A stretch of 60,075 nt of DNA, from positions 1-60,075 of the IMG/VR virus record IMGVR_UViG_3300009508_000005. One strand, 5' to 3'. How positions within the stretch are numbered: position 1 is the stretch's first letter; each line of letters starts with the position of its first letter. The DNA comes from a virus. Under the pieces are notes generated by a model, which saw only the letters and a list, made by a program, of their open reading frames with translations, was not told where the DNA came from and did no database searches. A program made the position numbers and the translations under genes. Shown piece after piece: positions 1 to 60,075 of the stretch.

Positions 1-123
1 CCGATGTCCAGGAACCGCTGCACACGACTCTCCGCAATTGTCGACTTGGTACCCAGTCGGGCGGTAGCTAGCGCCTGTACAATCAGGTTGGTGTCCTCGT
101 CCGCTTCCTCGTACTCGGTTAGC
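1..123. repeat. Terminal overlap: copy 1 of a 123-bp direct repeat
   Basis: Bases 1-123 are identical to 59953-60075. The repeat lies inside the DNA polymerase gene and the reading frame continues across the join, which is what a circular assembly cut at an arbitrary point gives. The unique genome length is therefore 59,952 bp. A true packaging repeat inside a polymerase gene would be unusual. Confidence 0.95.
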
Positions 124-1004
124 GCCACCATGCCCTCGTCTGTCTTGGCGAACGCTTCCACCAGCAGTGCTCTGCCCTCTGCGTCCCGGCGCTTGGGGCT
201 ACGCTTCATTGGGATCGCCACGCCGTAGTAGCGCAGCATGTCCGCGAACTTGACGTTCGAGCGCAGCAGCTTCTGCGTCATATCCATACGCACGCCGTGC
301 TCAGCGCTGGGGTCCACGCCCAGTATGTTGGCGACTTCGGACAGTGTGGCAGCTTTGCGCTCCGCTAACTCGATACCCATAGCGCGGAGCAGGGGAACGT
401 CCAGTGCCAGACGCGCCTCGGCCCACATCTTTGTAGCGAGGTGGGCAATAAACAGCTCTGTCTTGGGGAACTTGGTCACCATCGCGTCCCACAGCATGCC
501 GCAGATTATGCTGTCCTTCACGCAGTAGTTGCCGTAGGCGGCCAACTCGTGGGGGTTGAAGTCAAGGCGGCGTTTGCCTGCTGCCCTTATCACCTCGTCC
601 CCCTTGTCGATAGGCAGGTTGTACATTCGAGCCAGGGCGCCCAGCGCGTTGCTCAGGTTCTTGCCGTCCGGCCCTTTGCTGCCGTGCAGGCGGCGCGCTA
701 GTTGTAGCGTACAGCCGTAGTACGCGGGGCGCACACCCAGCACCTCGGTGAGAACGAGCGCGTCGAACAGGCTGAGGTTATGGCCGATGACGAACATCTG
801 CGACCAGTCGAACGACTGCGCTATGTCCCGCAGGTACTCCAGCGTGCCGGTGTACCACGTCTGGGGTTGCCCCTTTATTCCTATGGCGAACCCGATCAGA
901 TCGAAGCGCTCGTCTCGAATGTATTCCTCGGCTGTCATGTTGGTTAGTGAGTACTTGGTAGCTGGGTCGTAGAATGTTTCGGCGTCGAACGTCCAATAGT
1001 TCAT
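1..1004 (-). CDS. Family A DNA polymerase, N-terminal part (3'-5' exonuclease domain); cut by window start
   Basis: The gene starts with ATG at 1004 and runs left off the window, continuing at 59952. I translated it by hand. The protein begins MNYWTFDAETFYD, which holds the DxE of exonuclease motif I (D7, E9). A HNLSLFDAL segment fits motif II (N..FD) and YGNYCVKDS fits motif III with its Asp. This is a DnaQ-like proofreading domain, and no 5'-3' exonuclease domain precedes it. Joined to 58797-60075 the protein is 719 residues. The start overlaps the stop of the MazG-like gene (ATGA at 1001-1004), so the two are probably translationally coupled. It should be the replicative polymerase of the phage, working with the primase-helicase and the SSB-like protein encoded further along the same arm. 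Confidence 0.93.
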   Translation of the reverse strand, partial: MNYWTFDAETFYDPATKYSLTNMTAEEYIRDERFDLIGFAIGIKGQPQTWYTGTLEYLRDIAQSFDWSQMFVIGHNLSLFDALVLTEVLGVRPAYYGCTLQLARRLHGSKGPDGKNLSNALGALARMYNLPIDKGDEVIRAAGKRRLDFNPHELAAYGNYCVKDSIICGMLWDAMVTKFPKTELFIAHLATKMWAEARLALDVPLLRAMGIELAERKAATLSEVANILGVDPSAEHGVRMDMTQKLLRSNVKFADMLRYYGVAIPMKRSPKRRDAEGRALLVEAFAKTDEGMVALTEYEEADEDTNLIVQALATARLGTKSTIAESRVQRFLDI

Positions 1005-1927
1005 GCTTCGCTCCCTGTGTTACCACGGTCTTCCCACCCTTGGCGGTAGCCGCGCTCCAGATCACGCAGTTGCTGGCTCTCGTCTTTCCAGCTTATTTCT
1101 TTGTCGGTGTAGCCGCAGCTGCGCAGGAAGGCGTTGACTTGCTCGTCGGTTGGGGCGCCATTACGTGACTTACTCATGGTTTGCGCCCCAGATAGTCGAA
1201 TTGATTCCGAGCCCATGTCAGCATAGTGCTCCCCGTCGTTGCCGTTGCGGGCTATGTTGTCCATGCGCGCGTCTTCGGGGTATCCGAGGTCCATACCTAC
1301 GAACCCCGCCACGGTGTCGAGCACATCCCTGGCGAGCCCCGCGTTTGTTGCTGTGTTTGTGGGGCCCGGTCGGCTGGATTCATAAGCGTGAATAAGCACC
1401 TCACAGTTAGGTCTGTGATCCTCGTATTCTGGTACACCGCAAGCGGAGCAGCAGGCGCTATTCACAGTTAGGGGTTCATCGCCCAGGCCAACCACGTTGC
1501 GCTCCGCGTGCGTGTAGTGGGTCACGTCCGCGTCTTTGTGTCGCTCGATCAGGCTGGCGCATATCTCGTTCAGGGACTCGATGTGCTTGCCGATCTGCAC
1601 CTTGGGGCGTGCTGGGCGGTCATCGGTGAGCATATCGTTGAGCATGGCGTCGCGCAGCACAACCAGGCTGCTGATGGCTTTGGTGATGTGGGATAGGCTG
1701 GATGCGTCGTCGATGTCCTCGCCCTCCCACCACGCGATCAGGTGCCGCAGCGTGGCGTCGTAGTAGACGCTGGCGCGGACACCCGCGTGCCGATAATTGT
1801 GGCGGCCGTACTTGCTGGCGCCCTCAAACATAGCGGTGGCGACTTCCAACATGACGTTGGCCGGTAGTACGGACATCGACACTTTGCCAATAGCTACGGC
1901 GTCCTTGGGGTTGGTGGGCTTATTCAT
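1001..1927 (-). CDS. MazG-like dATP/dGTP pyrophosphohydrolase (DUF5664-like) with extended C-terminus
   Basis: 308 residues from ATG at 1927. The reading frame is open further upstream, but that stretch overlaps the previous gene and lacks a ribosome site. The N-terminal ~120 residues begin MNKPTNPKDAVAIGKV and contain FEGASKYGRHNYR and RHLIAWWEGEDID followed by a helix with LVVLRDAM. This is the pattern of the phage family usually annotated dATP/dGTP diphosphohydrolase (DUF5664), an all-alpha MazG-like fold whose acidic residues bind Mg. The middle holds Cys pairs (ACCSACG) and the last ~50 residues are a separate charged helix region ending GNTGSEA. It is directly upstream of, and overlaps, the DNA polymerase. 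Relatives in diaminopurine (Z-genome) phages trim dGTP, but no PurZ was found here, so its role may just be nucleotide-pool control. Confidence 0.75.
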   Translation of the reverse strand: MNKPTNPKDAVAIGKVSMSVLPANVMLEVATAMFEGASKYGRHNYRHAGVRASVYYDATLRHLIAWWEGEDIDDASSLSHITKAISSLVVLRDAMLNDMLTDDRPARPKVQIGKHIESLNEICASLIERHKDADVTHYTHAERNVVGLGDEPLTVNSACCSACGVPEYEDHRPNCEVLIHAYESSRPGPTNTATNAGLARDVLDTVAGFVGMDLGYPEDARMDNIARNGNDGEHYADMGSESIRLSGAQTMSKSRNGAPTDEQVNAFLRSCGYTDKEISWKDESQQLRDLERGYRQGWEDRGNTGSEA

Positions 1928-2312
1928 TGGGCTTGTCCTGTTGTGTGGGTACGAAACCAACCTCGGCGCCGATGAATACCTCGTCGGGTATGTTCTCCCA
2001 CTCGTTGCGCAGTACGGTGAACTCGCCTTCGTTCCAGTAGCGCAAGAACGCCATAGAATCGTCGTCGCCCTCGCAGTTCTCCAACGCGTAAGCGATTGCA
2101 TATACAGCGGCGTCACTACCCGTGGTGGGCTCATCCGTTGTAAGCTCCATACTGCCCACGTGATCCATGGGCAGTAACAACGGGCGGCGGTGGTCAAACT
2201 CACCGTGATCTACGTCCGCAACGTCGAGGAAGTGCGAGGCTATATCCAAGCAGGCTTCCTCCAGGTTTTTCGCGTGTATGACGGTGTTGGCGGTGAAGTA
2301 AAACTGTTTCAT
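1920..2312 (-). CDS. Small acidic protein of unknown function
   Basis: 130 residues from ATG at 2312, chosen because ATGA overlaps the upstream stop and GGAG lies about seven bases before it. A second in-frame ATG at 2318 is possible. The N-terminus MKQFYFTANTVIHAKNLEEAC looks like a small beta-alpha unit, followed by Asp/Glu-rich sequence. No family was recognised. It sits in the nucleotide metabolism and replication run, overlapping the genes on both sides. Confidence 0.75.
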   Translation of the reverse strand: MKQFYFTANTVIHAKNLEEACLDIASHFLDVADVDHGEFDHRRPLLLPMDHVGSMELTTDEPTTGSDAAVYAIAYALENCEGDDDSMAFLRYWNEGEFTVLRNEWENIPDEVFIGAEVGFVPTQQDKPNE

Positions 2313-2551
2313 TTCCATTCTCCACTCTTGATCTGGATCGGATGTGCGAACCGGTGGTACGGCTCCAGGCAGACGGCGTCCATATCGCACATGCGGTTGC
2401 CAAGGTGTTGGCGCAGGGACTCTGCAAAGGCTTCGTGGATGTCTCCATCGTAGCCGCCGATCCATTTAACCGCTTCGGTTTCGTACCACTTTCCGCTGGG
2501 CTTAAAGAAGTCCACACGTACAGACGTTGCGTCGTGGATATAGTGGGTCAT
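2309..2551 (-). CDS. Small protein of unknown function
   Basis: 80 residues beginning MTHYIHDATSVRVDFFKP. The start at 2551 is supported by an ATGA overlap with the stop of the upstream gene; a longer reading from 2581 would overlap that gene by 34 bases. The protein has aromatic-rich short strands (GKWYETEAVKWIGGYDGD) and a His/Glu-rich helix. No function can be assigned. Confidence 0.72.
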   Translation of the reverse strand: MTHYIHDATSVRVDFFKPSGKWYETEAVKWIGGYDGDIHEAFAESLRQHLGNRMCDMDAVCLEPYHRFAHPIQIKSGEWK

Positions 2552-2946
2552 ACCACAGCCTCCGCTTTCATATCCGACCATTCGCCGGTGTCCAGGTTAT
2601 AGCGCCCGTGCCATTCACCGACGCGAATAGGCAGACCGTGTGGGCTGCCGCTGGGCTTGGGCAGGACGATACGCTCTCCGTCCCAAGGGCCGCCCACGGC
2701 GACCATCAGGCGTTGTTTGGAGCCACGGTGTGTGCCTATGGGCGTAGGCTTGGGGATCAGTTTCAACGTCGGTGCGTCGCAGCGCAGCCAGACAGATGTG
2801 CCCAATCCCAACGCGGTGCGGTACGTTGGTCCTGAGAAATGAATCGCTGACCACTGGTCCGTGCTGGGGTTGTGCTTGAACAACAGACCATCAACCGTCT
2901 GGTGTGTGGTGCCTCGCGGCACCTCGTCCCACGAGTTCATAGGCAT
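2548..2946 (-). CDS. Protein of unknown function, beta-rich
   Basis: 132 residues from ATG at 2946 with CGGAG nine bases upstream. It contains GGPWDGERIVLP and several short strand-like segments (WSAIHFSGPTYR, VGEWHGRYNLDTGEW). GGPxDG segments occur in many small phage proteins of unknown role. It lies between the DnaQ-like exonuclease and the small genes before the polymerase, probably on one message. Confidence 0.75.
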   Translation of the reverse strand: MPMNSWDEVPRGTTHQTVDGLLFKHNPSTDQWSAIHFSGPTYRTALGLGTSVWLRCDAPTLKLIPKPTPIGTHRGSKQRLMVAVGGPWDGERIVLPKPSGSPHGLPIRVGEWHGRYNLDTGEWSDMKAEAVV

Positions 2947-2951
2947 GGTCG

Positions 2952-3599
2952 CTACTCCGTGGGTACGACGGTCAGGGCGGGCTTACTACGCGCCTGGCCG
3001 ATGTGTTGCAGGATGTCCAGCAGGTGCGCGGTCTGATACATGGCATCGGCTGCGGCGTCGTGTTGTGCGCCCTCGAACGGCGGTGCGATAACCTGGGGGT
3101 ACAGCTCACGCATCGTGCGGTAGTCGCGCTGGACGTAGTACGGGACGGGGTTCTTGAAGCCTGAGTAATCCATCATGGATTCCATCCAGGTGTGGTCTAT
3201 ACCACCGCACGACCATACGCCCTCAACCTTAGCGTTCTGGTCCTTGACGTAATCGTACCAGGCAATGAACGCTTGGGCGGCGTGGTTGATTGGCATGGCG
3301 GCTTCCATGAATACCCGGTCTTGTTCTTCCTCGGACAGTTCGTCGAACTTCTCGCTGTCTTTCAAGTCGGCCAGATCGGTTGTGGTGGTTAGGCGCTGAC
3401 GGGCTTCGTCGGATTGCTTCATCCACCACAGGGCGGTGCTGGCGCTGATGTCACGGCCTGGTTGGATACGCGGGTCTATGTTGACGTAGAACTGCTCCAG
3501 CAGCACGCCGGTGTCTGCGTCGAACGCAACGGCGCCGAGGGCCAGCAATACGGCGTTGGGCTTGAGGGACAGCGTTTCAAAGTCGATCATAATATGCAT
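2952..3599 (-). CDS. DnaQ-like 3'-5' exonuclease (DEDDh type)
   Basis: 215 residues. MHIMIDFETLSLKPNAV carries the DxE of motif I. The middle contains WSCGGIDHTWMESMM with the motif II Asp, and QHDAAADAMYQ supplies the His and the last Asp of a DEDDh enzyme. The layout resembles the compact Rv2179c/3'-5' exoribonuclease-like family often found in phages. It should be a Mg-dependent nuclease trimming 3' ends of RNA or DNA. It is the first gene after a good sigma70-like promoter (3646-3674), so it heads the replication run that leads into the DNA polymerase. Confidence 0.85.
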   Translation of the reverse strand: MHIMIDFETLSLKPNAVLLALGAVAFDADTGVLLEQFYVNIDPRIQPGRDISASTALWWMKQSDEARQRLTTTTDLADLKDSEKFDELSEEEQDRVFMEAAMPINHAAQAFIAWYDYVKDQNAKVEGVWSCGGIDHTWMESMMDYSGFKNPVPYYVQRDYRTMRELYPQVIAPPFEGAQHDAAADAMYQTAHLLDILQHIGQARSKPALTVVPTE

Positions 3600-3645
3600 G
3601 GTGTTTCTCCGGGTTGTAATTAGGTAGTTACCAATAGGAAGTAAC

Positions 3646-3674
3646 TGTATAACTTTGTATTAGATAGAAGTCAA
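3646..3674 (-). promoter_or_regulatory. Sigma70-like promoter for the exonuclease-polymerase run
   Basis: On the minus strand, TTGACT (3674-3669) is followed after exactly 17 bases by TATACA (3651-3646). The exonuclease start is at 3599. The spacer contains the 14-base word TTCTATCTAATACA (3669-3656), which recurs at a second minus-strand promoter near 58.77 kb. The -35 overlaps the end of the small gene at 3671-3775. Confidence 0.7.
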
Positions 3675-3775
3675 GGCCAGCAGACGGAAAACCCGCAGCG
3701 GGCGATACTATCCACGAGGCCGTGGGCGGCCAGTATCACCGCCACCAGCAACGTGAACTTGGCGGCGCTGCTCAC
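3671..3775 (-). CDS. 34-residue predicted membrane peptide
   Basis: Reading from GTG at 3775 gives VSSAAKFTLLVAVILAAHGL and then a short Cys-containing tail. GTGA overlaps the stop of the upstream ribbon-helix-helix gene, and AAGGAG/GAGG precedes the start. The first ~20 residues form one hydrophobic helix. Function is unknown. The stop codon overlaps the -35 of the next promoter. Confidence 0.5.
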   Translation of the reverse strand: MSSAAKFTLLVAVILAAHGLVDSIARCGFSVCWP

Positions 3776-4053
3776 TTGCCTCGCTCCTTTTCAACCTGCT
3801 TCTTGATTTTCACGGCAGCAGCATACGCGGTGTCCAGATCCTCGAACTGGGCGCGCAGGAGTTCACTGTCTGCAATGAACTGGGATAGCACCGCCATCAG
3901 CTGGTCCGTGTGGTCGGGTGCCGTGCGTTCTAGCCCCCGCTGCAGCAGCGTGACCACTTGGGCATTAGCCGTGCGGTGGTCCTGCTCCGCTGATTTAAGT
4001 ACCCGCGCGTGCAGCGCGAGTGGTAGTCGTGCAGTAAATCGGTGGGTTGTCAT
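3772..4053 (-). CDS. Arc-like ribbon-helix-helix DNA-binding protein
   Basis: 93 residues. The N-terminus TTHRFTARLPLALHARVLKS followed by a helix ending VVTLLQRGLE is the Arc/Mnt pattern: one strand (TARLPL) for DNA contact and two helices for dimerisation. The C-terminal half (about residues 45-93) is a charged helix or coiled coil ending KKQVEKERGK, longer than phage P22 Arc (53 residues). It likely represses a phage or host promoter. The genome encodes a second RHH-like protein at 11661-12140 next to the palindrome arrays. Confidence 0.8.
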   Translation of the reverse strand: MTTHRFTARLPLALHARVLKSAEQDHRTANAQVVTLLQRGLERTAPDHTDQLMAVLSQFIADSELLRAQFEDLDTAYAAAVKIKKQVEKERGK

Positions 4054-4208
4054 GCGTCACCTCCCTTGTTCGCCGCGTCCACTGCGCGTGCTAGTGCCCT
4101 GATGGGGCTGCCTGGATCCACGGAGGCAATAGCCATCATTCCCCGCGCTTCTGGCGAGTAGCTGAGGTGGTGAAACATCCGCATTTCTATTGTTTCTGGG
4201 CCGCTCAT
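4050..4208 (-). CDS. Small protein of unknown function (52 residues)
   Basis: It begins MSGPETIEMRMFHHLSYSPE and ends KGGDA. AGGAG lies about eight bases before the ATG at 4208, and the stop overlaps the next start (ATGA at 4050-4053). The reading frame fills the gap between two overlapping genes exactly. No fold was recognised. Confidence 0.65.
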   Translation of the reverse strand: MSGPETIEMRMFHHLSYSPEARGMMAIASVDPGSPIRALARAVDAANKGGDA

Positions 4209-4438
4209 ACGTGGTGCTCCTGTCTCATCTGGTTAATAGATTTGCTGCTCAGTGCGGATAACCAGCGCAGGCGGCTGGCCTCGTAGTCGTCGGCCTGTGC
4301 CCAAGCCTGTTGGGCGGTGTCGGCTGACCCTACCCACGCGCCGCAGAACCGCGCGACGTACTGTCCGCGCGACCTGCCGGTGCGCTCCAAGCGCACGGTG
4401 TAACGGCGGTCGCGTTTGGTGGTGCGTGTGCTGCTCAT
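4205..4438 (-). CDS. Small basic protein, ARFCG family (77 residues)
   Basis: It starts MSSTRTTKRDRRYTVRLERT at 4438 with AGGGGAA upstream. The core (RYTV, about eleven residues, then YVARFCG and a helix TAQQAWAQADDYEASR) matches the C-terminal part of the 165-residue gene at 7362-7859 (RYTVAREYHG, YIARFCG, TAAQAWGRCYTHNAAR). The two therefore look like paralogues of one small domain. Function is unknown. Confidence 0.7.
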   Translation of the reverse strand: MSSTRTTKRDRRYTVRLERTGRSRGQYVARFCGAWVGSADTAQQAWAQADDYEASRLRWLSALSSKSINQMRQEHHV

Positions 4439-4785
4439 AAAATTCCCCTGCGTTGTAGCTGTGACCCGCTGACATAGGTGCTTGGCCCTAGTAGCGCCTT
4501 GCGCGCTAGCCCGCGCCACGTTAGGGCGGCTATGTACTTGCGTCCAGTAACCAGCACCAACTTGGTCCGCTTGCCATACTTGACGACCTTTACGCGGGGC
4601 ACCTTGTCGCCGAACGCGCGGCGCATAGCTGGGCGACGGGCTGCCAATTCCCACATGACGGATGTGGGGGCTGTCCTCAGCTCCTGGTGTATCCGCGAAG
4701 CCACTGCCCTGGTTAGTGGGGATCCCAGTAGATAATCCAGTCTCTCCCTGATCCTGTTCAGATCGCAATTAGGGGTGCCGCTCAT
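4435..4785 (-). CDS. Protein of unknown function (116 residues)
   Basis: Start at ATG 4785, which overlaps the upstream stop; GGGGGA lies ahead. The N-terminal half is helical (LNRIRERLDYLLGSPLTRAV). The C-terminal half is basic with strand-like VKVVKYGKRTKLVLVTGRKY. A short RVGKRTKIVITPLT-like strand also occurs in the gene at 11139-11366, a possible shared domain. No function assigned. Confidence 0.68.
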   Translation of the reverse strand: MSGTPNCDLNRIRERLDYLLGSPLTRAVASRIHQELRTAPTSVMWELAARRPAMRRAFGDKVPRVKVVKYGKRTKLVLVTGRKYIAALTWRGLARKALLGPSTYVSGSQLQRRGIL

Positions 4786-5075
4786 AGGTCCATCCCCCGT
4801 GCTGCGTTTAGTACTGCGTCGGTCCAGGTACTGCCCTGCTGCACTTTCAACTGCGCGGCACTGACCTGGGCGGGCGTCGCGTTGAGCTCTCGAAGTGCCT
4901 CCGCGACCAACAGCAGGTGATGCGTGGCTAGCGACTCGCGGTAGGGCTGCGGATCCGTTAGTCGCGGTGCCGGACCTGCCACATGGATGGCATACGACGC
5001 GCCCCAACTCTCGACGCTGATACGGTCTAGGGCGGTGTGCATGGCCCTGGTTATCTTTATTTGCCGCTGGCTCAT
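4782..5075 (-). CDS. Protein of unknown function (97 residues)
   Basis: Starts MSQRQIKITRAMHTALDRIS at 5075 with GGGGGA as ribosome site. It is mostly helical, with a central His pair (ESLATHHLLLVAEALREL). It overlaps neighbours on both sides by four bases. No family recognised. Confidence 0.68.
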   Translation of the reverse strand: MSQRQIKITRAMHTALDRISVESWGASYAIHVAGPAPRLTDPQPYRESLATHHLLLVAEALRELNATPAQVSAAQLKVQQGSTWTDAVLNAARGMDL

Positions 5076-5323
5076 GGCTTGTCCCCCGGTTGCTCTGCTT
5101 CGGGTGCGTATGCGTCGGCCCAGGCGTTCAAAAGTCGCGCCAATGTGCGCGCATTTTCGACGCCGGGTATGGCGACCATTTCGTCCGCCTCGTCGTCGCA
5201 TATCCACACGCGACCTTGCCCCTCGGCGCCATCGAAGGTGATCCGTACCGGGCGCTCCATTCCGATGTTCGACGCCTCACGCGGCGGCGGTGGAAGGATG
5301 ACGTCTTCGATAAAATCGGTCAC
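5072..5323 (-). CDS. Acidic small protein (83 residues, GTG start)
   Basis: GTG at 5323 overlaps the previous stop (GTGA). The protein begins VTDFIEDVILPPPPREAS, has a strand pair RVWICDDEADEMVAIPG, and ends in a helix LARLLNAWADAYAPEAEQ. It is strongly acidic. Acidic small early proteins of phages are sometimes nucleic-acid mimics, but nothing specific supports that here. Confidence 0.66.
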   Translation of the reverse strand: MTDFIEDVILPPPPREASNIGMERPVRITFDGAEGQGRVWICDDEADEMVAIPGVENARTLARLLNAWADAYAPEAEQPGDKP

Positions 5324-5580
5324 AGTTTGTTCTCCAATTGCTCTAGGGTATCCACCACAGCGCGCCAATACCGTGCGTCCTGCATAGCCTCGGTGGATAT
5401 GGCGGCGAAACGGGCGTCTTTGTATGTCCGCGCGTCGTGGCGTGAGTAGCGGGCTATCTGCACAGCTTTGCCCACCTGCCCCCGCGCGGATTCTATCTGC
5501 GCTTGGCGGGTCTGGCGGTCCCTGCGCTCCGCAGGTGATGGGTAGTACGTTGGGTAGTTAGATTTACTTGGGGCGCTCAT
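5320..5580 (-). CDS. Small helical protein (86 residues)
   Basis: MSAPSKSNYPTYYPSPAERR is followed by a long charged helix region (QIESARGQVGKAVQIARYSR) and a C-terminal helix ending LEQLENKL. Start at 5580 with GAGGG upstream and a four-base overlap with the preceding gene. Unknown function. Confidence 0.67.
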   Translation of the reverse strand: MSAPSKSNYPTYYPSPAERRDRQTRQAQIESARGQVGKAVQIARYSRHDARTYKDARFAAISTEAMQDARYWRAVVDTLEQLENKL

Positions 5581-5879
5581 GGTTGCGCCCTCGCAGTTTC
5601 GCGGACGGCGGCGCGCCAATCCATATCGGTCGCTAGCACCCGGGCGTGTTCCACGTCGTCGACGCCAAGTCCCAACAATCCGCACGCAATGCGCGCTTTC
5701 ATCGTCCGTGCGAGTAATCGGGCGCCTTCCAGGTCCAGAGTTCCTAGTGCCACGGCTGTGCCGTTGCGCTTGCGCGTGAACACCGTGTGCACTCCGTCGC
5801 CCTGGGGCGTTACTGTAACCTCGTGCTGCGCGGCGTCTATCGCCTTGCCTATTGCTATTTTATGCGTTGGTCGTTTCAT
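5577..5879 (-). CDS. Protein of unknown function (100 residues)
   Basis: MKRPTHKIAIGKAIDAAQHE leads into a beta hairpin (VTVTPQGDGVHTVFTRKRNG) and then helices. Start at 5879 with GAGAGG upstream. Part of the chained small-gene run. No family recognised. Confidence 0.67.
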   Translation of the reverse strand: MKRPTHKIAIGKAIDAAQHEVTVTPQGDGVHTVFTRKRNGTAVALGTLDLEGARLLARTMKARIACGLLGLGVDDVEHARVLATDMDWRAAVRETARAQP

Positions 5880-5901
5880 GGTTGCCTCTCTCGGGTGCCG
5901 C

Positions 5902-6198
5902 TCATGGCCTGCGGTATCTGCGGTGCGTCCTACCAGGGCGCACGACACATACGGCGGGGTTAATTGCGCGTTTTCGCGCGGTCGAACCGACGCTTGGCGC
6001 GCTTGCTGTTGTATATGCGGGTTCCTTGGCGGATCCGCACCGGGCGCATTCAAACATCACGTCGTATACTCCGCACGGTATAGGCCCGCCGTGGCGCTTG
6101 GCCCTGGTGTATACCCACGAGGTGCGCGGGCCTAGTTCCTCCCACTTGTGCCCAAACAGACAGCGGGCGGCGGCAAACAGCTTGCACAGTTTGCTCAT
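5902..6198 (-). CDS. Cys-rich small protein (98 residues)
   Basis: MSKLCKLFAAARCLFGHKWE starts at 6198, and ECARCG near residue 60 gives a Cys pair. Together with earlier Cys/His residues (CLFGHKW) this could form one zinc site. The C-terminus is Arg-rich. A 22-base gap separates it from the next gene, unlike most neighbours, so the true end could be disturbed. Confidence 0.6.
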   Translation of the reverse strand: MSKLCKLFAAARCLFGHKWEELGPRTSWVYTRAKRHGGPIPCGVYDVMFECARCGSAKEPAYTTASAPSVGSTARKRAINPAVCVVRPGRTHRRYRRP

Positions 6199-6557
6199 GG
6201 TTTCCGCACTCCGGTAATGGTGATTACATAGGCTTGTCGGCCTGCTCTGTCCTCGCGCTTCCACGTGTGCCGCACGCCCTGGCGGTGCAGCTGGTGCAGG
6301 TGCCATTGTGCGGCGGCGCTACTGTAAACAGTGATGGTTTCCCGCCCTCCTTTCTCCCGCAATATGTCGGCGCGGGGGATATGGCCGGGGCGTTCCTCGG
6401 ACCACATAGACAGCCGCGCGCGTCCTGCGGCAAGGGCGAACTGTAGTTCTGCCTTGGCAAGCTGTCGCTGGTGCGCTGTCGCTGGCGCTGCGGTTACGCG
6501 GCGGGCTTCTTCTGCTGCGCGTTGGAATTCGACTACCTTGGCTAGATTTACGCTCAT
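6195..6557 (-). CDS. Protein of unknown function (120 residues)
   Basis: It starts MSVNLAKVVEFQRAAEEARR at 6557, a long helical N-terminal half. The C-terminal half has strand-like sequence (ETITVYSSAAAQ, AYVITITGVRKP). It overlaps both neighbours by four bases. Function not assignable. Confidence 0.68.
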   Translation of the reverse strand: MSVNLAKVVEFQRAAEEARRVTAAPATAHQRQLAKAELQFALAAGRARLSMWSEERPGHIPRADILREKGGRETITVYSSAAAQWHLHQLHRQGVRHTWKREDRAGRQAYVITITGVRKP

Positions 6558-6844
6558 TTCGCTGCGCTCCCTTCCAGATTTACCCGTGCATATACGGTGC
6601 CCACTAAGCGCCCGCGCTCTTTTACCTGTACGCCGTTCGCTACGGGGTGCGTAGTGTAGTCGTCACGGTGCCCACAGCTCACGGACCAGCTGCCATAGCC
6701 GTTTGCCGATTTGTGCACGCCGGTTATCATTCCGGTCCTGGCGCGCTTCAATTTGTCGAACCCGTACTTTTGGACCAGTGCACGACGTATGATCGTATCC
6801 TCGGTCAGCGTCGGCATGGGCGGCAGTGCTTGCTGTGTGTTCAT
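6554..6844 (-). CDS. Protein of unknown function (96 residues)
   Basis: MNTQQALPPMPTLTEDTIIR, then a basic segment KYGFDKLKRARTGMITGVHK and a beta region ending GTVYARVNLEGSAAK. It overlaps the gene on each side by four bases, as expected in a translationally coupled chain. Confidence 0.67.
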   Translation of the reverse strand: MNTQQALPPMPTLTEDTIIRRALVQKYGFDKLKRARTGMITGVHKSANGYGSWSVSCGHRDDYTTHPVANGVQVKERGRLVGTVYARVNLEGSAAK

Positions 6845-7044
6845 GCGTCTGGATCCTCTGTGTTGAATACGTCGCGGGCGGTGGCTATCAATTCCGCTGC
6901 CTGCGTCTCAGTGATGCCGTGGGACTCCGCGAAGCGCCCCACACTTAGCCAGTTGTTGCGCCAGTCCAGATAAACAGCGGTCAGGTAGTCGCGGGCCTGC
7001 TGTTGCTGTGGCGGGTGCGTGGGGATTAGTGGCTCGGTTTTCAT
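6841..7044 (-). CDS. Small HTH-like protein (67 residues)
   Basis: The C-terminal part LSVGRFAESHGITETQAAEL looks like a helix-turn-helix (helix, GIT turn, recognition helix). The N-terminus MKTEPLIPTHPPQQQQARDY is unstructured. It may be a small DNA-binding protein; the HTH assignment is by eye only. Confidence 0.62.
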   Translation of the reverse strand: MKTEPLIPTHPPQQQQARDYLTAVYLDWRNNWLSVGRFAESHGITETQAAELIATARDVFNTEDPDA

Positions 7045-7049
7045 GGTGG

Positions 7050-7358
7050 TCAGTCTCCAATAATAATTTTAAAAAGGCGGTGTTGTTGGTCGCGGGCGTG
7101 CTCCAGTGCCTGGCGTACCAGTGCACTGCTTGGGCATCGTTGGGCGGCGGCTTCTTCCTTGGCGGTATCCTGGCACGCGTGGTTATACGCGTCGGCGTCG
7201 GCCTGGGTGAATATATAACCATTAACGGCGCGATAACCTTTGTATGTGGGTTCTGCGTCGATCATGGCGCGCACGCGGGCGCGGTGCCGCTCGTGTATGC
7301 CTGGGTCTGGCGCGCTGATTACGGTCTGGCGCGCTGCGTGCTGTCCGGTGTCAATCAT
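7050..7358 (-). CDS. Protein of unknown function (102 residues)
   Basis: MIDTGQHAARQTVISAPDPG starts at 7358. A central YRAVNGYIFTQADADAYNHA is followed by a helical C-terminus ending HRLFKIIIGD. No family recognised; part of the early small-gene block. Confidence 0.67.
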   Translation of the reverse strand: MIDTGQHAARQTVISAPDPGIHERHRARVRAMIDAEPTYKGYRAVNGYIFTQADADAYNHACQDTAKEEAAAQRCPSSALVRQALEHARDQQHRLFKIIIGD

Positions 7359-7361
7359 GTT

Positions 7362-7859
7362 TTATTGCTCCTGGCCAACAAAGGCCGCGTGTTCTGGGGT
7401 GCCTGGTGTGTACGGGGCAGTGCGTGCAGCGTTGTGCGTGTAACATCGGCCCCAAGCCTGGGCGGCGGTGCTGCATCCGAAAGCGCCGGGGCTGTCCTGG
7501 CTGGCGGGTAATGCCTCGCCACAAAAGCGGGCTATATAGCTGGGCTGGGCCTCGCCGTGGTATTCACGGGCGACGGTGTACCGGCTATCGCGCTGGATGG
7601 TGCGCAGGTCCGCGCCAGCGTACAGGTAGACTGCTTTGCGCCATTCGCGGCGGGCTTCGGTTAGGGTGTCGAAGCTCTCCCACATTATCCGACCTGGGCC
7701 TTTGTGGTCATGTGCTCGGACGTGATAACAGGCGCCTTCGTGCCATAAATCGACTACAAGGTCGCGCTTGTTGTCTGTGAGCTCAAAGCGCTGGATGTAT
7801 CCGCACGCCAGCGCATAGGCTGACAGACCGGATTTGGTTTTGAATACTGGGGTGGTCAT
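7362..7859 (-). CDS. Protein of unknown function with C-terminal ARFCG-type domain (165 residues)
   Basis: The N-terminal half (MTTPVFKTKSGLSAYALACG to about residue 85) has alternating strands and His-rich sequence (GACYHVRAHDHKG). Residues about 90-140 match the 77-residue gene at 4205-4438 (RYTV..., YIARFCG, then TAAQAWGRC). This looks like a two-domain version of the same small family, consistent with duplication inside the early block. Confidence 0.7.
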   Translation of the reverse strand: MTTPVFKTKSGLSAYALACGYIQRFELTDNKRDLVVDLWHEGACYHVRAHDHKGPGRIMWESFDTLTEARREWRKAVYLYAGADLRTIQRDSRYTVAREYHGEAQPSYIARFCGEALPASQDSPGAFGCSTAAQAWGRCYTHNAARTAPYTPGTPEHAAFVGQEQ

Positions 7860-7863
7860 GGTG

Positions 7864-8049
7864 TCATACCCCTTCGGTCACGGTGTAACACTCGCCAACG
7901 TGGTAGCCTGCTTTGCGGGCGTCTTCTAGTGCCTGGGTCCGGGCGTTGTCTTTGTTGTTGGTCAGTACGGGCCACGTTGTGCGCTGCCATGCGCTGTCCT
8001 GGTGCGTTTTGGTTTGCAGGGCGACGGTGTACGCGGTGTGGTTGGTCAT
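7864..8049 (-). CDS. Small protein of unknown function (61 residues)
   Basis: MTNHTAYTVALQTKTHQDSA starts at 8049, overlapping the upstream stop. The C-terminus EDARKAGYHVGECYTVTEGV suggests a beta-alpha-beta arrangement. Unknown role. Confidence 0.63.
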   Translation of the reverse strand: MTNHTAYTVALQTKTHQDSAWQRTTWPVLTNNKDNARTQALEDARKAGYHVGECYTVTEGV

Positions 8050-8309
8050 AGCTGTGCACCTCGTTCGGTTCGGCCATATGCTCGGGCCTGGTCGTCTAGT
8101 CGCTCGGCCAGGCGGGCGCTGCGTTTCGCGCTCTCGCGGTATGCGGCGGCGGTCTTGGCGTGCGTTGCTGCCTCGCGGCGTAGGTACTCGGCGCGGATTG
8201 CGTCCGGTTCTGTCGCGGCTGCGGCGGCGTGTCGATCCGCGTCGCGCTGGGCCTGGTTGGCGCGCTGGGTGTAATGGTCTACCCATTCATGCGGTGTTAT
8301 GTCTCTCAT
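8046..8309 (-). CDS. Helical, Ala/Arg-rich protein (87 residues)
   Basis: MRDITPHEWVDHYTQRANQA continues as nearly unbroken helix (RREAATHAKTAAAYRESAKR), probably a coiled coil. The overall charge is basic. It overlaps neighbours by four bases. Function unknown. Confidence 0.67.
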   Translation of the reverse strand: MRDITPHEWVDHYTQRANQAQRDADRHAAAAATEPDAIRAEYLRREAATHAKTAAAYRESAKRSARLAERLDDQARAYGRTERGAQL

Positions 8310-8581
8310 AATGTGGGCGCCTTGAAGCTGTAGGTATTGCCCGCCGTGGTCATGCGGGTGTTTTCACGGGTTGGGCTCGTTGCCCATTGTGTGGGCAGTG
8401 CGACGGCAAGCGCGGGCGGTTGTCCTGGTTGGGCCAGGGTGCAGGTGGTCCAGCCTTGGCGGTCGCGGTCTGCGCGGACAATCTGCCAGGGCATCCCGTC
8501 TCGGTATATCGTCGCGCCTTCGAGCGGTGCGGCGGGTGGTAGTTGAGCGCTCTGGGTGCGCATGGTTATTAGCTGGGTCAT
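8306..8581 (-). CDS. Protein of unknown function (91 residues)
   Basis: Start at ATG 8581 with GGAG upstream. The sequence is beta-rich (GATIYRDGMPWQIVRADRDR, WTTCTLAQPGQPPALAVALP). No family recognised. The 53 bases between it and the next gene are otherwise empty. Confidence 0.65.
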   Translation of the reverse strand: MTQLITMRTQSAQLPPAAPLEGATIYRDGMPWQIVRADRDRQGWTTCTLAQPGQPPALAVALPTQWATSPTRENTRMTTAGNTYSFKAPTL

Positions 8582-8634
8582 GGCGGTGCTCCGGTGCTGC
8601 CCGGTTTCCCGGGCGGTGTGATTAGATGGCGGTG

Positions 8635-9198
8635 TTACTCGCCGAAATAAAACTGCTGGGCGTAGGTCAAAAGCGCGGCGTTGTCGCTGCCGGTGGTCGG
8701 GTACTCGGTCAGGCCGGTGCCCCAGTCGCTGTATTCCAGCCATACGCGGGTCGGTGTGCCTTCGTCCAGTTCTCCGACAAGCTGACAGTGCGGGCCACCA
8801 GTGCATAGCAGAATCTTAAATTCTTCGGCCTCCAGGGTTTCCCCCTGTGACTGCCAAGCGCTGCGCACTTCGACGGATAGCGCGTCATCCTGGATAACCT
8901 GCGCGGCTTCGTCCTGGTCGCGGCACTCGCCCGCGGTGGCTTCCAGCTCGGCCAGTTCGTCGTATTCCTCGCTGGTCATTGCGTGCTGGTGGCGTGCCCA
9001 GCTATCGAAGTCTACCCCATCGTTTTCCGGTATATCGTTAAAGTCCTCGCGTAGTTCTTCGCGGGCGTCGCGTAGTTCTTCGAGGCGGTCATAGTCGCAT
9101 TCCAAGGCCGCGACCATTGCGCAGACGCTGTTAATCTGGGCGCGGGCCTGGCCACGTGCGCTGTTTTCGTCTTCGTGGTTTTGAGTGGTGGTGTTCAT
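8635..9198 (-). CDS. Acidic protein of unknown function (187 residues)
   Basis: The largest of the small-gene block apart from the methyltransferase-like protein. The first half is a long Glu/Asp-rich coiled-coil region (LEELRDAREELREDFNDIPE). The C-terminal half is mixed, with CTGGPHCQLVGELDEGTPTR and VWLEYSDWGTGLTEY. The WGTG.TEYP pattern is seen in small phage proteins of unknown function. The strong net negative charge makes interaction with a host nucleic-acid-binding protein conceivable, but this is inference. Confidence 0.72.
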   Translation of the reverse strand: MNTTTQNHEDENSARGQARAQINSVCAMVAALECDYDRLEELRDAREELREDFNDIPENDGVDFDSWARHQHAMTSEEYDELAELEATAGECRDQDEAAQVIQDDALSVEVRSAWQSQGETLEAEEFKILLCTGGPHCQLVGELDEGTPTRVWLEYSDWGTGLTEYPTTGSDNAALLTYAQQFYFGE

Positions 9199-9202
9199 GG
9201 TT

Positions 9203-9394
9203 TTAAGCTCCGGTGTTGATCGGCGTTATGGTGCCGGTTTTCAGGTTCAGACTGCGGCCCATCAGGCGGCATTCTGTTTTTGCGTCTTTGCCGGTAATCT
9301 CGCCGGTCTTGTACATTTCATATTGACTGCGGCAATACTCGGCCAGGTTGGCGTTGTCGGCGCCGTGGTTGTTGGTGTAGTTATATCCGTTCAT
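9203..9394 (-). CDS. Small protein of unknown function (63 residues)
   Basis: It starts MNGYNYTNNHGADNANLAEY at 9394, overlapping the upstream gene's stop. The C-terminus GRSLNLKTGTITPINTG reads as a beta hairpin. Asn-rich at the N-terminus. Function unknown. Confidence 0.63.
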   Translation of the reverse strand: MNGYNYTNNHGADNANLAEYCRSQYEMYKTGEITGKDAKTECRLMGRSLNLKTGTITPINTGA

Positions 9395-9633
9395 ATGGCG
9401 CGCTCGGTGTTGTTGAGGCTGATACGGGCAAAAACCTGATAAGTTGTGTGCTCGCTGCGATACTGGTTCATATACTCGCGGCTGGCGGTGGCGTTGCCGC
9501 ATGCCAGGGCCTGGCGGGTCAGGCGTAGCAGATCCTGCTGGTGTTTGATGCTGTCACGCATGGCCTGGGCGCGCTGTTCCTGGGTCCAGCGTGCGGCGGT
9601 GATTACTGGGGTATAGCGTAGGGGCTGGTTCAT
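9391..9633 (-). CDS. Small helical protein (80 residues)
   Basis: MNQPLRYTPVITAARWTQEQ, then helical HQQDLLRLTRQALACGNATA. It overlaps the next gene by four bases. No family recognised. Confidence 0.65.
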   Translation of the reverse strand: MNQPLRYTPVITAARWTQEQRAQAMRDSIKHQQDLLRLTRQALACGNATASREYMNQYRSEHTTYQVFARISLNNTERAI

Positions 9634-9647
9634 TGGATAGGTTCCTA

Positions 9648-9854
9648 TTAGACTATTTTAATACTGTTGCGGTTCGCGCCGTATCGGCGTTCGCAATAGT
9701 CTCGCAGCTCTTTAGCGTTCTGGCGGCTCCATGTGTCGCCGTCTCGGTTGTTTCCTACGTTGAAACGGTCGCCTTTGTTCGGTCCGGTTTTAATAGTGCA
9801 GCGGAAGTGGTAGTTGCTGTTTCCTGCCCAACATGCCTCGACTAATACGCGCAT
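9648..9854 (-). CDS. Small basic protein (68 residues)
   Basis: MRVLVEACWAGNSNYHFRCT continues with KTGPNKGDRFNVGNNRDGDT and a basic helix. Two strands and one helix are likely. Basic and Asn/Gly-rich. Unknown role. Confidence 0.65.
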   Translation of the reverse strand: MRVLVEACWAGNSNYHFRCTIKTGPNKGDRFNVGNNRDGDTWSRQNAKELRDYCERRYGANRNSIKIV

Positions 9855-9857
9855 AGT

Positions 9858-10043
9858 TCAAGCCTCCAATGTGTGGCCGTTATAAACGGCGAATGATTTG
9901 GGGTTGTTGCGGGCATACACTGCGGCCTTGGCGCGGATCTCTGCGAGTCTGTGCGCGTCTTGCAGCGCTAAGCTGTGCAGTGTGATGCGCGGGGCGCGAT
10001 TGGCGGCGCGGTTCAATATGTTGCGATAACTTACTGTGTTCAT
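9858..10043 (-). CDS. Small helical protein (61 residues)
   Basis: Starts MNTVSYRNILNRAANRAPRI at 10043 with CGGAG upstream. A longer reading from 10079 would overlap the preceding gene by 20 bases and has a poorer ribosome site. Helical, basic. Unknown. Confidence 0.6.
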   Translation of the reverse strand: MNTVSYRNILNRAANRAPRITLHSLALQDAHRLAEIRAKAAVYARNNPKSFAVYNGHTLEA

Positions 10044-10059
10044 TGGGCGCTGCTCCGGG

Positions 10060-10428
10060 CTAGATTTCAGCAAATACAAAATAGGCGTAGACGGATTCCG
10101 CGTCGTCTTCTTCCTGGGGCTCCAGGTCTCGGAAAAATGACCGCTGCCCCTTCTGGTTCGGTTTCATCCGGTTTATCGCCGCGTATGCTGCTCGTGTCGC
10201 TTGGTCGGCGGCGCGCTCTTCGTCTGGATTCACCATATCGGCGGCCAGTAGTCGCGCGGTGTCGCAGCTCCCCATCACTGCGCCTTCCGCTAGCTCGCTG
10301 CGAATCGCGCTTTTTATCTCTGACAGCTTTATGCCTGGGTAAACCGCTATTTGTACGTGTGGCATGTGGTGGCCTCCCCAGTAGCATGAAAGGCACGTGT
10401 CCACGTGGTTCAGTTCTAGTTTAATCAT
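10060..10428 (-). CDS. Protein of unknown function (122 residues)
   Basis: MIKLELNHVDTCLSCYWGGH has a Cys pair (CLSC) and nearby His residues, possibly a metal site. Later comes HVQIAVYPGIKLSEIKSAIR, then a long helix, then an acidic segment (PQEEDDAESVYAYFVF). No known family recognised. Confidence 0.68.
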   Translation of the reverse strand: MIKLELNHVDTCLSCYWGGHHMPHVQIAVYPGIKLSEIKSAIRSELAEGAVMGSCDTARLLAADMVNPDEERAADQATRAAYAAINRMKPNQKGQRSFFRDLEPQEEDDAESVYAYFVFAEI

Positions 10429-10443
10429 GGCGTTGGCTCCGGG

Positions 10444-11151
10444 TTACAAAACTTGGTTTAGGTAGCGGCCCCACTGGTCGCCCATTGCTGCGGCGATACC
10501 GGGGAATGTGGCGGACCTTTCTAGCCATCGGCTGGCTGACGGGCCTAGACGGTTCTGCCCGCTGTCGGTTTGATTCGCCCATCGTTTTGCCTGCTTGCCG
10601 GTCGCGGTGGTAACTATGCGCGGATTAACCCATTCGCCCTGTGGCGGAACAACGAGCGGCGGCAATCCTTTCATCCATAGCCCGGTGCCCTTGCTGGCGT
10701 CGTCGCCAAACATATACGGGTGTATGACCTGCGACGGCGGGCACACGTTGCGGTTTAGCGTTGAGGGCGCGGGGTTCTCGATGCCTAGCAGAATATCCAG
10801 ATCCAGCAAACGCTGGAAATTCTCGAAAGCCTCGCGCTGCGCGGCCCTGCGTGCTGCACCCGTCAGTGTTCCGGGCTTGACGCGCTGATGATACCCCTTG
10901 CCGGGATAGCGTGCGAAGTCTGGGTCTTTGAGCGCCCACACCGACGCGACATTCAAAAAGGTGCACATAGGGTGGAACACGCCCGCATCCCACTTGCGCA
11001 GGGCCAAGGCGTCCCATACATCCATTTGCAAATGTTTGTCGGACGCGCCGCGAGGTGGCAGCAGGTCGCAAGTCCACACGTCGTGCCCTTGGCGCTCGAA
11101 CGCCTCGCGGGTCAGTTGGCAGGCTGAGTAGCCTATGATTACGCTGGCCAT
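10444..11151 (-). CDS. C5 cytosine methyltransferase-like protein (235 residues)
   Basis: The N-terminus MASVIIGYSACQLTREAFER with GHDVWTCDLLPP fits the first two strands of a Rossmann methyltransferase (cofactor loop, then acidic end of strand 2). FHPMCTFLNVAS sits where C5 methylases have the catalytic Pro-Cys loop, with Met in place of Pro. LGIENPAPSTLNRN fits the ENV-type motif. It is short for a full C5 methylase and the target-recognition region looks reduced. This family is common in phages and may methylate DNA against restriction, or it may have lost activity. It is the only recognisable enzyme in the early small-gene block. Confidence 0.65.
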   Translation of the reverse strand: MASVIIGYSACQLTREAFERQGHDVWTCDLLPPRGASDKHLQMDVWDALALRKWDAGVFHPMCTFLNVASVWALKDPDFARYPGKGYHQRVKPGTLTGAARRAAQREAFENFQRLLDLDILLGIENPAPSTLNRNVCPPSQVIHPYMFGDDASKGTGLWMKGLPPLVVPPQGEWVNPRIVTTATGKQAKRWANQTDSGQNRLGPSASRWLERSATFPGIAAAMGDQWGRYLNQVL

Positions 11152-11366
11152 GATTCAACACCCATATCGTTTAGGAACGGGATCACTTGGTGGAACTCCA
11201 TGTACTCGGTCAGCGGGGTGATGACTATTTTAGTCCGCTTACCTACGCGCACTTCGTCCGCGCGCACAATCTGTATTTTACCCTGTTTCACGGGTACGCC
11301 GAGGTTGAACCCCAGACGGGTCTGGGCGGCGCGGACGGCGGCTTGTAGTGCGGCTATGTTGCTCAT
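11139..11366 (-). CDS. Small protein of unknown function (75 residues)
   Basis: MSNIAALQAAVRAAQTRLGF is helical. The second half has a strand VRVGKRTKIVITPLTEYMEF similar to part of the 116-residue gene at 4435-4785 (KYGKRTKLVLVTGRKY). It overlaps the methyltransferase-like gene by 13 bases. Confidence 0.65.
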   Translation of the reverse strand: MSNIAALQAAVRAAQTRLGFNLGVPVKQGKIQIVRADEVRVGKRTKIVITPLTEYMEFHQVIPFLNDMGVESWPA

Positions 11367-11398
11367 GCTGTGCGGCTCCGGGTATTAGGTAAAGCCGC

Positions 11399-11545
11399 TT
11401 ACGCGGCTATGATGCTGATTTTACGTGTAACGAACGCGCCGTTCTTTACTACGCGGTAAAATGATGAATACACGCTGAATACCAGCTGGTCCTGGTTGGC
11501 CTGTGATGCAGCTACTGCGCGAACTATTGAACTGTCGATAATCAT
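11399..11545 (-). CDS. Small protein of unknown function (48 residues)
   Basis: Hand translation from ATG at 11545 gives MIIDSSIVRAVAASQANQDQ, then LVFSVYSSFYRVVKNGAFVT, ending IIAA. CGGAG precedes the start at a good distance. Likely a helix followed by a beta hairpin. Confidence 0.6.
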   Translation of the reverse strand: MIIDSSIVRAVAASQANQDQLVFSVYSSFYRVVKNGAFVTRKISIIAA

Positions 11546-11602
11546 GGCGGTGGCTCCGGGTGCTGTTTGTTTATGTAATCTACAAAACGAATAATAGCAT
11601 GT

Positions 11603-11654
11603 AATGACGTCATTGCGACGCCGTGGTTAGATCGTTTTAATCTAGGCCACGGCG
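11603..11654. promoter_or_regulatory. 12-bp palindrome and strong hairpin between two leftward genes
   Basis: AATGACGTCATT (11603-11614) is a perfect palindrome. It is followed by a hairpin with arms CGCCGTGG (11619-11626) and CCACGGCG (11647-11654), and an inner pairing TAGAT/ATCTA. The leftward message from the RHH gene must cross it. No U-run follows on the minus strand, so an attenuator, processing site or operator fits better than a simple terminator. Confidence 0.5.
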
Positions 11655-11660
11655 CTGTTA

Positions 11661-12140
11661 TTACTTGCTGCGCATCTGCTCCAGCAATGCATCATTGTGA
11701 GCTTTAGCCTCCGCTGCTAGACGGTCGAACTCGTCGGGCTGCGCTGCCTGGGCGAAAACGTCGGCGGCTGTAGCTGGTTGCGGATCCGCTGCGGGCTGCG
11801 CGGCTGGCGTAGGTGCGAAGGTCATCGGTGTGGGCTGCTGCGGTGCGGTCCAGTTCGCCAGCTGCTCTGGTGTTGGTCGTGGCGAGTTATCCGCCAGTGG
11901 TCTGAGTGTGGTGGGCCAGCGTTGCAGATATGCGGTGTACTGCTCCGGGGCGTGCGTGTGCAACCACTCTTTGAAAGGTAGCGTCAACAGCCCTGCGTCG
12001 GTCTCCATCTGGATTAGCTTATCCAGGGCTGTGCGTAGGGCTGACGACGTGTCGCGCGCTCCCAGGCTCTTTAAGTACGCTAGGTGGGACTGATTAACGC
12101 GACCCTGTAGTTGCACGTTGTTTGATGGGCGGTTCTTCAT
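11661..12140 (-). CDS. Ribbon-helix-helix-like DNA-binding protein, first leftward gene (159 residues)
   Basis: ATG at 12140 has AGGAG nine bases before it and is preferred over an upstream in-frame start at 12215, which would run through the first palindromic repeats. Residues about 5-40 (NVQLQGRVNQSHLAYLKSLG, then a helix TSSALRTALDKLIQ) match an RHH/Arc-like domain: one strand and two helices. The C-terminal ~80 residues are Pro/Ala/Gln-rich and probably disordered, ending in a helix. Its gene directly abuts the GTATAC palindrome arrays. RHH dimers commonly bind short palindromes, so it is the best candidate for the protein that binds them, perhaps repressing its own operon or organising the origin. 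Confidence 0.7.
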   Translation of the reverse strand: MKNRPSNNVQLQGRVNQSHLAYLKSLGARDTSSALRTALDKLIQMETDAGLLTLPFKEWLHTHAPEQYTAYLQRWPTTLRPLADNSPRPTPEQLANWTAPQQPTPMTFAPTPAAQPAADPQPATAADVFAQAAQPDEFDRLAAEAKAHNDALLEQMRSK

Positions 12141-12194
12141 GGCGGTTACTCCTGGTTGTGTGAACTCGTAGATTAGCAGACAGTAGGGCAAAAC

Positions 12195-12400
12195 GTATAC
12201 GCTTTTGATAAACACGTATACCGATTGGCTTAGATTTGAGGGAAAGCGTATACGTTTCCGCTAATTGGGACTAAAAGCGTATACCGATTGGCTTAATTTA
12301 AGGGTAAACGTATACCGATTGGCTTAATTTAAGGGTAAACGTATACGCTTTTAGCTCTATTTAGCCTTAATTAGCCTTATTTTAGTGTGAAAACGTATAC
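12195..12400. repeat. Left array of seven GTATAC palindromic sites
   Basis: GTATAC cores start at 12195, 12216, 12248, 12279, 12310, 12341 and 12395. The intervals are 21, 32, 31, 31, 31 and 54, close to whole helical turns (2, 3, 3, 3, 3, 5). Flanks alternate between an AAACG half and a GCCAATCG half. Two perfect 31-bp units repeat in tandem at 12279-12340. Candidate protein-binding iterons. Confidence 0.85.
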
Positions 12401-12540
12401 AGAAACCGTGCTCGCCTTAATACAATCTGCACAGTTTAATACAGTTGGGCCTCGTAAGTACTTGATTTCTAAGGTATTAGGCAGACTAGGCAGAAAAGCA
12501 ATGAAAAAACAGTATAGTATTCCCCAATGGGAAGGGAAAC

Positions 12541-12546
12541 GTATAC
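12541..12546. repeat. Isolated GTATAC site in the middle of the control region
   Basis: Context AAACGTATACGTAA at 12537-12550. It lies between the two arrays, 146 bases after the last left site and 205 before the first right site. Confidence 0.7.
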
Positions 12547-12745
12547 GTAATGGCTAGGTTAATTAGTGGGGAAGGGCGGGGCGCTACATCCCTTATCCCA
12601 CCTGGCTTAGCCCGCGCACGCGCGTAGTATGTTCTAAAAAAACGTTACTATTATTACTATTCTGCCTGAAAAGGCTCTAGCATGGGCATTTCAGCTAGGC
12701 AAAACACCAGCAGATCCTCGAAAAGTGTGTCATTACAACGAAAAC

Positions 12746-12950
12746 GTATACGCTTTTGGCTGGAATAAGGCCCAAATAAGCCTAAATAAGCCTAAAAGCG
12801 TATACGTTTTGGCTTAAATAACGCTAATTAGGGCCAATCGGTATACGCTTTTAGTGGAAACGTATACGTTTTTAGCCAATCGGTATACGCTTTTAGTCTT
12901 ATTTAGCGGAAACGTATACGCTTTTAGTCCTATTTAGTGGAAACGTATAC
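12746..12950. repeat. Right array of seven GTATAC palindromic sites
   Basis: Cores start at 12746, 12800, 12841, 12862, 12883, 12914 and 12945, with intervals 54, 41, 21, 21, 31 and 31 (about 5, 4, 2, 2, 3, 3 turns). Most sites read AAACGTATACG or TCGGTATACG, with CTTTTAG or TTTAG to the right. The interval pattern roughly mirrors that of the left array. Confidence 0.85.
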
Positions 12951-12958
12951 GTAACCAG

Positions 12959-13025
12959 GCGCGCTGCACGTTAAATCCCACGACTAACTCCCCACGTTCC
13001 CCGCTACATTTAACGTGCAGCGCGC
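12959..13025. repeat. 18-bp perfect inverted repeat with 31-bp loop
   Basis: GCGCGCTGCACGTTAAAT (12959-12976) is the exact reverse complement of 13008-13025. It lies nine bases right of the last GTATAC core. It could form a cruciform or stem-loop and may mark the origin edge or end leftover transcription. Confidence 0.8.
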
Positions 13026-13416
13026 TACGTACAGTGCTTAGCCGCTAAACCCCCCACATACAGCCCTTATTTAGCATAGCCCCCGACTGGCCAGCTTAGT
13101 GCTGCCCGCTAATTAAGCCCCCAGCTAACAGGGCGTCCTGCTCAGCGCTAAGCGCTTAACCCAAGCACCCAGCGGGAAGGCCCCCACCACCCAGGACAAC
13201 GGCCAGTCCACACCACCAGGAAGGCTTAACGTCCCTTGGGCTAGGAGACGGGGTGCTGGGGGGTGAGCGCGGCGCGGGGTATATGCTTATCCCTTCCACG
13301 TAGACCACAGCACCCAATTGCCGGAACTGACACACCTTAATACAGAATTTCCCCGCTAAAATTTCTAGGCTAATTTTTCCCAGCCCTAAATTTCCCTGTT
13401 AATTTTAGCCCCGCGC

Positions 13417-13445
13417 TTGACGACTTAATTCCCCAGGACTAATAT
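13417..13445 (+). promoter_or_regulatory. Sigma70-like promoter of the rightward arm
   Basis: TTGACG (13417-13422), 17 bases, TAATAT (13440-13445). Transcription would start near 13452, about 95 bases before the first rightward gene at 13547. It is the only good match just upstream of the rightward genes. Confidence 0.65.
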
Positions 13446-13477
13446 CGCTCCTGCCATCCTCTCCGGGTATGGAAGTA

Positions 13478-13505
13478 GGGGCTGTCGCTTGGCGGTGGCA
13501 GCCCC
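13478..13505 (+). promoter_or_regulatory. Leader hairpin upstream of the first rightward gene
   Basis: GGGGCTG (13478-13484) pairs with CAGCCCC (13499-13505) over a 14-base loop. It lies inside the predicted leader. It could stabilise the message or attenuate it; no U-run follows. Confidence 0.5.
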
Positions 13506-13546
13506 CGCGCTTAACTCGGAGAACGGATCAACCTGGAGACTAGCCA

Positions 13547-14032
13547 ATGATTATTAAGCACCAGCAACAGCCAACTAATAACTCCTGCGTTTCCGCCTGC
13601 ATCGCTATGCTGACAAATCAGTCCGCAGACAAAATTGCGGGTTTGTACAACGACAAGTACCACGCCCAAGAAATTACCGAGCGCCAGATACTCAGCATGG
13701 AGGGGATACCCTACTCTGAGTTCTACCCCATGAACCCACAAACAGTGCAGCTCCCTGGCGTGTACTGGGTGGAAGTCCCAAGCCTAAATCTGCCCGGTAT
13801 AAATCATGTGCTGCTCATGGAGGCCGACGGTGAGTTCTACTGGGTACACGACCCGCAGCACGGGACAGGTAAAAAATACTACTCAGCCCAAGACCCAGAG
13901 GATCCGCTTGGATTCAAGCTACTGTCCTGGACGACCCTCGCCCATGTGCCGCTCAGCTTCATAGCCGAGAAGTACGGCGTACCGGTACCCGAGGTAGTCT
14001 CGGCACCCCAACACACTGACGCAGGTAACTGA
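13547..14032 (+). CDS. Papain-like cysteine protease, C39-like (161 residues)
   Basis: The N-terminus MIIKHQQQPTNNSCVSACIA carries a Gln (Q8) six residues before a Cys (C14), the oxyanion Gln and nucleophile spacing of C39-like peptidases. INHVLLMEADG supplies the catalytic His (H87) and YWVHDPQHG the Asp (D102). The domain fills the whole protein, with no signal sequence and no ATPase attached. It is the first gene after the rightward promoter, so it may be made early and act on a host or virion protein. Prohead maturation is another possibility, but head proteases normally sit next to portal and scaffold, which lie 6 kb away. Confidence 0.75.
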   Translation: MIIKHQQQPTNNSCVSACIAMLTNQSADKIAGLYNDKYHAQEITERQILSMEGIPYSEFYPMNPQTVQLPGVYWVEVPSLNLPGINHVLLMEADGEFYWVHDPQHGTGKKYYSAQDPEDPLGFKLLSWTTLAHVPLSFIAEKYGVPVPEVVSAPQHTDAGN

Positions 14033-14034
14033 CC

Positions 14035-14364
14035 GTGGAAGAGCAAACGATAGAACTAGCAACCGTAGTCCAGAACTGGCACAAAAAACGCATGGACCAG
14101 CTGGAAGTCCTGCGCGGTGTGGAGGAAGGAACTGAACTCCGTTTCGACGCAGGGAGCACCGATGTGCCTCCGCTGTCGGGTCGGGAAGCAGATCTGTTCC
14201 GACTCGGGATGATCACCGGTATGGATATGTTCAAAGCGCTGCCGTTCACCTTGGAGCGCAATGAGACCGACGATGACGATGATCTCGACGATGATCTCGA
14301 CGATGACGATGATCTCGACGATGATCTCGACGATGACGCGCTTGAAGACGAAACGCACGGCTGA
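14035..14364 (+). CDS. Protein with Asp-rich repeat tail (109 residues, GTG start)
   Basis: GTG at 14035 follows the protease stop directly. Residues 1-75 are mixed (EEQTIELATVVQNWHKKRMD onward). The C-terminal ~34 residues are almost only Asp with Leu, built from units such as DDDDDLDDDL. The DNA there is a tandem repeat of GACGATGATCTC-type units (14274-14338). Such tails can mimic DNA phosphates or bind basic host proteins. The repeat DNA could change length by slippage. Confidence 0.75.
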   Translation: MEEQTIELATVVQNWHKKRMDQLEVLRGVEEGTELRFDAGSTDVPPLSGREADLFRLGMITGMDMFKALPFTLERNETDDDDDLDDDLDDDDDLDDDLDDDALEDETHG

Positions 14365-14410
14365 TATGATCAGTCGCGGCTTGCCCTCCGACACGGACAT
14401 CAGGGGGTAG

Positions 14411-14537
14411 GCTGCATTGCAAAGACCCGACGGGGGACGCCCCGAAATGCGTGAGCGCGGCGGCTCAGCGACTCGCTCGAAAGGCAGGTATCGTGGGTTC
14501 GATTCCCACCACGCACCTCGGGTCTTTGCAATGCAGC
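14411..14537. repeat. 20-bp perfect inverted repeat enclosing a tRNA-like sequence
   Basis: Bases 14411-14430 (GCTGCATTGCAAAGACCCGA) are exactly the reverse complement of 14518-14537. The 87-base interior contains a GGGG/CCCC mini-hairpin and the tRNA-like fold. It lies in an intergenic stretch of the rightward operon. In RNA the whole element would fold into one long stem capped by the tRNA-like part. Confidence 0.85.
14447..14516 (+). tRNA. Candidate tRNA or degenerate tRNA-like element
   Basis: A near-standard T-arm is visible: GTGGG TTCGATT CCCAC (14493-14509). It is followed by CACGCAC (14510-14516), which pairs with ATGCGTG (14447-14453) at six of seven positions. A three-pair D-stem CGC/GCG (14456-14458 with 14468-14470) fits with a loop containing GG. 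The anticodon arm is poor: CTCGC/GCAGG has one mismatch and one G-U pair, and position 33 is C rather than U. The anticodon (GAA in this fold) is therefore uncertain, and no CCA is encoded. It may be a decayed tRNA, a tRNA mimic or an RNA-processing signal. Confidence 0.4.
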
Positions 14538-14571
14538 ACGCAGTGAAATTGGTTGCCGAGGGAAATCAGTA

Positions 14572-14739
14572 GTGAACGGCAAGGTGCGCACCAAGCCGCT
14601 AGCGAAACAAAGTACTTGGGGCAGGCTGCGCAACTACCGGACTCGACGCGAGTACGCCAATTGGGTCAATGAAAACAGTACCGGACCCGGTAGATGCCGC
14701 TGGATCATACCCAGCACCAATTTCACTGCGCCCCGCTAG
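14572..14739 (+). CDS. Small basic protein (55 residues, GTG start)
   Basis: GTG at 14572 with GAGGG about ten bases before. It begins VNGKVRTKPLAKQSTWGRLR and has RRxYANWVNEN and a C-terminal RCRWIIPSTNF. The strongly basic start suggests nucleic-acid binding, but no family was recognised. Confidence 0.5.
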   Translation: MNGKVRTKPLAKQSTWGRLRNYRTRREYANWVNENSTGPGRCRWIIPSTNFTAPR

Positions 14740-14747
14740 AAAGGCAC

Positions 14748-14831
14748 ATGGGAATCCCCACCTACCCACCTCCGCTTGACCCCCTGTTGCAAACGCTCTA
14801 CTCTTCGTGCTACACGGGCGACGCCCGCTGA
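14748..14831 (+). CDS. Possible 27-residue peptide
   Basis: ATG at 14748 after AAAGG; the peptide starts MGIPTYPPPLDPLLQTLYSS. It fills the space between two other small reading frames on the same strand. Length alone makes it weak. Confidence 0.3.
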   Translation: MGIPTYPPPLDPLLQTLYSSCYTGDAR

Positions 14832-14861
14832 TCCCTGAAATCATGCACGAGGTACTACCCC

Positions 14862-14993
14862 ATGGCACTAGCGACCGATAAGTACACCCAGACCGAAACG
14901 CGTGAGAACCAAGCGCGCAAACTCAACAAGCTGCTGGAGTACATCGAGGCGCTGGAAGCGCGCATCAAAGTCCTCGAAGACGCGGCTGCTTAA
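14862..14993 (+). CDS. Small coiled-coil protein (43 residues)
   Basis: ATG at 14862 with GAGG upstream. After MALATDKYTQTE the sequence is a heptad-like helix (LNKLLEYIEALEARIKVLED). Short coiled-coil proteins upstream of tail fibre genes are common in phages, but the role is unknown. Confidence 0.6.
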   Translation: MALATDKYTQTETRENQARKLNKLLEYIEALEARIKVLEDAAA

Positions 14994-15023
14994 TACCCCC
15001 GAAACTGCTTACGAGGTGTAACT

Positions 15024-17282
15024 ATGCTGGGTACGATCAACCCGCAGACAGCGCGTCTGCACACTCCGACGGTTGTGTACCCAGGCAGGGACCACGTCAC
15101 CACGGTGCAGGTATCCCGGTTCGATGGCCGGCGTTACCTGCCCGTGAACTTCGACGACCTCACCCGCGTAGTACTGTCGTTCTACCAACTGGACGACGTC
15201 ATACTGTTTGACTCCGCCACCACGGCGGACGTATTCAGCTGGGCAGGGGATACGATCGAGATTGATCTGACCCTGTTCGCCATGCCGGCATCGGTACTCC
15301 GGTGCCAGATCCTGCTGTACGACGCGGAGCACGAGCGCGGCCAAGTGCTTGTCGACGACATCGACACCGTACTGGAGTTCGACTTCCGCGACATCGTGGT
15401 CTCGGGAACTCTGGCGCCTCCTGTGGGTACCCCGGCTACTCTCGCTGATTTGCAAGCGGCTATGGACGCTCACGTCGCTGAGGCGGATCCGCACACCCAG
15501 TACCTGAACAAGACCCGTGGCGACCTACTGTATGACCCACTGGGGAGTGCTGCGACTGCCGCAGGCGCGGCTGTAAGCGCCCACGTGGATGCGACCGACC
15601 CGCATACCCAGTACCTGAACGAGACGCGGGGCGACAGCCGGTACGTGGCGCTGGAACCGGGCAAAGGACTGTCGGCTAACGACTTCACGGACGGTCTGAA
15701 AGACAAGCTCGACGAGGTAGCAGATGGCGCGACAGCTAATCAGGCCGACGCCTACCTGCTAGCTCGTGGAAACCACACCGGTACCCAGCTCGCAGCCACT
15801 ATCAGCGACTTCGACTCCGCAGCGGAAGCAGCGGCCCCGGTGCAAAGCGTGCAGGGCAGAGCAGGCGCCGTAGTTATTACAGCTGCCGATCTGAGCCTGG
15901 AAGAGGTAGATAACACCAGCGATGCAGATAAGCCACTGAGTGACGCGGCAGTGGCTGCGCTTAATCTCAAGCTGAACGCTTCGCTAAAAGGCGCAGACAA
16001 TGGCCTTGCTGAGCTGGATAACGACGGCAAGGTTCCGCTAAGCCAGATCAGCGACGCAGTGCTTGGGCAGCTGAGCTATCAGGGGTTGTGGAACGCGAGC
16101 ACCAACACGCCAACACTGCCAAGCACTCCAGCCCAAAAGGGCGATTACTACATTGCCAGCGTCGCCGGCACTCAGTTCGGTATTGAGTTTGATGTTGGCG
16201 ACTGGCTGGTATCTGACGGCGCGGCTTGGGGTAAGGTAGACAACACCGACGCGGTGGCCTCGGTCAACGGCAAGAAAGGCGCTGTCACAATTACCAAGGC
16301 TGATGTTGCGCTGGGTAATGCCGACAATACCGCGGACGCCGATAAGCCGGTTAGCGGCCCGCAGCTTACAGCGCTTAATCTAAAAGCCGACAAGACCGAT
16401 GCCCGGTTCACTGACGCCCGCGAATGGACTGCAACCGAAGTGCCACAACTGGAAGCCGAAACAGGCGAGGCGACTACCGCGCGCAAGTGGACTTCGCTGC
16501 GCGTGCGGCAGGCGACCACGGCTTGGTGGGCTGGGCTAGGCACTTCATTCGGCAGAGGCTTTGTGAGTCTTGTAGACGCGGCGGCGGCGCGGGTGAAGCT
16601 GGGGCTTGGTACATTCGCTACGGCGAACTACGACACAGCTCCTTTCTCAAATCTTATGCCTGATAGCGGGCGATTTGCCGGGAAGATGAACCCGCTATCA
16701 CTAACAGTCGGGGCGTTTCAATCATCCCCGTTGTTGCCCGGATTAAATGGGGGCACGCACGCTAGCGGCGGCAAGTTCGCGCACGGCGCGGGTGGAAGTA
16801 CAGAGGCCGTTACTAGCTTACTTGCGGCTATGGGTCGAGCCGGGGCTATTTATGGAGTGGAGTTTTATGTTGATGAGTTCACCTGCGGCTCTGGTACAGC
16901 CAACCCGAGTGTTGGTTTAGATGGTGTCACACGGTATTACGCAGTAACTGATACATCCGGGCGAGCTATGTTCCAAGCGAAAGGTAAGAGCACGTTTGCG
17001 ACTTGGCTAAGAGTCGCCGAGGGAAGTATGCATTCCCGGGCGGATGGGCAAATAAAGAATGGAGTGCCCATTCCCAGCTCGACTGCATTTACTCCGGCAG
17101 ACGGGTGGTTCCATTTCCGGACAGTTCAGACGTCTACAACGGGGTACGCGACAAATAATCCGGGGTTCGCAGGGTTGCCAGGGACAAAGATTCAGATGGC
17201 ATGTTCCGGCTTTTTCGGTGGGATTGTCGATACCGGCATTCATGCGTCGCCACTAGCCGCAAACAACGAATTGATGGGGTAA
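15024..17282 (+). CDS. Tail fibre (752 residues)
   Basis: Start ATG 15024 with GAGGTG upstream. The first ~130 residues are a beta-rich domain probably binding the virion. Then come two copies of a HVA/DATDPHTQYLN module (about residues 150-205), typical of fibre shafts. Repeated segments such as VDNTSDADKPLSDAAVAALN and ADNTADADKPVSGPQL follow, again separated by VQGRAGAVVITAADLSL-type strands. The C-terminal ~200 residues are Gly/Ser/aromatic-rich and would form the receptor-binding tip. It is followed by its likely assembly chaperone. This is one of two candidate host-recognition loci; the other is at 42.8-43.9 kb. Confidence 0.85.
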   Translation: MLGTINPQTARLHTPTVVYPGRDHVTTVQVSRFDGRRYLPVNFDDLTRVVLSFYQLDDVILFDSATTADVFSWAGDTIEIDLTLFAMPASVLRCQILLYDAEHERGQVLVDDIDTVLEFDFRDIVVSGTLAPPVGTPATLADLQAAMDAHVAEADPHTQYLNKTRGDLLYDPLGSAATAAGAAVSAHVDATDPHTQYLNETRGDSRYVALEPGKGLSANDFTDGLKDKLDEVADGATANQADAYLLARGNHTGTQLAATISDFDSAAEAAAPVQSVQGRAGAVVITAADLSLEEVDNTSDADKPLSDAAVAALNLKLNASLKGADNGLAELDNDGKVPLSQISDAVLGQLSYQGLWNASTNTPTLPSTPAQKGDYYIASVAGTQFGIEFDVGDWLVSDGAAWGKVDNTDAVASVNGKKGAVTITKADVALGNADNTADADKPVSGPQLTALNLKADKTDARFTDAREWTATEVPQLEAETGEATTARKWTSLRVRQATTAWWAGLGTSFGRGFVSLVDAAAARVKLGLGTFATANYDTAPFSNLMPDSGRFAGKMNPLSLTVGAFQSSPLLPGLNGGTHASGGKFAHGAGGSTEAVTSLLAAMGRAGAIYGVEFYVDEFTCGSGTANPSVGLDGVTRYYAVTDTSGRAMFQAKGKSTFATWLRVAEGSMHSRADGQIKNGVPIPSSTAFTPADGWFHFRTVQTSTTGYATNNPGFAGLPGTKIQMACSGFFGGIVDTGIHASPLAANNELMG

Positions 17283-17285
17283 TCC

Positions 17286-17660
17286 ATGAGAATACTTAGA
17301 GACGGCGCGTACTTTTCAGAAGTCGGTGATATTCATTTGGTAGCAGTTGCCATGGGCGAGGATGTCTCACGCTACAGCTTTCATCCAGACGATCTTGCAG
17401 CGCAACAACGCAGTGAGTTCAAGGATTCACGCGCGGCACTCGTCGCTGCTATTACTGTAACAACAGCCGCAGGCAATACGTTCGATGGCGACGAGCGGTC
17501 ACAGGAACGAATGGCCCGCAGCATCACGGCGCTGGATGAGCGTGAAACAGTTCTGTGGGTGTTACACGACAACAGCGTGATCGATGCAAGCCGTGACGAG
17601 CTGCGCGAAGCGTTGCGTTTGGCTAGGGCTGCTCAGGCTGCGCTATGGGTACAAGGGTAG
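17286..17660 (+). CDS. Tail fibre assembly chaperone, DUF4376-like (124 residues)
   Basis: The C-terminal half contains AITVTTAAGNTFDGDERSQE, RMARSITAL and a helix DASRDELREALRLARAAQAA. This is the pattern of DUF4376 proteins that accompany phage tail fibres. It starts three bases after the fibre stop. Probably needed for folding or trimerising the fibre; not a virion component itself in known cases. Confidence 0.75.
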   Translation: MRILRDGAYFSEVGDIHLVAVAMGEDVSRYSFHPDDLAAQQRSEFKDSRAALVAAITVTTAAGNTFDGDERSQERMARSITALDERETVLWVLHDNSVIDASRDELREALRLARAAQAALWVQG

Positions 17661-17719
17661 GGATGCCGGTACTGCAAACTTCACCGGCCATATAACTAGG
17701 ATTTTCAGGGCGAGGCCAC

Positions 17720-18130
17720 ATGAAATATTACAGCGTGAAATACAAGTCAGGCCGCAGTCACCCCGGCACACAGGAGTTCTGGAAAATCACTATCGACTCT
17801 AAGCATGAAGGCGATTTGGGTTTGCTGGAGCACGAGAAATTGCACGTTCAAAACTGGTACGCAGTGACGATACTGTGTTGGCTTATCACCGGCGCGCTGG
17901 CCTATTGGGTAGCACCCATTATTGGCTGGCTGGCCGTGCTCGCACCCTTTGCCAAAAAGGCGCTGTACCGAACCAAGTGGTATCGCGTGTGGGCTGAGTT
18001 GCGCAGCTACAAGGCGCAGCTCAAGGTTGGTGTTGGTCCCGGTCTCCCTTATGGAAGCAACGAGTTCGCTGTACAAGCAATGACCGGCCACGGCATGGAC
18101 GAAGACGACGCGCGCAAGGCACTGGAGTAA
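17720..18130 (+). CDS. Membrane protein with HExxH motif (136 residues)
   Basis: After MKYYSVKYKSGRSHPG the protein has HEKLHVQNW, a zinc-metallopeptidase HExxH motif, at about residues 42-46. Two hydrophobic segments follow (VTILCWLITGALAYWVAPII and GWLAVLAPFA), then a soluble C-terminal region (EFAVQAMTGHGMDEDDARKA). Small phage proteins of this shape are often found near terminase genes, but I know no proven role. A membrane-bound protease or a metal-binding relic are both possible. Confidence 0.6.
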   Translation: MKYYSVKYKSGRSHPGTQEFWKITIDSKHEGDLGLLEHEKLHVQNWYAVTILCWLITGALAYWVAPIIGWLAVLAPFAKKALYRTKWYRVWAELRSYKAQLKVGVGPGLPYGSNEFAVQAMTGHGMDEDDARKALE

Positions 18131-18133
18131 AGT

Positions 18134-18676
18134 ATGGACCCCTTCGCTTGGAACGAACCGGAAGAGCCGCGAGCAATGCGCGAGCCCGTCTTCGATGGAA
18201 CAGACCCACTCGCCATAGTTCGTAGTATCCCCGCGCACGTCCCACTGTCTCCGGTGAGCGCGGCTAAGCGCCCCGAGTGGGATATGCGGTTGGTCATCGA
18301 CTATGTGCTGGGTGCGAGCAAGGAGGCTATCTGCGAAGAGTATGGCCTGATGCCGCACCACTACGACCGGATCGAGCAGGACATTGGGTTCCTCGGCAAA
18401 GTCGCCGCGTTGAAAAAGGAGCTTGAGAAGGATGGGGCGACGTTCACACTCAAGGCAAAAATCCAAGCGGAGTCCCTGATTGACGTGTCGTACAAGATGG
18501 CGACGGACCCGAACACCGACGACCGCGTGCGGGCCAAACTGATCGGTGACACGGTCCGATGGGCCGGTCTCGACAAGACGGGCGCGTCCGTTGACTCCAC
18601 CGGGGGGTTCTCAATCAGCATTAACCTGGGCGGTCATCGCGGCAACGTCATCGACGGGGAGTCGCACGAACTATGA
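18134..18676 (+). CDS. Small terminase subunit (180 residues)
   Basis: It sits directly before, and overlaps by four bases (ATGA), the large terminase. The segment ASKEAICEEYGLMPHHYDRI looks like a helix-turn-helix for recognising the packaging site. Next comes a long charged helix (LGKVAALKKELEKDGATFTL) suitable for ring assembly, then a C-terminal tail FSISINLGGHRGN that resembles the TerS segment contacting TerL. Identity rests on position plus these features. Confidence 0.75.
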   Translation: MDPFAWNEPEEPRAMREPVFDGTDPLAIVRSIPAHVPLSPVSAAKRPEWDMRLVIDYVLGASKEAICEEYGLMPHHYDRIEQDIGFLGKVAALKKELEKDGATFTLKAKIQAESLIDVSYKMATDPNTDDRVRAKLIGDTVRWAGLDKTGASVDSTGGFSISINLGGHRGNVIDGESHEL

Positions 18677-20106
18677 GCGTAAACTACACGCCTACCCCCT
18701 CCGGGGCCGCACTGATCACGAGCGAGAAAAAGTACTCGTTCATCATCGGACCCGTTGGTAGCGGCAAATCAGTGGCGTGCCTGTTCAAGATCCTGTACCA
18801 CGCGAAGCGGCAGGTACCCAACCCCGAAGACGGCATCCGGTACACACGGTTCGTGGTCGTGCGTAACACTAACCGGGATCTACAGGACACCACGCTAAAG
18901 TCGTTCTTCCAGTGGTTCCCACCGGGCAAGGCGGGGGAGTGGAAGGCTACCCCGAAGAACTTTATATTTCGGTACGACGACGTGCACTGCGAAGTCATGT
19001 TCCGCCCACTGGACACCCCAGAAGACGTTTCCAGCGTTCTATCCCTGGAGATTACGGGGGCGATGATCGACGAGTTCGTTGAGATCCCACGGGAGATTAT
19101 CGACGCCCTGCAGTCCCGCTGTGGGCGGTACCCATCCAAGAAGGAAGGCGGCTGCACGTGGAAGGGGATGTGGGGCGCGTCCAACCCTGGGGTCGAGGAC
19201 TCCTGGTGGTACGACTGGCTGAACTTTGAGTGGCCCGAGGAAGAGGGCGGCATCGTCGCACAGCAGCGTGTCCTGAATTACTTTCTACAGCCCAGCGGGT
19301 TTTCCCCCGATGCAGAGAACTTGGAGAACCTACCTCCGTACACCAAGGACAGCAACGAGTACTACATCGAGCTGGCCGACGGCAAGACTGAGTCGTGGAT
19401 CAAACAGTTCATTGAGGTCGAGTGGGGCTATAGTCAGCGGGGCAAACCCGTGTACAAGACGTTCAAAAAAGCAATGCATGTGGCCACTGGTCCGCTCCGG
19501 TACAACCCGAACCTGCCTATCATCATGGGATTCGACGCAGGGTTGACCCCCGCCGCCGTGTTCACACAGCAGGACAGCTTCGGTCGCGTGCTAATCCTGG
19601 CGGAGATAATTTCCGAGGGCATGGGCGCCAAGCGGTTCTGCCGTGAGAAGGTCAAACCGCTGATCAATAGGATGTTTCCTGGGTGCCGCCTGATGGTCGC
19701 AGCTGACCCCGCCACCAAGCAGCGCGCGCAGACCGACGAGAAGACGGTCGCTAAGGTGCTTGAGGAAGAACTGGGCGTGAAGGTACAGCCCGCGAGAAGC
19801 AACGACTTGGCCTCACGGTTGGGCGCGGTGGAAGACCGCCTGATGTTGCTGACCGAGGCTGGCCCTGCGCTCCTGGTGGACCCGTCGTGCAAATATGCGA
19901 TCCAAGGGTTCGTCTCCGCGTACCGATATGCGATCAACAAGAAGGGTGCGGTAGCCGACACGCCCGAGAAGTCGCACCCCCATTCAGACCTTGCGGACAG
20001 TATTCAGTACGCTTGCATGGCGCACAACGAGGGCGTCGCCCGCGACGCCCGTGCTAGAAAGTTTGCTAATCATCCGGTACAGTCACGCAACACATACGTC
20101 TACTAG
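18673..20106 (+). CDS. Terminase large subunit (477 residues)
   Basis: Walker A GPVGSGKS lies at residues 26-33. The Walker B-like segment EITGAMIDEFVEI is near residue 135, and the coupling region with GASNPG follows. The C-terminal RNase H-like nuclease has IIMGFDAGLTPAA (first Asp), LMVAADPATKQR and HPHSDLADSIQYA (last acidic pair). It cuts concatemeric DNA and drives packaging through the portal encoded next. The start ATG overlaps the small subunit's stop. The length is usual for podovirus terminases. Confidence 0.92.
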   Translation: MSVNYTPTPSGAALITSEKKYSFIIGPVGSGKSVACLFKILYHAKRQVPNPEDGIRYTRFVVVRNTNRDLQDTTLKSFFQWFPPGKAGEWKATPKNFIFRYDDVHCEVMFRPLDTPEDVSSVLSLEITGAMIDEFVEIPREIIDALQSRCGRYPSKKEGGCTWKGMWGASNPGVEDSWWYDWLNFEWPEEEGGIVAQQRVLNYFLQPSGFSPDAENLENLPPYTKDSNEYYIELADGKTESWIKQFIEVEWGYSQRGKPVYKTFKKAMHVATGPLRYNPNLPIIMGFDAGLTPAAVFTQQDSFGRVLILAEIISEGMGAKRFCREKVKPLINRMFPGCRLMVAADPATKQRAQTDEKTVAKVLEEELGVKVQPARSNDLASRLGAVEDRLMLLTEAGPALLVDPSCKYAIQGFVSAYRYAINKKGAVADTPEKSHPHSDLADSIQYACMAHNEGVARDARARKFANHPVQSRNTYVY

Positions 20107-20117
20107 GGCACAGCACA

Positions 20118-22220
20118 ATGGCCGACGAAGGTACTAAGTTAGATATAGACAAGACTCGGCTCGTTGCGCTGGGCAAGACGTTGAAATCAAGATACTCCGA
20201 GTACGAGAAGGCGCGCGCGTCGCTAGAGCAGCAGTGGATAAAGAATTCTCGCCAGTACAAGGGGGAGTACGACCCGTCCGTACTGGAGGGGTTGAATACG
20301 GACCAGTCTCGGGCGTACCCGAAAATCACGCGAGTGAAAGTGCGCAGCTTGGTAGCAAGACTGCACGCCATGCTGTTCCCTGCCGGGGAGAAAAACTGGG
20401 GCGTCGAGTCGTCCCCCCGCCCGAAGTTACCTCTGGACCAGCTGACTAAGTTGGTCGAGCAGTGGCAGATGGAAAACCCGGAAGGGACCACCACACAGGA
20501 AGACATGGACCTCCTGGTTAAGAAGTTCGCGCTGGAGACCGCCGACAGGATGGAGAGCGTGATCGACGATCAGCTCTGCGACACGTCGGACGAAACCTCT
20601 GTGGACTACTCGATGAACGCGCGCAGCGTGATCTACTCCAGCGTACTGCAGGGGTGCGGCGTACTTAAAGGGCCGATGACCGTGGCCGACGCAGGTGGCG
20701 TTGTACGGGTCGAAAATGGCGTCCCCTCGGTTATCGACGTCGAGACTTACCGCCCCTACTTCGAGTGGGTATCCCTGTGGGACTACTACCCGGATCTGTC
20801 CGCGAAGACGTTCAAGGGCATGGAAGGTCAGTTCCAGCGCCACGTTTACACTAGGTCGCAGGTGTCCGCTTTGGCGGAACGCGATGACTACATGGGGGAC
20901 GAGATAACCCAGTACCTAACGGACCACACGGAAGGCAACTACCGGAAGCGGGATTATGAGACCCAGCTGGATACCATGGCTGCGGAGAAGTCCCAGACCC
21001 AACCCGCTGAGAACCGGAAGTTGGAGCTGATGGAATACTGGGGCGATGTCCTCGGGGCCGATCTTCGGGCCTGCGGGCAGGAAGTAAAAGACTCAGACCT
21101 CAGCAAGACATTGACCGCGTGTATCTGGATCATTGACGACGTCGTTGTCAAGGCTGCTGTTTCCCCGTTCGGGCGTCAGTTCTCCATGTATCACCAGTTC
21201 GTATTCGAGGAAGACGAGATCAGCCTGACGGGCAGTGGGCTCCCGCTGATCATGCGAGACAGCCAGATGGGGGTATCCACATTCACGCGTATGCTGGTGG
21301 ACAACGCTGCGTCGGTCTGCGGGCCGAACGTGGAGGTCGATGTAGAGCAGCTGTCCTCGAACGACACGGACCTAGTTATTCGCCCGTTCAAGGTGTGGCG
21401 CAAGGACAACGCATCGCCCACTGGGGGTAACGCGGTGATACCGGTGAAGTTTGACGCCCACATGAATGAGCTGCAGTCCGCTATCCAGATGTTCCGCGAG
21501 TTGGCCGACACGGAAACATTCGTGAACCCCATGACCGGCGGGGACATGGAGAACATGCCGTCCGAGGCGCTGCGCACGCAGGGCAACATGTCGATGGCGA
21601 TGGGTAGCGCCGCACTCCCGTTCAAGGACGTGGTGCGCAACTTCGACAAGTTCACCAGCAGCGTGATCAGCTCGTTGGTGCAGTGGAACCTGGAGTACCA
21701 CGAGGACCGCGACCAGCTGCAGGGCGATTTACGCCCCGTGGCTAAAGGCGCCAGCAGCCTGATGGCGAAAGAGATCCGCGCGTTTACGCTGGACAACCTA
21801 TCCGCCACGTTGACCCCGGAAGACCGGGTGTATATCAACGAGGAAGAACTACTGAAAGAGCGACTGGCCTCACGTGACCTGCCACTGGCTAAGCTGCTGG
21901 CGGCACCAGACGAGGTCAAGCGCCGCAAGGAAGCCAACGCACAGCAGGCCCAGAAGCAGACAGAGCAGAACGACGCGATGTTCCAGGCCGAGCTGAAAAC
22001 ACTAATGACCGAGGCGCTGAAAGACACGGTCCAAGCCCAGAAGAACCTCGGGGCTATGGACGCGGACATCGCTAAGGTGTTCTTGGACGCCGTAGAGCAA
22101 GGGGTAGACATTGACGCACTCAAGCAAGCAGTCACAATGGCTGCAGGTCAAAGAGCTGCTGCGCCTGGAAACGGCGCTGGCAGCGGCACTGGAGAAAGCC
22201 CTGACGTCGGAGCTGCGTAG
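20118..22220 (+). CDS. Portal (head-tail connector) protein (700 residues)
   Basis: It follows the terminase by 11 bases. The N-terminal region (LKSRYSEYEKARASLEQQWI, then KVRSLVARLHAMLFPAGEKN) is the usual opening of podovirus portals. The central YRPYFEWVSLWDYYPDLSA and helical stem fit, and a long Gln/Ala/Glu-rich helix near the C-terminus (EANAQQAQKQTEQNDAMFQA) would form the barrel. Twelve copies should form the DNA-entry vertex. Its last ~110 bases overlap the next gene. Confidence 0.88.
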   Translation: MADEGTKLDIDKTRLVALGKTLKSRYSEYEKARASLEQQWIKNSRQYKGEYDPSVLEGLNTDQSRAYPKITRVKVRSLVARLHAMLFPAGEKNWGVESSPRPKLPLDQLTKLVEQWQMENPEGTTTQEDMDLLVKKFALETADRMESVIDDQLCDTSDETSVDYSMNARSVIYSSVLQGCGVLKGPMTVADAGGVVRVENGVPSVIDVETYRPYFEWVSLWDYYPDLSAKTFKGMEGQFQRHVYTRSQVSALAERDDYMGDEITQYLTDHTEGNYRKRDYETQLDTMAAEKSQTQPAENRKLELMEYWGDVLGADLRACGQEVKDSDLSKTLTACIWIIDDVVVKAAVSPFGRQFSMYHQFVFEEDEISLTGSGLPLIMRDSQMGVSTFTRMLVDNAASVCGPNVEVDVEQLSSNDTDLVIRPFKVWRKDNASPTGGNAVIPVKFDAHMNELQSAIQMFRELADTETFVNPMTGGDMENMPSEALRTQGNMSMAMGSAALPFKDVVRNFDKFTSSVISSLVQWNLEYHEDRDQLQGDLRPVAKGASSLMAKEIRAFTLDNLSATLTPEDRVYINEEELLKERLASRDLPLAKLLAAPDEVKRRKEANAQQAQKQTEQNDAMFQAELKTLMTEALKDTVQAQKNLGAMDADIAKVFLDAVEQGVDIDALKQAVTMAAGQRAAAPGNGAGSGTGESPDVGAA

Positions 22221-22353
22221 GGCGCTAAGCAACGTGGCGAAGGCTAACGATGTGGTAGAAGTTCGCCGCCACCAGGGAGAAGTCCGCGCACTGAATGCGG
22301 TGATGCGGGAGCTAGGGTGCAAAAAACAAGCCACTGAGCTTGACATTGAATAA
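22111..22353 (+). CDS. Small helical protein overlapping the portal gene (80 residues, TTG start)
   Basis: TTG at 22111 has AAGGGG eight bases before it. The protein is helical (LLRLETALAAALEKALTSEL) and ends MRELGCKKQATELDIE. The overlap with the portal is 110 bases in another frame; no later ATG is available. Small helical genes often lie between portal and scaffold in such phages. Unknown role. Confidence 0.6.
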   Translation: MTHSSKQSQWLQVKELLRLETALAAALEKALTSELRRALSNVAKANDVVEVRRHQGEVRALNAVMRELGCKKQATELDIE

Positions 22354-22374
22354 CGACACAGGTAAATAACCACC

Positions 22375-23388
22375 ATGAGCGAAGAAAACGAGTTCGACGA
22401 AGCATTTGACGGAGCGTTCGCCGCAGCGACAGGCGGGGAACCAGCCGCCGACGTAGAGGTTCCTACCTCCCCCGCCGCCGCGCCCGCAGCAGAATCCACT
22501 GATGGGGATACGCCGGTTAAGGACGAGCCCGCAGCAGAATCCGCTGATGGGGATACGCCGGTTAAGGACGAGCCCGCAGCAGAATCCGCTGATGGGGATA
22601 CGCCGGTTAAAGACGAGCCCGCAGCAGAATCCGCTGCCTCTGGCGCGGACGGTGACGTCCCCAAAGCGCCAGCCGCCGTAGCCCCCGTGGTCCCTGCCCC
22701 GGTACCGCAGCCCCCGCTGGATCCGCAGTTCATCGCGCAGGCGGTAGCTGAGCAGATGCGCAAGCAGCAGGCGTCCCCGGACCCTGCGCCGACCGCAGCA
22801 CCCGAGGCGTATGTGCCGAAGACTGCGGACGATTTCTTGACAGCTGAGCAGAAAGCAGCGCTCGCCGTGTTCGATAGCGACTGGAACGACGTGGCCCCCG
22901 TGGTCCGTGACCTCCTGGCCGCGACAATACAAGCCGAGCGTGCTAACATTCGGCAGGAAGTGATGGCAGAGGTAGGGCAGACTCTGGCGCCGGTTCAGCA
23001 GCTTGCTGCTAAATCGCAGGGCGACGCCTTTAACTCCGCTGTCGAAGCGGCCCACCCCGACTGGCGCGAAGTAGCGCAGAAGTTGCCGGAGTGGATCGAA
23101 TCGGACCCCTTGGTACGCGACCGTTTGATGGACGTTTACCAGAATGGGACCGCGCAGGAAGCGATTAACCTGATCTCCAGGTTTAAACAAGCGACAGGCC
23201 AACCGAGTGCAGCGCCAGTTAAACCAGCCTCGCCAGCCCCGCAAGTAACGCCTAAAGCAGCGCCGTCCAAAGCAGCCTTGGCTGCTACAATGGCCCCGCC
23301 ACGGGCTCAACGCAGTGCAACAACTGCAGCTAAGGATCCCGCCGACTTCGATGCGGCGTTTGAAGAAGCTGCGAAACAAACTGGTTGA
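22375..23388 (+). CDS. Scaffolding protein (337 residues)
   Basis: Located between portal and capsid. The N-terminal third is acidic and Pro/Ala-rich with three near-identical 15-residue repeats (DGDTPVKDEPAAESA). The centre is helical (FIAQAVAEQMRKQQ; VRDLLAATIQAERANIRQEV), and the C-terminus is basic and Pro/Ala-rich before DFDAAFEEAAKQTG. The EFDEAFDGAF-type motif at the N-terminus (residues 6-15) reappears as DFDAAFEEA near the C-terminus. It is expected to be inside the procapsid and then lost. Confidence 0.8.
   Translation: MSEENEFDEAFDGAFAAATGGEPAADVEVPTSPAAAPAAESTDGDTPVKDEPAAESADGDTPVKDEPAAESADGDTPVKDEPAAESAASGADGDVPKAPAAVAPVVPAPVPQPPLDPQFIAQAVAEQMRKQQASPDPAPTAAPEAYVPKTADDFLTAEQKAALAVFDSDWNDVAPVVRDLLAATIQAERANIRQEVMAEVGQTLAPVQQLAAKSQGDAFNSAVEAAHPDWREVAQKLPEWIESDPLVRDRLMDVYQNGTAQEAINLISRFKQATGQPSAAPVKPASPAPQVTPKAAPSKAALAATMAPPRAQRSATTAAKDPADFDAAFEEAAKQTG
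22501..22635 (+). repeat. Three tandem 45-bp repeats inside the scaffold gene
   Basis: The unit starts GATGGGGATACGCCGGTTAA and ends at GAATCCGCT. Three copies differ by one base or so (GTTAAGGAC versus GTTAAAGAC). The length keeps the frame, so copy number could vary without breaking the protein. Confidence 0.85.
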
Positions 23389-23420
23389 CTTGACCGACTG
23401 GTAACTAGAGGAAATACATC

Positions 23421-24473
23421 ATGGCTTATGCAGGCAATGCTTACGGCGACCTGACTCCGCGTCAGTCGGCCTTCTCCGTCGTTGAGTTCTTGAAGCGCGC
23501 TCTACCCCTTTTGACTATCGAGAAGTTCGGTACTCAGAAGCCGCTGCCTAAGAACGAAACCAAGACCATCAAAATGCGCCGCTACTTCCTGATTGGCGGC
23601 ACTGGTGCGTACTCCGGTAACGCCGGCGCGTACAACATGCCGTTGGCTACTACCCCGCTGACCGAGGGTGAGACCCCCACTGGCACCAAGATGGGCTACA
23701 AGGACTACTCTGTAGACATCGCGCAGTACGGCAACTGGACTGGTTTCAGTGACTTCGTGCTGGATCTCCACGAGGATGTCCCGCCGGTCATCAAAGAGTT
23801 CAGCGACATCTTGGGTGAGCAGGCAGCTACCACCAAAGAGACGCTGACGTACAACGTGTTGAAGGCGGGTACCAACGTGTTCTACGCCAACGGCTCCGCG
23901 CGTACCAGTGTGAACACTCCGATCACCAAGGGTATGATTCGCCGCGTGACCCGCGCGATGAAGAACCAGAACGTAATGAAGATCACTACTGTTCTGGCCT
24001 CCACGCCGAACTACAACGTGCAGCCAATCGAAGCCGCATACGTCGCGCTGGTTCACCCGAACTGCGAGAACGACGTGCGTGAGATCGACGGCTTTATCAA
24101 CGTCGCCAACTACGCGCAAGGCAAGGCGTTCGAGGGTGAGATTGGTAAGGTGGAAGACGTTCGCTTCGTCAGCTCCACCGTGTTCACCGCGTTCGCAGAC
24201 GGCGGCGGCGCCTACGCTGGCAGCGGCACTGACATGCTGTCTACCACGGGCACCAGCGCTGACGTCTATCCGATCCTGTTCCTGGGTAAGGAAGCGTTCT
24301 CTATCATCCCACTTCGCGGTAAGGAAGCGGCCATGATGAGCGTTGTCTATCCCAAGGCGTCTGAGTCTGACCCGCTGGGCCAGCGCGGCGTAGTATCTTG
24401 GAAGATGTACCACGCTGCTATCATCACGAATGATTTCAACATCATTCGCGGCGAAGTAGCCGCCACCGCGTAA
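23421..24473 (+). CDS. Major capsid protein, N4-gp56-like (350 residues)
   Basis: MAYAGNAYGDLTPRQSAFSV leads into LPLLTIEKFGTQKPLPKNET and TIKMRRYF, then GYKDYSVDIAQYGNWTGFSD. This opening is characteristic of the N4-gp56 family of major capsid proteins (HK97 fold). The length fits. A strong ribosome site (GAGGAAA) precedes the start, and a Rho-independent terminator follows right after the stop, which would allow extra expression. It forms the icosahedral shell. Confidence 0.9.
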   Translation: MAYAGNAYGDLTPRQSAFSVVEFLKRALPLLTIEKFGTQKPLPKNETKTIKMRRYFLIGGTGAYSGNAGAYNMPLATTPLTEGETPTGTKMGYKDYSVDIAQYGNWTGFSDFVLDLHEDVPPVIKEFSDILGEQAATTKETLTYNVLKAGTNVFYANGSARTSVNTPITKGMIRRVTRAMKNQNVMKITTVLASTPNYNVQPIEAAYVALVHPNCENDVREIDGFINVANYAQGKAFEGEIGKVEDVRFVSSTVFTAFADGGGAYAGSGTDMLSTTGTSADVYPILFLGKEAFSIIPLRGKEAAMMSVVYPKASESDPLGQRGVVSWKMYHAAIITNDFNIIRGEVAATA

Positions 24474-24489
24474 TGTGGTGAGCTAGTCG

Positions 24490-24520
24490 ACAAACCCCGC
24501 CCAGTGCGGGGTTTGTTTTG
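24490..24520 (+). terminator. Rho-independent terminator after the capsid gene
   Basis: ACAAACCCCGC (24490-24500), loop CCAGT, GCGGGGTTTGT (24506-24516), then TTTG. An 11-pair stem with a T-rich 3' side. It is the clearest terminator in the window. Confidence 0.9.
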
Positions 24521-24528
24521 TCCAATAC

Positions 24529-24557
24529 TTGATCAAACCGCTGTGTCAGGCGATACT
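24529..24557 (+). promoter_or_regulatory. Sigma70-like promoter just after the capsid terminator
   Basis: TTGATC (24529-24534), 17 bases, GATACT (24552-24557). It lies eight bases past the terminator and 34 before the next start codon, so it could restart transcription of the downstream virion genes. Confidence 0.5.
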
Positions 24558-24591
24558 GCGACCCATACCAAACAAACAGGGCTTGACTCCA

Positions 24592-24837
24592 ATGGATAGA
24601 ATCTATATCGAACCTGCCGAGAACGGCCTAATCCTCCGCTACGACGACGACAAGATCCGGGACGCAAACCGGAAGAGCGGGTCGAAGTGGAAGGATCCCG
24701 AGGTTAAGAAGGTGTACCCCGATGCAGCGAGCATGCTGCAGGATCTGACCAACGTTCTCCCAACGATGAAACCACGGACCGCTAGCGCAACCGACGAGTT
24801 CGCTGAGTCCTTCGCAGAAGCAACCACCAAAGAGTAA
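24592..24837 (+). CDS. Small virion-region protein (81 residues)
   Basis: ATG at 24592 (MDRIYIEPAENGLILRYDDD) is chosen over an upstream start that would lie within the promoter. The start is beta-rich, then come KKVYPDAASMLQDLTNVLPT and an acidic C-terminus. Proteins like this, with a YxDDx strand, occur after the capsid gene in related phages; role unknown. Confidence 0.7.
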   Translation: MDRIYIEPAENGLILRYDDDKIRDANRKSGSKWKDPEVKKVYPDAASMLQDLTNVLPTMKPRTASATDEFAESFAEATTKE

Positions 24838-24842
24838 CCGCA

Positions 24843-25268
24843 ATGACGACTGAAACTGAGAGCAACGAGCCAACCGAAACTACAGTAAAACCGCAGCAGC
24901 CCACCCCCCGCACCAATGCAGGGAAAGCAGCTGCCAAGTCCAGCAAGGGTAAGTCGACTGCCGCCAGCAAAGCGGACGCCGAACCTGCTTGCGTGGACCT
25001 CACTAAACCTGCGGACCACGAAGACGAGGACCACCCCCCGGTCATTATGCGGCTGCACTCTAGCGACAAGTTCCCCCCTAATGGGCAGCCGTTCGGCGTC
25101 AATGGGCGGTTCTTCGCGCTCAAAGCGGACGTGTGGTACCGAGTGCCTGGGTTCTTGCCACTGAGCATTTCTGACGTCGTGGAAGACATGCCGATCAAGG
25201 ACGAGAACGACCGTTTCGTTGGCACCCGAGCAGCCAAGCGGTTCCCATACGAAATCTTTAAGGCGTAA
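24843..25268 (+). CDS. Virion-region protein with disordered N-terminus (141 residues)
   Basis: Residues 1-55 are Thr/Lys/Ala-rich and probably disordered (TTETESNEPTETTVKPQQPT). The C-terminal domain contains VIMRLHSSDKFPPNGQPFGV and GRFFALKADVWYRVPGFLPL, then ISDVVEDMPIKDEN. It lies between capsid and adaptor genes, so a head-associated or head-completion role is plausible but unproven. Confidence 0.68.
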   Translation: MTTETESNEPTETTVKPQQPTPRTNAGKAAAKSSKGKSTAASKADAEPACVDLTKPADHEDEDHPPVIMRLHSSDKFPPNGQPFGVNGRFFALKADVWYRVPGFLPLSISDVVEDMPIKDENDRFVGTRAAKRFPYEIFKA

Positions 25269-25271
25269 ACC

Positions 25272-26021
25272 ATGACCCTCCGAGAGCTGCTGGAAGAACT
25301 TCGGTCGCAGATCCTGCGGGACACTTCGTCGGCCGTAGGGGCAGCAGCCTCGGAGGGCGCACTGCACTCCGACGAGTCGCTTATTAACTACATCCGCGAC
25401 GCGGAAGTTAAGTTTGCGATACGGACTGCGTGCCTGCGGGATAGCCGCACTGATTCTGTGTGCCTAATCACCTTGGTGGAGGGGCAGTCTGAGTACGACG
25501 TGAGTAAGCGGATCATCAACGTGTTCGGTGCGCGGTACGACGGGCGCATTAACTTGGGGCCGATTGGGTTCACCAACGAGATAACCCCCCGCGCTAACCT
25601 GTCTCCCAGCGTACCAACCCAGTACAGCACCACCCCCGGAGAGCCGCGATTCTTCTACACGGACTCGGGCAGTGGCGTCATTGGCGTGGTGCCAGCCCCA
25701 GGCCCGGAGCACGCCGGCAAGACCATACGACTGACTGTTACGCGCAAGCCCTTGGTTCCTCTGACTAAGTCGAACCTGTCTGCGGAGCCCGAGATCCCGG
25801 AGGAATACCACTTGGACCTGCTGGGGTGGGCGGCGTTCCTGGCGTTGTCTAACAACGATTCGGAGATCAACGGGGATCCAGCGAACATTTCCATTATTAT
25901 GGCGCGCAACAACGTGCACAAGAAACGGTTCAACGACGCCGTGGATGAATGCAAGACGCAGATTAAGAACGCTAGCGCGGGTACCGTATCTTTCGCTACC
26001 CCCGGCGCAAACTGGAGATAG
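25272..26021 (+). CDS. Probable head-tail adaptor (249 residues)
   Basis: MTLRELLEELRSQILRDTSS starts a helical N-terminal part, and YIRDAEVKFAIRTACLRDSR follows. The middle has beta segments, and the C-terminus has EEYHLDLLGWAAFLALSNND plus KRFNDAVDECKTQI. This mix of a helical bundle with an inserted beta region, placed after the capsid, is typical of podovirus adaptors that dock under the portal. No sequence search supports it. Confidence 0.6.
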   Translation: MTLRELLEELRSQILRDTSSAVGAAASEGALHSDESLINYIRDAEVKFAIRTACLRDSRTDSVCLITLVEGQSEYDVSKRIINVFGARYDGRINLGPIGFTNEITPRANLSPSVPTQYSTTPGEPRFFYTDSGSGVIGVVPAPGPEHAGKTIRLTVTRKPLVPLTKSNLSAEPEIPEEYHLDLLGWAAFLALSNNDSEINGDPANISIIMARNNVHKKRFNDAVDECKTQIKNASAGTVSFATPGANWR

Positions 26022-26024
26022 GCC

Positions 26025-27197
26025 ATGGCTACTGTTATAGACCCCCGCACTGGACTGCCCGTGCAGGTGCCCTCGCGCACTGGATTGGCAGCGGCTACTC
26101 AACCCAACTTGGGCGGTCAGTTGGCGGATACTATGTACTCCAAGCTACCTAATCGCGCGGGCGCGCAGATGCCGGCGCCAGCGCGGAGGCAAGGGCTGGC
26201 AGCGGCTACTCAACCCAACTTGGGTGGTCAGTTGGCGGACACTATGTACGCGTCTCTGCCGCCATCCACGTTCGCGCAGATCCCCGTTGCCGCGCCCAGT
26301 ACCGCACCCACTACTGCGCCGGTCGCCCCCGCTGCGGCAGCACCAGCTCCCGTGGTAACGCCAGTGGCTGAGCCAGTAGCCCCGTTGGATGTGGCGTCGT
26401 TGAACCGGCAGGTAGCGGAGCGCATCGAGTTGTCGCGCCCCGAAGCTGGGATCCTGCAGCCCGCAGAGCGCGGCAATTATAATCAGTACAACACGGATCA
26501 AGCCGCGTTGGCGCAACGGGCAGCCCCCACCAACGGAATCAACTTCGGGTTCGGACCCGACAATACTGCCCGCGACTACCTAGACGCTGCGGCCGTACGT
26601 GACGCCCAAGCTGCGGAGCAGGCTGCCCAGCGCAGAACTACTGCTCAGAACAACATTCGCCGTAGCCAGCTAACGAACGCCGCGCAGAGTGACGACGTCA
26701 ACGAACGCCGCGTCGCGCTGCAGTCTCTGGCAGCGCTCGACGCTGGTGAGCAGCAGGGTGCTTCGGAGTTGGCTAACACGGGTCGCGCACGTATTAACCT
26801 GCAAGGGCAGATGGAGCAGGCGAGGACTGCGGGGGACGCGGCGGTGCAGGCCGCTCAACTTCGGTCCCAAGGTACACTGGCCGGCGCTGCCCTGGGGCGA
26901 GAAGCTACGCTGGAGGCTGCACGGATAAAGGCGTCTGGTGGCGTGGCTACTGAACAAGCAAAGGCGACCAGTCCGACGTCACTACTGGCCGCGCAGCGAG
27001 CCCAAGGTGAGCTGCAGCGCCAGCAGATGATCAACGACGCCATGCAGGCAGGCGACATCGAGACTGCCATTGCACTCGCCGGTGGTGGGCGTGCGTCCGA
27101 TAAGGCGTATACTGACCCCATCACTGGGGCGCCCCTGTCTCCCGAGGCGATTTTCCAACTACAACAGCGCCAACTGCAGCAGTTGCAGGGCCAGTAA
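26025..27197 (+). CDS. Ala/Gln-rich internal virion protein (390 residues)
   Basis: Near the N-terminus a segment GLAAATQPNLGGQLADTMY occurs twice (about residues 22-40 and 56-74). A Pro/Ala/Val linker follows (APTTAPVAPAAAAPAPVVTP), then long Ala/Gln/Arg helices. It starts right after the adaptor and precedes the giant internal protein. Composition and position suggest an ejection protein stored in the head. Confidence 0.65.
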   Translation: MATVIDPRTGLPVQVPSRTGLAAATQPNLGGQLADTMYSKLPNRAGAQMPAPARRQGLAAATQPNLGGQLADTMYASLPPSTFAQIPVAAPSTAPTTAPVAPAAAAPAPVVTPVAEPVAPLDVASLNRQVAERIELSRPEAGILQPAERGNYNQYNTDQAALAQRAAPTNGINFGFGPDNTARDYLDAAAVRDAQAAEQAAQRRTTAQNNIRRSQLTNAAQSDDVNERRVALQSLAALDAGEQQGASELANTGRARINLQGQMEQARTAGDAAVQAAQLRSQGTLAGAALGREATLEAARIKASGGVATEQAKATSPTSLLAAQRAQGELQRQQMINDAMQAGDIETAIALAGGGRASDKAYTDPITGAPLSPEAIFQLQQRQLQQLQGQ

Positions 27198-27218
27198 CAC
27201 CACAAGACGAGGTAGGAA

Positions 27219-30200
27219 ATGGCCGAGCAATACAGCCCAGGTCTACTTGCACGAGCTTACGAGCTGCAAGCCGCAGAAGCCGCGAGACAGAAGGCAGCGC
27301 AAGCAGCAGCCGCGCAGGAAGCCGCAGCAGTACGCGAAGCTACACGGGACCGCACAGCGGGGGAGTTCGCAGGAGACACTGCGGCTGCCGCGTTGCAGAC
27401 AGCGGTGGGTCTTGGCGGCGCTGGCTACGGGTTGGCGAATATGGCTACCCTTGGGGTGGCCGACCGGGTGCTCGGACTGTCAGAGAATTTTGACCGGACG
27501 CAGGACATAGTGGAGGGGTTCAAGTCTGCCCCGCTAAAGGCGCGCAAAGCGGAAATGCAGCGCAGGTTCGACGAGGAAGGGGTCGGCGCTGGCGCAGGGT
27601 ACTTGGCTAGCACCCCATCGGTACTGGGAGACTTCGCTGTTCAGTCTGCCGGGTACCTAATTCCTGGGGCTGCCGCCGCACGTACTGCGGGTAGGATCGC
27701 TGCCGCTGGTACCGCAGCGCGGGGTGGGTCGTCCCTAGCCCAAGCGGGCAACGCCCAGCGCGCGGCTACCCGCGCAGGTCTGGTGGCCCAAGGCGGGCAG
27801 ACCGCTGGATACATGAACATCGACGCCATCAACGCTGCACGCGACGCTGGCCGGTCGGAGGGTGAGCAACAGGCGTACGGTTTGGGTGCTGGTGCAGTAG
27901 GCGCCGTGGTAGGCCCAGCCATATCTAAACTGACAGGTGCTGCCCAGCTGGAAGCCCGTGCGGCCCAAGCGTTCGGCGGGGCGGCGGTACCGGCAGGTGC
28001 ATCTGGACTAGCCAGTCGTGTGGCTGTAGGTGCAGGACAGCAGGCGGTCGAGGAAGGTGCGCAGGAGTCTTACGAGCAGGTAGTCCGTAACATCGCTGGT
28101 GGTAACGACCTTGGGGATCAGGTTGCGCAAAACGCGGCTATCGGTGCGATCCTCGGGTCTGTACTGGGCGGTGGCATGGGTGCTACTGGGCGCAGTGTTG
28201 GGGCGGACGAAGCTGCTAAGCTGCGCACGGATGTCGAGCGCGAGCTACTGCGGTACAACATGGACCAGAGGGGCGTACTGGCCCCTAGCGCGTTGTCCGA
28301 CTGGACTGGCCCTGCCGGTGCCGGAGACAATGCGGCTATTCTTGACGCGCAGACCGCAGCGTTGTCTTCGCAGCTACCCGTGGTTGGTGAGGGTACCGCC
28401 GAGGAAGTGGCTGCGGTTACTGGTGCGGAGCAGATTGACGTCGCCGCTGCCGCCGAGGCAGGACAACTAGACGCCGAGCTGGAGGCACTGGCTCGGGACC
28501 AAGACGCTGCCCAAGCCCGCGAGACCACTGCCAACGTGGATGCTCCGCTATCTGAGCAGCTGCCGCAGGTGGAAGAACTCACCGGCGCTCGCCGTATACT
28601 GGCCGAGCGCGGAGCCACACGCATCCCCCGTGCTCAGGTGCAGGAAATCGCCCCGGAGGAAATTTTCCTTGGACCAGACAATGCAAGTGCCACCGATACT
28701 TATAAGCAGCGCGCTCCATTGGCAGGTGTGCGCCAGCGCTTTGGTGAGGATACTGCGGCAGCCGAGGCCCAACGACGTGGCCCAGATGCCCTTCCACTGG
28801 AAGACGTGCAGCAGTACTTTGGCGCAGCAGAGGCGGGCCGCCAATATGGCAAGCGCCAGCAGACCGCCGCCGAGGTGGAAGCGCCCGCCGCGCCAGTCCC
28901 GATTGACCTGAGCGTGCCGAAAACTAAACGTGACTACCTGCGGGATGTTCGCGCCGCAGTCGCCGGCACTAGCGGGCAGGATCCCAAGCGCCTGAGTGGC
29001 AAGGCTTGGAATGAGTTGCTTGCCGGCGCAGCTGCGGAAGGGATCGCCCCCACCAGCCCAGACTTCGCTGCCTACATGGGGCACCACGCGGACTTAGCAC
29101 TGCGCACTGCCAACGAGCAGGGTACAGCTGAGTCCAGCGTCATGGCCGCCGTGTACAACGCGTATCCGCTGACAGCCGAGCAGCAGCTGGATGCCTCGGA
29201 CCGCTGGGGTGGATTGCCCGCCACGGAAGCATCAGAGGACGCTATATTCGGTGCTCGCCCAGAGCCCAAGGTTGCGGACAGTGACATCGTTCGCCCACCT
29301 GCCGGCCGTGAAACACTAGGATCCATGCTCGCTGCCCTTGGGGGCATCAGCATGGATTATCAGATGGACATTACCGGGGACAAGGGCAAGAAGGCGAACA
29401 AGGGGTACCGTACGGGTAACCTGTTCCAGCGCTCCGGCACCAGCATAGACGACGCGGCCAAGGCAGCGTGGGAAGCTGGGTACATGACGGACGTGGACTA
29501 CGCTAACCTGGGTGGGGTGCCTAAGCTGACTGAGCTACTGCAGCGCGCGTACTCAGGTGAGCCAGTGTTCCCCGTCGGGTCTCAAGCGTTCGAGAACCAG
29601 ATGGAAGCGCAGCTGCTGGAACGGCAGCAGACTGAGGCGGCTGAGGGTGCTAGCGCACCAGCGCAGCAGCAAGAGCAGGATGGTGAGACGGATACCACGT
29701 TCGCGGACCACTTGCAGTCGCTGTATGTAGCAGGTACCGCCGAGGAACTGAACCGCACGGTCATCGGGGTGCGCAGCAGCCCAGCGTTCGCTGAGTACTC
29801 CTATGAACAGAAGCTGATCATGGAGAACCGCATCGCGGAGCGCTGGAGCGAGTTGGATGGCATCGACTTCCACTTAGCGGACACAGTTGCTCCCAAGAAA
29901 ACCACGGTGGATGCGCGCCGGTTCGACACCATGGTCAAGTCAGCTCCGGCTAGACTCGGGGTGGAGGTAAGTGGGGTCTCTACGGTTGCGGACCTCAGCG
30001 CTGTGCTGGGCCGTCAGATGCCCGCTAATACCAAGGGTGTCTACACCCAAGAAGGGCAGCTCTATATCGTGCGGGAGAACCACACGGACGTAAAAGACGT
30101 GGCGTTCACCATCGCCCACGAGCAGGGCCACTTGGGGTTGGATAAACTACTAGGCACGCACCTGCGCAGCGCCACTCGTCGCATGTGGGCCAACTCGGCT

Positions 30201-33200
30201 ATGCGCAAGCGGATCCAGCAGAAAATGCTAGACCTGAAACTCAATGCGGAAGGCGAAGCAGCCCCCGCAGCCAGCCGCTCCTTGGCCGCTGAGGAAGTGC
30301 TGGCAGACATGCTGGCGTCTGGCGAGCGCATAAACAAGGACGTATGGGCCAAGCTGCGCGCCGGGGTCAAAGAGTTCTTTGCCAAGCTGTTCGGTGTGAG
30401 CGACTACATAGTAACCAACGGGGAAGTAGACGGGCTGTTGCAGTCTGTCGCCCAGGTTATCAAGGGTGACGTCACCCCGGAGGGCGCACGCACCCCGGAT
30501 ATGCGCGCTTGGTTCACTGACACTACTAACGCAGCGAAAGCGGACGACAAGTTCTCCAAGGTCAACGCTGACCTGGACGCCACCATCGACGCAGCACGAG
30601 CGGAACTGTCTTCCCAGCGCCTGCCACCCGTGGCCGACTTCTTGAAGAGTGCGGGGGAAGCGTCTGCCACCAACGCGAAGACCCTTTGGTCACAGGTAAA
30701 GAACGGCAGTCTAAAGGACGTGCTGGTCAAGAACTTCATGCACCTAAACCAGCTGTCCGCGTTCTACGACAAGCTGTTCGCGGGGCGCATTGGGGCGCTA
30801 GCTGACGAAAAGTCCGCCATGGAAGCGGCGTTCAACAAGATGAACGCTCGGGATAACGAGCTGTCGTATGAGGGCGAGAAGCTGGGCAAGCAGTCAGTCA
30901 ACGACTTCGCCCGCGAGTGGTCCGGGTTTGGACGCCGTCAGCCAAGCAAGCACCGTGCGCTCAACACCATGATGCAGTACTCCACGTTCTACAAGGTGTT
31001 CCCGGACCGCGCGTGGGATAAGCAGGGCAGCGTGGACTACAGCGCGGCTGGGTACACCGAGGTAGACCGCAAGGCCGCGTTGGCCAAGGTCCAGCAGATG
31101 TGGAGCGCTGTGGGTACCGAGGGGCAGTCGATCTATAAGCGGTCCCAGGCGATCTACGAGTCCCGTTGGAACGAGCGCTACGATGCGCTGACCAAGGAGC
31201 TGGACCGCATTGGCAAAGTGAACAAGGAGTACGGTGGCGACACCAGCGTTGTGGACGGGAAGATCGTCAAATACAAAGCGGACATACGCTTGGCGCTGGG
31301 TAAGTTGAAGGAAGGCCCGTACTCGCCACTCCAGCGCAATGGGGAGCACACCGTAGTGGTCACCGACGCCGGCACTGGGGCGGTAATCCACTTCTCAGCG
31401 TACGACACCAAGGAAGCGGCCCAAGCTACCAGTGGGTCTCTACGGGAGCAGTACGCTGCGGACAACTCCGCTGGCAACTACAACGTGATTGTGTCGACCC
31501 GTGCGGACTTCGACTCTCGCTTGGGCGGTACCAGCGTGGGGAATGTGGAGTCGCAGCGCCGCACAATCTTGGCTGACGTGGAGTCCATGCTGCCCGCAGG
31601 TATCGACGACGCAGCGCGGGCACAGGTGGCTAACACGGTGTCGAACGCACTAACCGAAGCGTACCTTGCTGGGCTGCCTGACCGCGCATTCATGAAGCAT
31701 GCCAAGACCCGTAAGAACGTCGACGGGTTCGACCTCGATGCGTTCCGCGCTTTCGCGGATTACTCCCTGCGATCCGCGCGGGACATCGCGGGTATTCAGT
31801 TTGACGGGCGGATCGCCAGCGCGCTCAACTCGGTGGAGACGTTCGCTAAGGACATCACGCTGGGTAAGATGCGCCCCGACGGGACCAAGGGTGTTTACAC
31901 CGGGGACACCGCGCTGATCCGTACAGTAGCCGACGCGGTTAAGCGCCAGCATGCGGCGAGCTTGGACGTGACTGAGAACAAACTGGTCAACGGACTGTCG
32001 CAGGCGGGGTTCATGTGGTTCATGACTTCCCCCAGCCAGATGTTCCTGAACGCCACCCAGACCCACTTGGTAGCGCTGCCCCGTTTGGCCTCCCAGTATG
32101 GCGGGGGCCGTGCGGCGAAAGAGATCCACAAAGCCATGGCGCAGTTCGCCAAGTCGAAAGGCAGCCTGCTCGGTACCGACTCGGTACTGCGTAAGAGTGG
32201 GGAAGTCCGAGATCAGGTGATGCTGGACGTACTGCAGCAGCTGCATGACGAAGGCCCGCTGGATCTCACGCAGGCGCACCAAGTGTCTGAGTACGCTGGT
32301 GGTCGTAATGCGGCACTGACTCCCTATATGAGCAAGGTGGTGGAGTTCGCTTCGATGTTTATGCACCGGTCGGAGGTATTCAACCGGGAGGTTACGTCCG
32401 CTGCCGCAGTGCGGTTGGAGTTGGATAAGCGCGGCGGCTCACTCCCAGCGAAAGGGTCCGCTGAGTACGACACCTTGGTGGCGGAAATGACCAAGCTGGG
32501 TACCCGCGCCATTGACACTACCCACTACAACTACGCACAGTCGAATAAGCCCGCAGTCATGCAGGGCGCCGTGGGCAAGTTGGTGTTCCAGTTCCAGCAG
32601 TACCGGTTCCACACCCTGGCTATGATGGCCCGTGACATCCGCAACGCGCGGCTGGGCAAGGCAGTTATGGACCCAGTAAATAAGGCCATGGGCAAGGACG
32701 TCGTGGCCCTCAGCCCGCTGGATGCTGAGGAAGCACGCGAAGCTCGAGCTGCGTTGTCTTGGCTGCTCGGCATGCAGCTTGCATTCACCGGTGCTGCAGG
32801 GACAGTCTTGGCCCCGTTCGCGTTCGGCATAGCTGACGCGTTCCGGGACGATGACGACCTGACAGACAGCCGCACGGACTTCATTAACTACGCTGGCAAG
32901 TATATGTCGCACGGCGTGCTCGCGGGGCTGGTGGACACGCAGCGGGTCAGTGCTGCTACACTGATACCCTACTATGGCGAGAAAGGGTACGAGCCAGTGG
33001 GCGGCAAATCATCTGACCTGTTCGAGTATCACCTGATGCGGAACCTCGGCCCGTGGGTCGGTCTGCTGGGCGATGCTGTCAACGGCGGGTCCGCACTGAT
33101 GAACGGCGACGTGTACAAAGCGTCCCAAGGGCTGCTGCCTAAGCCGTTCCGTGATGCTGTCAAGTCGGTGAACGAGACCGCTGGGGGCATCCGCGACCAA

Positions 33201-33575
33201 CGAGGCGTGCTGTACGCTGAGCCTAGCGCACTGTCGTCTGTGACCAGCTTCCTCGGTCTGCGCAGCGCTGAGCGTCGTGACGTCGAGGGGGTGCGGTCTT
33301 CCATCTACCGGGCGAATAAGATTTCCAGCAACGCCCGAGATCGCTACCTGACTAAGCTAGCCTTGGCTCAGTCCGAGGGCGACATGCAGGGTATGGCGGA
33401 AGTCCGCCAAGAGATCCAGGCGTGGAATAGTAAGTACCCGGATCTGGCTATCACTGGGCAGGAGCAGCGCCGTGCGATAGTATCGCGTGCGCGGGCGCAG
33501 TCCATAGCCAGCCAAACCGGAGTCCCTATGGGTAGACTCCCTGGACCAACCATCGACGCGCTGCTAGGACGATGA
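27219..33575 (+). CDS. Giant internal virion (ejection) protein with HExxH domain (2118 residues)
   Basis: The largest gene. The N-terminal ~330 residues are Ala/Gly-rich and amphipathic or hydrophobic (LGGAGYGLANMATLGVADRV; LIPGAAAARTAGRIAAAGTA), able to enter membranes. Around residue 967 is FTIAHEQGHLGLDKLLG, an HExxH zinc motif. EEVLADMLASGERI follows near residue 1025 and could give the third ligand, as in gluzincin peptidases. The C-terminal part (FQFQQYRFHTLAMMARDIRN, about residue 1790) resembles C-termini of large polyvalent virion proteins, then hydrophobic LLGMQLAFTGAAGTVLAPFA. It is probably ejected with the DNA to span the envelope, with the protease-like domain acting on entry. 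It may be cleaved in the virion. Confidence 0.8.
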   Translation: MAEQYSPGLLARAYELQAAEAARQKAAQAAAAQEAAAVREATRDRTAGEFAGDTAAAALQTAVGLGGAGYGLANMATLGVADRVLGLSENFDRTQDIVEGFKSAPLKARKAEMQRRFDEEGVGAGAGYLASTPSVLGDFAVQSAGYLIPGAAAARTAGRIAAAGTAARGGSSLAQAGNAQRAATRAGLVAQGGQTAGYMNIDAINAARDAGRSEGEQQAYGLGAGAVGAVVGPAISKLTGAAQLEARAAQAFGGAAVPAGASGLASRVAVGAGQQAVEEGAQESYEQVVRNIAGGNDLGDQVAQNAAIGAILGSVLGGGMGATGRSVGADEAAKLRTDVERELLRYNMDQRGVLAPSALSDWTGPAGAGDNAAILDAQTAALSSQLPVVGEGTAEEVAAVTGAEQIDVAAAAEAGQLDAELEALARDQDAAQARETTANVDAPLSEQLPQVEELTGARRILAERGATRIPRAQVQEIAPEEIFLGPDNASATDTYKQRAPLAGVRQRFGEDTAAAEAQRRGPDALPLEDVQQYFGAAEAGRQYGKRQQTAAEVEAPAAPVPIDLSVPKTKRDYLRDVRAAVAGTSGQDPKRLSGKAWNELLAGAAAEGIAPTSPDFAAYMGHHADLALRTANEQGTAESSVMAAVYNAYPLTAEQQLDASDRWGGLPATEASEDAIFGARPEPKVADSDIVRPPAGRETLGSMLAALGGISMDYQMDITGDKGKKANKGYRTGNLFQRSGTSIDDAAKAAWEAGYMTDVDYANLGGVPKLTELLQRAYSGEPVFPVGSQAFENQMEAQLLERQQTEAAEGASAPAQQQEQDGETDTTFADHLQSLYVAGTAEELNRTVIGVRSSPAFAEYSYEQKLIMENRIAERWSELDGIDFHLADTVAPKKTTVDARRFDTMVKSAPARLGVEVSGVSTVADLSAVLGRQMPANTKGVYTQEGQLYIVRENHTDVKDVAFTIAHEQGHLGLDKLLGTHLRSATRRMWANSAMRKRIQQKMLDLKLNAEGEAAPAASRSLAAEEVLADMLASGERINKDVWAKLRAGVKEFFAKLFGVSDYIVTNGEVDGLLQSVAQVIKGDVTPEGARTPDMRAWFTDTTNAAKADDKFSKVNADLDATIDAARAELSSQRLPPVADFLKSAGEASATNAKTLWSQVKNGSLKDVLVKNFMHLNQLSAFYDKLFAGRIGALADEKSAMEAAFNKMNARDNELSYEGEKLGKQSVNDFAREWSGFGRRQPSKHRALNTMMQYSTFYKVFPDRAWDKQGSVDYSAAGYTEVDRKAALAKVQQMWSAVGTEGQSIYKRSQAIYESRWNERYDALTKELDRIGKVNKEYGGDTSVVDGKIVKYKADIRLALGKLKEGPYSPLQRNGEHTVVVTDAGTGAVIHFSAYDTKEAAQATSGSLREQYAADNSAGNYNVIVSTRADFDSRLGGTSVGNVESQRRTILADVESMLPAGIDDAARAQVANTVSNALTEAYLAGLPDRAFMKHAKTRKNVDGFDLDAFRAFADYSLRSARDIAGIQFDGRIASALNSVETFAKDITLGKMRPDGTKGVYTGDTALIRTVADAVKRQHAASLDVTENKLVNGLSQAGFMWFMTSPSQMFLNATQTHLVALPRLASQYGGGRAAKEIHKAMAQFAKSKGSLLGTDSVLRKSGEVRDQVMLDVLQQLHDEGPLDLTQAHQVSEYAGGRNAALTPYMSKVVEFASMFMHRSEVFNREVTSAAAVRLELDKRGGSLPAKGSAEYDTLVAEMTKLGTRAIDTTHYNYAQSNKPAVMQGAVGKLVFQFQQYRFHTLAMMARDIRNARLGKAVMDPVNKAMGKDVVALSPLDAEEAREARAALSWLLGMQLAFTGAAGTVLAPFAFGIADAFRDDDDLTDSRTDFINYAGKYMSHGVLAGLVDTQRVSAATLIPYYGEKGYEPVGGKSSDLFEYHLMRNLGPWVGLLGDAVNGGSALMNGDVYKASQGLLPKPFRDAVKSVNETAGGIRDQRGVLYAEPSALSSVTSFLGLRSAERRDVEGVRSSIYRANKISSNARDRYLTKLALAQSEGDMQGMAEVRQEIQAWNSKYPDLAITGQEQRRAIVSRARAQSIASQTGVPMGRLPGPTIDALLGR

Positions 33576-33600
33576 GCAGCGCACCCCTGGGGAGACCTAT

Positions 33601-33627
33601 ATGCCGGCTTATAAGGGTAGACCGTGA
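33601..33627 (+). CDS. Possible 8-codon leader reading frame
   Basis: ATG at 33601 after GGGGAG reads MPAYKGRP and stops at TGA 33625-33627, which overlaps the GTG start of the next gene (33624). It could couple translation, or it could be what is left of a longer gene. Very short, so uncertain. Confidence 0.3.
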   Translation: MPAYKGRP

Positions 33628-34037
33628 CTGTGGACGCTGACATCCAAGGACTTAAAGTTGGGCTCGCGTCGGTTACTAACTCGGTCGACAAAATGAGCGC
33701 GAAGCTGGACACCATAATGGCTGTCCAGATCGAGGTGGCTAAGCTGCAGTCTGAGCAGCGCCAACTCACTTCGTCGCTGGAGCGCGCGTTCAGTGCAATA
33801 GGGGACAACCGACTGCGCATAACCACACTAGAAGACAAGGTGACCCGGTCGTTTGGGTTCGTCCGAGGTGCTATGTTCTTCGGGGCCATCTTGTTTGCAT
33901 TCATCCAGTGGTACGCCATAGACCAAGTAACGGAACTCAGGGCAGTAGGCCCGCAACTAACTGCAATGGATCGCAGGATTCTTTTGGTCGAGCAGCTGAC
34001 CGGCCGATTTATAACGACCCCCGAGGGCAACAAATGA
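33624..34037 (+). CDS. Coiled-coil protein with one membrane segment (137 residues, GTG start)
   Basis: GTG at 33624. Residues 1-75 are helical coiled coil (VGLASVTNSVDKMSAKLDTI; KLQSEQRQLTSSLERAFSAI). A hydrophobic helix lies at about 80-98 (GAMFFGAILFAFIQW), followed by a short outside tail. The layout resembles XhlA-type accessory proteins of lysis cassettes. It overlaps the endolysin start (ATGA), which supports a lysis-related role, but function is inferred from position. Confidence 0.6.
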   Translation: MTVDADIQGLKVGLASVTNSVDKMSAKLDTIMAVQIEVAKLQSEQRQLTSSLERAFSAIGDNRLRITTLEDKVTRSFGFVRGAMFFGAILFAFIQWYAIDQVTELRAVGPQLTAMDRRILLVEQLTGRFITTPEGNK

Positions 34038-34495
34038 GCAAGTTCAAACTTAGCAAGCGGAGCCTTGGGCGTATGGAAGGCGTGCACCCTGATATGGTAA
34101 AGGTGGTGCACCGAGCCATCGAGCTGACCGAGACTGACTTTGGCGTTACTGAGGGACTGCGCACTGTGGAGCGCCAGCGCACGCTGGTAGCGTCCGGCGC
34201 ATCCAAGACGATGAATAGTCGGCACATCACGGGTCACGCTGTGGATCTAGTGGCTTACATCGGCACGCAGATACGCTGGGACTTCGGCCTGTACTACAAT
34301 TTAGCCGCGGCTATGCGCGCAGCTTCCAAGGAGCTGGACATCCCCGTGGTGTGGGGCGGGTGCTGGCACCTACTGCATAAGACAGACGACCTGGACGCGG
34401 CCGTGGCTGACTACGTGGCACGTAAGAAACGGCAGGGTGGACGTGCTCTGCTGGACGGCCCACACTTTGAGCTGTGGCGTGAGGTGTATTCATGA
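34034..34495 (+). CDS. Endolysin, M15 D,D/L,D-carboxypeptidase-like (153 residues)
   Basis: SRHITGHAVD (residues 62-71) matches the SxHxxGxAxD motif, with H64 and D71 as zinc ligands. VVWGGCWHLLHK supplies the third ligand H112. The early GVTEGLRTVERQR with GASKTMNSRH is typical of phage M15C peptidases that cut the L-Ala/D-Glu or D,D peptide bonds of peptidoglycan. No signal sequence is seen, so it needs the holin encoded next. ATG at 34034 overlaps the previous stop. Confidence 0.92.
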   Translation: MSKFKLSKRSLGRMEGVHPDMVKVVHRAIELTETDFGVTEGLRTVERQRTLVASGASKTMNSRHITGHAVDLVAYIGTQIRWDFGLYYNLAAAMRAASKELDIPVVWGGCWHLLHKTDDLDAAVADYVARKKRQGGRALLDGPHFELWREVYS

Positions 34496-34695
34496 AATTG
34501 ATAGACGACGTGCGCAACGCGCCTAAGTTCTGGAGCATCCGCCTGTCCGTACTGGCGGCGGCGCTGAGCTCCATGGAGGCAACCATGCCCCTGTTCCGTG
34601 GGACACTGCCTGACGGTACGTTCGCAGTACTATCTATGGTGGTGGCTATGGCGGCTGTCGTCGCCCGCACAGTTAAGCAGGAGCGGTTGAAGTGA
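34492..34695 (+). CDS. Holin, two membrane segments (67 residues)
   Basis: Two hydrophobic stretches are visible (IRLSVLAAALSSMEATM, about 16-32, and TFAVLSMVVAMAAVVARTV, about 43-61), with a basic C-terminus KQERLK. This size and layout fit class II phage holins that sit next to M15 endolysins. It overlaps the endolysin stop and the i-spanin start by four bases each. It should time release of the endolysin across the inner membrane. Confidence 0.85.
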   Translation: MKLIDDVRNAPKFWSIRLSVLAAALSSMEATMPLFRGTLPDGTFAVLSMVVAMAAVVARTVKQERLK

Positions 34696-35069
34696 CTGTG
34701 CCTTGGCAGGCCATAGCGCTAGTCGTCGTGGCGTCTGCGAGCTTCGGGTCCGGGGTGCTAGTCACCCACTGGAAACAGGGTAACGATGCGTTCCACGAGC
34801 TAGAGCGAGAGAACGAGCAGCGCGCACTGGTGGACGGGGTTGTGGCAGCGGTAACTAAATCGACGGTCGAGGCCATCGGGGAGATCCAAATTGAGAACCG
34901 CAATGTTTACCAGCGGACGCGGACGGAAATCGTTCGTGAGCCTGTTTATACTGAGTGCTTGGTTCCTGCTGTCGGGAGCAGCCTGCTCAACGAAGCCCGC
35001 AGCCCCTCTGGTAGCGCAGGAAGCGCTGCTGCAAGAGTGCCCACCGATGCCACTAATCCCGGTGAATGA
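34692..35069 (+). CDS. i-spanin (Rz-like, 125 residues, GTG start)
   Basis: GTG at 34692 (GTGA overlap). An N-terminal membrane anchor (WQAIALVVVASASFGSGVLV) precedes a charged periplasmic helix (AFHELERENEQRALVDGVVA and onward). The o-spanin is encoded in another frame, inside and past its 3' half. The pair spans the periplasm and fuses the two membranes at the last step of lysis. Confidence 0.85.
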   Translation: MTVPWQAIALVVVASASFGSGVLVTHWKQGNDAFHELERENEQRALVDGVVAAVTKSTVEAIGEIQIENRNVYQRTRTEIVREPVYTECLVPAVGSSLLNEARSPSGSAGSAAARVPTDATNPGE

Positions 35070-35187
35070 CGCGGGGGAGATCCCAATGGGGGAGCTGACC
35101 TTGGCGGACATCGAGCTGGCTGGTATGTACCGGGTATGCGCGGAATGGCACCGGGGACTAATCAACGCAGTGAGGGCGCACCAATGA
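34903..35187 (+). CDS. o-spanin (Rz1-like lipoprotein, 94 residues)
   Basis: The frame overlaps the i-spanin gene for 167 bases. From ATG at 34903 the protein has a basic start (MFTSGRGRK), a hydrophobic core (SFVSLFILSAWFLLSG) and a lipobox ending AAC, so C28 should be lipidated. The mature part is Pro-containing (TKPAAPLV, ECPPMPLIPVND). A TTG at 34891 is an alternative start. The nested arrangement is the classic Rz/Rz1 pattern and indicates a Gram-negative host. Confidence 0.85.
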   Translation: MFTSGRGRKSFVSLFILSAWFLLSGAACSTKPAAPLVAQEALLQECPPMPLIPVNDAGEIPMGELTLADIELAGMYRVCAEWHRGLINAVRAHQ

Positions 35188-36404
35188 GTGAGTTTATCCA
35201 GCGGGAGAATTGGGCCAAGGGCATCAACAACCGGGACAACTCACTCGACGTGGCTGGCGGGTTCGTGCGCGACAGTGTGAACGTGGACCACTTGTCTAGT
35301 GGTGTGGTGGCCCTGCGGTCTGGGTTCCAGTCGGTGTACACCGGCACCAATGTTCGTGGGGCATTGGGCGTAGGTGACTATGTCCTGGTAGCTGACGGCG
35401 AGGATCTGGTGGCGTTCAACGCTGCTAGTGACTCCGCGACAGTGGTGGGTGCTATTGCCGGCGCCGGACTATTCGCAGGTGACGTGCTCAACGGCGAGCT
35501 GTTTTTCGCCACGGAGAACCAGTGCTTGCGATTTAAGCAGGGGGTTCTCCGCCGGTGGGGCGTGCCAACGGTTACTGCGCAGCCTGTCCCGTCACTTACC
35601 ACGGGTGGGCTGATGCCTGGAACGTACCAAGTGGCTATGACCTGGATGAACGACTTCGGGGAGGAAGGCGGTACCCGAGGTGGGGTGTCGATCACGGTAG
35701 CCGAAGGACAGGCCATCGAGGTAACACTGCCAGCTATGACGGGGTACACGCCGCGCTTGTATGTCAGTGCGGTGAACGGGGCGACCTTCTACCTGCAGGA
35801 CACTGGCGCCGGCAATAAGCGGGTCAACTCGGTGCGTGACGACTTGGAACGCCTAGAGACTATGCACCTACGTGAGCCTGTCCCTAGCGCGCAGATTGTC
35901 ACGCAGGGCAGCATGATGCTCATGGTAGACGGATCGGTGCTGTGGAACACCATGCCGATGGCACCTCACTTGCGGCAGCCTATGCGTGGGTTCGCGCAGT
36001 TCGCGGAGCCTATTGGGTTCGTGGGTAGTGTCGATGACGGCGCGTTCGTCAGCGCAGACCGTACGTTCTTCCTGCGCGGGGTGGAGTCTGACGAGCCCCA
36101 GCTGGTGGAAGTACAACCTACTGCGGGGGTGCCGGGAACACTAACCAAGGTGCCCACCACCGACGGGAAAAGCAGCTCCCGTGTTGCGTGGATGACCAAG
36201 GATGGACTAGCGATTGGGTCCACCGGTGGCGCAGTTGAATTGGTAAGTCAAGCTAATTTCGCTCCGCAGTTGGCTGCCACAGGAAGCTCAGGTATAGTTG
36301 TGCACAATGGAAACCAGCAGGCTGTGACAGTTATGCGTGGTGGCAAAGGGTCGAACCCACTGGCGGCGTCTGACTCATACGAAGCGGAGATAGTACCGAC
36401 ATGA
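35184..36404 (+). CDS. Probable tail nozzle / DNA-stabilisation protein (406 residues)
   Basis: ATG at 35184 overlaps the o-spanin stop. The N-terminus FIQRENWAKGINNRDNSLDV, then VNVDHLSSGVVALRSGFQSV, is the opening seen in many podovirus tail proteins of the nozzle or gp10-like beta-propeller class. Repeated strand pairs follow (LVADGEDLVAFN; VLNGELFFATENQCLRFKQG). It would close the bottom of the tail tube. Exact class uncertain without structure prediction. Confidence 0.55.
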   Translation: MSEFIQRENWAKGINNRDNSLDVAGGFVRDSVNVDHLSSGVVALRSGFQSVYTGTNVRGALGVGDYVLVADGEDLVAFNAASDSATVVGAIAGAGLFAGDVLNGELFFATENQCLRFKQGVLRRWGVPTVTAQPVPSLTTGGLMPGTYQVAMTWMNDFGEEGGTRGGVSITVAEGQAIEVTLPAMTGYTPRLYVSAVNGATFYLQDTGAGNKRVNSVRDDLERLETMHLREPVPSAQIVTQGSMMLMVDGSVLWNTMPMAPHLRQPMRGFAQFAEPIGFVGSVDDGAFVSADRTFFLRGVESDEPQLVEVQPTAGVPGTLTKVPTTDGKSSSRVAWMTKDGLAIGSTGGAVELVSQANFAPQLAATGSSGIVVHNGNQQAVTVMRGGKGSNPLAASDSYEAEIVPT

Positions 36405-36925
36405 ATGCACACGACGTCCAAGGCAATAGCGGCCGGTTAGGTTTCGTATGGCAGGGGGAGATTACACTGCCCTCTGGCATCATCCTCCCAGCGGGGCCGC
36501 CCGTTAAGAATATCATCCCGCAGGTGGGTATCAACCACTTGGTGGGGCTGCTGCGTGGTACCACGTCAGTCATATCGAACTGGTATGTAGGCGTGGGTGA
36601 GGGCGACTTTGTTCCCACGTCGGCAACCGATTCGTCCGTACTGCAGAGCAGCGTGCAGGAGTCCACTGCGTACAGTGAGTCTACCCGCCCTCTATGGAAC
36701 AACACGTTCGACGGTACCTCGATCATCACCAACTTGGCGAACCGAGCGGAGTTCAGCTTCACGTCAGCCAAGCGTCTGTACACTGGGTTCCTTGCCGCAT
36801 CGTCCACTAAGGGCGGCGCATCCAGTACCCTACTGTCGATAGCGCGGTTCACCAGTCCGTACGACGTACCAGCGGGCAGTACTTTCCGACTGGCTGTGTC
36901 CCTGACTCTGTTGCCGGAGGTCTGA
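36401..36925 (+). CDS. Tail-associated structural protein (174 residues)
   Basis: It overlaps the nozzle gene by four bases. The sequence is beta-rich with VGINHLVGLLRGTTSVISNW, YVGVGEGDFVPTSATDSSVL and a C-terminal strand TFRLAVSLTLLPEV. Small proteins with GVG..D.TPTS-type segments occur near podovirus tail genes. Role unknown. Confidence 0.6.
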   Translation: MNAHDVQGNSGRLGFVWQGEITLPSGIILPAGPPVKNIIPQVGINHLVGLLRGTTSVISNWYVGVGEGDFVPTSATDSSVLQSSVQESTAYSESTRPLWNNTFDGTSIITNLANRAEFSFTSAKRLYTGFLAASSTKGGASSTLLSIARFTSPYDVPAGSTFRLAVSLTLLPEV

Positions 36926-36927
36926 TC

Positions 36928-37323
36928 ATGGGGATGACAGCGTACGCTACCCTGCAGACCTTGCAGTATCGCCTAACAGCGGAGACAGTCGACGCCCGCC
37001 CTACTGGGTGGGAAGTTAGCCTGCACTCCGGGGCTCCAGGTACCGACGGCACAGCGAACGAGATCACCGACGCTAACTACGTGCGTCAGTCCATCGGATT
37101 CGACGTGGATGTGACCAACCCGGCGCTGCCTTTTTTGGCAAACGACGCGCTTATTACTTTTCCTGCTGCTGACGCGGCGTTCAATGTGACCCATGCGGTC
37201 GTGTGGAGCACTGATGGCGGAGACCCAGAGGTCAGCCAGCGTCTGCAGGTAGACAAATCAATTGCCATAGGTGAGGCCGCGACCTTTGCCGTGGGTGAGT
37301 TCACCGTTGGAGGTAACGCCTGA
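36928..37323 (+). CDS. Small tail protein, fibre-like (131 residues)
   Basis: The segment TGWEVSLHSGAPGTDGTANE, followed by YVRQSIGFDV, fits a common phage fold annotated as putative tail fibre protein (W.v.LHt..PG..G). The C-terminus AATFAVGEFTVGGNA is a strand pair. Its stop overlaps the next start by one base. Confidence 0.65.
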   Translation: MGMTAYATLQTLQYRLTAETVDARPTGWEVSLHSGAPGTDGTANEITDANYVRQSIGFDVDVTNPALPFLANDALITFPAADAAFNVTHAVVWSTDGGDPEVSQRLQVDKSIAIGEAATFAVGEFTVGGNA

Positions 37324-37763
37324 TGAAACGCAGCACAGGACTACGCAACTACTTGCTAGCCACGGGGTCTTTCAAAGGCGCCATGGACGGTAAGATAATC
37401 AAGATGTTCGGTGGCACTATCCCAGACAGCGCAGACGCTGCAATTGGCGGCGCTACTCTGCTCGCTACGATCACCCTGAACAACGACGGCACCACGGGGC
37501 TTACCCTGGCGGCGTCTGCGGCTAGCGGCCAGATCACGAAGAACTCCAGCGAGGTGTGGGAGGGACTTATCGTCGCTACTGGCACTGCTACGTTCTTCCG
37601 CATGCAGACCGCAGCCGACGACAACGCGCTGTCCACCACCGCTGTTCGCGTCCAAGGTACGATTGGGCTGGCCAGCGCGGACATGCTGCTCAGTAACACC
37701 ACGCTGACCTCGGGCAACGTCCGTCGCATAAACTCGTTTGTAGCGTCCATCCCCGCAGGCTAA
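37323..37763 (+). CDS. Small tail structural protein (146 residues)
   Basis: MKRSTGLRNYLLATGSFKGA, then GKIIKMFGGTIPDSADAAIG and TLLATITLNNDGTTGL. Beta-rich, no charge clusters. Proteins starting with STGLRN.L occur next to phage tail fibre genes. Function unknown. Confidence 0.65.
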   Translation: MKRSTGLRNYLLATGSFKGAMDGKIIKMFGGTIPDSADAAIGGATLLATITLNNDGTTGLTLAASAASGQITKNSSEVWEGLIVATGTATFFRMQTAADDNALSTTAVRVQGTIGLASADMLLSNTTLTSGNVRRINSFVASIPAG

Positions 37764-37775
37764 GAGGGTCGTCTG

Positions 37776-39578
37776 ATGACCAACCGCCTAGTAAAGCTGG
37801 CGCGTAGCGAGTATGTACCAGCGGTGGAAGAGGTCATCGGGAACCCTGCGTACTGCACCACTACAGTGCGCACTGTCCCAGTCACCCGGCTGGTGTATGT
37901 GCAGTCTGGCCTGTCGCAAGCCGAAGCCCTGCAGTTCCTGCTAGACAACCCGGAGTACGAGGGTGTGTCCGTGGGGCAAGGGTCGTGGCAGCCCGTTACT
38001 ACCTATGAGCAGCGCACCATTGTTCAGTGCTACCCAGAGACCCTTCCGGTCGAGGGGCGCGACTCAACCACGAATTACAACAACCTGCCGGGGTGGAACG
38101 CCGGTGCCCGCTCCATAGCAGCCACGTCTGGGGATCTGCAGGCTACGTTCGACTTCCTCACCAGTGGCGTTGGTATGGTTTGCGGGCTGGCATCCCCAGG
38201 CGCGGACACCTCCGCCCTTGGCTCTGTGCAGCATGGACTGATGTTCACCGGTGACACCCTCGTTGTGGTGGAGCAAGGCACTATAGTTGCGGACAGCGGA
38301 ATCGAGCTGGACGTGGACACCGTGGTATCTGTCGTGCGCCTTGGCGACGTGATCACCTACTACGTGGACGACTGGTCCTTTGCTAGCACCGTGCCCTCCC
38401 AAGGGCCAGTGGTACTTATGGCTGTGCTGTACATCGCCGGTGACTACGTCGATAACCCGGTTATGACCCCGCTGGTGGCTATGTCAGCGCGCGCCCCGTG
38501 GGGCTGGAATGACGCATTTGAAGCGTCCGCAATGCGGGTATCTTCCTCTTGGGGTTGGGGTGGGTCAGCGGCACTGAACGACGGGTTCGTGGATATGCAG
38601 ATCCCCGTCGACATGGTGGCTAGCGACTACGACTTCGCCGTGGTGGATATGTCTCTCGATGGGATGACCTTGCGCTTGGAAGGAGGGTTCCCCGAGGTGT
38701 CGTCCTCCACCGTGGACATGCAGATCCCCCTGGTTATGATCTCCCAAGTAATCGACGTCGACATGGTGCAGGCGGACGTGGAGTTCCCTGTAGACATGAT
38801 CGCCGGCGACTACGACTTCGCCGTGGTGGATATGTCACTGGGCGGGTTGGACGGCCGCGCTGTGGTTAGCGACGACCCCGAGGGCACTGGCTCCGCAGCG
38901 GAGTTGCTGTTCGCCGTCGACGCGTACTCCAGCGACCCTGTTATCTACGCAGTACTAAACAGCACACTGCGCGCTGGATCCACACTGGACGTGCTGATCT
39001 CGATAGACGCTGCGCTGCAGGACTACTTGCTGCCCAGCGACGAGGCCAACGCCACCCAGGTGCTAACCGCTATTATCCAGTCGGGGATTCGCTGCAGTGA
39101 TAGCGCTAGTACTATTCGCGCCGCAGTACTGCAGTACGTGACCAATATTGTCACTGGCGCAGTCGGTCGGTACGACGGCTACGACTTCTCCGGTTTCTGC
39201 TCTACCTCCCGTGCCAGTTTCGGGTGGAAGCCAACGGGCCTGTTCAAACTAGGCGCGATGGGTGATGACGGGCTGCCTATCCAAGCGCTGGTGGACTTCG
39301 TGGCCGAGGACTTTGACACGCCCACTGTCAAGCGCCTGCGCGCTGTGTACTTCGGGATCCACACGGACGGCCAGTTGCTCGCCAAGATTACGGACGACCG
39401 TGGCGACGAGGTTATCTACCACGTGGAGCCGTTCGGTACCGAGTCCAGATTGCGTGCGCAGCAGGGGCGGTCCGCTCGCCACTGGCGTCTGCAGCTGCAG
39501 ATTATCGACGCAACCGAGGCGGACCTTGATAACATTGAGTGGGTGGCGGGATCTACTTCACGCCGCATGACGAGGTAA
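37776..39578 (+). CDS. Large tail protein (600 residues)
   Basis: Beta-rich, with two near-identical segments YDFAVVDMSL (about residues 288-297 and 346-355), each close to strands such as VDMQIPVDMV and VEFPVDMIAG. This is a repeated acidic strand module. The N-terminal part (EEVIGNPAYCTTTVRTVPVT) and C-terminal part (GYDFSGFCSTSRASFGWKPT) look like separate domains. Likely part of a tail or baseplate-like complex; no family recognised. Confidence 0.65.
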   Translation: MTNRLVKLARSEYVPAVEEVIGNPAYCTTTVRTVPVTRLVYVQSGLSQAEALQFLLDNPEYEGVSVGQGSWQPVTTYEQRTIVQCYPETLPVEGRDSTTNYNNLPGWNAGARSIAATSGDLQATFDFLTSGVGMVCGLASPGADTSALGSVQHGLMFTGDTLVVVEQGTIVADSGIELDVDTVVSVVRLGDVITYYVDDWSFASTVPSQGPVVLMAVLYIAGDYVDNPVMTPLVAMSARAPWGWNDAFEASAMRVSSSWGWGGSAALNDGFVDMQIPVDMVASDYDFAVVDMSLDGMTLRLEGGFPEVSSSTVDMQIPLVMISQVIDVDMVQADVEFPVDMIAGDYDFAVVDMSLGGLDGRAVVSDDPEGTGSAAELLFAVDAYSSDPVIYAVLNSTLRAGSTLDVLISIDAALQDYLLPSDEANATQVLTAIIQSGIRCSDSASTIRAAVLQYVTNIVTGAVGRYDGYDFSGFCSTSRASFGWKPTGLFKLGAMGDDGLPIQALVDFVAEDFDTPTVKRLRAVYFGIHTDGQLLAKITDDRGDEVIYHVEPFGTESRLRAQQGRSARHWRLQLQIIDATEADLDNIEWVAGSTSRRMTR

Positions 39579-39583
39579 CGACA

Positions 39584-40534
39584 GTGACTAACTACAGCGA
39601 CACTACGGGCCAGCTCTTCGACACCGTCACCACGGCGCTGGATCGTGCGTCGCTGAGTGCCGCGCGTATCGGGGGCAGTGCTAAGCCGTCCCTGAAAGAG
39701 ACAGGCTTCTCCCTCCAGATCCCGGACCTCAACATGGGGGAGCCGCCGAAGTTTAGCGACCTCTTGGACGGGTCCGATAGTGCGGGGGTGATAAACGCCG
39801 AGATCAATGACCAAGTGGATGAGTGGCTTGCGAAGTACTTCCCGTCCATTAACTCCGGGTTCCAGAACGTACCGGATGACTACCTGATCGGCGTTGTCAG
39901 TCAGACCAAACCGTACGGCGCGGACTCCACCGTTCTGGAGTTGGTATGGCAAAAGCAGCGCGACCGTGCGTACCGCACCTCGAACAGTGAGAAGCAGACG
40001 CTGTACTCGCGGTTCACATCTGCGGGATTCACTCTACCACCGGGCGCGCTGGTTGACGCCGTGGCTCAGTCGGAGCAGCGCGCTACTGACTCGATCCTGG
40101 ACGCAAACCGCGATGTGGCACTCAAGGACGCGGACATCAAGGTGGACATTCTCAAGCACGCAGTGGGTATCGCTGCCAGTTTGAAGCAGGGGATATTGAA
40201 CACCAGCGCTGAGTTCTTCCGCACTTACTATAAGGCGTACGACCTGGACGTGGATAAGATGCGTACCCGCGCCTCGGCCTACAACTCGTACTACCAAGCA
40301 CTGTCTACCTACTACGGGGTCGAAGTGTCCATGGAAGGTCTGCGTCTTCGCGCTGGTCAGACCACGGCGGAGGTGGACAACAACATCGACCGTAACCGCA
40401 TTAGTGTCTACGCCGAGGACGGCGCTGCCGGCGCTCACGCCCAAGCAAGCCGTGGCTTCGCAGACATTGCAGCCTCCGCCTCCACCGCAGCAGGCACGCT
40501 GGTGGCAGAGATCGAGACTGGCGGCTTAGCGTGA
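39584..40534 (+). CDS. Helical tail protein (316 residues, GTG start)
   Basis: GTG at 39584 has GAGG at a good distance and replaces an upstream start lying inside the previous gene. The N-terminal half is mixed; the C-terminal half is long helix (LAASLKQ-type and VDKMRTRASAYNSYYQALST), ending Ala/Gly-rich. It could be a needle or plug-like protein. It overlaps the next start by four bases (GTGA). Confidence 0.6.
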   Translation: MTNYSDTTGQLFDTVTTALDRASLSAARIGGSAKPSLKETGFSLQIPDLNMGEPPKFSDLLDGSDSAGVINAEINDQVDEWLAKYFPSINSGFQNVPDDYLIGVVSQTKPYGADSTVLELVWQKQRDRAYRTSNSEKQTLYSRFTSAGFTLPPGALVDAVAQSEQRATDSILDANRDVALKDADIKVDILKHAVGIAASLKQGILNTSAEFFRTYYKAYDLDVDKMRTRASAYNSYYQALSTYYGVEVSMEGLRLRAGQTTAEVDNNIDRNRISVYAEDGAAGAHAQASRGFADIAASASTAAGTLVAEIETGGLA

Positions 40535-42318
40535 TCCGGCGCTCGCTGTCAGTTGGCGGGGTCCGCTGGCTGCGGCGGGCTCAGACCTTAGCAGGCATCA
40601 TCAAGGCCAAGGCGGGGGTCAAGCGGGAGGTTCAGGACGGGTATATCTTGGAGGGGCGCAAGAGTAATAACGTGCGTATCGCCACGGTGCTCGACCCACT
40701 CAGCCTGCTGTTCTTTGTCGGCCCTGGTCCGTTCGCCCCCACTGGTAGCTTTGACGGCGGGTACGGATCTACGGACACCCCCACTACTGAGATGGCCCGC
40801 GACAACCTGAACTGGTACTGGCATGTGGATCCACTGCCGCTGGCGGACACCCCATGTCGTAGGCTGTACACCGTGCGCCGTGCTAGTCTCCGGGCGCGCA
40901 GTGAGGCCGACGCTGATACCTCGGCAGAGTACAATGCGTTCCAGCACGGCTCCTTAGAATTCGATACTGGGTACCGCACCTACGGACTGTCCACAGCGAA
41001 AACGATCACGGTCGGTGGGTCGCAGCGCGTTGTGTACTACCGCACGGTTGCGAACCCCGTGTTCTACGCGTTTACGTTCAGCACCTACTACGGATACCCG
41101 AACGGGTCATTCAACGCGGAGGGTGGGTTCGTAACGTCAGATCCTGGTGGCGGAGCGTACGGCCTCGCCATGGACAGCGACTGGTTGGAGAACTACCTTG
41201 GCGACGGATCGCAGGTGGTGATGGATTGGCCCGAGGGGGGTACCAACCCCTACACCATCTGGACCAGTGACAGTGACGGTAGCCGGTTCCAAGCTCCGTG
41301 GATCTACGGATCACTGGTAAGCCATGGTAGTGGGCAGGCTGTGTGGCAGGTGTGCGGCCGCGTTACCCAGGCTCCAGGTGGAACCCGTGATTACTGGGGA
41401 TCTCGTAAGTTAGTCGCCCTGCGAGTAGTGGTAACTGACAACGGCGCCGACGTGTCGCCTACTGCGGTACCGGGCGCAGTTACTTACTACGACCCTGCGC
41501 TCAGCAGTGACCCTGCCCGCGTACCAGACCCTGACGACTCCCCGGATATGTGGCGCCGCAACTCGTTCTGCGCTCCGGCTATCGGTCCGCACGGCGCCAT
41601 GGTTATCGGCCAGACTGTACAGCAGGACGTTGGGTCGCTCGTGTCCCAGTACAGTGCCGTGCTGCTTACCACGTCAGGTGCGTTCGTGGAGCTCGACCTT
41701 ACCGCTGTGGATCCCCGTCGCAAGACTTGGTTCATTGGGGGCGACGAGGTCGATGGTATCGTGTACATGCTGAACCCCTACCTGCGCGATGGTGTCATGG
41801 CGGTGGTCGACGCATCGAACGGGTCCGTCATCGAGGTAGCTGTGCCAACGTGGAAGGCTCCGCTGGCTACTGAGTCCGCAGGTCGCTACTCCGAGGACCA
41901 CATGCGCAACCAAGTGACGTGGATCGGGGACAATCTGCTGGCGTTCCCCGTGGCTGACGCAACGGGACTCACGGTGGCGCTCGCTACTTACGACGTAATC
42001 ACCGGCGCTGTGGTGGTGTCCGCGCCCATGTTCTCCGACACACTCACTAATATGCGCGGTGGTGTATCCAAAGTGGGCGTTGTGCAGCGCCAGATTACGG
42101 CCGAGGACGACACCGTTACCCCCGCTGTCCTACTCGCTGGCTACAACAATGGCACGCTGGCGTCCAGGGTAGCTACCGGGCGCTCCTATATCAGTTACGA
42201 TTCTGGTGTAACATGGAGCCAGATCAGTTCTATCTACGGCCCGTCCAGGGCTATCGGCGTCGTCGGCAACGGGCTCTACTACCCCAAGCCGGGGCAGATG
42301 TGGAGACCGCAGGTGTGA
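40531..42318 (+). CDS. Large tail protein with Asp-box (595 residues, GTG start)
   Basis: GTG at 40531. Repeated strand pairs suggest a beta-propeller or similar. Near the C-terminus SYDSGVTWSQ matches the Asp-box (SxDxGxTW) found in sialidase-like propellers. Other segments include LLFFVGPGPFAPTGSFDGGY and GSLVSHGSGQAVWQVCGRVT. It could bind or cleave surface sugar, or just be a structural propeller. It overlaps the glycosyltransferase gene that follows. Confidence 0.6.
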   Translation: MIRRSLSVGGVRWLRRAQTLAGIIKAKAGVKREVQDGYILEGRKSNNVRIATVLDPLSLLFFVGPGPFAPTGSFDGGYGSTDTPTTEMARDNLNWYWHVDPLPLADTPCRRLYTVRRASLRARSEADADTSAEYNAFQHGSLEFDTGYRTYGLSTAKTITVGGSQRVVYYRTVANPVFYAFTFSTYYGYPNGSFNAEGGFVTSDPGGGAYGLAMDSDWLENYLGDGSQVVMDWPEGGTNPYTIWTSDSDGSRFQAPWIYGSLVSHGSGQAVWQVCGRVTQAPGGTRDYWGSRKLVALRVVVTDNGADVSPTAVPGAVTYYDPALSSDPARVPDPDDSPDMWRRNSFCAPAIGPHGAMVIGQTVQQDVGSLVSQYSAVLLTTSGAFVELDLTAVDPRRKTWFIGGDEVDGIVYMLNPYLRDGVMAVVDASNGSVIEVAVPTWKAPLATESAGRYSEDHMRNQVTWIGDNLLAFPVADATGLTVALATYDVITGAVVVSAPMFSDTLTNMRGGVSKVGVVQRQITAEDDTVTPAVLLAGYNNGTLASRVATGRSYISYDSGVTWSQISSIYGPSRAIGVVGNGLYYPKPGQMWRPQV

Positions 42319-42848
42319 TCGACGTTCATGTTCTGACTCACAGCGGCACCAAGCCTGCGTGGCTGGAAAGATGTCTCCGCTCGCTTGCCCGCGAGGATGT
42401 TACCGTACACGTGGTCGCTGGGGTAGAAGGCAGCGTGGGCGCAGGGCGCGCGAAAGGATACGCGCTCGGCAGTTGTGAGTTCGTGAGCTACGTGGATTCA
42501 GACGACTACGTTATCCCCGGCGGTTACGCGCTGAGCTTGGAAGCGATGGCTACCCACAGAGCTGTCGTACCTCGGGAGTTCGTTGAGTACGGCGATGGCC
42601 GCAGGCACAGATTTACCAAGTCGGGGCACAACGGGGTAGTATATCGGCGCGCAGACATAGAACCGCTGATACCGGCGATGCATGCAGCACCTTACGCAGT
42701 AGACGTGTTGACGCGCAGACAGCTAAAGCCCGCGAAGCTCGAGCATATTGGTTACGTCTGGACAGTTCATAAAGGTGGCTGTCATTCACTGCTTTCACTA
42801 GAAACAATAATGCAGGAGGAAGCACAATGGCTTCTTACGGCCCGGTAA
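42315..42848 (+). CDS. GT2-like glycosyltransferase in the tail gene cluster (177 residues, GTG start)
   Basis: GTG at 42315 overlaps the preceding TGA, with GGAG nine bases ahead. The protein starts VIDVHVLTHSGTKPAWLERC, the first strand and helix of a GT-A fold. YVDSDDYVIPGGY holds the DxDD acidic cluster that binds the nucleotide-sugar and metal. A C-terminal membrane anchor is absent and the protein is short for GT2. It ends inside the next gene (22-base overlap). Placement between two tail genes suggests that it modifies a virion protein or receptor sugar; unproven. Confidence 0.72.
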   Translation: MIDVHVLTHSGTKPAWLERCLRSLAREDVTVHVVAGVEGSVGAGRAKGYALGSCEFVSYVDSDDYVIPGGYALSLEAMATHRAVVPREFVEYGDGRRHRFTKSGHNGVVYRRADIEPLIPAMHAAPYAVDVLTRRQLKPAKLEHIGYVWTVHKGGCHSLLSLETIMQEEAQWLLTAR

Positions 42849-43375
42849 TACTGCGGTTCTTCTCCTTCGACGAGAACACCTACAGCGTGGGTGAAGCAGC
42901 GGTGTTCACGCAGAGCGAAGCCTCGTATGGCGACCCGACTGCAATCTACACGAGTGTGTACCCACTCAACGAGGGCATCTTGTCCGTTCCCTTCGACTAC
43001 ACGGACACCGCCACGTCGATAAACATCCTCAACGATGACGTTCCGGACGGACTGGAATTCATCGACGTTGAGTTCATACCAGTTGTGGCGGGGGTGAGCT
43101 TCCCTATTGACCCACTGAACCCGCCGCCCGAGCTGACTATGGTACTCTCCAACTATTACGCTGGTGGTGTAGTACAGATCGGGGCGTACTCCGGCGGTGA
43201 GTTCTTTGCCATGGGTGAGCAGGAACTGACCATAGACGACAACTTCGGCCTGTACACCTTGTACCTGACCGCGCTGCCAGTGCCACAGGTAGCGTCGTTC
43301 TGGACCGGGTATGTAAACACTTACGAACTGGCTGACACGACTATCCCGCTGCCTCCGCCCCCGGATGTCGGGTAG
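42827..43375 (+). CDS. Candidate receptor-binding protein, N-terminal segment up to in-frame TAG (182 residues)
   Basis: ATG at 42827 has a very strong AGGAGG site. The domain is beta-rich and acidic (VILRFFSFDENTYSVGEAAV; TSINILNDDVPDGLEFIDVE, loosely Calx-beta-like). It ends in a Pro-rich linker LPPPPDVG and then TAG at 43373-43375. The same frame stays open past the TAG and encodes a lectin-like domain. TAG ends several other genes here (for example terminase and portal), so it is not globally reassigned. This segment may be made alone, with a minor readthrough product. Confidence 0.75.
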   Translation: MASYGPVILRFFSFDENTYSVGEAAVFTQSEASYGDPTAIYTSVYPLNEGILSVPFDYTDTATSINILNDDVPDGLEFIDVEFIPVVAGVSFPIDPLNPPPELTMVLSNYYAGGVVQIGAYSGGEFFAMGEQELTIDDNFGLYTLYLTALPVPQVASFWTGYVNTYELADTTIPLPPPPDVG

Positions 43376-43925
43376 TACTGGGTCGGGCAGGGCGGGTACT
43401 ACGCTGGTATCATCACGCAACCCGGTGGCGACCAGTACCATATTATTGTGGCAGACAAGGCGCTCGAAGCATCTGGCCTGTCATGGCGGTCTAATTTCGT
43501 TACCACCCCCGGCGCTTACAGCAACATTGACGGCCCAGCTAACACCGCTGCTCTGGTAGGGATCGCCGCGAGCACCCCGGCTGCTGACTACTGCGCCGGC
43601 CTGACTGTAGACGGACACAGCGATTTTTACCTTATGTCTGGGGCTGACTATGACGACAACGTAGATGGCGGCTGGGAATTCTGTGATGCGTACTTCCTGT
43701 GGCAGCAGCTTGCCCCCTCCCGGAACGTGGAGAACTTTAAGTCAGGCCAAGCGCAGGCGTTTAGCTCAAGTGAGTTCTACTGGTCAAGTACGGAGTCTAA
43801 AGACGGGGGGGGCGTACTACGGCTATGAGGCGCAAGTAACCCGCCTGTCAGACGGGGCTGTGAACATATCATTTGTCACCGGCACCTTTGATCTTGTGCG
43901 ACCTATACGCCGGGTGCCGGTGTAG
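43376..43925 (+). pseudogene. DUF1566/C-type-lectin-like C-terminal domain, split by TAG and by a G8 frameshift
   Basis: Immediately after the TAG the frame continues YWVGQGGYYAGIITQPGGDQ, then YCAGLTVDGHSDFYLMSG and SEFYWSSTES. These are hallmarks of DUF1566-type lectin-like domains. At 43805-43812 there is a run of eight G. As written, the frame ends shortly after (TGA at 43826-43828). With seven G it continues AYYGYEAQVTRLSDGAVNIS to VRPIRRVPV and TAG at 43925, the expected ending of the family. No good internal start with a ribosome site is seen. Typed as pseudogene because the full protein needs two recoding events. Phase variation, readthrough and sequencing error remain open. Confidence 0.7.
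43805..43812 (+). repeat. G8 homopolymer tract in the lectin-like domain
   Basis: Eight consecutive G. Loss of one G restores the family-typical C-terminus. Such tracts change length by slippage in phase-variable genes, and they are also common sequencing-error sites. Confidence 0.9.
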
Positions 43926-43940
43926 CCGGGTTTGCGGCCT

Positions 43941-44270
43941 CTAAGCACCGGTACGCACGTGCGCGTAGTCAGTGTAGCGGACGATCTGGCGAGTCTCCGC
44001 GTCTCGCTGCTTGGTCCACTTCTTGATCTCGCGCACGGTGTACACGGTGACTACCACGTCGTTGCGCACGATCAAGATAGCTCCGCCGGGGGTACGGTGG
44101 TACGTGCACTGGGGGTGCCACTCGCTGCCCTGTTTCTTAGCCAGGGTCAGGCGGCGCAAGCAGTTGACTATGGCCTTGCTGGGGCGACGCAGATCCTCCA
44201 GCTCCACCAGTGCATTCAGGTGAGGGCAGCGTTGGCGCCACCGGTTCATCGCATGATTAGAAAAGTTCAT
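43941..44270 (-). CDS. Small basic protein, last gene of the leftward arm (109 residues)
   Basis: ATG at 44270 overlaps the upstream stop (ATGA). MNFSNHAMNRWRQRCPHLNA and a C-terminal AILIVRNDVVVTVYTVREIK vaguely resemble DUF4258/RelE-like toxin folds (His-Arg helix, then strands), but this is weak. It converges on the receptor-binding gene with only 15 bases between. Confidence 0.62.
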   Translation of the reverse strand: MNFSNHAMNRWRQRCPHLNALVELEDLRRPSKAIVNCLRRLTLAKKQGSEWHPQCTYHRTPGGAILIVRNDVVVTVYTVREIKKWTKQRDAETRQIVRYTDYAHVRTGA

Positions 44271-44740
44271 GGGCGGTAGTACCTCCATAGGTTCTTTATT
44301 GGTTTGCCTTTGCTCCGCGCGTACACCACGCAGTTGCCTGTCCCACCGGCGGTACCATCATGCAGTGCCAGCACCGCAGACGTGTGGTCCACCATCCACT
44401 CGTTGCGCGTCTGCATCTTATGTGCGGCGTACCCGCCCTCACAGACGTAGACTATCTTGGACGCGTAGCTAAGGTACAGGCGGTACAGCTCTTGGCTGCG
44501 GGATGGCCAGTTACCCTCCTGCCCATGGAACGGCACAGCGGCGAGGAACGGAATGCCCAGGTCCATGCACGCTGCGGCCACTGCTTGGTCCCACCCCAGC
44601 GCCATACCGGTGACCACCCCGGTGGGGGCGATCTCCTTGAGGTGGGTGTACGCCAGCCGCTCCAGTGCTACCTGCACCGACCGATCGTATCCGCCGAGCT
44701 TGTCCGGGCGGTGCCCGGTGACGCAGATTATCTTACTCAC
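44267..44740 (-). CDS. SLOG/DUF1273-like Rossmann protein (157 residues, GTG start)
   Basis: The N-terminus IICVTGHRPDKLGGYDRSVQ is the signature of the YpsA/DUF1273 branch of the SLOG superfamily, with GMALGWDQAVAAACMDLGIP as the second motif and a KIVYVCEGGYAAHKMQTRNE segment. SLOG proteins bind or cleave nucleotide-derived ligands, and some sense them in antiphage systems. In a phage it might act on a host signal nucleotide. GTG start with AGGAG eight bases upstream. Confidence 0.78.
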   Translation of the reverse strand: MSKIICVTGHRPDKLGGYDRSVQVALERLAYTHLKEIAPTGVVTGMALGWDQAVAAACMDLGIPFLAAVPFHGQEGNWPSRSQELYRLYLSYASKIVYVCEGGYAAHKMQTRNEWMVDHTSAVLALHDGTAGGTGNCVVYARSKGKPIKNLWRYYRP

Positions 44741-45011
44741 TGGCGCGCTCCTGCCGGGATGCGGGGGCGCCCCCGCAGTGGCGGTAAACCCACTTACTTT
44801 TGCACCCAGGGCAGAGCAGCTTAACGGCCATCAGCGCTTCGTCCAGCAGCGCCTTAGTCTCGTCGCATTGCTGCTCAAGAGCCGCTATCCGCGCCTTGTC
44901 TGCTGCGCTCGCTGCCCCTTGCTTTGCTGCTGTCTCACATGGTCCGCACAAATAGCCAGCCACGCACCTCTCTCCGTGCCCTGTAGTCCGTCCGCAAGAT
45001 TTATCGCTCAT
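44733..45011 (-). CDS. Cys-rich small protein with helix (92 residues)
   Basis: CGRTTGHGERCVAGYLCGPC gives four Cys and a His for one zinc site, and LCPGCKSKWVYRHCGG gives a second set. The helix between (AADKARIAALEQQCDETKAL) shares a word with the gene at 54188-54529; the DNA there is identical over 27 bases (44882-44908 and 54307-54333). Likely a mosaic Ea22-like accessory protein. Confidence 0.68.
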   Translation of the reverse strand: MSDKSCGRTTGHGERCVAGYLCGPCETAAKQGAASAADKARIAALEQQCDETKALLDEALMAVKLLCPGCKSKWVYRHCGGAPASRQERASE

Positions 45012-45448
45012 GGCTTTGCTCCTTGGTGCCCGGTGCGAAACATTTCCTGGATGGTCCGCAGGTCTTCATCTAAGGGTTCGTGGCGAAGGTAAAGCACTAC
45101 AGCTCTCGGGTGCCCTGCGTCCCGGCCGATGCCGGAAAGCTCAATTGCGGCGGGGGCTGGCGATGGTTGCGGGGCGGTGTAGAACGGGATGCCAATGCCT
45201 TTCTTGCATTCCCACCAAATTCGGCGTGGCCTTCCGTCTATAAGCTGGCCCGGCTCGCTGCTTTCCGCAACCCACGCCAGCGGCTCCTGCTCCACCCGCT
45301 CAGCAGGCGTGGGGGACGTGCGGCACACCTTGCAGACTATGCGGCGCTTGTGTCCATAGAACGATCCTTTGCAGTTGCAGCAAATGCATTCGTACTTACC
45401 TTCGCCGCCTGCGTAGTCTTCTGGGAAGCTCTTTGATTCTTCACTCAT
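45008..45448 (-). CDS. Zinc-finger mosaic protein (146 residues)
   Basis: CICCNCKGSF with IVCKVC gives a C4-type zinc finger near residues 20-42. Then comes PAERVEQEPLAW, which also occurs in the 402-residue gene at 54839-56047 with 27 identical bases (45281-45307 and 55715-55741). The C-terminus (RAVVLYLRHEPLDEDLRTIQ) is unlike either. It looks like a shuffled accessory gene. Confidence 0.68.
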   Translation of the reverse strand: MSEESKSFPEDYAGGEGKYECICCNCKGSFYGHKRRIVCKVCRTSPTPAERVEQEPLAWVAESSEPGQLIDGRPRRIWWECKKGIGIPFYTAPQPSPAPAAIELSGIGRDAGHPRAVVLYLRHEPLDEDLRTIQEMFRTGHQGAKP

Positions 45449-45481
45449 AAATTTCTCCGGGTGGGTAATGCCGCTGCCGCG

Positions 45482-48457
45482 CTACTGCACGGCGCCTGCG
45501 GGTTCGATGTAAGTGCCAGCGGCTACGCTGCCAACGATGGATGCGCTGCCAGACAGCGCGGGGTTGTTGAAGTCGATCAACCAGCACCACGTCTGGGCGC
45601 CGCTGAACTGAGTGCCTTTGCCCAGCGTCTGCTTGCGCGCGGGGTCCAGCAGGATGTTCTTCGACATCAGCTCGCCCTGCACTTGCTTGACGTCCATGCC
45701 CCTGTCCTGGCAGAACTTGCGGAAATGCGCCCGGTCGAAGAACAGCTTGCCAGTGTGGCGTTCCAGTCGGATTCGGAGCTGGTCACTGGATGGGTGGATG
45801 GACACTTGGGCCAGCGTAGTGCCTGCTGCTTCGCTCTGCAGCACCAGCATGGCACGCAAGTTGCTGTTGATATAGTCGGACACCATCGACTCAGCAGTGC
45901 GGACAATGTCGGTAATCGTGGTACGCATGCCCTGGATGGTGCGGACGGAGAACGCGAACAGCCGCGCTATGTCCACGTTGGTCATGCCGATCTCGTTGGA
46001 GACCTCGAACGCAGCCAAGATGGTGGCCGGCACGGCGGACCAGAACCGCTCCGAGCTGCTGACACCCGCTGCCTTATCCACTTCGCGGATCCACTCGCGC
46101 ACTCGACCGTGTACCTTCTCCATGTTCTGGATGACGGCGCGGATAAAGGGTTCACCTGCTACACCATAGTGGTTGTTGAGCTGGTCGAAGTTGGCGTCGG
46201 CCTCTTCCTTAGTCAGTGTGTTTGGTGGTACCCGGTATTCAAATATGCGGCTGGCTTCCGCCGAGGCGTCGCCCTTCGCCATAGACAACCTGCTGTGCAG
46301 TGAGGCGTTGGATGTAGACAGTAGCATCGTGTTCCAGTTGCCGAAGTTCTCCTGTGCTTGGCCGTTCTGCTGCAGCTTCTGGCGGCCCTGCCCCTGGGTG
46401 ATGGCGTACGCCAGGTCACTCACGCGCTCAGGGTCCAGGTTGGTGATCTCGTCGTGTGTGACGGGCAGGTTGTTGAGCGTGCCGATCTTGGCGTAGAAGC
46501 CCTTCCACGTATCACGCTCCATGTTCACCCAACCCATCGTAGGTCTGCCCCAGATCGAGTTAGCACACAACGCTGCTGAGGACTTGCCTGTGCCGCGATC
46601 ACCGACGACGGACACGATGGCACCATTGAAGTTGGTGAACCTGAACAGTGGAGCTGCCAGCCCCACTCCGAACGCGAACTGGTGCCCCTCCATACCAGGG
46701 CGCTCGAATATAGCGACGATCTTCTTCCACCCTTCCAAGTCACCCTTGGGCGGGATCCAGTTCAGTGCGTTGCGGATGTTCGTGCTCGGCTCGATGGGGG
46801 TGGACCCGGTTGCACGGACGACGAGGTCGGGCAGTACGAACGATGCGTCATCGTCCTGCCAGCCCAGCTGGGCGTACACGGTTTCAGCCCGCGCGCATTT
46901 CTGTAGTTCTCTTAGATAGGCAACCATATATTGTGTCAAAACCTCTACTTTGCCAGTGTCGACCATGACGCCTGCATCACCTAGCTTGCGGGTCAAAGAA
47001 CGACGGTCATAGAAATCGGCGGCAGGGATGTTGCGCTCCTGCCAACCCTCGTGTGGTAGCCACATGCAGACGACTACGCACAGTGCGTCTTGGCGCTGGT
47101 CAAACACAAGCTTGGACGGGTAGATGTCGAACTCGTAGATCACCTCGTCGAAGTCGATCCCTGTGTCCTTACTGTCCATGTTCATAGCGATGTAGCAGGC
47201 GTCAGCCTCCCGCATCTTTACCCGCTTGAACGGGTGCGGTGGTGGGGGCAGCGCTACTTGCACCATCGCATTGGTCGCTACGTCGTGCACTTCCACGGTG
47301 GGTGCTGGCGCTGCTTCCAGCTCACGTGCTGCTTGCAGCGGCGTCTTGATGTGGCCCCGGTACTTGCAACCAGCGCAGAGCGTTGGGTTGTGCATTTCAA
47401 ACGTGCTGCACAGGGTAGGGCCAGTGCCGCTGTTTTCGTGCTGGATAATCTTGCTGTCCACGTTGTCCACGCTATAGCCGGAATAGCCTTGGCTCATTGC
47501 GTGGATACCCTTGTGGCCTTTCTCCGCGAACCGCAGGCAGCCGATCATCGCGTACCACTGCGGCTCGCTGACTGCACCTGGGTTCTGCAGCTGCCACAAT
47601 AACTGCGGGCACTTCTTGACCACGGCACTGGCAAGCGGTGGGGCGATGCCGGCCCCTTGCGCCGCGTCCACGTTAATATTAACCGCGGGGATCAGGTTGC
47701 GCAGGTGCTCTGGTATGGCGCCCAGCATGCTCTGCGGCTCGACGTACTGCTGTGGGACGGACACTGCGTACTGGTCTTTCAGTCGGTCGATCAGTCCAGT
47801 CATAAAGTCGGTGTCGCTGACCACGCCCTCGACGCCTACCTGGACTGGACGCGGGGTGCCCGTCTTCCAGTTGAACGTGCCGACCGGGCGTAGGACAGAC
47901 GCAGGGTCTGACGTACGCGACGGGTCCGCGCGGAGCTTAGCACTGACTGTCAGCGCCTTGAGGGTCGCTGCGTATTTGTACCACTCCGACGCATCTAATG
48001 GCTGGGTGAGCGGCCAGTACACGTGGATACCACCGCCCGAGCTGGTGATGAACGGCTTGGGCAGGCCCATCTGCGCGATGAACGACTTGAGCGCGGTGAG
48101 CGCTTCGGGTACAGACGGGTACTTACTTGCGTCGTCCGGGCCGATGTCGATGTCCAACCAGAACGCCTTGGTCTGGTCGCTGTTCTTCCCGCCCCGGATC
48201 TTAACTCCGGCCGCGTCGCGCTGAGCCTTGTTCATGTGCGTGAAGTCTTCGCGGACTGTAGACAGCGCGAAGAACACATCGCGGCCATCGGTCTCGGACA
48301 GGTGCGACGCAGCAGCGGCAGCGGACTCGATGGACGGGTAGCAGGAGTGCTTGTGGTACTTGTGGGTCTCGCCGTCCTTTACAAATGAGGTCGGGACGGA
48401 GAGCAAATAGAGCCCTTCGCTCGGCCATACGAGGCGCAGAAAGTTAAGCGTATTCAC
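45482..48457 (-). CDS. Primase-helicase (AEP primase plus helicase, 991 residues, GTG start)
   Basis: The N-terminal ~300 residues are an archaeo-eukaryotic primase (PrimPol-like) domain: DID at 102-104 in FWLDIDIG, SSGGGIHVYW at 139-148, then the VLRPVGTFNWK conserved segment. A Cys cluster LCAGCKYRG follows near residue 365. The C-terminal half is a DUF927-like/SF3-type ATPase: VVGDRGTGKSSAALCANSIW (Walker A near residue 620) and LPVTHDEITNLD (Walker B). GTG at 48457 has GGAGG five bases upstream. It should unwind the fork and prime synthesis for the family A polymerase. It is the most likely initiator at the control region. Confidence 0.88.
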   Translation of the reverse strand: MNTLNFLRLVWPSEGLYLLSVPTSFVKDGETHKYHKHSCYPSIESAAAAASHLSETDGRDVFFALSTVREDFTHMNKAQRDAAGVKIRGGKNSDQTKAFWLDIDIGPDDASKYPSVPEALTALKSFIAQMGLPKPFITSSGGGIHVYWPLTQPLDASEWYKYAATLKALTVSAKLRADPSRTSDPASVLRPVGTFNWKTGTPRPVQVGVEGVVSDTDFMTGLIDRLKDQYAVSVPQQYVEPQSMLGAIPEHLRNLIPAVNINVDAAQGAGIAPPLASAVVKKCPQLLWQLQNPGAVSEPQWYAMIGCLRFAEKGHKGIHAMSQGYSGYSVDNVDSKIIQHENSGTGPTLCSTFEMHNPTLCAGCKYRGHIKTPLQAARELEAAPAPTVEVHDVATNAMVQVALPPPPHPFKRVKMREADACYIAMNMDSKDTGIDFDEVIYEFDIYPSKLVFDQRQDALCVVVCMWLPHEGWQERNIPAADFYDRRSLTRKLGDAGVMVDTGKVEVLTQYMVAYLRELQKCARAETVYAQLGWQDDDASFVLPDLVVRATGSTPIEPSTNIRNALNWIPPKGDLEGWKKIVAIFERPGMEGHQFAFGVGLAAPLFRFTNFNGAIVSVVGDRGTGKSSAALCANSIWGRPTMGWVNMERDTWKGFYAKIGTLNNLPVTHDEITNLDPERVSDLAYAITQGQGRQKLQQNGQAQENFGNWNTMLLSTSNASLHSRLSMAKGDASAEASRIFEYRVPPNTLTKEEADANFDQLNNHYGVAGEPFIRAVIQNMEKVHGRVREWIREVDKAAGVSSSERFWSAVPATILAAFEVSNEIGMTNVDIARLFAFSVRTIQGMRTTITDIVRTAESMVSDYINSNLRAMLVLQSEAAGTTLAQVSIHPSSDQLRIRLERHTGKLFFDRAHFRKFCQDRGMDVKQVQGELMSKNILLDPARKQTLGKGTQFSGAQTWCWLIDFNNPALSGSASIVGSVAAGTYIEPAGAVQ

Positions 48458-48466
48458 ACACGCCTC

Positions 48467-48796
48467 CTATTTTTTAGCGTTCAGTTTCAGGAGCAGGGAG
48501 GCGATAAGTTCGCGTCGGTCGGCGTGCTTGGCGGTGCTCTTGAATGAGTGGTAAGGAGTGCCACCCTTAGCAGCGTTGAACGCATTCAGTGCGTTAATGC
48601 CATCAGTTACTGGACGGGCCCGGTGCCAATACAGACGGTGTACTTCTGCGTTGCCTCGGGCAGCGCGGATCCAGCGACAGAACGTGTTCGGGTTAATGTT
48701 GAATATGGCAGCGCAATCACGGCCACTGGTCCCTGTTGCGGCGCAGAACGCCAGCAGCAGTGCCAGGAAATCGGCCCTTTCTTTTTCGTTTAACAT
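48467..48796 (-). CDS. HTH-like small protein (109 residues)
   Basis: MLNEKERADFLALLLAFCAA, then CAAIFNINPNTFCRWIRAAR, which reads as a helix-turn-helix (INPNTFCRWIRA recognition helix). The C-terminus is helical, ending LLLKLNAKK. It lies between the SSB-like gene and the primase, so a DNA-binding accessory role in replication is plausible. Confidence 0.65.
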   Translation of the reverse strand: MLNEKERADFLALLLAFCAATGTSGRDCAAIFNINPNTFCRWIRAARGNAEVHRLYWHRARPVTDGINALNAFNAAKGGTPYHSFKSTAKHADRRELIASLLLKLNAKK

Positions 48797-48816
48797 GTGT
48801 TGCTCCTTGTGAGTTT

Positions 48817-48834
48817 GGGGGTCCGAAGACCCCC
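48817..48834 (-). promoter_or_regulatory. Intergenic hairpin with UUCG tetraloop
   Basis: On the minus strand GGGGGTC TTCG GACCCCC: a 7-pair stem closed by the very stable C(UUCG)G loop. It lies between the SSB-like gene and the HTH gene. No T-run follows, so it probably protects or processes the message rather than ending it. Confidence 0.6.
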
Positions 48835-48847
48835 GCGCCTGACTATC

Positions 48848-50440
48848 TTAATCGTCGAAGCCGTCGAACACACTAGGATCAACGCCGGTCATTACTTGCG
48901 GCTGGTTCACAGGTTGCTGTGGAGCCTGCTGTTGCTGGGGTGCAGGCTGGCCGAAACCACCACCGCCGAACGCGTCGGGTGCTGATTGCTGCGGCTGCTG
49001 CTCGTACTGCTGCGGCTGCTGCTCGTACTGCTGCGGCTGCTGCTCGTACTGCTGTGGAGCTGCTTGCTGCTGTGGAGCTGCTTGCTGCTGTGGAGCTGCT
49101 TGCTGCTGTGGAGCTGCTTGCTGGGTAGTAGTGGGGCGTGGCGCTGCGCCACCCAGGCCCATTGCCTCGTCCTCAGCCATTTCCGCTTTGGTGCGACGCG
49201 CCTTACCTTCCATAGCCTTACCCGGCACACGGCCCGATGGCAGTACCGCAGGGATGCCACCTGCAGGTGCAGTCTGTTGCTGGGGAACCGCTTGTTGTTG
49301 TGGAGCCACTTGCTGCTGTGGAGCTGCGCCACCGAACACGTCGGCTGCAGACTGCGGAGCTGCGCCACCGAACACGTCGGCTGCTTGCTGCGGTGCTTGC
49401 TGCTGCGGTGCTTGCTGCTGCGGTGCTTGCTGCTGCGGAGCCACGTACTGTTGTTGCGGTGCTTGCTGCTGCGGTGCTTGCTCAGGGTTGTAGTTGTTGG
49501 GCGCAGCCGAACCGTAGCGCTCGACCGGAGGTGCCATGTACTGCTGGGGGGCTGCTTGCTGCTGGGGGGCTGCTTGCTGCTGCGGGGCTGCTTGCTGCTG
49601 CGGGGCTGCTTGCTGCTGCGGCTGCTCGTACTGCTGTGGAGCTGCTTGCTGTGGAGCCACGTACTGTTGTTGCGGCGCCTGCGGTTGGTGCGCAAGGGCT
49701 GGTTGGGCTGGAGCTGTGGGCATGCGCAGCACTTGGACGTCAGCCAGACCAGCGAACATCCGGGCTTCCTCGGTGCTGTGGCGCTCTACGACGACGGGCA
49801 TGGCCTGCTCATTCACGTAGCCTACCGGGCGAAATTTCAGCTTGGGGTACGACGCGTCCTGGTCGAACGTGAATTCAGTCACGACCGCGAAGTAAGGAAC
49901 TTGCGGGGGCAGGTTACGCAGGAACCCGCCAAAGTCGGCCATCGAGGCTGCGGGAATAGCCAGCCGCAGGATCTCGCCCCGTGGGTTATTCGGGTCGATA
50001 ACAGCGATGGTCTTCTTGTCGGTGCATGCCTTGGACTTCGCCTGGGTCTGCGGGTTGATCTTCGACCCGAACACGTTCTGGGGGCACGCCGCGCAGGTAC
50101 CGCACTGGGGCTTCTCACTATCTGCCCGTGGGGTAACACCATCGTCGGAGGCACACACTGGTGGAGACGCGTCGTCGTCCGGGTTCCACGCGGTGTCGTA
50201 GAACGTCTTGGTCATGCCGGGGTTAGCGTGCAGGATGACGAGCTGCAGGGCCAGCGCGTTAGTAGGCGTCTTAACCGAGCCTCGTACCACGGCGAAGCGG
50301 CCACCTTTGATGCTAATGTGGTTGACGGACTCACCACCGGTACCAGCGGCAGCGGCTTTGTTAGCTTCGGCAGCGGCGGTTGCATACTGCTGCATGTAGG
50401 CAGGGAGCTGCGCCTGCTCAAATGGGATTACTTGGTTCAT
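48848..50440 (-). CDS. SSB-like protein with long Gln/Pro/Ala linker (530 residues)
   Basis: Residues about 1-215 form the folded part: beta-rich sequence and a Cys group (VCASDD..., QCGTCAACPQNVFGSK, then KACTDKKT) that could bind zinc. Residues about 235-510 are a low-complexity linker of PQQQ/QQAAPQQQAAP repeats. The last residues read DPSVFDGFDD, an acidic-aromatic tip like that bacterial SSBs use to recruit partners. It lies among replication genes, next to the primase. The family was not identified with certainty, so single-strand DNA binding is inferred from architecture. Confidence 0.65.
   Translation of the reverse strand: MNQVIPFEQAQLPAYMQQYATAAAEANKAAAAGTGGESVNHISIKGGRFAVVRGSVKTPTNALALQLVILHANPGMTKTFYDTAWNPDDDASPPVCASDDGVTPRADSEKPQCGTCAACPQNVFGSKINPQTQAKSKACTDKKTIAVIDPNNPRGEILRLAIPAASMADFGGFLRNLPPQVPYFAVVTEFTFDQDASYPKLKFRPVGYVNEQAMPVVVERHSTEEARMFAGLADVQVLRMPTAPAQPALAHQPQAPQQQYVAPQQAAPQQYEQPQQQAAPQQQAAPQQQAAPQQQAAPQQYMAPPVERYGSAAPNNYNPEQAPQQQAPQQQYVAPQQQAPQQQAPQQQAPQQAADVFGGAAPQSAADVFGGAAPQQQVAPQQQAVPQQQTAPAGGIPAVLPSGRVPGKAMEGKARRTKAEMAEDEAMGLGGAAPRPTTTQQAAPQQQAAPQQQAAPQQQAAPQQYEQQPQQYEQQPQQYEQQPQQSAPDAFGGGGFGQPAPQQQQAPQQPVNQPQVMTGVDPSVFDGFDD
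48985..49685. repeat. CTG/CTGCTG-rich low-complexity repeats in the SSB-like gene
   Basis: Tandem runs such as GCTGCTTGCTGCTGTGGA and GGTGCTTGCTGCTGC recur dozens of times and encode the Gln/Pro/Ala linker. Copies are close to identical locally, so linker length can change by recombination. Confidence 0.85.
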
Positions 50441-50477
50441 TAGTTATTTCCTTTCAGGTTAGTTGGGCTATCGCCCG

Positions 50478-50882
50478 TTACTTACTACGACGGATTTCAA
50501 GCACGCGCTCAGACGTTACCTCGATGCCGTCAGGCAGATTACCTTCGTTCTTTTCCATGTACTCGTCGACTGACTTGGACGCAGCGCGCAAGGTTATCAG
50601 TTCGATCTGCCCCGTGCGCTTAATGAACGCGATGAACTTCTCACGGTCCTTTATGTTCACGAAACGCTTAGTCTTGGTGATCAGCGTGCCGGCATCGAAG
50701 CTCCCGCCTTTCGCACCGGTCTGGTTCAGCTGACCCAAGAGCCACGCTTCGCCTTTAGCCATTTCTGCTTTGATGCCAGCGGTGGCCTTCTTGTGCTCAG
50801 CGTCCATCAGGGCCAGCTTATCGCGGCGGTCCAAGATCCCTTGGATAATATCGTTGGTCAAGTTGCTAGGTTCGCCGCTCAC
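50478..50882 (-). CDS. Helical protein of unknown function (134 residues)
   Basis: MSGEPSNLTNDIIQGILDRR, then a charged helix (KLALMDAEHKKATAGIKAEM) and strand segments (GTLITKTKRFVNIKDREKFI). Between the SSB-like gene and a coiled-coil gene, 2 bases from the latter. Probably a replication or recombination accessory protein, by position only. Confidence 0.66.
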   Translation of the reverse strand: MSGEPSNLTNDIIQGILDRRDKLALMDAEHKKATAGIKAEMAKGEAWLLGQLNQTGAKGGSFDAGTLITKTKRFVNIKDREKFIAFIKRTGQIELITLRAASKSVDEYMEKNEGNLPDGIEVTSERVLEIRRSK

Positions 50883-50883
50883 G

Positions 50884-51252
50884 TTACACCTCCAGAGATT
50901 CAGTGATAGCCGCTACGCGGGCGGCCATCTGGTCCAGCTTAAACTCCACGTCTGAGATATTGCTGGCTATTGGTGACATCGGCGGCTTGGCCGCAGCTGG
51001 TGTGGAGCAGTCGAGCTGCCCGCCTGCCGGGGGTTTCATACTGACCGGGGCTAGGCGCTTCGCCAGCGTGGTAACTTCTATCTCCAAGGAGCTAACCGTG
51101 GACTGCAGGCGTAGTATCTGGGCAGTGATGGGGCGGTCTTTGCCTATGGAGGGCATCTTGGCTGGGCCGGCCGGTGCGGGGGTAGGTGTTGCACCGGGGT
51201 GAACAGGGCCACCCAAGCTAGGTGCGCCGCGCATGAGTTCTTCTTCTGTCAT
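50884..51252 (-). CDS. Coiled-coil protein (122 residues), first gene of the SSB-primase run
   Basis: ATG at 51252 with GGAG seven bases before; longer reading starts lie in the promoter. The N-terminal half is Pro-rich (GGPVHPGATPTPAPAGPAKM). The rest has two coiled-coil helices (ILRLQSTVSSLEIEVTTLAK; VEFKLDQMAARVAAITESLE). Unknown role. Confidence 0.65.
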   Translation of the reverse strand: MTEEELMRGAPSLGGPVHPGATPTPAPAGPAKMPSIGKDRPITAQILRLQSTVSSLEIEVTTLAKRLAPVSMKPPAGGQLDCSTPAAAKPPMSPIASNISDVEFKLDQMAARVAAITESLEV

Positions 51253-51282
51253 GGTAGTTCTCCGGGTTGTTGAATATAAATA

Positions 51283-51298
51283 AGGGCAGCTATGCCCT
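51283..51298. promoter_or_regulatory. Leader palindrome downstream of the 51.3-kb promoter
   Basis: AGGGCA GCTA TGCCCT: six-pair arms around a four-base loop, between promoter and start codon. It could be an operator or leader hairpin. Confidence 0.4.
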
Positions 51299-51307
51299 AC
51301 GTGGATC

Positions 51308-51336
51308 ACTCTAGTAGCTGTACTACTTTGTGTCAA
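51308..51336 (-). promoter_or_regulatory. Sigma70-like promoter for the SSB-primase run
   Basis: On the minus strand a consensus TTGACA (51336-51331), 17 bases, then TAGAGT (51313-51308). It lies between the helicase stop (51341) and the start at 51252. Transcription would begin near 51301. Confidence 0.72.
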
Positions 51337-51340
51337 CTAA

Positions 51341-52936
51341 TTAATTCGAGGGAAGCCCTAATTCGTTCTTGAACATAGCGAGCACAGCGTCCTGCATGCC
51401 CTGCTTAGTCTTGAGCATCGAGTACACTTCCAACTCCAGCGGATTAGATGCGATGCACGCTACCGTCATGGCGTTGACCTGCCCCGGCCTGTCCATGCGG
51501 TTGTTCGCCTGCTCGAATATCTCTAGGTCCATGACGGGTCCGAACCACACTGTCAGGTCGGCACGGGTCAGGGTGAGCCCGTGTGCTGTGGTGGCAGGGT
51601 GGGCTACCAGTACCTTGCGCCTTGGGTCTTGCTGGAACTCCGAGAATATCCGCTTACGTTCCGTGCGACTGACGCTGCCGTCTACTACCTCCACGTCGAA
51701 CTGCGGTTCTTCGTCCTCCGACCCCTTGGCGTACTCGCGCAGGTGCTCGGCTACCCGCATCAGTGACTTGGTGTAGGGAACGAACACGATCACGTTGTTG
51801 CTGGACCCATCGACCAGATCCGTCAGCACACTCAGACGCGGCTTGGCGTCCAGGTAGTGCACGTCGCTGAACTGGTCGTACACCGCGCCGAGGGAAATCT
51901 GCAGCAGCTTCTGCATCTTAGTAGCCGCGTGCGCTGCAGTGATGTCTATACCGCGCACCTCTGCTACTAGCTCTTTGCGCATGCCGTCGTAGGCTTCGCG
52001 CTGCTCCTTGGTCATTTCCGCCATTAAGGTGGTGAACGTGATCGGCGGTATGTCCAGGCAGTCTTTCTTGCGGAACCGGATACTGGGCTGCAACGCGGCG
52101 CACGCGCGCTCGAACGCATCGGGCTTAGGGATCCACTTGTACTGGGTAATCTGGATCATCAGGTCGTCACGGAACGCGGTGAAGTACCCAGGCAGACTGC
52201 GACCCCCCAGCAGCTTACCCAGCCCCCACACCTGCGTTGGGTCTTTGGGGCACGGCGTACCGGTCAACAACCACATGAAGTCCGTGGGCTTGACCAATTT
52301 GCTGAACAGCTTGTGTCGCTTGGACTGGGAGTTACGGACTGCACCAGCCTCGTCGTAAATGAACAGGTTAATGTCCGCGCGCTTCTCTAGTTCCTTGGCT
52401 ATAACAGCCAGTCCGTCGTGGTTAATGATGTAGAAATCGACGTCTTCTTTTAGCTTTTTCAACCGGCGGTCACGGCTGCCTGTCAGGATAGCGAACGAGC
52501 GTCGAGACAATAGGTTGCTTAGGATCTCATCCGCCCACACGCTGTCTATCGTGGACTTCGGACACACGATGACGCACTTGCGCACCATCTTCGTACGCAT
52601 TAAGTAGTCCGCAGCCCAGATGGCACTGAGCGTCTTTGCAGTGCCCATTTCATTGAGGCAGATGCACCGGGTGTTCAGGGTAAAGAACTCGGCGGTGGTG
52701 ACCTGATGCGCCATCGGGCTGGGGTACTTGCTCGGCCAATCATAGAAGTAGCGGATCGGACTAGGTGCTTTGATCCCCAGGTTGCGCAGTACTCGCGCCG
52801 CTTCAATGTCGAACTTGACCTGGGTATAGATGACCCCGTCGAGGGTTACGGTGCGCGACTTCGGTATGTACTGGGTAACTCGACCTGGGTCTCGCAGCTT
52901 TAGAACGAGCGACTTGGATTCAAGATGTACTTGCAT
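51341..52936 (-). CDS. SNF2-like superfamily 2 helicase (531 residues)
   Basis: Motif I is at residues 95-102 as NEMGTAKT, where Ala replaces the usual Gly of GKT. LFIYDEAGAVRNS gives motif II (DEAG) near residue 200. WLLTGTPCPKDP is motif III-like. The C-terminal lobe contains VLVAHPATTAHGLTLTRADL and ANNRMDRPGQVNAMTV (motif VI, with Arg fingers). It is a DNA translocase or helicase, probably acting in phage recombination or replication. A nine-codon reading frame with a good ribosome site overlaps its start (52920-52949). Confidence 0.88.
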   Translation of the reverse strand: MQVHLESKSLVLKLRDPGRVTQYIPKSRTVTLDGVIYTQVKFDIEAARVLRNLGIKAPSPIRYFYDWPSKYPSPMAHQVTTAEFFTLNTRCICLNEMGTAKTLSAIWAADYLMRTKMVRKCVIVCPKSTIDSVWADEILSNLLSRRSFAILTGSRDRRLKKLKEDVDFYIINHDGLAVIAKELEKRADINLFIYDEAGAVRNSQSKRHKLFSKLVKPTDFMWLLTGTPCPKDPTQVWGLGKLLGGRSLPGYFTAFRDDLMIQITQYKWIPKPDAFERACAALQPSIRFRKKDCLDIPPITFTTLMAEMTKEQREAYDGMRKELVAEVRGIDITAAHAATKMQKLLQISLGAVYDQFSDVHYLDAKPRLSVLTDLVDGSSNNVIVFVPYTKSLMRVAEHLREYAKGSEDEEPQFDVEVVDGSVSRTERKRIFSEFQQDPRRKVLVAHPATTAHGLTLTRADLTVWFGPVMDLEIFEQANNRMDRPGQVNAMTVACIASNPLELEVYSMLKTKQGMQDAVLAMFKNELGLPSN

Positions 52937-52949
52937 TGCGCTCTCTCAT
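52920..52949 (-). CDS. Possible nine-residue leader peptide overlapping the helicase start
   Basis: ATG at 52949 with GGAG seven bases upstream reads MRERNASTS and stops inside the helicase gene. The helicase ATG (52936) itself has only GAGAG close by. It may tune helicase translation or be accidental. Confidence 0.3.
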   Translation of the reverse strand: MRERNASTS

Positions 52950-52984
52950 GGTCTTCTCCACCGTTATCCCTTACTATCGTTCGA

Positions 52985-53005
52985 GGCCGTGCTGCTCCCA
53001 CGGCC
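52985..53005 (-). promoter_or_regulatory. Hairpin upstream of the helicase gene
   Basis: GGCCGTG (52985-52991) pairs with CACGGCC (52999-53005) over a seven-base loop. The 98-base gap between genes holds nothing else convincing. No T-run follows on the minus strand. Confidence 0.45.
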
Positions 53006-53034
53006 TGTGTCGTTGTGATTTCCCCTGACCGCCT

Positions 53035-53298
53035 TCAACCCGCCGGGGGGTTTTTTGCGGGGCCAGTAGACCCCTTAAACCGGAACTCCGTGTGGGGGGC
53101 CAGGTGGTACGGGCGGGAAAAACTAACGCTGCTCCCGTCGTCGCAAATGACCTCCGTAATCTCTTGGGTGTGCTCGGTGTTTAGTTTCAGCGTTGATTCC
53201 ATGACCCCGAGGAAGCCGGACCGAGTCACCTCAAACCAGTCGCTCACGCGTTCCCCCGTGGCGTTTTGTAGCGCGACCTTCGCAGTAATTATGTTCAT
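53035..53298 (-). CDS. Small protein of unknown function (87 residues)
   Basis: MNIITAKVALQNATGERVSD, then STLKLNTEHTQEITEVICDD. Mostly beta, no motif. It overlaps the upstream gene by four bases. The C-terminus is GPAKNPPAG. Confidence 0.65.
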   Translation of the reverse strand: MNIITAKVALQNATGERVSDWFEVTRSGFLGVMESTLKLNTEHTQEITEVICDDGSSVSFSRPYHLAPHTEFRFKGSTGPAKNPPAG

Positions 53299-53504
53299 AG
53301 TCTTGCTCCTGTGGACTCCACAGCGCCCTCGATCTCCAAGCGCATCATTGTGATAATTAGCTCAATCATTTTAGGCGCCGCGTTCAGCGGGGGGATCTCG
53401 ACCTTGTCGTACTGCACCCCCTGGTGGCGGAGCTGCGCTTGAATTGCACGCCGGCCGGATCGTAGTTCGGTTACAGTGGCCCAGCGGATGGGTAGGGTTC
53501 TCAT
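53295..53504 (-). CDS. Small protein of unknown function (69 residues)
   Basis: MRTLPIRWATVTELRSGRRA, then a basic helix and a C-terminal hydrophobic helix MIELIITMMRLEIEGAVEST. It overlaps neighbours on both sides by four bases. Confidence 0.62.
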   Translation of the reverse strand: MRTLPIRWATVTELRSGRRAIQAQLRHQGVQYDKVEIPPLNAAPKMIELIITMMRLEIEGAVESTGARL

Positions 53505-53827
53505 GGGGTCTTCCTATCTTGGCGGTTGTTTCCAACGAGGGAGCGCTGGCCGAGGTCTAGCGTCCACTTGAACTCTGCTTTGCAGTCAGAGCACATGAGC
53601 TTGTCCATGCTGCGCAGCGCGCACAGTGGCCCGCCGCAGTCAGGGCAGGGGCGTTTAATAATCTCGGTCAAGTGTATATGCCTCAATGCCTTTTCAGTAG
53701 TAACGCGGATCTTGCCCGTTTGCAGCATCAGGTTCACCGTGGATGTGACCATGCCGAGTTCGTCAGCGACGCGCTCTTTGCTCCACCCGAGGTCGTTGAT
53801 TATGGTCCACATTTCGTTCCTAGTCAT
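53501..53827 (-). CDS. HTH plus zinc-ribbon protein (108 residues)
   Basis: ATG at 53827 with AGGAA upstream. WSKERVADELGMVTSTVNLM is a helix-turn-helix. RPCPDCGGPLCALRSMDKLM and CSDCKAEF give CxxC pairs of a zinc ribbon. Likely a small DNA-binding regulator. Confidence 0.72.
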   Translation of the reverse strand: MTRNEMWTIINDLGWSKERVADELGMVTSTVNLMLQTGKIRVTTEKALRHIHLTEIIKRPCPDCGGPLCALRSMDKLMCSDCKAEFKWTLDLGQRSLVGNNRQDRKTP

Positions 53828-53838
53828 TGCGATGGTTC

Positions 53839-54198
53839 CTAGAATGGTATGGAGTTGGGGTCGGTGTGGTCGATTCCGTGCTTCTCGCACAGAGCCAACA
53901 AGCGCTCGACCTCACGCTCCAGTCGCTCCTGCTCTGCGTGGATGCTTGACCGGTAGTTCTTGCCCCCGCCGTCGGAGTAGAAAACGGACTTCCACAGCTC
54001 GACGCGTCGGGTGGCCTCGACTGCGAACCAGTCGTCCTCCTTGCCCAGTAAGTAGTTAGCCGACCTCAGCTTCGACACCGTGTGTGCTAGGTCGTGGGCA
54101 CAACGGCGGCCGAACTTCGTCAGCATTTCGTTCAGCTCTTTCAGCTCCGTGTCCGTGTAGCCACGGTACTTAAACCGCAGTCTCAGGTTACTCAGCAT
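53839..54198 (-). CDS. Helical charged protein (119 residues)
   Basis: MLSNLRLRFKYRGYTDTELK, then helices (LTKFGRRCAHDLAHTVSKLR) and RLEREVERLLALCEKHGIDH. No family recognised. It overlaps the next gene upstream by 11 bases. Confidence 0.66.
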   Translation of the reverse strand: MLSNLRLRFKYRGYTDTELKELNEMLTKFGRRCAHDLAHTVSKLRSANYLLGKEDDWFAVEATRRVELWKSVFYSDGGGKNYRSSIHAEQERLEREVERLLALCEKHGIDHTDPNSIPF

Positions 54199-54529
54199 TG
54201 GTTGCCCCCTCCTGCCCGGACAGTGCTTCGTCAGCCAGCGCTATGACACCCGTGCTCGTGAGGTTCCGTGCGTCCCTTCCTATTCGGCGTAGCACCGCTT
54301 CCAACTCCGCTATCCGCGCCTTGTCTGCTGCGCGCGAGGCTTCGTGACCGTACTTGAAAGTGAGGGCGTAATCGGTGTTTATGTCCTGAGCTTCTTCGAC
54401 CATCCGAGCAAGGACCGAACAGGCAACTGTCTTTTGGTTTTCACAAATCCGCTCAATCCTAGCCAATGGCGCTCCCCTGGCCATCGCCGCAAGCGTCTTG
54501 GTGATACGCACCTCCGGCTTATCAGTCAT
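54188..54529 (-). CDS. Ea22-like mosaic protein (113 residues)
   Basis: MTDKPEVRITKTLAAMARGA, then a helix ADKARIAELEAVLRRIGRDA that matches the gene at 44733-45011 (27 identical DNA bases). This helix is typical of Ea22/Ead-like accessory proteins that shuffle between phages. Confidence 0.66.
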   Translation of the reverse strand: MTDKPEVRITKTLAAMARGAPLARIERICENQKTVACSVLARMVEEAQDINTDYALTFKYGHEASRAADKARIAELEAVLRRIGRDARNLTSTGVIALADEALSGQEGATNAE

Positions 54530-54708
54530 GTCGTTTCCTCGATCATGAGCAGGTCAGAATCAAGCACTTCACACCATACAACGTCAGGCGCATCTACCTT
54601 CGCAAACTGGTGCCAGTACCCGTTGCTGCTCCAGTTATGCCCTAGGTAGATTAAGCGCTCCGGCTGGTGCTTCCAGTTGTAGCGCCCGCCAACGGTTAGA
54701 TCAGTCAT
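54526..54708 (-). CDS. Small beta-rich protein (60 residues)
   Basis: ATG at 54708 with GGGAG eight bases before. MTDLTVGGRYNWKHQPERLI, YLGHNWSSNGYWHQF and VVWCEVLDSDLL look like an SH3-type small barrel. Unknown function. Confidence 0.62.
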   Translation of the reverse strand: MTDLTVGGRYNWKHQPERLIYLGHNWSSNGYWHQFAKVDAPDVVWCEVLDSDLLMIEETT

Positions 54709-54835
54709 GGCTTTGCTCCCATCCTTTGCAGCGGCACGGCGTACCGGCCTTGTTGAATGTCCCGCAGTGACGGCATTCGATGCGACCACGGCGGGCCAAT
54801 TGGGTTATCAGTCGGTCGAGAAATTTACCGATCAC
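54701..54835 (-). CDS. Zinc-ribbon micro-protein (44 residues, GTG start)
   Basis: GTG at 54835 after a strong AGGAGGGG. Hand translation: VIGKFLDRLITQLARRGRIE, then CRHCGTFNKAGTPCRCKGWE. CxxC plus CxC form one zinc site. It overlaps the next start (54708). Confidence 0.62.
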   Translation of the reverse strand: MIGKFLDRLITQLARRGRIECRHCGTFNKAGTPCRCKGWEQSHD

Positions 54836-54838
54836 GGC

Positions 54839-56047
54839 TCACCCCTCCTGCTGGCGGTGGGCGGCTAGTGCGCGGGCTGCGATCTGCTTCAAGTAATTCG
54901 GGTCAGACGAAAGCTGCTGCGCGTAGAATCCCTCTAGTTTCTCGTCACTTTTAAGCCGTTTTTTCATAAACGTAACCGGGCTGACGATCTCTTCCAGCGC
55001 CTCAACCAGCCCAGTAGTCCGAGACTCCATTTCGCGAAAGTGGGCAGCGGTGGCCAGATCAACCAGATGCCGGATGCGTTCAAGGTCTGCCGCGCCGCCT
55101 TGTGCCAGCCCAGCAACATACCTGTCAGTCATTTCCTTGTCATAGCCAAACACAAATCCGTCTGACCCATCGTTGTGCCGGTACTGACGCAACGCCTCAA
55201 CCAGCCCAGCAACATCCGGCGCGGCAGGGGCTTCAAGTAGTCTGATGCGCTGTAGCTGTTGTTCGCTAATCAGATAGCGCGTCTCTTCTCCGTCTTCGTT
55301 TACCGGCTCGCTAATTCGGATCTCGTTGAACAGCGTATGCTCTGGATTGTGCGCGGCAGGGGCTGGCTCTTTGGCTTTCAACCAGTCGTGCATCGCCATC
55401 ATGGCGTTAGCAAACCAGCCAACCATCAAATCGTGCTGACCTGCATGCCCTGGGAATGTCTGCACAAATAGGTCTGCCCACGCCTTTGCATCGGGGTTAT
55501 AGTGAATGCTCCGGTCGTATTCGACACACGACGGTTGCCACGGGTCGGCAGGGGCTGGCGAGGGCTGGGTGGTGGTTGTTTTGCTACCCTCATCAATGAG
55601 GGAGGCAGGTTTCAAATAGAGCGGCGTAACTCCGAAATTTGGCCGTTCGCTGGCCACAACAAAATCGTGCTGATACCCACCGTCGCCGTCAGGCTCTGCG
55701 GTCGTCCATCCATACGGCTCCTGCTCCACCCGCTCAGCAGGGGCAGGGGCGGCGATGTAGTCGGAGTCTTGGAACTGCATCCACGCCGCTATACGATATG
55801 CAGAATAGTATGTTTCATCTGCTGTTCTGTAGTCGTAAGAGTGTTCATCGTAAAGCTCTTTAAGCACTACGCGCTGACCATTATCTAGCCTGGCAATAAA
55901 CCACTCAGACCCATAAGGATTTGGCGGGCATCCATCGTGCCATACACCCTCCGGAACAAACCCCCGCGCCTTCTCAGCCTCAAGCGCCGCAACCCTTGCC
56001 AGCGCTTCGGTAAGGCGTGATTCCAAGTGTTCTGCTAGTGGGTTCAT
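54839..56047 (-). CDS. Mosaic Ea22-like accessory protein (402 residues)
   Basis: MNPLAEHLESRLTEALARVA is a coiled-coil start. WHDGCPPNPYGSEWFIARLD and AAWMQFQDSDYIAAPAPAER resemble DUF551/Ead pieces. A shared PAERVEQEP word links it to 45008-45448. Then come repeated LVEAL helices (VAGLVEALRQYRHNDGSDGF; TTGLVEALEEIVSPVTF). It looks assembled from several phage accessory fragments. Not needed for replication in known relatives. Confidence 0.66.
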   Translation of the reverse strand: MNPLAEHLESRLTEALARVAALEAEKARGFVPEGVWHDGCPPNPYGSEWFIARLDNGQRVVLKELYDEHSYDYRTADETYYSAYRIAAWMQFQDSDYIAAPAPAERVEQEPYGWTTAEPDGDGGYQHDFVVASERPNFGVTPLYLKPASLIDEGSKTTTTQPSPAPADPWQPSCVEYDRSIHYNPDAKAWADLFVQTFPGHAGQHDLMVGWFANAMMAMHDWLKAKEPAPAAHNPEHTLFNEIRISEPVNEDGEETRYLISEQQLQRIRLLEAPAAPDVAGLVEALRQYRHNDGSDGFVFGYDKEMTDRYVAGLAQGGAADLERIRHLVDLATAAHFREMESRTTGLVEALEEIVSPVTFMKKRLKSDEKLEGFYAQQLSSDPNYLKQIAARALAAHRQQEG

Positions 56048-56048
56048 C

Positions 56049-56417
56049 TTATAAGTCCTCCTTACGTTCTACGAATGTTATGTCGGTGCGGGCGTACCGC
56101 GCGCTGCTCTGGGGCATAGTGGAGTGAGCTACTACCGCGAGCACTGCTGTGCAGTTGCTCAGCTCCAGCACCTTGCGGCCCGTGAGGGTCGTAGCACCCG
56201 GCAGCTTTACCCACCACGTCTCGCCTATTGAGGGGCTTGGGGTAAGGGACTTGAAACCCGCCAGCACACCCAGCCCCACCCGACGGCGGACCCGCTCCTG
56301 TGCCAGCTCGGTGCCGCTCTTTGTTGCTCCGGCAAGGCACTGGTCACACCATTCGGTACCAGTCCCATAACCTACGAACCCGCTGTCTTTGCATTTAGCG
56401 CAACATGGTTCACTCAT
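56049..56417 (-). CDS. Zinc-finger protein (122 residues)
   Basis: CCAKCKDSGFVGYGTGTEWC with DQC gives a DnaJ-like CxxC..CxxC zinc site in the first 30 residues. The rest (SLTPSPSIGETWWVKLPGAT; NCTAVLAVVAHSTMPQSSAR) is beta-rich. Unknown function. Confidence 0.66.
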   Translation of the reverse strand: MSEPCCAKCKDSGFVGYGTGTEWCDQCLAGATKSGTELAQERVRRRVGLGVLAGFKSLTPSPSIGETWWVKLPGATTLTGRKVLELSNCTAVLAVVAHSTMPQSSARYARTDITFVERKEDL

Positions 56418-56824
56418 TTCAGCTTCTCCGTCGGTACCCAGCGTGTCTCGCCGGTCGCCATGTCAGTCATTGTGTGCCCAGTACATAGGGCGCCTTTGTT
56501 CTTGCGTTCCAGGTGTGCTACTACCCGGACGTTGCTGCCTAGTACGAAGTCCAGCAGGGGCAGCGTGGTCATGTTCAGCACCATCGAGCTACCACCCCCA
56601 GCAGCGCAGTCGTCGAGCCATATCTGCTGCAGTTTGGTCACCTCGAACACGTCCAGCTTCTTCGCTTCCACCCCAATGAAGTGCCCGTCGGGGGCGCGGC
56701 GTACCAAGTCGTCCGGGCGGCCGTTCTTGCCCATGCCTGTCTGCGCCGCTCGGTCGTACTTAGCGTTGTGCTTTTTGTACAGTTTGACCGCTGCGTCCTT
56801 GACCTTGCCCTCGGGGGTAGCCAT
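56414..56824 (-). CDS. VRR-NUC-like nuclease (136 residues)
   Basis: ATG at 56824 (MATPEGKVKDAAVKLYKKHN). GRPDDLVRRAPDGHFIGVEA with KK completes the PD-(D/E)xK core: D in RPDD, E and K in VEAKK. LQQIWLDDCAAGGG is the following helix. Standalone VRR-NUC enzymes process branched DNA; here it lies among replication genes and may resolve junctions before packaging. Confidence 0.8.
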   Translation of the reverse strand: MATPEGKVKDAAVKLYKKHNAKYDRAAQTGMGKNGRPDDLVRRAPDGHFIGVEAKKLDVFEVTKLQQIWLDDCAAGGGSSMVLNMTTLPLLDFVLGSNVRVVAHLERKNKGALCTGHTMTDMATGETRWVPTEKLK

Positions 56825-57108
56825 TATCTGCGCACCCTGGACCAGCAAATCGCTACGGCTTCCTTGGTGAACGTGGAGTAATCGTCGAACTCCACCCACG
56901 TCAGCTCTATCCCCCGCAATTTCTCGCACCCCCACCGGGAGTCGAAGCAGACGAACATAACAACCGTCCCGCATGCCAGCTGCGCTCGCATATCTTCCCG
57001 AGACACACGCACTACCGGGGCCGCTACTCCGTGCCTTTCCAAGAACTGGTCGAACCCTCGACGCGCACCTTTAGCACTGTCATATACCTTAGCAATAAGG
57101 GCACCCAT
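56824..57108 (-). CDS. Protein of unknown function (94 residues)
   Basis: ATG at 57108 after AGGAGAT. MGALIAKVYDSAKGARRGFD, then VVRVSREDMRAQLACGTVVM and FVCFDSRWGCEKLRGIELTW. Mixed alpha/beta. The stop overlaps the nuclease start (TAATG). Confidence 0.66.
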   Translation of the reverse strand: MGALIAKVYDSAKGARRGFDQFLERHGVAAPVVRVSREDMRAQLACGTVVMFVCFDSRWGCEKLRGIELTWVEFDDYSTFTKEAVAICWSRVRR

Positions 57109-57110
57109 AC

Positions 57111-57227
57111 CTATCTCCTGTTGCGCCACCAATGGCGCAGGTCGTAGAACACATACACTGCTGCGACCACGGAGAAGTAAATTACCGCGATGGCGGCGGC
57201 ACCTACTGCAAAGTGGACGAGCACCAT
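57111..57227 (-). CDS. Small membrane protein (38 residues)
   Basis: ATG at 57227 with GGAGG upstream. MVLVHFAVGAAAIAVIYFSV leads to VAAVYVFYDLRHWWRNRR: one membrane helix with a strongly basic end facing the cytoplasm. It starts one base before the nuclease stop at 57229. Confidence 0.62.
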   Translation of the reverse strand: MVLVHFAVGAAAIAVIYFSVVAAVYVFYDLRHWWRNRR

Positions 57228-57228
57228 G

Positions 57229-58002
57229 TTAAGCCTCCGCTAGTTTTTTGCGACGCAGCTTCTCTTTAGACTCGAACCAGAACTCGCACGTCTTGACGTC
57301 GCACCAGCCGCACAGTCCGGATGGACGCGGAGGGAAGGTGTTGGTCTCCCAAGCGCGCACTACAGCGTGGTACTTGCGGTCAATCTCGTTCCATATAGCG
57401 GGTAGTTGGTCGCGGGTGTGCGTTATCGGTTTGCCGATCGCTTCCTTTGGTGGTAGCTGCAACCAGATATATGCGCCCTTAACCACGTCGATCTCGGGGT
57501 AGTCAACCAGGGCGGACGCGTTGTACATAGTGAGCTGCGCCGGATCCTCTTTCTTCTTTCCCGATTTGTGATCGAATACCTCAGCCAGTCGCAGGTGAGG
57601 GTAGATGATAGTGACGTCGATCTTGCCCCGCAGGAACCCGAACTTGTCCCAGTAGCTGGCGCTTTCCTTCTGCTTGCCGATAGCGAACTTGCGCTCCGGG
57701 AGGATGGTGCCCCCCTTATTCGCAGCGCGCTGCAGCAGCGCATCGCTGACCCACTGGTAGTCGGTCATGTTCTGCCCTGTGCGCTTGTTAAGCTCAGGCG
57801 GGATGCGCACCTGCCCATTGCTCGCCACTGCCATTTCCAAATGGTGGTGAGCGTGGTCGCCCCATATCGAGTCGGGTGAAGACTCGAACTTCACGGATTT
57901 GAGCACATGCTTGGCCTCGTACATACGGGGGCAAGTCATGTAGGTGTCCAAGCTACTGTGGGTCTGCGTCGGTATGTTGATCGCAGGTATAAGTTGACTC
58001 AT
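57229..58002 (-). CDS. Cas4/RecB-like PD-(D/E)xK exonuclease (257 residues)
   Basis: SSLDTYMTCPRMYEAKHVL has the first Cys of an iron-sulfur site, and SIWGDHAHHHLEMAV has the nuclease His. LRGKIDVTIIY supplies the catalytic Asp, VFDHKSGKKK the D..K pair, and the QLTMYNASALV helix the Gln. SGLCGWCDVKTCEFW gives the other three Cys. This is the Cas4/RecB/AddB nuclease plan, likely acting with the SNF2 helicase and SSB-like protein in recombination. Confidence 0.83.
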   Translation of the reverse strand: MSQLIPAINIPTQTHSSLDTYMTCPRMYEAKHVLKSVKFESSPDSIWGDHAHHHLEMAVASNGQVRIPPELNKRTGQNMTDYQWVSDALLQRAANKGGTILPERKFAIGKQKESASYWDKFGFLRGKIDVTIIYPHLRLAEVFDHKSGKKKEDPAQLTMYNASALVDYPEIDVVKGAYIWLQLPPKEAIGKPITHTRDQLPAIWNEIDRKYHAVVRAWETNTFPPRPSGLCGWCDVKTCEFWFESKEKLRRKKLAEA

Positions 58003-58319
58003 TTCGGTACGTCCTTATTGCACTTAGCGTAGGATCCGGTGGTTACCGGTACCCACTGGTATGTAGTTACGCGGCCGCTTACCCGCTCGCACCGCGACTC
58101 CTGAACCACCCCGCAATCTCGGCACGCTCTTCGGGGCGGGGCGACGCCGACGAACCAGTCTACCGTGTAGGTCCACCGGTGCGGAGACGGCGCTGTTGCT
58201 CGGCGGTATACCCAGCGTACCAGTAGACCGAATACCGCCCCCGCTGCGAATATAGCTATCACATATAGCGCGAACGCTACCCACATAAGCAGGTCCATTT
58301 CAGTGGTTGTCAGTTGCAT
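57999..58319 (-). CDS. Membrane protein with Cys site (106 residues)
   Basis: ATG at 58319 overlaps the upstream stop (ATGA). MQLTTTEMDLLMWVAFALYV leads into IAIFAAGAVFGLLVRWVYRR, one long membrane helix with a basic end. RACRDCGVVQESRC in the soluble part could hold zinc. Unknown function. Confidence 0.66.
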   Translation of the reverse strand: MQLTTTEMDLLMWVAFALYVIAIFAAGAVFGLLVRWVYRRATAPSPHRWTYTVDWFVGVAPPRRACRDCGVVQESRCERVSGRVTTYQWVPVTTGSYAKCNKDVPK

Positions 58320-58738
58320 CACCTGCCCCTCCATTTCTTAGTCCAGAACGGCTGGCTGCGCTTGGGCGGGAGACGCAAAGTGCGCGGGCTTTCCACCACC
58401 TGGAAATCATCTATGACCCCCATCCGACCGGGCAGCAGCTCGTCCAAGTCCGACGCCTCCACGTCCGCCAGCTCGTCGAGCCAACACGAGTCCGGTATTG
58501 AGGCCCCCCGGACATGCGGCGTAGCAACCACCAACTCACTGGCGGGGACACCCAGCGACAGATACAGGTCGTGCTGCTCTTGCGTCACCACTAAGCGGAA
58601 CTCAGGGCGCGCAGGGTCTTCCAGTCGCGTCCGCAGTTGCTCTAGCAACCGCACGGTCCTCTCTACGGCACGTGAGGTAATGCCCTCGGGTCGCGCATTC
58701 TCGGCGGGGAGGGGTGTTTCCGTTGGGTCTGCTTTCAT
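58319..58738 (-). CDS. Acidic protein of unknown function (139 residues)
   Basis: MKADPTETPLPAENARPEGI, then a helix (VERTVRLLEQLRTRLEDPAR), LVVTQEQHDLYLSLGVPASE and an acidic stretch (LDELADVEASDLDELLPGRM). It is the first gene after the promoter-like sequence at 58765-58793. Confidence 0.68.
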   Translation of the reverse strand: MKADPTETPLPAENARPEGITSRAVERTVRLLEQLRTRLEDPARPEFRLVVTQEQHDLYLSLGVPASELVVATPHVRGASIPDSCWLDELADVEASDLDELLPGRMGVIDDFQVVESPRTLRLPPKRSQPFWTKKWRGR

Positions 58739-58764
58739 GGCGGTCTCCGGGTTTCTTGTATTAA

Positions 58765-58793
58765 ACTGTATTAGATAGAACCAGCGGCGTCAA
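58765..58793 (-). promoter_or_regulatory. Sigma70-like promoter downstream of the DNA polymerase
   Basis: On the minus strand TTGACG (58793-58788), 17 bases, TACAGT (58770-58765). It lies in the 58-base gap between the polymerase stop and the next start. The word TTCTATCTAATACA (58780-58767) is identical to that in the promoter at 3.65 kb, although it sits at a different offset from the -35. Confidence 0.55.
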
Positions 58794-58796
58794 ACT

Positions 58797-60075
58797 TTAT
58801 TTCGCGTCGCTGTACCGCACGCCTATGTCGCCCTCAGCTTTGACCGGTAGTGACGGCCACCACGTAGGGGCTTGCGACATTTCCTCGATCATAATAGCCA
58901 GGGTCTCGTCGGCTCTGTCCTCACGTACCAGCGCTACCGGTTCGTCGTGGGTAGACATTACGATCCCCTCGCCCTGCCGTTCGTAGGTACCAATGCGGCG
59001 CTCGATGCGGCACTTCTGCTCGAACACTACGTCACGGGCGAGCTTCTGGGTCACGTTCTGGATAACCTTTCCGCCGTACACTTTGCGGATCTTGCGGTCT
59101 TCCTTGTCGTCGTACACCCAGTTCGTCTCCACCAGCCCGTCGTAATTCAGCATTTCCTCTTGGCGTAGGTTGTGGTACTCCATACGCATGCCGTTGGGAA
59201 AGCGGATCGCGTTGTGCTCAACGAAGCAGAACCCCCACTGATCCAGGTAGAACCCGCCGCCGGCGGCCATCTTCGGGATAGCCCGCTGCGCGTTGTACCA
59301 ACTCTGCACGATAGACCTCCGCTTGCCGCGATACACGTCCACGGTTTGCTGCGCTTCCAGCTCAGTCAGGCGCATACCCGACATGATACGTGCAGCGCGG
59401 CGGAACGACTCAGCCCCCGACTGGAACTGCAGCTGCAGCTCTGCGGTCTTGCCGTGCTGGCGCTCAGCCTCGTCGGCTTTGGTGATAGGGCGCCCGTAGA
59501 AGCTGGTAGCGAAGTCGCAGTACAGATCCCCGCCCGCGCGCAATACGCTGATGCTGTCCTCCTGTCCACACAAGTGGTGGCACGTACGCAGTTCGATGTT
59601 GGCCGAGTCAGCCACGACGATACGGAACCCAGGTGGCGCTATCACTGCATCACGCAAACCGGCGACGTGCGCCTGCACACCCACTTCTTTGTTGGACGGG
59701 TCCGTACACCACACGTTCAGTTCCCGATCCATTACCGCCACGACGATTTTGCGGTTCGCTTTGTCGCGCCCGTACTTGCGCTTAAACAGATATGAGAACC
59801 CGACGGGTGTAATAATGAGGGATCCATTCGGGGTGCGGGGGGTAATCGACTTGGTCCGCGTCAGGTTCTGCATGTTGATGCCCTGGGTACCCGCGTAGCG
59901 GTCGCAGTGCGACTTGCCATACATGTAGGGCACCGGTAGCAATCCGCGCTGGCCGATGTCCAGGAACCGCTGCACACGACTCTCCGCAATTGTCGACTTG
60001 GTACCCAGTCGGGCGGTAGCTAGCGCCTGTACAATCAGGTTGGTGTCCTCGTCCGCTTCCTCGTACTCGGTTAGC
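58797..60075 (-). CDS. Family A DNA polymerase, C-terminal part (palm and fingers); cut by window end
   Basis: This is the catalytic part of the polymerase that starts at position 1004. Motif A reads VADSANIELR (catalytic Asp, then IELR). Motif B is in HGKTAELQLQFQSG, with the fingers Lys but Phe and Gln where classical PolA has Tyr and Gly. Motif C is STHDEPVAL with the HDE triad. The last 392 residues lie between the stop near 58797 and the in-frame codon at 59975. Bases 59953-60075 repeat 1-123. It is the last gene of a run that begins with the DnaQ-like exonuclease at 3599. The next gene downstream (58738) has its own promoter-like sequence in the 58-base gap. Confidence 0.93.
   Translation of the reverse strand, partial: LTEYEEADEDTNLIVQALATARLGTKSTIAESRVQRFLDIGQRGLLPVPYMYGKSHCDRYAGTQGINMQNLTRTKSITPRTPNGSLIITPVGFSYLFKRKYGRDKANRKIVVAVMDRELNVWCTDPSNKEVGVQAHVAGLRDAVIAPPGFRIVVADSANIELRTCHHLCGQEDSISVLRAGGDLYCDFATSFYGRPITKADEAERQHGKTAELQLQFQSGAESFRRAARIMSGMRLTELEAQQTVDVYRGKRRSIVQSWYNAQRAIPKMAAGGGFYLDQWGFCFVEHNAIRFPNGMRMEYHNLRQEEMLNYDGLVETNWVYDDKEDRKIRKVYGGKVIQNVTQKLARDVVFEQKCRIERRIGTYERQGEGIVMSTHDEPVALVREDRADETLAIMIEEMSQAPTWWPSLPVKAEGDIGVRYSDAK
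59953..60075. repeat. Terminal overlap: copy 2 of the 123-bp direct repeat
   Basis: Exact copy of bases 1-123. It joins the C-terminal part of the polymerase (58797-60075) to the N-terminal part (1-1004). It most likely reflects assembly overlap of a circular or circularly permuted genome rather than physical DNA ends. Confidence 0.95.

Follow-up and report, generated by a model that had tools for sequence, protein, structure and literature searches.

What is the function of fifteen copies of one palindrome packed into a single stretch of a phage genome, at the only place where its genes diverge? The window analysed here is the whole of IMG/VR record IMGVR_UViG_3300009508_000005 (60,075 nt). 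Since its first 123 bases (1-123) are identical to its last 123 (59953-60075) and the family-A polymerase gene (polA), split by the cut, runs across the junction, the record corresponds to the complete map of a circular genome of 59,952 bp. The phage is placed with podovirus-like phages because of matches to a head-tail adaptor/portal and a major head protein, and because its TerL shares 74.5% identity with the TerL of Pseudomonas phage Rollin, a phage for which the literature search found no paper. In the gene map, the leftward genes start at ~44.3 kb and continue across the junction as far as 12.1 kb; the rightward genes occupy 13.5 to 43.8 kb. The array lies within a 1.4-kb intergenic gap, the one point in the genome where the gene blocks diverge; the convergent switch at 43.83-43.94 kb lies almost across the circle from it, with arcs of ~31.3 and 28.6 kb on either side.

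All fifteen GTATAC cores are found exactly where the preliminary description had placed them, at intervals of 21, 32, 31, 31, 31, 54, 146, 205, 54, 41, 21, 21, 31 and 31 bp. They form two half-arrays and one central site:

12195-12400, no strand: left half-array, with GTATAC cores at 12195, 12216, 12248, 12279, 12310, 12341 and 12395
12541-12546, no strand: central GTATAC site
12746-12950, no strand: right half-array, with GTATAC cores at 12746, 12800, 12841, 12862, 12883, 12914 and 12945

The motif is not dense elsewhere, since only 5 of the 20 copies in the genome lie outside the array; dinucleotide shuffles of the 60 kb contain 8.9 copies on average (about 0.1 per 756 bp) and 16 at most. 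Extended sites (AAAACGTATACGCTTTT-like) occur in the array and nowhere else in the window. The sites thus extend beyond the six-base core; their half-sites are of two main types, CGTTTT/CGCTTTT and CCGATTGG, variously combined around GTATAC. With a weight matrix trained on these same sites, the 15 array sites score 17.0-28.4 and the best site outside the array 10.7. The array has a G+C content of 41%, against 59% for the genome.

It had been suggested that all sites face one side of the helix. This is true within each half-array, where phasing at a period near 10.5 bp (10.45-10.48 bp) is strong, with R = 0.96 for the left 8 sites and 0.95 for the right 7; random placements equalled the phasing statistic in 0 of 2000 cases on the left, 6 of 2000 on the right and 0 of 2000 for all sites. 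It does not extend across the 205-bp gap: with a period of 10.5 bp the halves are offset by about half a turn, and R for all sites is 0.10 at this period, reaching 0.90 only at 10.41 bp. The near-mirror character of the two arrays is borne out by inverted arms of 81, 55 and 54 nt, the 81-nt pair (12247-12327 / 12871-12951) being 78% and the 54-nt pair (12243-12296 / 12871-12924) 93% complementary.

A TerL search recovered two IMG/VR contigs with the same intergenic region, G001 (46.6 kb, L007/L029) and G002 (14.0 kb, L014/L030/L033/L035), whose TerL proteins are 76% and 83% identical to that of the window (the latter, for G002, over 94 residues); a TerL search of genome contigs yielded no relatives. 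The four-phage comparisons below concern the window, G001, G002 and Rollin, with motif scans over the sequence parts examined. Of the arrangement first described, the two closest relatives keep the spacing and not the motif. Clustered GTATAC is absent from G001 and G002, and an array-motif search of IMG/VR (CGTATACGCTTTTAG) returned 13 stretches, none with an array. In the same gap, both contigs carry 11 copies each of another palindrome, CCATTACCCANTGGGTAATGG, with gaps of 32, 32, 32, 53, 194, 56, 193, 53, 32 and 31 bp in G001 and of 64, 32, 53, 205, 56, 193, 53, 32, 32 and 31 bp in G002, so that there are two central sites, 56 bp apart, instead of one. Despite the unrelated motif, the 31/32-bp steps and an innermost interval of 53/54 bp on both sides are common to the window, G001 and G002, and the gaps in G001 and G002 are close to integral helical turns. 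This is not the case in Rollin, which carries yet another palindrome, AAAAGGTAGYAASTTRCTACCTTTT, at that place, with four full sites and unphased gaps that include 45 and 80 bp; array copies may be missing here because the Rollin record breaks inside the array. Between the window and G001/G002 the site has changed while the geometry has been kept. Since G001 and G002 are closely related (79% identical in the array region), the conserved geometry represents about two independent lineages, and Rollin is a third, which has the position and the core in common with the others but not the phasing.

In all four genomes the motif of each phage is confined to the array region within the sequence examined. 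Matrix scores inside and outside the array are 24.5 and 4.4 (11.3 in the second part examined) for G001, 23.3 and 3.7 for G002, and 44.1 and 9.7 for Rollin. Sites restricted in this way to the array region fit a single dedicated structure better than they fit a series of promoters. In a distant relative (L011, TerL 43%), inverted repeats of another motif, CAATAAGACAGAAAT, surround an AT-rich stretch at 6533-6873, upstream of the terminase genes; L015, also a distant TerL relative, has no such array.

Several further elements lie between and beside the half-arrays:

12455-12467, minus strand: perfect match to the IHF consensus, TAAGTACTTGATT (complement of WATCAANNNNTTR)
12632-12695, no strand: AT-rich core, TTCTAAAAAAACGTTACTATTATTACTATT...GCTCTAGCATGG, kept in G001 and G002 (72% identity, E = 3e-6)
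13231-13310, no strand: GC-rich block right of the array, kept in Rollin (74% identity, E = 1e-10)
13417-13445, plus strand: match to a sigma-70-like promoter consensus (TTGACG-17-TAATAT) that would serve the rightward block, ~470 bp beyond the array

The IHF consensus used (PMC10380432) is matched perfectly twice in the 60-kb record, once at 12455-12467. This match lies in a block between the half-arrays, GTAAGTnnTTGATTT...TAGnCA, that is common to the window, G001 and Rollin; a perfect consensus is present in three of the four phages and absent from G002. The conserved block of the AT-rich core includes TTACTATTATTACTATT and shares bases with the least stable 50 bp in the window's whole intergenic region. 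In all four phages the least stable 50 bp are located within the core or just to its right, and in the window 12632-12695 is a candidate melting site by predicted stability. A core hairpin as priming site found no support, the core having no more structure than shuffles give. When patterns from the conserved blocks were compared with IMG/VR, one returned G001 and G002 only and one returned nothing, while a conserved-block 16-mer also matched unrelated contigs besides G001 and G002.

Sigma-70-like consensus matches are about as numerous as chance expects; the candidate at 13417-13445 falls in a block conserved with G001 and G002. Downstream, a very stable stem-loop is predicted at 13463-13535, where the first rightward gene would have its 5' leader (stretch 13440-13546: -47.8 kcal/mol, z -3.2), with a sub-threshold PtaRNA1-like match (E = 0.008). 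Rfam gave sub-threshold matches only over the region, and the microRNA-like ones are what palindromes produce.

If the palindromes are protein-binding sites, the most obvious place to look for the binder is the gene that adjoins them:

11661-12140, minus strand: putative ribbon-helix-helix (RHH) protein of 159 aa, first gene of the leftward block and proposed array binder
12170-12178, minus strand: extended -10 element TGCTAATCT of the putative RHH-gene promoter, whose 17-bp spacer puts the -35 within the first GTATAC site

The RHH assignment is putative, a pattern-level call made by eye on a beta-alpha-alpha arrangement (NVQLQGRV / NQSHLAYLKSLG / SSALRTALDKLIQ). The protein has no Pfam, PHROG or PDB match and no relatives in phages and IMG/VR, and its AlphaFold2 models, made without an alignment, are poor (pLDDT 57 and 43). 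As the array-adjacent gene of G001 falls outside its contig, the adjacent proteins compared are those of the window, G002 and Rollin. The positional counterparts in Rollin and G002 are mutually homologous, with 'KSNSRA' and 'LPAW' in both. The window's protein is not alignable to them, and a profile of the two did not recover it from the window's ORFs. The promoter at 12170-12178 was read by eye and was not flagged by the consensus promoter scan; the same layout recurs in the relatives, with TGCTAATCT in G002 and TGCTATCCT in Rollin and the first array site over the -35/spacer. The outermost left site probably regulates the adjacent gene. We infer from position that palindrome and adjacent protein change together, and position and co-change make this protein the best candidate binder. 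The gene at 10444-11151, near the array, encodes a protein matching a PHROG labelled DNA methyltransferase. A second, Arc-like RHH protein (3775-4053, minus strand) has an apparent counterpart in Rollin; it was rejected as array binder because, by eye, both proteins have the strand residues R, T, R although the sites of the two phages differ.

In comparison, identities across these phages lie mostly in the range 44-76% for the replication and packaging proteins. When the window is set against Rollin, G001 or G002, identity amounts to 56-59% for the primase-helicase, ~57-62% for polA, 68-69% for the SNF2 helicase, 68-69% for the gene before TerL and 75-83% for TerL. Such conservation makes a wholesale change of binding specificity in any of these proteins unlikely, whereas the adjacent protein is not alignable. 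The protein encoded between the primase-helicase and the SNF2 helicase (48848-50440) has a long Q/A/P repeat tail, poorly aligned with G001, which dominates the genome's k-mer clusters (AGCAGC).

Cooperative protein filaments, a replication origin and a centromere-like site had all been put forward for this locus in the preliminary description, with the RHH protein as a candidate binder. The origin reading has gained indirect support from a conserved geometry, a conserved core, an IHF site and genome position, and we consider it reasonably probable, on sequence grounds, that DNA replication starts in both directions from 12195-12950, an origin organised by a phage protein that diversifies along with it. 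It is the best reading because the sites are unique, phased and mirrored, enclose an AT-rich core together with an IHF site, and occupy the replichore-like midpoint of a genome that is circular. Measured against iteron origins, all four genomes have repeated sites unique to the array, within the sequence examined, and an AT-rich unwinding element by the sites, as judged by predicted stability. The sites occupy one helical face per half-array in the window and nearly so, by integral gaps, in G001 and G002, but not in Rollin. No known Rep initiator family (winged helix or RepA_N) was seen among the adjacent or leftward proteins scanned, and DnaA boxes (at most 1 mismatch) number none in the window, G001 and G002 and one in Rollin. 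A divergent ATPase or initiator may have gone undetected among the leftward genes, part of which were scanned individually. GC skew has no clear turning point, and AT skew follows the coding strand.

Such an origin could work as follows. Dimers of a small phage protein, most likely the 11661-12140 product, would bind the palindromes, and the whole-turn spacing would align them on one DNA face per half-array, so that two ordered coils might form. Host IHF, acting at its consensus site, would bend the stretch that separates the left half-array from the centre, bringing the coils together. The resulting strain could open the AT-rich core, where the primase-helicase (45482-48457) and the family-A polymerase would load, and forks would leave both ways, each along a co-oriented gene block. 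With the outermost left site lying over the -35 of its own putative promoter, the binder may also limit its own synthesis. Protein and palindrome would change together while geometry and core stay, giving each lineage its own origin 'password'. More tentatively, and with appreciable doubt, we propose that this origin separates geometry from sequence: mirrored phased arrays, IHF site and melting core are kept, and what lineages swap is the palindrome with its small RHH-like organiser, which would make each origin unreadable to relatives, satellites and origin-targeting nucleases.

The main rival is an operator array for transcription control, in which an early repressor would coat the region, shut off its own leftward early operon and set an early/late switch, with IHF shaping a loop as in the phage Mu early operator. 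RHH proteins are commonly repressors, the array region separates the leftward from the rightward block, and the outermost left site does overlap the -35/spacer of the adjacent gene's putative promoter in the window, G002 and Rollin. However, this is the only one of the 15 sites over a recognisable promoter; the rightward candidate lies ~470 bp beyond the array, and there are no sites elsewhere in the genome. Moreover, a simple switch needs neither a conserved AT-rich core nor mirror arrays, and the proteins scanned include no integrase, known phage repressor or repressor module. As the sole explanation an operator thus appears unlikely, although both functions may coexist.

It is improbable that the locus serves a plasmid-like prophage as its partition site, where the RHH-like protein would be the adaptor that binds the centromere, in the manner of ParR/parC or P1 parS. 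Plasmid partition does offer precedents for RHH adaptors and for two site arrays around a core, P1 parS has an IHF site, and the array's sites occur nowhere else in the genome. What weakens the centromere reading is that the leftward proteins scanned include no ParA, ParM or TubZ ATPase; the 93-aa Arc-like protein at 3775-4053 (minus strand) does match two PHROGs named 'partition protein ATPase' but is far too small for an ATPase, and here too the proteins scanned show no integrase or known phage repressor. That packaging starts here, at a pac/cosB-like site to which the small terminase and IHF would bind, is very improbable. Lambda cosB, with its IHF plus repeated sites, is a precedent, and the start of the Rollin and G001 records inside the array is a hint; on the other side, the candidate small terminase (the gene before TerL) is conserved in the window, Rollin, G001 and G002 while the sites are unrelated, the records break exactly on repeats, as assembly breaks do, and the terminase genes are ~5 kb away.

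If the origin reading is true, spacing and not site sequence defines the origin in this phage group, and the origin is organised by a protein outside the recognised initiator families. The natural site/protein pairs in one frame, those of the window, G002 and Rollin, make origin specificity directly testable by swaps.

No phage origin of such a layout is described in the literature searched, and the closest likenesses come from other replicons. Iteron plasmid origins (pSC101, P1 oriR, R6K, RK2) also combine repeated sites for a replicon-encoded protein, helical phasing and an AT-rich melting region, with an IHF site in several of them, and cooperativity in these plasmid origins is lost when iterons are set half a turn apart (PMC4980987). 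In contrast, the phage sites are true palindromes, 11-15 in number and set in two mirrored arrays without DnaA boxes, and the protein is RHH-like instead of a winged-helix Rep. The E. coli oriC likewise has two oppositely oriented groups of initiator sites, along with an AT-rich unwinding element and a site for IHF (PMC10380432), but here DnaA boxes are lacking and the proposed binder is phage-encoded. In P1 parS and ParR/parC, groups of sites flank a core (with IHF in P1) and the gene for a small DNA-binding adaptor adjoins, as here; the difference is the partition ATPase, not found among the leftward proteins scanned. The Mu early operator shares several regulator sites and an IHF site amid divergent transcription, whereas here no repressor/transposition module is seen and mirrored phased arrays surround a conserved AT-rich core. 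A further parallel is the replicon (RepA_N and origin) of the PLE satellites of phage ICP1, in which the DNA-binding domain changes in step with the origin repeats and the remainder is kept; this co-change was shown experimentally, and only cognate pairs replicate (PMC8263062). PLE has three semi-palindromic iterons of ~30 bp and a RepA_N initiator, while the array described here is larger and phased, belongs to a tailed phage itself and is paired with an unrelated protein. The likeness to this swapping, by which the ICP1 satellites escape an origin-cutting nuclease, suggests that origin conflict may shape tailed phages too.
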